Below are positions 1-20,376 of a DNA stretch of 20,376 nucleotides, piece after piece (position 1 is the first letter of the stretch; every line of letters starts with the position of its first letter). A program made the position numbers and the translations under genes. Source of the stretch: a virus; IMG/VR virus record IMGVR_UViG_3300025098_003706, positions 1 to 20,376 of that record, one strand, 5' to 3'. Below the pieces are notes generated by a model. The model was not told the origin of the DNA and made no database searches. It was given only the letters and a program-made list of their open reading frames with translations.

Positions 1-15
1 ATAAGTTGCACTCAT
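1..15 (-). CDS. 5' end of next downstream gene (partial, 5 codons)
   Basis: An ATG on the minus strand overlaps the TGA stop of the preceding gene in an ATGA junction, the same coupling used at most junctions here. Only five codons (M-S-A-T-Y) lie inside the window before it runs off the left edge. Nothing can be said about function. The start is inferred from the conserved junction style. By position it should belong to the same distal fibre/tail unit. Confidence 0.55.
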
Positions 16-323
16 GCGTAATCCTTGGTTACTGATGCAAGGTTACCCTCTGCGTCGTATGCTATAGTCTTTGTGAGCGTGGTAGTATCAGAGCCGTCTT
101 TCTCTACTACGCTAGTTAGATTACCACTTGTATATGAAAATGTTTTTGAGGAAACCTTAGTACCACCATTACTTGTCCATGTGGTAAGTGATGTTAAAAC
201 GCCACTTGTAAAGGTAGGCTCCGAGTAGTCATCTGTAGCAGGTGGACCGCCACCCCCTCCTGATTGCCCAGCAATTTTTACTGCCTGACCAATTTTATAA
301 AGTATGCTGTTAGTGTCAGTCAT
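12..323 (-). CDS. Small tail-fibre-associated protein with glycine linker and YD-like strand repeats
   Basis: 103 aa. The N-terminus (about 1-20) has an ILYKIGQAVK segment of a kind I associate with short phage fibre/tail proteins. A poly-glycine linker (about 21-26) follows. The remainder is a Thr/Ser/Tyr-rich series of short beta-strand repeats, in which elements such as SGxLTS, T-F-SYTSGNLTSV and AYDAEGNLASVTKDY resemble degenerate YD/RHS-type repeats. I infer a small beta-solenoid or fibre-tip accessory protein. The start overlaps the preceding stop by ATGA (ATG at 323) and the stop overlaps the next ATG. The gene shares a unit with the Mtd_N-like gene. Function is inferred from composition and context only. 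Confidence 0.75.
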   Translation of the reverse strand: MTDTNSILYKIGQAVKIAGQSGGGGGPPATDDYSEPTFTSGVLTSLTTWTSNGGTKVSSKTFSYTSGNLTSVVEKDGSDTTTLTKTIAYDAEGNLASVTKDYA

Positions 324-688
324 ATTGTCCCATCACTTTCGCAGGTTGCAGCAACCTCAGAGTAACCATCACTGAAATCCTGCTCTGCACAACTGTTCCA
401 TTTATTTATTTGCCTTTGAGTATAAAAAATTGCGTCCCTCGCGGTCTCCACCTCAGCATTGGGGAAAACATCCCCTGCATGTGATAATGGTGAATTAATT
501 CCTCCGGACTGCGTCTCGTAATATGGAAGTTCGTTCCACTTGGTTTCACCATCACCGATTTTTAATATCCTAGCGTCAGTCGAGTAACCCAACTCTCCAT
601 CCATTAATGTGGGATTCGATATTTGCCATTGTGTCCCGGTGCCTTTTCGGACAGTTACTCGTGCGGAAATTCTTCTCAGTTCAGGCAT
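320..688 (-). CDS. Tail-fibre protein with Mtd_N-like N-terminal domain
   Basis: 122 aa. Residues about 8-57 contain the familiar phage receptor-binding N-terminal pattern: RKGTGTQW, then a short loop, GELGYSTD, LKIGDGETKWNELPYY. This matches the Mtd_N / HylP-type N-terminal domain (major tropism determinant family), which usually heads long fibre or receptor-binding proteins. Here only about 60 residues follow, with no C-type lectin or other large C-terminal domain, so the protein is a miniature version or one subunit of a modular fibre. Its ATG at 688 is preceded by no Shine-Dalgarno sequence but by a strong promoter-like element four bases upstream. It overlaps the next gene by ATGA. The domain call is good; the exact virion role is inferred. 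Confidence 0.85.
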   Translation of the reverse strand: MPELRRISARVTVRKGTGTQWQISNPTLMDGELGYSTDARILKIGDGETKWNELPYYETQSGGINSPLSHAGDVFPNAEVETARDAIFYTQRQINKWNSCAEQDFSDGYSEVAATCESDGTI

Positions 689-692
689 GGTT

Positions 693-728
693 GTTATTAA
701 TTTTAAGTAGTAACATCAAAAAGGTCAA
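693..728 (-). promoter_or_regulatory. Sigma70-like promoter with 22-base GTTA...TAAC element (copy a)
   Basis: Read on the minus strand, a -35 box TTGACC (723-728) is followed by a 17-base spacer and a -10 box TAAAAT (700-705). The 22-base shared element spans 693-714. It reads GTTACTACT before the -10 and TAATAAC after it. The -35 contains the TGA stop codon (725-727) of the upstream 111-aa gene. The expected transcript start lies only a few bases before the ATG at 688, so the mRNA would be nearly leaderless. Confidence 0.7.
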
Positions 729-1060
729 TCGGGTTTTGAATAAAGCATTGCTTCTATCTCAGATACCTTTCGTTCTATTGTAGTTAATCCTGCCGTTGCG
801 GTTTGATTGATTGCATTCGACGCAGTTGTCGTTCGCTCCTCTAAATCTTGCAGTTTATATGTAAATATTTTGTCTTGAAGTTTATCTAAATTCTCCTGAA
901 CCTCAGTCCACCATTCCCTAATTTCCCTGTCATACTTCTTGAATCCTTCAGGGTCTTCATCCTTTAGGAATGTTGGCAACTCGGGAAGAGAGTCTCCTGA
1001 TTGATAATATGGGTTAGTATCTCTCGTAAATGTTGATACTTTTGGACCTATGCCTGGCAT
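725..1060 (-). CDS. Small virion-associated protein with C-terminal coiled coil (hypothetical)
   Basis: 111 aa, not recognised as a named family. The N-terminal 30 residues are proline- and glycine-rich and look extended. From about residue 38 to the C-terminus the sequence is strongly helical and heptad-like (YDREIREWWTEVQENLDKL, later TIERKVSEIEAML), suggesting a coiled coil. It starts in a TAATG junction with the stop of the 834-aa nozzle-like gene, so it is translationally coupled to it. It is the last gene before the distal promoter. By position it may be a fibre chaperone, a trimerisation or connector subunit, or a small tail component. That is inference. Confidence 0.75.
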   Translation of the reverse strand: MPGIGPKVSTFTRDTNPYYQSGDSLPELPTFLKDEDPEGFKKYDREIREWWTEVQENLDKLQDKIFTYKLQDLEERTTTASNAINQTATAGLTTIERKVSEIEAMLYSKPD

Positions 1061-3564
1061 TACCCTTGTCCTGTTGCTTGAGTTGCCTGCCTAGAGTCAA
1101 CCCCACTAACCTCATATGTCTTACCGACTATCTTCATGGGATTTGATTTTACTGAATAATTATCTCCAATATATCCCTTAAGGTAGTACTCAGGAGCTAC
1201 ATAAGAAGATATTACATCATATTCTGCCCGCACCCTAATAGAGTCTCGAATATAGGGAGCACGAACATATAAAGGTATCATATTCTCGTCACGCATCCTA
1301 TTAAGAGTAACATGCTTAATCTCTGTCCCATTCTCTATTGACATTGTCTGCACCTCTTCCGTCCCCTGAACTGCCGACGTGGTCGAAATAATTACATCTA
1401 CAGGAGTTACTCCGTACTTATTAGACAACTCCAGCACATAGGAGCGAACCTCCTTGTCAGAAAAACTATCTCCGAAATCAATAAGTCCGCTCTGCAGTTC
1501 GCTTTTGTATCCATATCCCAAACGGTCATAAAGTCGGTATGGTTCTGTTGTGCCAACCTCCGGCGGGCCGTAACCATACCTAACGACCAATCCATCGTAC
1601 TGATTGTCAGGTCTGTACTTCGTGCCTATATAAAATGGCGCTTTCTCAGATGCGTGCAAGCCCATGAGAAACCATGATTGTTCGGGACCAACCCTACGAA
1701 GTCTCGGCTTTCTAGCAAAACAACTTGCAGTAAAACTAGCATCAATCTCAGAAAGTGTCTTAGTTATGTAATCAAATGCAATTGTGCCCCAATCAATAAC
1801 GGGAGTGCTTACAATCTCGCCTGTCTGATTAATAAACTCGTCGTTTCCATTCTTCATGTAGCCTACTGGAACAGATAGGAATAACTCGCGAGTCACCGGA
1901 TTATCGGAAGCATAAACAAACTCTGCATACTCAGGAGGAATACTTTTCCAAAAAGGCACGCCTAGCTCAAAGATAGCCACAGGTTCAGGTTCAGCGGATG
2001 CTCTTGATATGGAGTAAACTCCACTACTGCCAAGAAATATATGCCTTTTGCCATCTATATTAGTTACGGTATGCCTATAATCAGCAACCCGCCCTCCAGT
2101 ATACCTTGGCTCAACCGCAAATGGCTCACTTGTAACATTTGAACGAGAAAGGAAAAAGAAGCCACTGTCACGATACACAACAAGCTTATCAGCCAATTGT
2201 TCCATCTTAAGTATGCGAGTTCCGTCGTCTGCAAACTCTCTCGTGGAAGCTTGATTGTATATATTATTAAGGTAGGAGAATACCATAATTTCATACTCTC
2301 CTTCATTTAAGTAACCCTCTGTTGCTTCCCAAATATCATTACCCTCAGGGTTAGATTGACCTGCATCTACCGCTCCTGTCGCCTTATAGAAGCTAGCTCC
2401 AAAACGAACAGAAGTACCCGTAGGATATGAGTTTTGACTAGACCACTCAGGCAAAATAATGGATAGAAACCCAGGGTTATCGCCATTTTCATTTCGTAAA
2501 ATGTAATTATCTCCATCTTTATATAAGAATAATCGAGAGGTTAGACCTATAGTATTAATAGCGTACTTCTCATCTTCTGTCTTTATCCCAAATTCTCCAC
2601 TGTTTATTACAACTGCTTCTTCATCTAAAAAAGACGAAGATTCTGTTATTAACGGAGCGCCTTCCCCCATGTTTCCTACTTTAAATTTATAATCAGTACT
2701 TATCTTATATGACCCATCAGATTGCACAGTCAATTTAGCGGGCATTCCTCCTGACTCTACTGTATCAAACATCTTTGGGTTTTGCTCCATAGAGTAGAAC
2801 ATTCTATACTGATACCTTTGAATCTTAACCGCTCCTGTCCTTACAAGTGGGTCATCATATACATTTCCGTACGGGTCGTCTGCACTTTTGAACCAATTAT
2901 CGTATCCATCAATTATTACAGACAAGTCCCCCAAGAATAACCTATCTTGAAATGATGCGATTGTCCCGCAACACACAACCCCCTGCTCTCTTAAGCTATA
3001 AAGGGGCTGTGCGTAATCCCACTCAGCTTTGTATATCAATGGCAAGTCTACGCCATTACTAATTACTACATGATTAAGTACTGTTACTGCTTCCCATCGG
3101 TATGCTCCTCCCTCGAATGGATTCTTGGTAGTACCATCCTCATCCAGGGCATCCATGTGGCTAAGACCTTCATATATCTTCTTCCACCAAAAAGTCTCTT
3201 GGTCGCCTTTATAGTAATCTCCCTCTGCATATGGTTCGAATTGGTCATATGCATAACCCACTGCCCCTGCCTGCAGTCTATAAAGATTGCCACCAGCGGC
3301 AGCAATCAAGACACCTTCTCCGGTTGAAGCAGGGAACTGATAAAGTAATCTTATTGGAAACTCATTATCTAATGCAGTCTGCCTACCTGTGGGGTCAAAC
3401 AATTCCCACCCCTCCCTGCGAAGCTCTCCGTCTGTATCCCTGCGAAAGTTTAGCTTTCGAGTATAGTTAGAGGAGCCTGCAATATCATCAGATGCAGAAC
3501 CAACCAATGCTCCCCCTTGTTGAGGAGTGATGGTTATGTGCTTATACCCTTTTTTACGCGCCAT
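1060..3564 (-). CDS. Tail nozzle-like protein (T7 gp12 / P22 gp10-type, putative)
   Basis: 834 aa. The N-terminal region (about 1-120) has the layout of podovirus nozzle or stabilisation proteins: a short beta segment, KLNFRRDTDGELRREGWELF, then LLYQFPASTGEGVLIAAAGGNLYRL, like one blade of a beta-propeller. Further strand-rich blade-like segments recur through the protein (GTIASFQDRLFLGDL near 201; LADKLVVYRDSGFFFLSRSN near 452; GKRHIFLGSSGVYSISR near 503). In T7- and P22-like phages such a protein forms the distal tail tube through which DNA leaves. It starts inside the end of the fibre gene (11-base overlap) and lies two genes downstream of the adaptor-like protein. No tape-measure gene is present, which agrees with a short tail. 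The family call rests on pattern memory; a structure prediction would settle it. Confidence 0.7.
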   Translation of the reverse strand: MARKKGYKHITITPQQGGALVGSASDDIAGSSNYTRKLNFRRDTDGELRREGWELFDPTGRQTALDNEFPIRLLYQFPASTGEGVLIAAAGGNLYRLQAGAVGYAYDQFEPYAEGDYYKGDQETFWWKKIYEGLSHMDALDEDGTTKNPFEGGAYRWEAVTVLNHVVISNGVDLPLIYKAEWDYAQPLYSLREQGVVCCGTIASFQDRLFLGDLSVIIDGYDNWFKSADDPYGNVYDDPLVRTGAVKIQRYQYRMFYSMEQNPKMFDTVESGGMPAKLTVQSDGSYKISTDYKFKVGNMGEGAPLITESSSFLDEEAVVINSGEFGIKTEDEKYAINTIGLTSRLFLYKDGDNYILRNENGDNPGFLSIILPEWSSQNSYPTGTSVRFGASFYKATGAVDAGQSNPEGNDIWEATEGYLNEGEYEIMVFSYLNNIYNQASTREFADDGTRILKMEQLADKLVVYRDSGFFFLSRSNVTSEPFAVEPRYTGGRVADYRHTVTNIDGKRHIFLGSSGVYSISRASAEPEPVAIFELGVPFWKSIPPEYAEFVYASDNPVTRELFLSVPVGYMKNGNDEFINQTGEIVSTPVIDWGTIAFDYITKTLSEIDASFTASCFARKPRLRRVGPEQSWFLMGLHASEKAPFYIGTKYRPDNQYDGLVVRYGYGPPEVGTTEPYRLYDRLGYGYKSELQSGLIDFGDSFSDKEVRSYVLELSNKYGVTPVDVIISTTSAVQGTEEVQTMSIENGTEIKHVTLNRMRDENMIPLYVRAPYIRDSIRVRAEYDVISSYVAPEYYLKGYIGDNYSVKSNPMKIVGKTYEVSGVDSRQATQATGQG

Positions 3565-6112
3565 CTGCCGCAGAATACTTGTCTGATACGATATTACTTA
3601 CTGCGGTTTGCAGATTAGTGATAAGTTCCCCAAGAGAGGCCATCTTTATATCGTATGCAGATTGATTTACCTTTAATCCAATCGCAGTTCCCTGTGCAGT
3701 ACTGACTGGTTTGTTTACATCAGATGTATTGTCGCAATTTCCAAGGCCAACCTGTGCCTTAGTAACAGAGTGTGGATTGTCTGTCTTGTTACTATGCGTA
3801 GTAATGAGAGTGTTAAGAGAAGTATTGAACGCACCAATACTCACTCGCACATTACCAAACTCACTATTGTTATTTATGCGTAATGTATCTAACTCTTCAT
3901 CAAATGCTATAGTCTTAACTGTCCCCGCACCATCTACCTTCCAAAGGTCTGCAGTTTCGTCCCAATAAATCTTTGAGTTTATTTGACTTCCACGCTCAAC
4001 CTCAAGTCCTGCATTGGCATTTGGTGTGCCTGTTACGTTCTTATTAAGCTTTACGATGTTATCCTCTACATCGAGCGTAGTTGTGTTGAGTATCGTCTGT
4101 GTCCCCTGAACGGTGAGGTTTCCCATAACCTCAAGATTACCTCCAATCTTTGCTAATCCAGTAGTCTCTAGTTGCCCGGTAACTTTTACATTCTGAGGAA
4201 GTCCAAGTAAAGAGTCATCAGTCGTGGCAATCGTACTATTACAAATACTTAAATTACTAATTTCAGCACATTTTTCTACATCGATAGTGCCATCAAATAC
4301 GCTATTAGAATTAACATATAAAGTAGAGCCAAGGGACACTCGACCAGTTACCTTAAGAATATCATCAACTATAACCACGCCATTCTCTGAGGTGAAATTT
4401 AAGTCCCCCGAGGAAGTAGATATTGATGAGTTATTAATATTTATATCACCGAGGGCGATGTCCTTCCCTGTTACAGTTAAGTTCTTATCTACCTCAAGGC
4501 TTTCATCTATATGTAAATTAGACCCAAGTGAAACTTCCCCTAACACCGACAGAGAGCTAGCAAGCGAAACCTTGCCATCTACATTGAAGTCGCCAGTTAC
4601 CTCAGCAGTATCATTTATCTGAACCTTGCCTTGCTGCGAAAGTAGAACGAGGTCATTCAATATTGATTTAATCTGACTACCCCCATGCTCTACATTACCA
4701 AGGGTGGATTTGCTTTCGGTCGTGAGGTCCCCTTTAATTGTCAGATTTTTCTCGGCAGTTACATTTTCCTTGAACTCTACAGCGTCATTAAACTCAATAT
4801 TACCATCTGCTCCTTCTTCAAATAAAGCTAATGCCTGCCATGCAGTCTCCGCCACCTTTAAGTATGCTTTGTAACTATCCCCCGACTGCTTCCATGTTAA
4901 GTCGCCAATACTCCCCGCTGGTTCGGACGGACTATTTGGCTTAAACTCATAACGCATCGAGTCAATGCCCAGCGTTATCTTATTCTCAGTCTCTGCCTTT
5001 GTGTATACATCAAAGAAACTCAAGTCAATATTGTGAGGATTGGTCGAACTAGTGTGGGCATCAAGTAATGCCTTCACGTCAATATCAGGGACGCTACCAA
5101 GCCCAACCTGTGCTTTTGATACGGCGTGGGGGTTGTTAGTCAGGGATGCGTGACTACCAAGACTTACCTTTTGCTCGTCAACCAAGCTTTGAACCTCACC
5201 CATTATCCCCGACTTGTAGGATGTAGACGCAGAAGAAGAAAAAAGACTAGAGGGAGAGAGGTTCTCTACATTACCGAGGGACACTTGAGCCTTTGTTACA
5301 GCATGCGGATTATTAACTAATGATGCATGGTCAAGAATTTTTAGATTTGTCTGTCCTTGGGTGTATTTATCTAAGTTCGTGATGTCCGCTTCTACGTGAG
5401 TATGACTGCCACTAACTTCTGCAATCTTACTATCTACTTCAGTGCGGTTATAATAGACTGAGCCTATGTCTGTTACATCTGCTACTAGGTGTTGATGGGA
5501 GGAGCTTGCCTTACCATCTAAATCTGTAAGCCTTGCGTAAACTGATAAGTCCAGGTCCGCGAGGTCAGTGATGTCTGCCATCACATGAGTATGTCCGGCA
5601 GATACCTTAGAGTTGATTGCTGTAGTTAAGTCAGTCCTAGTCGCAGAAAGTTCTGCAGAGGTTACTTTGTTATCTAGGGAAGCTTGCAGGTCATTTACAT
5701 CACTAATTGCATGGGAATGCCCTGTGTCTGATTTACCTGCTAATGAAGACTCATTGCTCGCTACCTTTGTATCTAGTGCAGAGATTTGGCTGGCATAAGG
5801 AAGGCCATCTATCGTAGTGCCTATATTTAAAAGCTTAGAGTCTACTTCCGTCTTATTATAGTAGTCAGCCGAAAATGTAGTTTCTGCGTTTTCTAGTGTT
5901 ACTACCCGTACATCTACTGCATCAAGAGCGTCTTTTAGATTCTTTGCTCCAGCGGAACTTAATACGGTTAAAGAACTATCGCTAGAGAGAGAGGAGGTTA
6001 CATCGTCGATTACATTAATTGAGGAATCAATGAGATTCCCGAACTGTGCTTCAGTTGGCGTAGCTCCTGTTACGAAGTACGTTTTTAATGTGGTTTTAGA
6101 TACATTACTCAT
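3554..6112 (-). CDS. Long repetitive tail fibre
   Basis: 852 aa. The N-terminus (TTLKTYFVTGATPTEAQF, LIDSSINV, about 7-36) matches a motif that recurs at the N-termini of phage fibre/structural proteins. Residues about 80-380 carry shaft repeats: HxH turns (GHSH 131, GHTH 173, SHQH 205, SHTH 236), YYN(K/R)TEVDSK segments (84, 220), and NPHAV(T/S)KAQVxLG units (268, 327, plus a C-terminal copy near 790). About 430-750 is a beta-helix-like region of 'G-V-LGS-L-V' strands. It ends in GNLTVQGTQTILNTTTLDVEDNIVKLN and AGLEVERGSQ, a module common in marine-phage structural proteins. HxH motifs bind iron in the T4 long-fibre tip; a similar metal role here is inference. The start overlaps the adaptor gene by ATGA. 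No chaperone or endosialidase-type end domain is evident. Confidence 0.88.
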   Translation of the reverse strand: MSNVSKTTLKTYFVTGATPTEAQFGNLIDSSINVIDDVTSSLSSDSSLTVLSSAGAKNLKDALDAVDVRVVTLENAETTFSADYYNKTEVDSKLLNIGTTIDGLPYASQISALDTKVASNESSLAGKSDTGHSHAISDVNDLQASLDNKVTSAELSATRTDLTTAINSKVSAGHTHVMADITDLADLDLSVYARLTDLDGKASSSHQHLVADVTDIGSVYYNRTEVDSKIAEVSGSHTHVEADITNLDKYTQGQTNLKILDHASLVNNPHAVTKAQVSLGNVENLSPSSLFSSSASTSYKSGIMGEVQSLVDEQKVSLGSHASLTNNPHAVSKAQVGLGSVPDIDVKALLDAHTSSTNPHNIDLSFFDVYTKAETENKITLGIDSMRYEFKPNSPSEPAGSIGDLTWKQSGDSYKAYLKVAETAWQALALFEEGADGNIEFNDAVEFKENVTAEKNLTIKGDLTTESKSTLGNVEHGGSQIKSILNDLVLLSQQGKVQINDTAEVTGDFNVDGKVSLASSLSVLGEVSLGSNLHIDESLEVDKNLTVTGKDIALGDININNSSISTSSGDLNFTSENGVVIVDDILKVTGRVSLGSTLYVNSNSVFDGTIDVEKCAEISNLSICNSTIATTDDSLLGLPQNVKVTGQLETTGLAKIGGNLEVMGNLTVQGTQTILNTTTLDVEDNIVKLNKNVTGTPNANAGLEVERGSQINSKIYWDETADLWKVDGAGTVKTIAFDEELDTLRINNNSEFGNVRVSIGAFNTSLNTLITTHSNKTDNPHSVTKAQVGLGNCDNTSDVNKPVSTAQGTAIGLKVNQSAYDIKMASLGELITNLQTAVSNIVSDKYSAADGA

Positions 6113-6870
6113 CCTATTACAAATCCTCCTACACCTTGTCCCATAACTTGTTCGGCCGAAGAAGAAGCGTACTCCTTCTCATTAATAAAAATCTGAGACC
6201 TATCTTTCACATAAAGAGTAAAGTAGGACTGATATTGGCTTAAGTCATTATCTACCTCTCTTGCTAAATGGGCCTTTACGAAATCTGCTGAGGCCTTAGC
6301 AACCATCTCATCAAAGACTACAGGGTCCTTTAGCTCATCTTCTGTTGCCTTGAATAGAGGACTATAATGCTTCTCGCCTTCGTAGTATAAATAAAGTGCC
6401 TCATCTTCTCGAAGTTTTGGCGCCACAATGAATGTTGTATCCCCGAAGGCTATTCGGCCAGGAATGCCCTGTGTTCTCTCTGAGTTTGCTCCGTCAATAA
6501 GTTCAAACCTGCGACTCCAAGGTATTACCTTTAAGTAAAAGTACTGACTTATCTCTTGGTTGTTATTTTCACTAGGTATCCTTCTAATTAAAACTTCCTT
6601 TATTCGGGTTTTACCCTGAGCGAATTTACCCTGTTGAGCATTAATGTTCTCTGAGTTCACTCCCGATAATGACTCAGGGTCAGGCTCGACTAAAGACGAG
6701 TTTGAAAAGTGTTTAATATTGCTACTGCGAAATGAAGGTATGTATCTCTGTAAATCAATAACCGACGCAACAATCATGCGGTCAATGTAGTTCTGCACGC
6801 CCTTACCTTTACGCTCACTATCTACTAATAGAAATGTGCGAACTGCTTCATTAAATTCTTCCCAAGTCAT
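6109..6870 (-). CDS. Head-to-tail adaptor-like protein (putative)
   Basis: 253 aa. The N-terminus is a helical segment typical of connector/adaptor proteins (WEEFNEAVRTFLLVDSERKG, then YIDRMIVASVIDLQRYIPSF, about 3-48). A mixed beta region with RRIPSE, FYLKVIPWSRRFEL and FIVAPKLREDEALYLYYEG follows, then a C-terminal helix with FDEMVAKASADFVKAHLAREVDNDL and a glycine-rich tail (GQGVGGFVIG). The size and the helix-beta-helix layout resemble T7 gp11 / P22 gp4-type tail adaptors that dock on the portal and hold the nozzle. The gene sits beside a fibre gene and one gene from a nozzle-like gene, which supports this. Both ends overlap neighbours by ATGA. A different connector role is possible. Confidence 0.6.
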   Translation of the reverse strand: MTWEEFNEAVRTFLLVDSERKGKGVQNYIDRMIVASVIDLQRYIPSFRSSNIKHFSNSSLVEPDPESLSGVNSENINAQQGKFAQGKTRIKEVLIRRIPSENNNQEISQYFYLKVIPWSRRFELIDGANSERTQGIPGRIAFGDTTFIVAPKLREDEALYLYYEGEKHYSPLFKATEDELKDPVVFDEMVAKASADFVKAHLAREVDNDLSQYQSYFTLYVKDRSQIFINEKEYASSSAEQVMGQGVGGFVIG

Positions 6871-7331
6871 CGTCTACCTCCCGGTGTGAAATAAAAACCT
6901 ATAATTAGTGGCAACACTACGGTTGCCTCAAAGAGCGCAATGTGTCCTGTTGTAACGACCAAAGCGGCTTGCTCAGCTGGAAAACTGAAGAGCCCGAAAA
7001 GAAACTCCCTCCTTCCTTCTCCTGTAATGTTTGTTGTACTGATGAGCGGAACACTTGGGTAGATGGTTGTAATGCATGTGATGAACGAGAGGGTGCACAT
7101 GCCGATAAGAGCAAGCATGCGACGAGTAGCACGAGTAAAAGCTCCACCAGGTCCACTATTAATTGATTGTTGAAATTTAATCGCTTTTTCATTGTTTCTG
7201 CACTCCCTTGCCATTTCTAATTCATGCTTTGCTGCACGAGAATCTGTTATCATCCCGAACACACCTTTTAGGATACTGCCCATCGCGGCAGACCCCCCTC
7301 CGGTTAAAAAAAGTGTTAGTAGCTCAAACAT
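6867..7331 (-). CDS. Probable holin (multi-TM membrane protein)
   Basis: 154 aa. An N-terminal apolar/amphipathic stretch (about 1-27, with GGGSAAMGS) precedes a charged helix (about 30-55, SRAAKHELEMARECRNNEKA). Two clear membrane segments follow, about 70-92 (MLALIGMCTLSFITCITTIY) and 123-148 (ALVVTTGHIALFEATVVLPLIIGFYF), with a basic C-terminus (GGRR). The pattern resembles three-TM phage/GTA holins, where a charged region precedes C-terminal TMs. No endolysin is in the window, so holin is an inference from topology and phage context. A shared promoter-like element overlaps its ATG, and no Shine-Dalgarno sequence is visible, so it may be transcribed separately from the adhesin genes upstream. 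A lipoprotein-like ORF lies in its +1 frame. Confidence 0.6.
   Translation of the reverse strand: MFELLTLFLTGGGSAAMGSILKGVFGMITDSRAAKHELEMARECRNNEKAIKFQQSINSGPGGAFTRATRRMLALIGMCTLSFITCITTIYPSVPLISTTNITGEGRREFLFGLFSFPAEQAALVVTTGHIALFEATVVLPLIIGFYFTPGGRR
6917..7192 (-). CDS. Possible embedded Rz1-like lipoprotein (o-spanin candidate) inside the holin gene
   Basis: 91 aa, fully nested in the +1 frame of the holin gene. It begins MKKR, continues through a Leu/Val-rich hydrophobic stretch (about 18-29) and reaches a lipobox LSAC with the Cys at residue 32, followed by Ala-Pro-Ser. That is the layout of a signal peptidase II lipoprotein with outer-membrane sorting (+2 residue Ala, not Asp). Lambda Rz1 is likewise a small lipoprotein nested in the +1 frame of a lysis gene. 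Against it: no clear Shine-Dalgarno sequence, acidic residues D14 and E17 near the hydrophobic core, a low proline content, and the fact that frame-shifted TM codons easily give Leu-rich sequence. It is listed as a candidate only. Confidence 0.3.
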   Translation of the reverse strand: MKKRLNFNNQLIVDLVELLLVLLVACLLLSACAPSRSSHALQPSTQVFRSSVQQTLQEKEGGSFFSGSSVFQLSKPLWSLQQDTLRSLRQP

Positions 7332-7351
7332 TACTTATTATAATTAGTATC
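7330..7351 (-). promoter_or_regulatory. 22-base promoter/operator element overlapping holin start (copy d)
   Basis: By eye about 18 of 22 positions match the consensus of the other three copies. On the minus strand it reads GATACTAAT, then a perfect -10 hexamer TATAAT (7337-7342), then AAGTAAT, whose last two bases are the first two of the start codon. The -10 is in the same register as in the other copies. No convincing -35 is visible at 16-18 bases. Transcription from here would give a leaderless message. Confidence 0.5.
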
Positions 7352-7559
7352 AATTATCCTCCAGTGCTTTCACTTTAGCTTCTAGTGCTACATTAGCGTC
7401 TATGAGATTATTGATTGCTTGCCTAGTAATCTCAAAGTTATTATCCACATCATCATAATCTAATGCATCATCACCAGTATTCTTGCGCAGTTTTATCTTA
7501 TATTTCTGCGGTGGAATATTGTAATCTTCTCCGTTTGATGTAATTTTTTCTATGCTCAT
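7350..7559 (-). CDS. Small fibre-associated protein with DDVDNNF motif
   Basis: 69 aa from the ATG at 7559, chosen because it forms a TAATG junction with the upstream lectin-gene stop. A longer reading to 7610 would lie entirely inside that gene. It contains KIKLRKNTGDDALDYDDVDNNF followed by a C-terminal coiled-coil helix (ITRQAINNLIDANVALEAKV). The 'DDALDYDDVDNNF' type of motif recurs near the ends of many phage fibre and structural proteins. It may be a trimerisation or attachment peptide for the neighbouring lectin protein. The function is inferred. Confidence 0.75.
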   Translation of the reverse strand: MSIEKITSNGEDYNIPPQKYKIKLRKNTGDDALDYDDVDNNFEITRQAINNLIDANVALEAKVKALEDN

Positions 7560-8326
7560 TAGTAATCCTTGTAAATTTCTACCGCTTGATTGTATAATAA
7601 ATCTCCCCACTTCTGCTTCAGGTCATCCAAGTGCATAACAACCTCGAGTACCTCTCCAATATAATACCTCTGACCACTTCTGCCAATGGCAATATGCTCA
7701 GGATTACCAAGATGAATGTCCTCCACATTGTGCCCCTTTGTGTTTATTGACATAACCCTTGAGTTGTTTTGCAATGGGTCAAACCCATAAAAACATCCAT
7801 AGACCGAACTATCGGTGGTCATGCCACCGCGATTCCTATTTACGGTAAACTTAGCAGTTGCCTCAGAGGATGGTTCTATCGTCAGAGATGTATCATCCCC
7901 CCATATTCCAAATGCAGGTCGTGGGTAATCGGCTTTAGCAATGAGTAATATATTGAAATTATCACCTATATTCTCGACTTGGTCTACAGTCATATATTCT
8001 ACTCCACTAAACTCTGCTCTATACAGACCATCCTTATGTAATAACTTTGGTTGTCGTGCAGGCTCAGGCTGAACCATATCTATTTTGTCGTACCCAAACT
8101 TTTCCTTTTGGTCGTATATCTTTACCAAGAATACATCCTCAGACATATCAGGAGTAACTAATGGATAGTCTGCCTCCCCGCTCTTGTCCCTGAACCGAAA
8201 ATACTCCCCGTTATAAAAATTGCGAAGCCTCCTATTTAAAGAGAAGGCAAATAATGGATTGACTAAATCAGCAGACAAATGACCTGCTGCTCCATCTGTT
8301 ACTACTCCTATTGAGCGACCAATCAT
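7559..8326 (-). CDS. Virion adhesin with concanavalin A-like lectin domain
   Basis: 255 aa. Residues about 24-120 follow the recognisable pattern of ConA-like / arabinofuranosidase-B-like beta-sandwich domains found in phage and environmental proteins: AFSLNRRLRNFYNG, FRFRD-GEADYPL, VFLVKIYDQKEKFG, QPKLL-DGLYRAEFSGVEYMTV. The canonical form is 'AYSLRKL...YxG-A-RVRRSSD...WYDQSG...QPKI...F-G'. The rest continues as strands (FNILLIAKADYP, AFGIWGDD, NPEHIAIGRSGQRYYIGEVLEVVMHL), consistent with a LamG/ConA fold. The WYDQSG segment is changed to KIYDQKE. Likely role: glycan binding on the virion rather than catalysis. It overlaps the upstream gene by ATGA. Its place between capsid and adaptor genes suggests a head fibre or an accessory adhesin. 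Confidence 0.75.
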   Translation of the reverse strand: MIGRSIGVVTDGAAGHLSADLVNPLFAFSLNRRLRNFYNGEYFRFRDKSGEADYPLVTPDMSEDVFLVKIYDQKEKFGYDKIDMVQPEPARQPKLLHKDGLYRAEFSGVEYMTVDQVENIGDNFNILLIAKADYPRPAFGIWGDDTSLTIEPSSEATAKFTVNRNRGGMTTDSSVYGCFYGFDPLQNNSRVMSINTKGHNVEDIHLGNPEHIAIGRSGQRYYIGEVLEVVMHLDDLKQKWGDLLYNQAVEIYKDY

Positions 8327-9108
8327 ACGAGGTCTCCATATCCGTACCAGTCAGTACCATCAAAATATATCGTGGCCGCCGAATATGGTTCGGATAGGAC
8401 ATTTCCTCGTGCTTTTAATGTGGATGGTAGTGTGGTGGTTTTCCCCGAAAGTAAGTTAGTTATAGTTACAACAAACCCCGCCTTCAGGTCATTCGGTAAA
8501 GTGATTTCTATATTTCCACCTGTTGGAGAACAATGAATTACAGAGCCCGTATCAGCATCTACAAGCGTCTTGTCAGTAGTCGTAGAAATAATCGGTATCC
8601 GGGTTTTAGCTACTGCATTATGTAAAACATTTGCAGTAATTTCATTTGCAGTAATATCATTACACTCAATGTCTCCGCTTGTGGTAATGTCTCCATCGGG
8701 TGACATATCAAACCCACCGCTCAAATTAATTGAGTTAGCAGTTAGTGCCCCGTCTATTACTACATCCTCATAGAACCTGCCTTTATCAACATACAAATCA
8801 TAGTCGTGCACGGCCGAAGGAACTCGCAATGTATTGTACTCAGAAATACTCAAGTCAATGTATGGTCGCAATCTATCTCCGTCTAGTTGAGTCTCCCAGT
8901 ATTCAGAGCTTGGGTATACCACGGGGGAAGTAACAAAGTGGTCTAAATTACCTTCAGGCAGGCCTCCTTGTATCTCATACAGGAATGTATCTCCTGCTAG
9001 TATATGGATAGGATATGCAGTTGGGTCTGGAATTTCGGTATCTATTCCCGAATTAAAACTTATCCATTGCTTCGTTTGGTCAAAATGACCTGGACGCAAC
9101 TCACTCAT
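8323..9108 (-). CDS. Beta-rich virion fibre/decoration protein
   Basis: 261 aa. The middle (about 110-165) is built of short strand repeats (VVIDGALTANSINLSGG, GDITTSGDIECNDITANEITANV), typical of a narrow beta-helix shaft. The C-terminal about 85 residues form a compact domain (TLVDADTGSVIHCSP, IEITLPNDLKAGFVVTITNL, then AATIYFDGTDWYGYGDLV), a fold recurrent at the C-termini of phage fibre/structural proteins. The N-terminal 100 residues are unfamiliar. It is coupled to both neighbours by ATGA overlaps and lies between an Ig-domain protein and a lectin protein, so the three probably contribute to one surface structure. No enzymatic motif is visible. Confidence 0.75.
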   Translation of the reverse strand: MSELRPGHFDQTKQWISFNSGIDTEIPDPTAYPIHILAGDTFLYEIQGGLPEGNLDHFVTSPVVYPSSEYWETQLDGDRLRPYIDLSISEYNTLRVPSAVHDYDLYVDKGRFYEDVVIDGALTANSINLSGGFDMSPDGDITTSGDIECNDITANEITANVLHNAVAKTRIPIISTTTDKTLVDADTGSVIHCSPTGGNIEITLPNDLKAGFVVTITNLLSGKTTTLPSTLKARGNVLSEPYSAATIYFDGTDWYGYGDLV

Positions 9109-10184
9109 CTGTAAAACCCTGTTAAAGTGATATTATCAGTATTATCATTGTAGCTTGCTGGTTCACTACCTAAGTTCACTAGTTCATACTCATTTATATT
9201 TGCCGTGCATGGAAATGTATATGACGAACCAGGAGCGAGTATCTCGTGTGGTTCAGAATGCTTTTGGAGATATAACACCTCATCTATTACTGCAGATGTT
9301 GCCTCTATGCCAAGAAAGTAGTCTTTGCCCGGAAGCTTAACTCCTCCGCCTGCGCCAAACTCATTAGTTGAGTCTAACCCCTGTGCGATAACTTGCCTGT
9401 TCTTGCCATCAAATAATTCAGCAGTAAATAATTCCTGCGCGGGATGTACTTCTATAGTCAGAACATAAGTAGTATCTTCCTTCCATACACATGGACTCTC
9501 TGATGGGGCGGATGTCGTTATCTTCCCGTCATTGAAAGATACTGTAGTCCCTGCGGTTCCCCCACTTATTAACCCTACCCTTTCGAGCGTATCAAATAAG
9601 CCAACCTTTACAGACCCATAAAGAGAATGGAATGATATTTGAATAGCGTACTCTTCGCCAAGGTAAGGCAACTTCTTTGCTATTCTACCCTCTAGTTCGG
9701 CCGAGTTTTTACCTGCAATATCTAATCCCGGCATTCTTTGAAGAGTTCCTTCTAGGAGTTCCCAGTTATCGTACCCTGACTCAAAGTCCTCAATTACGAA
9801 TGTACGATGCCTTAACCTTATGCCCGCAAGTCTTCCCGTCATATTGGAAATCCTTAACTCTGTTGCTGAGTTACTAGGCAATCGGTGGTACTTATCATTT
9901 GTACCAACGGCGAATGTATCAAATGGCCTATCTCTCCTTGGTGCCCCTTCTAGAACCGTTACAGTTCTGTATGCATATCCAACCAGACCACTATTTGCAT
10001 CTGTCGCAGAGTAAGTAATCTTGTATTCTCCCGAAACATCAACATCCACACTATTAATAGACTGAACAGACAAAATAACATCAGTGTCAGTCTTCGCAGT
10101 AGCCCCCGCATCAATATAAGGTGAGAATTTATCGACCACTACTTCAGCGTCGCCATTAATAGTTACTGTTACTGCGGTTGCCAT
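9105..10184 (-). CDS. Virion surface protein with N-terminal Ig-like (DUF5011-type) domain
   Basis: 359 aa. Residues about 4-80 match the bacterial Ig-like DUF5011/Cry22-type pattern: VTINGDAEVVVDKFSPYIDAG, SGEYKITYSATDANSG, YRTVTVLEG. About 125-320 forms a second strand-rich jelly-roll-like region (FVIEDFESGYDNWELLEG, YAIQISFHSLYGSVKVGLFD, YVLTIEVHPAQELFTAELFD). The C-terminal about 45 residues read like a short beta domain (ILAPGSSYTFPCTANINEYELVNLGS). No signal peptide or catalytic motif is seen. Ig-like domains on phage heads and tails are known to bind glycans or mucus; that role here is inferred. Its ATG follows the upstream stop after one base. Confidence 0.75.
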   Translation of the reverse strand: MATAVTVTINGDAEVVVDKFSPYIDAGATAKTDTDVILSVQSINSVDVDVSGEYKITYSATDANSGLVGYAYRTVTVLEGAPRRDRPFDTFAVGTNDKYHRLPSNSATELRISNMTGRLAGIRLRHRTFVIEDFESGYDNWELLEGTLQRMPGLDIAGKNSAELEGRIAKKLPYLGEEYAIQISFHSLYGSVKVGLFDTLERVGLISGGTAGTTVSFNDGKITTSAPSESPCVWKEDTTYVLTIEVHPAQELFTAELFDGKNRQVIAQGLDSTNEFGAGGGVKLPGKDYFLGIEATSAVIDEVLYLQKHSEPHEILAPGSSYTFPCTANINEYELVNLGSEPASYNDNTDNITLTGFYR

Positions 10185-10185
10185 C

Positions 10186-10434
10186 CTAGTTCTTTCTATT
10201 TACTGCAATCAAAAGGTCATCTAGCTTCCTATATATCTCAGTAATATTATTATCAATTCTCTGTATATGCGAATATAGCTCTTTGTTTTCTTGCCCCTGC
10301 TTTGCCATATCAACTCTCATTTGGTCTAGCTTCTCAGTATTATCTCGGACACGAGAAAACATATACTTAATGATTGCTCCACCAAGCATTGCGACCGCAC
10401 CAAGTAATATGTCGATAATTTCAGCACCATTCAT
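10186..10434 (-). CDS. One-TM coiled-coil membrane protein (holin- or i-spanin-like, uncertain)
   Basis: 82 aa from the ATG at 10434, which shares its A with the TGA stop of the upstream gene (TGATG). A GTG one codon earlier is an alternative. An AAGGGG-type Shine-Dalgarno sequence lies a few bases upstream. Residues about 7-26 form one membrane helix (IDILLGAVAMLGGAIIKYMF). The remaining about 55 residues are charged and heptad-patterned (NTEKLDQMRVDM, ELYSHIQRIDNNITEIYRKLDDLLIAV), a long coiled coil. An N-terminal TM with a coiled coil is the layout of inner-membrane spanins, and also of small phage membrane proteins of unknown role. Its place directly after head genes is unusual for lysis. 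Confidence 0.65.
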   Translation of the reverse strand: MNGAEIIDILLGAVAMLGGAIIKYMFSRVRDNTEKLDQMRVDMAKQGQENKELYSHIQRIDNNITEIYRKLDDLLIAVNRKN

Positions 10435-10823
10435 CACTTCCCCTTACGACCTCTCTTGCGAGGTTTTGACTTAGGCTTATCTTCTAATGGATTATCAATC
10501 TCAACAACATCAACCTCAAGAACCTCAGCCTCAACCTCAGATTGGGGCTCCACCTCTTTCTCCGCATACTGCGCATGAGGGTTTTTGGTTGGGTCCTGTG
10601 GCACGGTTCGGAGCTGCCGATAAGAAACTCCCCCGTCGCTCAGTTTTTTTTTGAGATTCAAGAATCGCTCCGCGGTGATTTCCACCACGGAGCTATCCTG
10701 AAGGAGTTTCTCGGCTACCCCAACCGAGTACTCACCAAATGCTTGTTGTAATACCCCAACAGTTGTTACAGTTTTCGATACTCCGTAATCTTTGTTGGGG
10801 TCTTTGAAAATTAAGTATTTCAT
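10434..10823 (-). CDS. Hypothetical head-associated protein with acidic then basic tail
   Basis: 129 aa, not recognised. The N-terminal about 75 residues look globular (VGVLQQAFGEYSVGVAEKLL, VVEITAERFLNLKKKL). After PTKNPHAQYAEK comes an acidic low-complexity segment (EVEPQSEVEAEVLEVDVVEI), then a strongly basic C-terminus (KPKSKPRKRGRKGK). It begins 22 bases after the capsid gene stop. The position immediately behind the major capsid gene is typical of head completion, decoration or capsid-associated DNA-contact proteins, and the basic tail would suit nucleic-acid contact. None of this is demonstrated by the sequence. Confidence 0.75.
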   Translation of the reverse strand: MKYLIFKDPNKDYGVSKTVTTVGVLQQAFGEYSVGVAEKLLQDSSVVEITAERFLNLKKKLSDGGVSYRQLRTVPQDPTKNPHAQYAEKEVEPQSEVEAEVLEVDVVEIDNPLEDKPKSKPRKRGRKGK

Positions 10824-10845
10824 ACCCCAAGGGATTATCTGGAGA

Positions 10846-12702
10846 TTAGTCTAACTTTAACTGACCGCCGCCTGATACGTCAGAGTTAATCTGCAACTTG
10901 AAGTTCTCAATGATGAGGTGTCGTGAAGGCACGTCCATCATGGTTGTCCAAGTCGTGGAGCGTAAGCTGTACTCGGTCTCTTTGTGAGCCATACGGCAAC
11001 GGTACTCTTTTTGAACCTCGGGATGAGGAGAAGTACGAGTTACTGCATTAGTTCCAGCGATACCGATTTTCACGTCAGACCAATCAATGAACCACATCAT
11101 GCGAGAAGCACTCTGCCAATCAGTTCCTTTATCAGTAACTGCATCAGAGGAGCGTGCTCCACCAACAAGGTACTTATTTCCGGTTCCTACATTTGCGTAG
11201 TCATCAAAGAATGGGTCATGGAAAACTGCAAGCTGAACGCCAACCTCTGGAATATCATACTTCGAGTAATTGAAGAGGATGATTCCATCTTGAGAGATAG
11301 TTTGATTCAATTCCGCATTGCGGTGAATTTCCCAACCATAACGCTTTTTGTAGTAAGCATTCATGGCCTCATAGAACATGTTGTAAGTAAACCGGTCGGT
11401 CATCACATCGATAACAGATACGGAAGTTCCGTCCTGCTCACGATTGCGTTTCAAGAAGTACAAGTGTGAGAACAAGTCCTCAAGGTCAAGTGCTGCACCT
11501 TTGTTATCAAACACACGAAGAGACTCACGAAGCAACTGCTTGATTCCAATAGCATTGGATTTATACTCAAGCGTGCAATCTGCGTTCTCAGGGTCAGAGA
11601 TAGCAGGGAGTTCCATGTAGGACTCAGGTTTTTGCTTCTCATTAAGAGCTTGATTGAACCATACAGAACGCGTCCACTGGTCTTGGGAAACTTGTGAAGC
11701 AATTTTGTTTTGCTCGGCCAATGGTTGGTAAACCATAGAGTTGAGGTAAGGATTAACTTTGCCTCCCATGATTTTAGCAAGTGTTTCTTTGTAAGTTTGG
11801 TCAACTGTACGAGACTCACGAGTTGTTTGTAACCAATTAACAATAAGCTTTACACTCAAGTCAGTTGGTTGATTTCTGCACCATTCTTCAAAGTCGTTAA
11901 CATTGTTAGCGATGGTTTGAAGAGTACCAAAGGTTGGTTTGTACTGGTCAGCAAATGCTTCATCATCAAATAAAGCTTGCGTAGCATAGGAAGATTTAAC
12001 CTGTGCTCCGGTAGGACGAAGAGTAACAGCAGCTTTGGAAATATATCCATTATCGCCTGAATCTTTAGCATCTGCATTCTTAGCACCAACAATTTTGAAC
12101 TGTACCTCAATAGCAGCTTTAGTTGTGTCGTCCCAATGATTAATAACAACATATCCACCAGGAAGGAAGTAACGCTCAATCTTCTCGATTGGAGATGTCC
12201 AATCAGAACCACCAAGATTTACGGTCACAACATAATCAGAACCATCAAAGCTATAACCGGAAGCTTGTCCACCTGCTAAATAGTTAGCGGGAAGGTCAGC
12301 TGCATCATCACCTGCTTCAATTGTAAAGTAGTTAGCATTAATAACATGACGCTGTCTTCTCTGAATGTATGGAAGAATAATAGACTGCTCTGCAACATTT
12401 ACCTTATTAAGAAGAGGTTTAATGTTTTGAACGGAACTATTAAGAAGAGTCGTAAGACCTCTCTCTTGTACACCGAGCATTTTTGCTTCAGCAGAACTGG
12501 CTATAACACGAGCTAAATCAACTTCTTTATTAGAAAGACCTTCGAACTCCGCAGGAGTAAGACCTTTAATAGATGCATTCGTAAGAGTGCAGCCCGTAGA
12601 TGTGTCGACTTTAATAATGCGTGAAACATTATTGTCCGAACCTTTATAGAGAGAACTGTCCGAGCTTTTAGCTGGAGTTGGAAGAGATGAGTTTGTTGCC
12701 AT
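10846..12702 (-). CDS. Major capsid protein (putative, large, 618 aa)
   Basis: 618 aa, long for an HK97-fold coat protein. It follows a portal and a scaffold-like gene and has its own promoter-like element, as expected for the most abundant virion protein. The N-terminal about 120 residues are helical (LTPAEFEGLSNKEVDLARVI, VQERGLTTLLNSSVQ). The C-terminal part contains YKKRYGWEIHRNAELNQTIS, GVQLAVFHDPFFDD and an ending, KETEYSLRSTTWTTMMDVPS, that reads like a coat-protein C-terminus. A strand-rich insertion (about 130-235) may be a surface domain. The codons are GC-richer and more regular than those of nearby genes, which fits high expression. The assignment rests on order, size and isolated promoter; a structure search should show an HK97 fold. 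Confidence 0.8.
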   Translation of the reverse strand: MATNSSLPTPAKSSDSSLYKGSDNNVSRIIKVDTSTGCTLTNASIKGLTPAEFEGLSNKEVDLARVIASSAEAKMLGVQERGLTTLLNSSVQNIKPLLNKVNVAEQSIILPYIQRRQRHVINANYFTIEAGDDAADLPANYLAGGQASGYSFDGSDYVVTVNLGGSDWTSPIEKIERYFLPGGYVVINHWDDTTKAAIEVQFKIVGAKNADAKDSGDNGYISKAAVTLRPTGAQVKSSYATQALFDDEAFADQYKPTFGTLQTIANNVNDFEEWCRNQPTDLSVKLIVNWLQTTRESRTVDQTYKETLAKIMGGKVNPYLNSMVYQPLAEQNKIASQVSQDQWTRSVWFNQALNEKQKPESYMELPAISDPENADCTLEYKSNAIGIKQLLRESLRVFDNKGAALDLEDLFSHLYFLKRNREQDGTSVSVIDVMTDRFTYNMFYEAMNAYYKKRYGWEIHRNAELNQTISQDGIILFNYSKYDIPEVGVQLAVFHDPFFDDYANVGTGNKYLVGGARSSDAVTDKGTDWQSASRMMWFIDWSDVKIGIAGTNAVTRTSPHPEVQKEYRCRMAHKETEYSLRSTTWTTMMDVPSRHLIIENFKLQINSDVSGGGQLKLD

Positions 12703-12722
12703 AGTATGTTATTCGTTTATGT

Positions 12723-12744
12723 GTTACTGATTTAAAGTAGTAAC
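12723..12744 (-). promoter_or_regulatory. 22-base promoter/operator element upstream of capsid gene (copy c)
   Basis: This copy has the best dyad symmetry: GTTACT and AGTAAC arms separated by 10 bases. On the minus strand it reads GTTACTACT, then the -10-like TTAAAT (12730-12735), then CAGTAAC. The ATG at 12702 is 20 bases away, so this is the only copy that leaves a leader of real length. No good -35 box is present at 16-18 bases. The leader has no Shine-Dalgarno sequence and repeats a GAATAACAT-like string before the start codon. Confidence 0.6.
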
Positions 12745-12853
12745 AATAGAATAACATTTTTATTGGCTTAATCTCAGAATCTTCAAACTTTTGCCCTTTT
12801 TTTAGGAATTTCTTAAAATTCCCTGTGGATTCTAGTTTACCTAAAAAGGCTTT
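12745..12853 (-). other. Intergenic region before capsid gene with two small hairpins
   Basis: Two dyads lie between the scaffold stop and the promoter element. One at 12842-12856 (TAAAAAG / CTTTTTA arms) begins with the scaffold TAA stop and has a T-run in its second arm on the minus strand, so it could act as a weak terminator or pause. The other at 12805-12822 (GGAATTT, four-base loop, AAATTCC) is followed by an A-run on the transcribed strand, not a U-run, so it is not a standard terminator. RNA processing or protection of the capsid mRNA end is another option. Confidence 0.4.
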
Positions 12854-14227
12854 TTACATTCCTAAAATAGACAATGGAGTTGCCCCTGCTGAGGGTTGCT
12901 GAGTAGGTTGATTTCCTCTAGGAGTTGGATTAACTCTAGGTGGAGCAGCCTGTTGTTGAGCGGGTTGTGGCTTAACTGCTTTAGGTTTTGCCCCCGTCTT
13001 TACATATCCAGCATTCTCCAGCATCGCCTTCTGATATTGCAGCGTTCCGTCCAATCTCTGCTTTGCTCTCATAACGAGCAAACTTAATAAATCGTCGTCA
13101 GTCCAGGTGTAATACTGAGTCCTCTGTGCTTCCGGAGTTGCGTAGTATCTCTCCCTGCGCATAAAAGTCTTTCCGTCTTTTCCAGTTTCCCCGCCCTGAA
13201 TAAAGCTCTCTTGTTCCTTATCAACCCAATCTAGTAATTCTTTATGAGTCTGATTGCTCTCATCGTATGCAACCATACCTTGCGTAATATCGACAAATGT
13301 GTCTGCGAAAGTAAAAAGGTTCTGAGTAATACTATCCATTACTTGAAACGCGAGAGGGTCTTCTTTCTGAACTGCCTCTAAGCCGCCTTCCTGCTTAAGC
13401 TTCTCTTGAACATCATCGGGTAATATAAGACCAAAGTTTTGGCGAAACCCTGCCTTTTGCTGGTCTAGTTTAGGTTTCTTTTGAGCCATCTCCTGCTCTT
13501 TACGCAATCTTTCAACTTCCGGTCTTACTCTTGCTTCGGCAGCATCTTCAGCCTGCTTGGTAATCATCGCTCGTTCAACCCTTTTAGCGTCTACTTGAGA
13601 AAACTTCGGACGCTCTTTCTCCATGAACTGTTTATATTCATGGTCATCAGAAAGGTCTGCATATGGGTCTTCCTTAAGTCTTTTCTCTACATAGTCTTTA
13701 GACTTTTTAAAGAATCCAAGAAATTCCTTATCTAAGTTTTTATGCTCAGACATGTTACTAGAAGCAAATTTAGCTAACTCGTAATATTCTTTTTCTTCCG
13801 GTATTAATCCCTTAATGACCTTATCATCTTCGGTTTCTTCGGGAGTTGAAAATGCTACTCTTGGTACATCTTGCTTTGGTATTTCCGGGTCGATTACCTG
13901 TTTTATTTTCCGAGCTTTTCTTTTCTTCGGGCGGGCTGCCTCGGGTGGTTCACCGACTTCCTTTACTTCTTCAGCCTTATCTTCGATTACTTCCTCTTTC
14001 TCGGATTCTTCGGTTTCTTCTCCATGCTCAATGTCATATAAGGCTTCAGATAAGGAGCTAGGTGCAGGCGCTACTGATGGAGTTTCCTCCACTTCAGATT
14101 CTGAATCTGCCGCTTCAAATAACGCATTAAATAGTGGATTTGCATTCTCTTCAGTTGATTCGGCTACTGGTGCTTCTTCAGCCACAGGAGTCTCTTCGAC
14201 TTCTACTTCTTCGGGTTCTTTGCTCAT
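12854..14227 (-). CDS. Scaffolding protein (putative)
   Basis: 457 aa, very low complexity at both ends. Residues 1-105 are Glu-rich with repeated EE-TP-VA units; a basic patch (PKKRKARKIKQV) follows near 100-113. The middle is highly charged and helical with a probable coiled coil (KRVERAMITKQAEDAAEARV, RPEVERLRKEQEMAQKKPKL). The C-terminus is Gln/Pro-rich (PQPAQQQAAPPRVNPTP, QPTQQPS). An acidic, helical, poorly ordered protein encoded between portal and capsid genes is the usual profile of a T7/P22-type internal scaffold. The ATG at 14227 overlaps the portal stop (ATGA). No protease motif was seen. Confidence 0.78.
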   Translation of the reverse strand: MSKEPEEVEVEETPVAEEAPVAESTEENANPLFNALFEAADSESEVEETPSVAPAPSSLSEALYDIEHGEETEESEKEEVIEDKAEEVKEVGEPPEAARPKKRKARKIKQVIDPEIPKQDVPRVAFSTPEETEDDKVIKGLIPEEKEYYELAKFASSNMSEHKNLDKEFLGFFKKSKDYVEKRLKEDPYADLSDDHEYKQFMEKERPKFSQVDAKRVERAMITKQAEDAAEARVRPEVERLRKEQEMAQKKPKLDQQKAGFRQNFGLILPDDVQEKLKQEGGLEAVQKEDPLAFQVMDSITQNLFTFADTFVDITQGMVAYDESNQTHKELLDWVDKEQESFIQGGETGKDGKTFMRRERYYATPEAQRTQYYTWTDDDLLSLLVMRAKQRLDGTLQYQKAMLENAGYVKTGAKPKAVKPQPAQQQAAPPRVNPTPRGNQPTQQPSAGATPLSILGM

Positions 14228-16515
14228 ACTTTTGTTTTTACTTCAGGATTAATGTTAGCTTGTTGTGTTGTTTGCTCTGGTTGCTGTGCTTGAACTCCTT
14301 CCGCGGCAGCCGAAGCGATTTGTTTTTGCCCTCCAGCAAGACCCTGTACAACTTGTGCTAGTTCTTGCAGGCTTTTTAAAACTTGCGGGAATTGCTGCTT
14401 CATTTGCTGGAAGAACTGTTCATCTTGGATAGTCTTTTGTTGCTCTGCGCTATCGTCGTACTCATCAGTCTCTAACTTTAAGTCATGAGCACCACTTAAG
14501 CGGAATATCTCATTAAACATCTCAAATATACGCTCCTTGCCAAGACCTTGTGCTACCCCTTCCAACTGAAGGATGCTCTGCAAGAGATTTCCGAGAACTT
14601 GTGCTGACTGAGTATCTCGAGCTCTTTCGGCTCCGTCCCGAGATGTGAACATGTACTCATGTATTAAATTCTCAGGAGTTCCTATAATATTTCTACTAGC
14701 AGGACCCGGTTCGTCTGTTTGCGATATAAATCCTGCATCCTCAATAGACTTCTTAGTGTACCGACTCTTAATCGGAACAATAAAATCAGATTCGCTGCAA
14801 CTTACCAAGTGGTCATATATCATCTTCTTGGCTGCAGCCCTCATGTCATCAATACCCTCAGATATAAAACTATATACAGAGTTTGTAGAGTTTGCTATCT
14901 CAGCTACTTCTGTTGCGGAGATTTCCCGTGGAGCGGCCTGACCTAACTCTTGCGGAGAAAGAATCAGTAACCGTTCCACGAGATTTAGCAACTGGAGGAT
15001 TGCTTGCATCGACTGATTAATACCAGCGGAAAGTTCTTTTTGTGCATCAACAATTGTTATAAAGTCTTTATTGTTGATTCCAAGGTCTGCTGCTTTCTGA
15101 CCTGAGTAAAATAATGCTTTCGGTTTAGCGTAAAAGCTTTCTTCAGATAATGCGTCCTTGATGTATTCTTTCACCTCATCATCAAGGGCATCCTGGTCAA
15201 TACAGAATATCTTCATCATGCTTATCTTCATGTCATGAAGCATCTTCGATATAATGTTATTTAATTGGTCTTGGAATGGCATGATTTCGTGAGCTACTGA
15301 AATATTAGCCAACCTGTCATCATTCTCATTTAATCCGCCATATATAGCAGGTAGTGAAGGAAGAAACTCTGCAAATAATACTGTTTCGTCACTCGCAACC
15401 ACAAATTTAATCCATACATCATGAGGGTATTCACCTAAGCCATCTCGCAAAGGATTAACCTTCATGAACATATTCGTCACGAACATACCCTTGTCTTCGT
15501 CCTCGCCGCTGTAAATTCCTACATTTGCAGTACGCTCATTCTGCCAAGCAAAAGTATCCTTATCACTTTTAGGGAAATTCATTACCTCATTAGAGAAGTA
15601 ATAGTTAAAGAAATCTGCGTGCGTATCGTACAAGGTAGTTAAGCTATTAGTATAGCTGACCTCGTCGATGTTCCAGCTATCCGCACTATCCTTGAGGTCT
15701 CCGTATCTTACTATATCCCAATATCCGAGCCATTCGGGACCTTGGTCATTATTAATTCCATGAAGCGGCTTTGATGTATCCCAAAGCATTCTTGTAGGGT
15801 GTGGTGTGAAGAACTCTATTCCTTCTTTCTCGATATAACTCTTAAGGTCATCCTCTCCGGTCATCTCATTTTTCTCATGTCGCCACTGGACCTTTCGAGT
15901 CCAACCTTCTGCAGGAAATGCGACCGAGTGACCATACATGAACATCTGCCTTATAATTTGCTCCCACTGATGACGGTATCCAAATTGGTCAGTCATCATC
16001 TCCACCCTTTGGGAAAGAACATCAGCCCGTAACTTGTCTTCTATATTTGTACTTCTTGGCTCGTACTTAAAATAAGGAAACAAATTGGAGAACCTACTAA
16101 CTTGAGCTGCTACTCTTCTTGTTACATATGAGCGAATAAGATTAACACTTACTTCATATAGCCTAAGTGCATCTATCTTCTTTAAGTTGCCCTCCTCGTC
16201 GTAATCACAAAATTGGTCACTTACCCCCATATTATCAAGTCTGTCGCCACATTGCTCTATGGAAATCTTTCCTTGGGCATACTGTAATAACGGAATGGTT
16301 GCCTTATTTATGGGCAGTGAGTCCCAAGCTACATCCACGGACATATATAGTTTAGAGTTCCTAGCACCAAACTGAATGCCCTCAAGTATCCTAGATTGTA
16401 TCTTGTCTTGAAATTTCTCCCTAGTCTCCGCGTCCTTGCCTTTTTTGGCAGTGAAGATTTCTCTTAGTCTAGCCTGCGTGCATCCGTGCTGTTCAAGTAT
16501 CTTCTTGCTTACCAT
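14224..16515 (-). CDS. Portal (head-tail connector) protein
   Basis: 763 aa, in the size range of large P22-like portals. The N-terminal about 250 residues are helical with a WEQIIRQMFMYGHSVAFPAEGW segment, like the portal pattern in which a helix leads into a 'YG-g' strand. The stem/crown part includes VAHEIMPFQDQLNNIISKML, DAQKELSAGINQSMQAILQL and AAPREISATEVAEIANSTNS; the last resembles the 'ATE' helix common in portals. The C-terminal about 110 residues are Gln/Ala-rich and helical (LKSLQELAQVVQGLAGGQ), suggesting a barrel. It follows TerL by two small genes and precedes the scaffold gene. The start is an ATG with no obvious Shine-Dalgarno sequence, 23 bases inside the end of the HTH gene. 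Confidence 0.85.
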   Translation of the reverse strand: MVSKKILEQHGCTQARLREIFTAKKGKDAETREKFQDKIQSRILEGIQFGARNSKLYMSVDVAWDSLPINKATIPLLQYAQGKISIEQCGDRLDNMGVSDQFCDYDEEGNLKKIDALRLYEVSVNLIRSYVTRRVAAQVSRFSNLFPYFKYEPRSTNIEDKLRADVLSQRVEMMTDQFGYRHQWEQIIRQMFMYGHSVAFPAEGWTRKVQWRHEKNEMTGEDDLKSYIEKEGIEFFTPHPTRMLWDTSKPLHGINNDQGPEWLGYWDIVRYGDLKDSADSWNIDEVSYTNSLTTLYDTHADFFNYYFSNEVMNFPKSDKDTFAWQNERTANVGIYSGEDEDKGMFVTNMFMKVNPLRDGLGEYPHDVWIKFVVASDETVLFAEFLPSLPAIYGGLNENDDRLANISVAHEIMPFQDQLNNIISKMLHDMKISMMKIFCIDQDALDDEVKEYIKDALSEESFYAKPKALFYSGQKAADLGINNKDFITIVDAQKELSAGINQSMQAILQLLNLVERLLILSPQELGQAAPREISATEVAEIANSTNSVYSFISEGIDDMRAAAKKMIYDHLVSCSESDFIVPIKSRYTKKSIEDAGFISQTDEPGPASRNIIGTPENLIHEYMFTSRDGAERARDTQSAQVLGNLLQSILQLEGVAQGLGKERIFEMFNEIFRLSGAHDLKLETDEYDDSAEQQKTIQDEQFFQQMKQQFPQVLKSLQELAQVVQGLAGGQKQIASAAAEGVQAQQPEQTTQQANINPEVKTKV

Positions 16516-16885
16516 TGAAATCGAAAAGGTTTGTTATTGTATCCTTTGTATAAGGACTTAGGTATTGATTTTCTATTATCGTTAAAAGTATACATATAGG
16601 ACCCGAAAGCTTCTTTGTTGCACGAACATGCTCCTTCCACCACCCATGAGGAACTCCAATTAGACTTCCCAGCTCCCCAATGGTAATTCGTAAAAACCCG
16701 CACAGTCTTTCTACTCTCTCTTCAGTCCAACGCTCTTTAATTCCAATCTTAGCATAATGTGCGTCGATTATTAAAGATGCTGCTGTATTTGTTCTTTGGT
16801 AATTATACCTCAGGTCCTTCGGACGAATCATCCTCGGAGTCGGACTCGTAATCTTCTTCGTCTTCGTCTTCGTCTTCTTCGTCAT
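16493..16885 (-). CDS. HTH protein with lysine-rich N-terminus, encoded between TerL and portal
   Basis: 130 aa. The first 11 residues are a Lys/Thr run (MTKKTKTKTKK). Residues about 52-93 contain an XRE-like helix-turn-helix (RWTEERVERLCGFL, TIGELGSLIGVPHGWWKEHV). The start at 16885 is supported by AAGGA eight bases upstream. That start lies 83 bases inside the preceding gene, so the basic N-terminus here is encoded by the same (GAAGAC)n DNA that encodes the acidic tail in the other frame. A later ATG at 16831 is possible but has poorer spacing. It could be a late-gene regulator or a second packaging-specificity factor. DNA binding is a reasonable inference; the target is unknown. Confidence 0.78.
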   Translation of the reverse strand: MTKKTKTKTKKITSPTPRMIRPKDLRYNYQRTNTAASLIIDAHYAKIGIKERWTEERVERLCGFLRITIGELGSLIGVPHGWWKEHVRATKKLSGPICILLTIIENQYLSPYTKDTITNLFDFNGKQEDT

Positions 16886-17066
16886 CTTCGGATTCCTTAA
16901 GGCTTATATTGTAAACCTCATCAAGAGGTGCAGATAATCTATTCTCGGATAACTCACCCACTTTAAAGCAAGCTTCCACTTTAATTAAATCCCCAGGGGA
17001 AATGCCATCAAAGTCCTCCAATAGTTCCGGATTATTCTTTAGGTCGATGTTTAAAATACTTTCCAT
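16803..17066 (-). CDS. Small acidic protein with Asp/Glu-rich tail (hypothetical)
   Basis: 87 aa from the ATG at 17066. An in-frame TTG at 17102 would place the start inside the TerL stop and promoter, so the ATG is preferred. The N-terminal half looks like a small beta domain (ISPGDLIKVEACFKVGEL, LSAPLDEVYNISL). The last about 30 residues are almost entirely Asp, Glu and Ser (SEDDEEDEDEDEE onward), DNA-mimic-like in charge. It is the first gene behind a strong promoter-like element, directly after TerL. It overlaps the following HTH gene by 83 bases. It might be an early head-assembly helper, a DNA-mimic or a partner of the basic HTH protein. None of this is shown. Confidence 0.75.
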   Translation of the reverse strand: MESILNIDLKNNPELLEDFDGISPGDLIKVEACFKVGELSENRLSAPLDEVYNISLKESEDDEEDEDEDEEDYESDSEDDSSEGPEV

Positions 17067-17102
17067 GTTATTGATTTTAATTAGTAACAAACAAAAAATC
17101 AA
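17067..17102 (-). promoter_or_regulatory. Sigma70-like promoter with 22-base GTTA...TAAC element (copy b)
   Basis: On the minus strand a -35 box TTGATT (17097-17102) is followed by a 17-base spacer and the -10 box TAAAAT (17074-17079). The 22-base element spans 17067-17088 and ends exactly at the ATG (17066). The -35 contains the TGA stop of TerL (17099-17101). The predicted transcript start falls on or next to the A of the ATG, predicting a leaderless mRNA for the head operon. Confidence 0.7.
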
Positions 17103-18628
17103 GTACCAATATCCATTATTTCTGCTGTTGCTGGGGTTCTGTGTTGTGAGGTTGTCGCGTCATGATAAAGTAGTACATAACTCATAGCATCGAACGCATG
17201 GACATAAACACTCCGCCTTGGCTTGTATGCTAGGTTGGGGTCGTATGTCTTTCCTTGTTTCTCTGATATTAAATTCTTAAACATCTTCTTTATGTCTGTG
17301 CATTGAGCAGATACCATCAAGGCATCAGTTTGTAGCTTAGCTATAGTTATCCTAACCCTAGACTCCACACTTCCACTAAACTTTGGACACGCACGCATTC
17401 GTATTGGGTCCATATCAAATGTATCTGCTTTATCTCTTGAAATCTGCTCAATGTCCTTAACATCGTAACTTCCCGTTTTAGCACGAAATTGATTAAAAGC
17501 AGAGTTATCTGAGATATGAATATACTTAAACTTATAGTCTAGCTTACGATTCCAATATGCCATCTTCCTCATGACCAAGGGAACTAATGTAGTATATGGA
17601 AGCTTTTTGTTTATTGTAACCAACTCATCAAATACTATCCAAGGAGAGTTTGGTGCTCCTATTACATTCTGCATGAATATAACTGCGTTGTTTACAGAAC
17701 CAGGGTCCCAACCGCATATAATCGGATATTTTGTAGATGGCACTAGTCCTTTCTTTGCATCTCCTTTTAAATGGAGGGCATCACTAAAGTATGGAGTAAA
17801 TATTGCATTTCCCGCAGGGCGGTCAACCCACTCCCCTCTCACCATTCGAGCTTCTTCTATGGGGTCGGTTTTAACCGCTTCCATAATTCGGTCATAATAC
17901 CCGTCAGGCAAGTTCTCAAGGTTCTCCTCTATCTTTACATGATATACGGAATAATCTTCGTTCCACTTACCGTCTTCGTCATATGGTTCTTCAAAAAATC
18001 TTTTATATACCCAATGCTCAGGACCATCAGGATTGCAGGCTGCAAGATATTGTTGCGGCCCATGAATACCCTGCCTACGACCTAACTGCTGAACAACTGC
18101 ATTAAAGTAATCATCAGTATCCAAGTTGGTAAGCTCGTCCACAAATACCAAGCTCGGCTCAAAACCTTTAATTCTGTCCTTAATAAAAGAACCGTAAGGA
18201 ACAGATATAAGTACCACTCGAGAATATCCGCCAAAGCGATTCTTAATATCCATGTATAAATTTTTCTGTGTATCCTGCCTCTCGTCAGTATGCTCTAGGT
18301 CAATTCCATCTACCCACTCGGGCAATATCTCGACTTGCAACTTGTGCCACACCCCACCCATTGTTGCCTGTGAACGAACACCAACAATTATGAGAGCGAG
18401 AGCATTAAAATTTTCATAACAGTGTCGAACCAGTTTATGACCTCCAAGTGAGTAAGTCTTTCCGGAACCCCGCTCACCATATGCGAGTATATAATTTGAG
18501 CCATCATCAAATATCTTCCTTTGAGTAAGAGAGAGACTAGGTAACCATGGTTCTGCATTTTTGACTTCCTCCTCTGCTTCATCATCCTCGAATTGCTCAA
18601 TAAGAGCTTTGCTATTTATCTTCTTCAA
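17099..18628 (-). CDS. terL: Terminase large subunit (DNA-packaging ATPase/nuclease)
   Basis: 509 aa. It has an N-terminal ATPase with Walker A GERGSGKT (51-58), Walker B LVFVDE (160-165) and coupling motif AACNP (196-200). The C-terminal RNase H-like nuclease shows metal-binding Asp residues in GWDPG (D308), HISDNS (D374) and HAFDAMSYV (D480). It powers DNA translocation into the prohead through the portal and cuts concatemers. The start is a TTG at 18628, since no ATG or GTG is available before the ATPase core. AAGGAG lies 10 bases upstream, inside the TerS-like gene, which it overlaps by 17 bases. Full length; all key residues are present. Confidence 0.97.
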   Translation of the reverse strand: MKKINSKALIEQFEDDEAEEEVKNAEPWLPSLSLTQRKIFDDGSNYILAYGERGSGKTYSLGGHKLVRHCYENFNALALIIVGVRSQATMGGVWHKLQVEILPEWVDGIDLEHTDERQDTQKNLYMDIKNRFGGYSRVVLISVPYGSFIKDRIKGFEPSLVFVDELTNLDTDDYFNAVVQQLGRRQGIHGPQQYLAACNPDGPEHWVYKRFFEEPYDEDGKWNEDYSVYHVKIEENLENLPDGYYDRIMEAVKTDPIEEARMVRGEWVDRPAGNAIFTPYFSDALHLKGDAKKGLVPSTKYPIICGWDPGSVNNAVIFMQNVIGAPNSPWIVFDELVTINKKLPYTTLVPLVMRKMAYWNRKLDYKFKYIHISDNSAFNQFRAKTGSYDVKDIEQISRDKADTFDMDPIRMRACPKFSGSVESRVRITIAKLQTDALMVSAQCTDIKKMFKNLISEKQGKTYDPNLAYKPRRSVYVHAFDAMSYVLLYHDATTSQHRTPATAEIMDIGT

Positions 18629-19280
18629 TTTTCTTTAACTCCTTGAGTGGCATGAAGCCTGGTTTCTTTTTCTTCTTCTTCTCACTCTTCTCAGTAAGTT
18701 TAAGCATTGTCTCAAGCCCTTTAAGCATTCTGTCAAAAAACTTTCCTTGTTGCTCACACGCAGACAACATCAATCGAGTCTTTAATATTTGCTCTTCTGC
18801 GTCCATACCTCCCATTTCTAAGTCTTCTTTGAGTTTTTCAGTCACCTCAAATAATGTCATATTTTGGCGGATATTAACTTTCTGAGTAACCCTTAATGCT
18901 TCTGCCATTAACATTCCTACGGAGTCGTCAAACTCTTTAAAAATCTGAAGCTTCTCTACATTATTAGGATTTGTCAGCAAAGACTCTAAGTCCTTATTAA
19001 ACACATCCCTTGAGTTCTCCTCTAAAGCCTTAACTAATTCTTTATCTTCCGGGATAGTCGGAGGCATTGGTTTTCGAACCATCAACTCTTTCTCATCGGG
19101 CAATGGGTCATCGACTCCATTCTTTACCCAAATTGCACGAAGTTGTGGTTCTTTATATACCCTCTCCCTTACGCTCTTAGCAGTACATCCAAAATGCTCT
19201 GCTACTTTTCCATAATCCCCGTCAAAGTCTTTTAAAGCACGGGCAAGAGAATCAAATTTAATTTTAGGTGTTCGCGGCAC
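18612..19280 (-). CDS. Terminase small subunit-like DNA-binding protein
   Basis: 222 aa. An N-terminal helix-turn-helix lies at about residues 18-42 (FDGDYGKVAEHFGCTAKSVR), resembling the HTH of phage small terminases that recognise pac sites. A central helical region (about 85-205: VKALEENSRDVFNKDLESLL, FDDSVGMLMAEALRVTQKV, TRLMLSACEQQGKFFDRMLK) would form the oligomerisation core. The C-terminus is a lysine-rich stretch (KSEKKKKKKPGF). The start is GTG at 19280, overlapping the upstream stop by 17 bases; the next Met lies after the HTH. Immediate linkage to TerL supports the role. No weaker alternative is apparent. Confidence 0.82.
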   Translation of the reverse strand: MPRTPKIKFDSLARALKDFDGDYGKVAEHFGCTAKSVRERVYKEPQLRAIWVKNGVDDPLPDEKELMVRKPMPPTIPEDKELVKALEENSRDVFNKDLESLLTNPNNVEKLQIFKEFDDSVGMLMAEALRVTQKVNIRQNMTLFEVTEKLKEDLEMGGMDAEEQILKTRLMLSACEQQGKFFDRMLKGLETMLKLTEKSEKKKKKKPGFMPLKELKKIEEDK

Positions 19281-19644
19281 TTAGAATAGCTATTAGAGGT
19301 TTGAAAGTAGTCGCCCAATACGGACTCACCTTTAAGTAAGTGTATGAGGGACTAGTTCTATTGTATGCCATTGCCCTATTTCTGTCATAACAGTTAAATG
19401 GGTCGAACCCACATCCTATGCAGAAACGCTCGGCATCCCCAATAGGTATAGTGTCCCATAGGGTCTGCTTACTAATATGCCTAACCTTATCCAAGGATAG
19501 ACCTGCTCTGATTGCTATTTCTTCGTCGCTTACCGCTCGTACATGCTTAGTCGCTACTGCTTTCTTCGCTAGTAGCCTTACCAGTACTGGAGGGAATTTC
19601 TCTAAAATTCTCCACGGGTTCCTTTTGCCATCGTTCAATTTCAT
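19264..19644 (-). CDS. Small HTH protein upstream of terminase (hypothetical)
   Basis: 126 aa from the ATG at 19644 (MKLNDGKRN). The frame is open up to 19695, with another ATG at 19665. Residues about 38-62 form a helix-turn-helix (SDEEIAIRAGLSLDKVRHIS) followed by WDTIPIGDAERF and a Cys cluster CIGCGFDPFNC (75-85), perhaps a metal-binding turn. The start lies about 98 bases inside the preceding gene, because no later ATG, GTG or TTG start precedes the HTH. It precedes the TerS-like gene with a 17-base overlap. It may be a regulator or a packaging accessory. Function unknown; the HTH call is moderately sure. Confidence 0.7.
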   Translation of the reverse strand: MKLNDGKRNPWRILEKFPPVLVRLLAKKAVATKHVRAVSDEEIAIRAGLSLDKVRHISKQTLWDTIPIGDAERFCIGCGFDPFNCYDRNRAMAYNRTSPSYTYLKVSPYWATTFKPLIAILSAANT

Positions 19645-19813
19645 TTCGGACTTTCTGCATATCATTCCACTTCGGCTTTGCGTGCCCAAGTGCAATTCGT
19701 TTTTTATCTCCTGCTCTGTGTCCGCAGATTAACCAATTGTCGAAGTACTCCTCCAGTACCGGCCGCAAGCGTTCGTACAAATCGTGTGCTTCTACTTCAT
19801 CTCTTGTTGCCAT
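19547..19813 (-). CDS. Small hypothetical protein, first gene of the packaging unit
   Basis: 88 aa, not recognised. It is highly charged and mostly helical: EAHDLYERLRPVLEEYFDNW, then ICGHRAGDKKRIALGHAK, then a helix (WNDMQKVRNEIERWQKE) and a Ser/Glu-rich tail. The ATG at 19813 has AGGA seven bases upstream, one of the clearer ribosome sites in the window. A poor promoter-like pair (TTGATT 19843-19848, TAGGAT 19820-19825) is also there but overlaps the Shine-Dalgarno sequence. Its last about 98 bases are shared with the next gene in another frame. Position suggests a packaging or host-interaction accessory, without proof. Confidence 0.72.
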   Translation of the reverse strand: MATRDEVEAHDLYERLRPVLEEYFDNWLICGHRAGDKKRIALGHAKPKWNDMQKVRNEIERWQKEPVENFREIPSSTGKATSEESSSD

Positions 19814-19988
19814 TTCAAAATCCTAAAAACCAAAATACTTAAAATCAATTAATACTTATGCAGAATTTAAAGTTATTCAGAATGCCGTATGTCTGACACG
19901 TGTATGACAAATGCCTCGCGTACGCGCGCGTGTCATACGTATTCCTAAAGGAATACTAATATATATGTGCATGTCAGACATGAATGTC
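19814..19988. repeat. Nested inverted repeats between integrase and packaging genes (attP or regulatory candidate)
   Basis: This gene-free 175 bases contains ATGTCTGACA at 19889-19898 with its exact reverse complement at 19972-19981; GTATGACA at 19902-19909 with its reverse complement at 19931-19938; the palindrome CGCGTACGCG at 19917-19926; and GTATTCCT / AGGAATAC arms at 19939-19946 and 19949-19956. TGACA occurs twice, 11 bases apart (19894, 19905), and inverted as TGTCA twice (19931, 19972). The GC-rich centre stands out in AT-rich surroundings. Repeated short arms beside an integrase fit an attachment site, but an origin, a bidirectional terminator or an operator cluster is also possible. 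Confidence 0.55.
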
Positions 19989-20376
19989 TTACACACACTT
20001 GATTGTGAAATATCTTTTTGCATCAGCAGGTGAGATTCTTTCGTTTTTGTAATAGGTCTTAAATGTCGAATAATCCATGTGACCCATTGTGTGCATAGTC
20101 CACTCTAGTCCATAAACCCAATACGCATATGAACCAAAACTATGTCTAGCACCATCAGCAGGATATTTAAATCCTAACTTCTTAGCAGTACGTCTACGAT
20201 TTAGCCTCATTGCATTCCATGAACTCATAACCTTTCCTGTTTTCCGTTTTGGTATCCATGTCCATAGGTTTTTAGGTAATTCCGTGATTAGTCGCTTTGG
20301 TGTTTTAGATGCAGGGATGTCTATGCTTACTCCATGCTTGATGTGAGAATAATCTAACTTCTCCATTTCACCTTGT
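19989..20376 (-). CDS. int: Tyrosine recombinase / integrase, C-terminal catalytic part (5' end outside window)
   Basis: Open to the window edge; codons before the internal ATG at 20366 (Q-G-E) fit the 'R-x-G-E' box, so the first catalytic Arg should lie just outside. Counting from that ATG, visible active-site elements are: the beta-hairpin Lys in PASKTPKR (about 19-26), box II DGARHSFGSY (about 71-80, catalytic Arg present), the GH of TMGHMDYS (about 93-100), and the nucleophile Tyr in TFKTYYKN (about 101-108). Box II has Asp where many integrases have His (H-x-x-R). The ending (ISPADAKRYFTI) resembles integrases of Verrucomicrobiota-type bacteria. It probably mediates phage integration. 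Confidence 0.88.
   Translation of the reverse strand, partial: QGEMEKLDYSHIKHGVSIDIPASKTPKRLITELPKNLWTWIPKRKTGKVMSSWNAMRLNRRRTAKKLGFKYPADGARHSFGSYAYWVYGLEWTMHTMGHMDYSTFKTYYKNERISPADAKRYFTIKCV

Follow-up and report, generated by a model that had tools for sequence, protein, structure and literature searches.

A cluster of palindromes next to the integrase gene (int) of a tailed marine phage is real, unusually compact, and not a product of chance. The cluster looks like a place where phage proteins dock; our best guess is a protein-bound control or initiation site, where we infer both that protein binds and which protein it may be. Replication origin is the tentative first choice among the jobs that such a site could do, and the adjoining integrase very probably attaches at another place, on the far side of its own gene.

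The DNA analyzed (the window) is a virus record of 20,376 bases, a fragment in which every gene near the palindrome cluster lies on the minus strand. The order is the C-terminus of int (last 128 residues), a gap of 175 bases, p88, a 143-aa ORF, a TerS-like gene, TerL, and a portal-like gene (Table 1). The cluster lies 3′ of int, since the integrase C-terminus ends at the gap; because the window stops inside int, the 5′ side of that gene and the window's own attP are off the contig. A profile of full-length integrase relatives gave 0.0029 against PDB 5c6k (“Integrase”). The TerS-like protein had no family match and takes its name from position and N-terminus, and the promoter-like sequence ahead of p88 was too weak to be listed by a consensus promoter scan.

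Anatomy of the element

Within the 99 bases at 19887-19985, three inverted repeats are perfect over arms of at least 8 bases, a count that dinucleotide shuffling of the stretch attained in 0 of 2000 trials (shuffle mean, 0.09), and the stretch ranks top for inverted repeats among 1844 sliding windows of the contig. An earlier, sequence-only reading had counted four inverted repeats with arms of 8 to 10 bases; three are indeed perfect, and the last is a palindrome of 10 bases, CGCGTACGCG, with arms of 5. The same reading was right about two TGACA motifs spaced by 11 bases (19894 and 19905) and their TGTCA counterparts at 19931 and 19972.

The underlying unit is a box of 9 bases, TGTCNNACA, in five copies, one with its last base off; strict matches to it number six on both strands of the 20-kb window, all within 104 bases. 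An AT-rich run separates boxes A and B. Because box E and the dyad that it forms with box A belong to the element, the element reaches about 19998. The cluster is thus where it had been placed, at 19887-19985, but the true element spans roughly 19890-19998, past the end first assigned to it. Strict-box clusters were found nowhere else in the scanned genomes, and a literature text search found no paper joining TGTCTGACA, an inverted repeat, and phage.

Table 1. Features of the element and its gene neighborhood (window positions unless a locus is named)
Feature	Position	Strand	Basis
Tyrosine integrase, C-terminal part; runs off contig end	19989..20375	-	ORF; full-length relatives match phrog_1 integrase, 2e-20
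Hairpin I / dyad, arms are boxes E and A	19967..19998	-	Inverted repeat I3
Box E, TGTCTTACA	19985..19993	+	Box scan
Box A, TGTCTGACA in int direction	19972..19980	-	Box scan
Hairpin II / dyad, GTATTCC-TTTA-GGAATAC	19939..19956	-	Inverted repeat I18
Box B, TGTCATACG, last base off consensus	19931..19939	+	Sequence; inverted repeat I15 with box C
GC core, including palindrome CGCGTACGCG (19917-19926)	19914..19930	.	Alignment
Box C, TGTCATACA, 11 bases from box D	19901..19909	-	Box scan
Box D, TGTCAGACA	19890..19898	-	Box scan
Inverted repeat, 10-base arms	19889-19898/19972-19981		
Inverted repeat, 8-base arms	19902-19909/19931-19938		
Inverted repeat, 8-base arms	19939-19946/19949-19956		
Promoter-like TTGATT-17-TAGGAT before next operon	19820..19848	-	Kept in relatives
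p88, 88-aa ORF, packaging operon gene 1	19547..19813	-	Alignment of relatives
TerS-like protein	18612..19280	-	Place before TerL and helix-turn-helix-like N-terminus by eye
Terminase large subunit (TerL)	17099..18628	-	Terminase_3 1.6e-10, phrog_2 3.6e-22
tRNA-Thr(CGT) sites in relatives	L043 9774-9813 and 10968-11043; L173 1499-1549; L017 1066-1141; L042 500-575; L045 14444-14519		

Conservation and replacement among relatives

A scan of IMG/VR with the GC core returned nine contigs which, together with L028, L042, and the window, make 12 records; the element lies between int and p88 in all 12, once per genome. Over the aligned core these records reduce to seven distinct sequences, and all seven share an identical GC core, from CGCGCG through GAGG, and a constant TGTCTGAC in box A. 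The boxes hold TGTC and ACA or nearly so, with two middle bases that vary in boxes C, D, and E. Hairpin II, with the consensus GTAT-YYC-TTTA-GRR-ATAC, occurs in three forms inside GTAT..ATAC (TCC/GGA, CTC/GAG, and TTC/GAA), all pairs being kept; among the seven versions two pairs are changed on both sides and none is broken, a number of double changes that 46 of 500 shuffles also reach, so that this evidence for pairing is modest. Hairpin I is the first of five helices, with 96.7% of cells paired over the seven sequences.

Spacing from box A to the GC core is 53-56 bases in nine of nine loci; between box D and the promoter-like sequence of p88 lie anywhere from 24 to 64 bases, with no helical phasing. 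Fixed internal spacing combined with a variable promoter distance marks the element as an autonomous unit, uncoupled from that promoter, and the idea of a promoter-coupled activator site was dropped because of the same unphased variation.

A wider sample came from a TerS-based scan, which found 65 loci, 59 of them examined; left out were two contig copies (L087 and L128) and four loci cut at the contig start (L121, L122, L123, and L140). The usual order at these loci is int, gap, p88, 143-aa ORF, and TerS, with int reversed in one group. At L129-L137, where int is reversed, a tRNA-Phe-like 3′ half with pairs of GTGACAA lies between int and p88.

Three relatives (L118, L119, and L124) have a sister form of the element. 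Their gap reads GATATATC-TTTA-GATATATC and then CACGCGCGCGCGCGAGG, so that the TTTA hairpin and a CACGCGCGCG..CGCGAGG core are retained, and the boxes around them are of TGTAG type instead. The GC core in these three and in L108 takes related but shorter forms; the L108 gap holds the GC core only, followed by three AACACT units. Joint change of the boxes around a kept hairpin loop and GC core is what would be expected of protein-binding sites.

Distribution was followed with two pattern scans. Hairpin plus core matched 15 stretches in IMG/VR: ten of the window type, three of the L118 type, and two in coding sequence that look like chance. The second, a core pattern, gave 47 stretches, among which protein comparison identified only L205, the contig of L108, as a member of the family. 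The GC core is absent from 27 of the 30 relatives' gaps listed (L119 stands outside this set), and gene order is mostly kept. The pattern scan and the core-free gaps together indicate that only some members of a single phage family have the element, and only at this location. Many element-free relatives have a palindrome, CACGAA..TTCGTG, at the p88 promoter-like sequence.

In the int-p88 gap of L090, L093, L107, and L113 there are C-rich, nearly G-free repeats of about 10-12 bases in int sense, resembling Rho utilization sites, and in G011 such a gap holds the top C-over-G 78-base window of the whole genome, among 161040 on both strands. A Rho site suits these four loci; for the window, whose own gap is not C-rich, that candidate was rejected.

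Position of the attachment site

The core of an attP is identical to the host site and is usually part of a tRNA gene. The sequence-only reading envisioned the palindromes as a binding platform, whether attP arm and core sites, an excisionase/regulator site, or an origin, and held that integrated relatives with junctions elsewhere would count against it; in the integrated relatives seen here the junctions do lie elsewhere, 5′ of int, on the opposite side from the cluster. Nor was any tRNA or tmRNA identity found in the gap, where k-mer comparison gave no match to tRNA-Thr. In L043 and L044, Verrucomicrobia single-cell genomes (integrase 42% identical), phage DNA upstream of int abuts the 5′ half of tRNA-Thr(CGT) at the anticodon loop, and the 3′ half lies about 18 kb off at the opposite end, with paired TTGCCAC repeats before it. 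The same core, likewise with its paired repeats, is found 5′ of int in L090, a relative that is not integrated. A further set of relatives, examined over L235-L240, includes integrated L237 and L238 (tRNA-Phe) and L240 (tRNA-Val), in which the tRNA is again 5′ of int; no tRNA was found in L239.

Unintegrated relatives that bear the element tell the same story. A tRNA-Thr(CGT) anticodon-loop core, flanked by paired TTGTCAGC or TTGTCACC repeats, is located 5′ of int in L042, L017, L028, and L030 (the L015 contig); the corresponding place holds the 5′ half of tRNA-Thr(TGT) in L001 and, in L119 with its sister element, a tRNA-Arg-like 3′ half, the isotypes of these motifs having been read by eye. 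The integrases next to the element and its sister form have attP motifs that point to different tRNA genes, so the presence of the element does not depend on where the phage attaches. Like the attP of lambda- and P2-type tyrosine integrases it adjoins int, contains inverted repeats (among them a TTTA-centered dyad with varying arms), and spaces boxes by one helical turn; unlike them it has no tRNA-derived core, and the junctions of relatives are found across int, where element-bearing relatives have their tRNA-derived cores and paired arm repeats. That the cluster comprises the core and arm sites of the adjoining integrase is accordingly most improbable.

An attP-like layout recurs family-wide 5′ of int: pairs of arm-type repeats, spaced by about 12-13 bases, flank a core derived from a tRNA, the repeats including TTGTCACC, TTGTCAGC, TGGCAACA, GTGACAA, and TTGGCGATA. 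Repeat and tRNA differ by locus, the tRNAs being Thr, Phe, probably Arg, and others by eye. Loci with this layout are L001, L003, L005, L009, L015, L017, L028, L042, L090, L091, L093, L096, L099, L101, L103, L115, L116, L119, L129-L137, L237, and L238.

Complete tRNA-Thr(CGT) genes occur in G007, G008, G009 (L017), and L042, the L017 gene and the complete L043 copy agreeing at 76 of 76 bases. In L043 and L044 this complete gene is inside the integrated element, and the host gene is split. Such an arrangement predicts tRNA-dependent lysogeny in a Verrucomicrobiota phage family, a type of lysogeny already published for actinobacteriophages (Guerrero-Bustamante and Hatfull 2024, PMC10865867). Shared with the systems described in that paper are the short anticodon-region core, which does not rebuild the host tRNA, and the complete phage tRNA of the host isotype; the present case differs in its Verrucomicrobia host and in being predicted from sequence only. 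The word Verrucomicrobia does not occur in the text of PMC10865867, and a literature text search found no paper on a Verrucomicrobia prophage with tRNA-Thr. L042 is a phage contig of this family in a MAG titled uncultured archaeon and is probably mis-binned.

Candidate functions of the element

The proposal of a binding platform has fared better than that of an attP: repeated boxes, fixed internal spacing, and concerted change of the boxes with the core kept all point to one. An element that occurs once per genome, keeps a rigid architecture, changes its boxes in concert, and stands at no fixed distance from its neighbors suggests a self-contained nucleoprotein site. The element can be envisioned as a single-copy cis-acting DNA site that would assemble a phage-specific dimeric protein, perhaps a ribbon-helix-helix (RHH)-like phage protein, on five TGTCNNACA boxes to both sides of the AT-rich stretch and GC block. 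Its most likely single job would be to start phage DNA replication, and the substrate of that step would be the conserved hairpin with the GC core.

In iteron-type origins of phages and plasmids, short boxes cluster in both orientations beside an AT-rich stretch and a block of GC, and the whole is present in single copy. The element has this layout, its repeated-box cluster and AT-rich stretch occurring once per genome; it is unlike such origins in having few boxes (five, of 9 bases each) and in being absent from this place in most relatives. We lean to an origin of this type because the boxes flank the AT-rich stretch and because the phages own a DnaB helicase gene beside that of an RHH-like protein. 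The N-terminus of the DnaB neighbor is predicted to consist of an extended start and two helices (a poor model, mean pLDDT 65.6), and CopG and Arc, both RHH, are among its weak structural matches. RHH proteins are likewise among weak structural hits for a 74-aa protein upstream of int (model, 90.2), one ortholog of which gave 0.0026 against Pfam RHH_3, below the family cut-off; no RHH-like protein had a structural match at E 0.001. The RHH-like strand is alike in four of four aligned genomes with the element and different in six of six without the element, a pattern that descent alone explains.

A link between box and initiator is confounded by descent, and two genomes with near-identical DnaB-neighbor proteins, G014 and G022, disagree: no GGTGTCC cluster was found in the roughly 31 of 46 kb of G022 that were scanned. 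At G014:C1:40552-40660 (L180 552-660), GGTGTCC boxes in both orientations surround an AT-rich stretch, forming another compact cluster that lies between divergent genes. For the 27 of 30 relatives whose gaps lack the GC core, an essential origin would have to sit elsewhere. GC skew in a complete 78-kb relative follows gene direction only, its nearest turning point about 2 kb from the element; placing the origin by skew was given up as inseparable from gene direction. An iteron-type origin is favored over an operator, a packaging site, and a structured RNA, as a tentative choice well short of an even chance.

Nearly as likely, and so also on the doubtful side, is an operator or insulator that would control the late/packaging operon or separate it from int transcription. 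The element does lie between int and the conserved p88 promoter-like sequence, at which many element-free relatives bear the CACGAA..TTCGTG palindrome instead, and the same gap in some relatives has C-rich, G-poor repeats like those of Rho terminators; yet promoter distance varies between 24 and 64 bases, unphased, the window's gap is not C-rich, and there is no terminator-like stem, a search of 19500-20376 for a GC-rich stem with a T run having found zero intrinsic terminators. A pac or cos site at which the small terminase would initiate packaging is unlikely. It would account for the position upstream of TerS and TerL, for repeated boxes around a GC-rich center, and for the way the element travels with the packaging module and not with integrase type, and two relatives have closed circular genomes, a state compatible with headful packaging. 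Against it, the TerS N-terminus, which is helix-turn-helix-like, hardly differs between relatives whose gaps share nothing and does not track the boxes, and the G007 and G011 assemblies cross the gap. Only one of the 59 TerS contigs (65 found) begins inside the gap, with no pile-up of ends at the element, and cos ends there are disfavored on this count. G007 (L045-L048) and G011 are complete circles of about 78.2 and 80.5 kb by end overlaps of 126 and 141 bases, although classed as linear.

Of comparably low probability is an RNA structure within the 3′ portion of the int transcript, acting as a retroregulator, an RNA-processing site, or in a manner like antitermination. Six of the seven versions were folded, and in all six the int-sense strand beats shuffles (z from -4.0 to -6.2) and is more stable than the other strand, with consensus energies of -38.5 and -27.2 kcal/mol, respectively; hairpin I, moreover, keeps G-U pairs on the int-sense strand. 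The other strand of the same six nevertheless folds well too (z from -3.1 to -5.3), L118 has no strand preference, one and the same box turns up in different hairpins, and changes in the middle of box D do not preserve its pairing with box B. Rfam gave no gathering-level match in the window, L001, or L118, and only the tRNA in L042.

Returning to the replication-origin reading and its kin, the comparison of lineages hints at a more general scheme, in which the hairpin and CG-repeat core are kept and the 9-base boxes are swapped as a set with the protein that recognizes them. Such a module would be gained, lost, and replaced at the boundary of int and the packaging genes, and it is conceivable, at rather long odds, that it represents a new kind of initiation or control site.

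A striking palindrome cluster beside an integrase, then, need not be its attP. The relatives of this phage supply the anatomy of the attachment site in a phage family that is uncultured and has links to marine Verrucomicrobia. Should the origin reading be true, the element would offer a compact system in which initiator and box specificity change jointly around a constant core.
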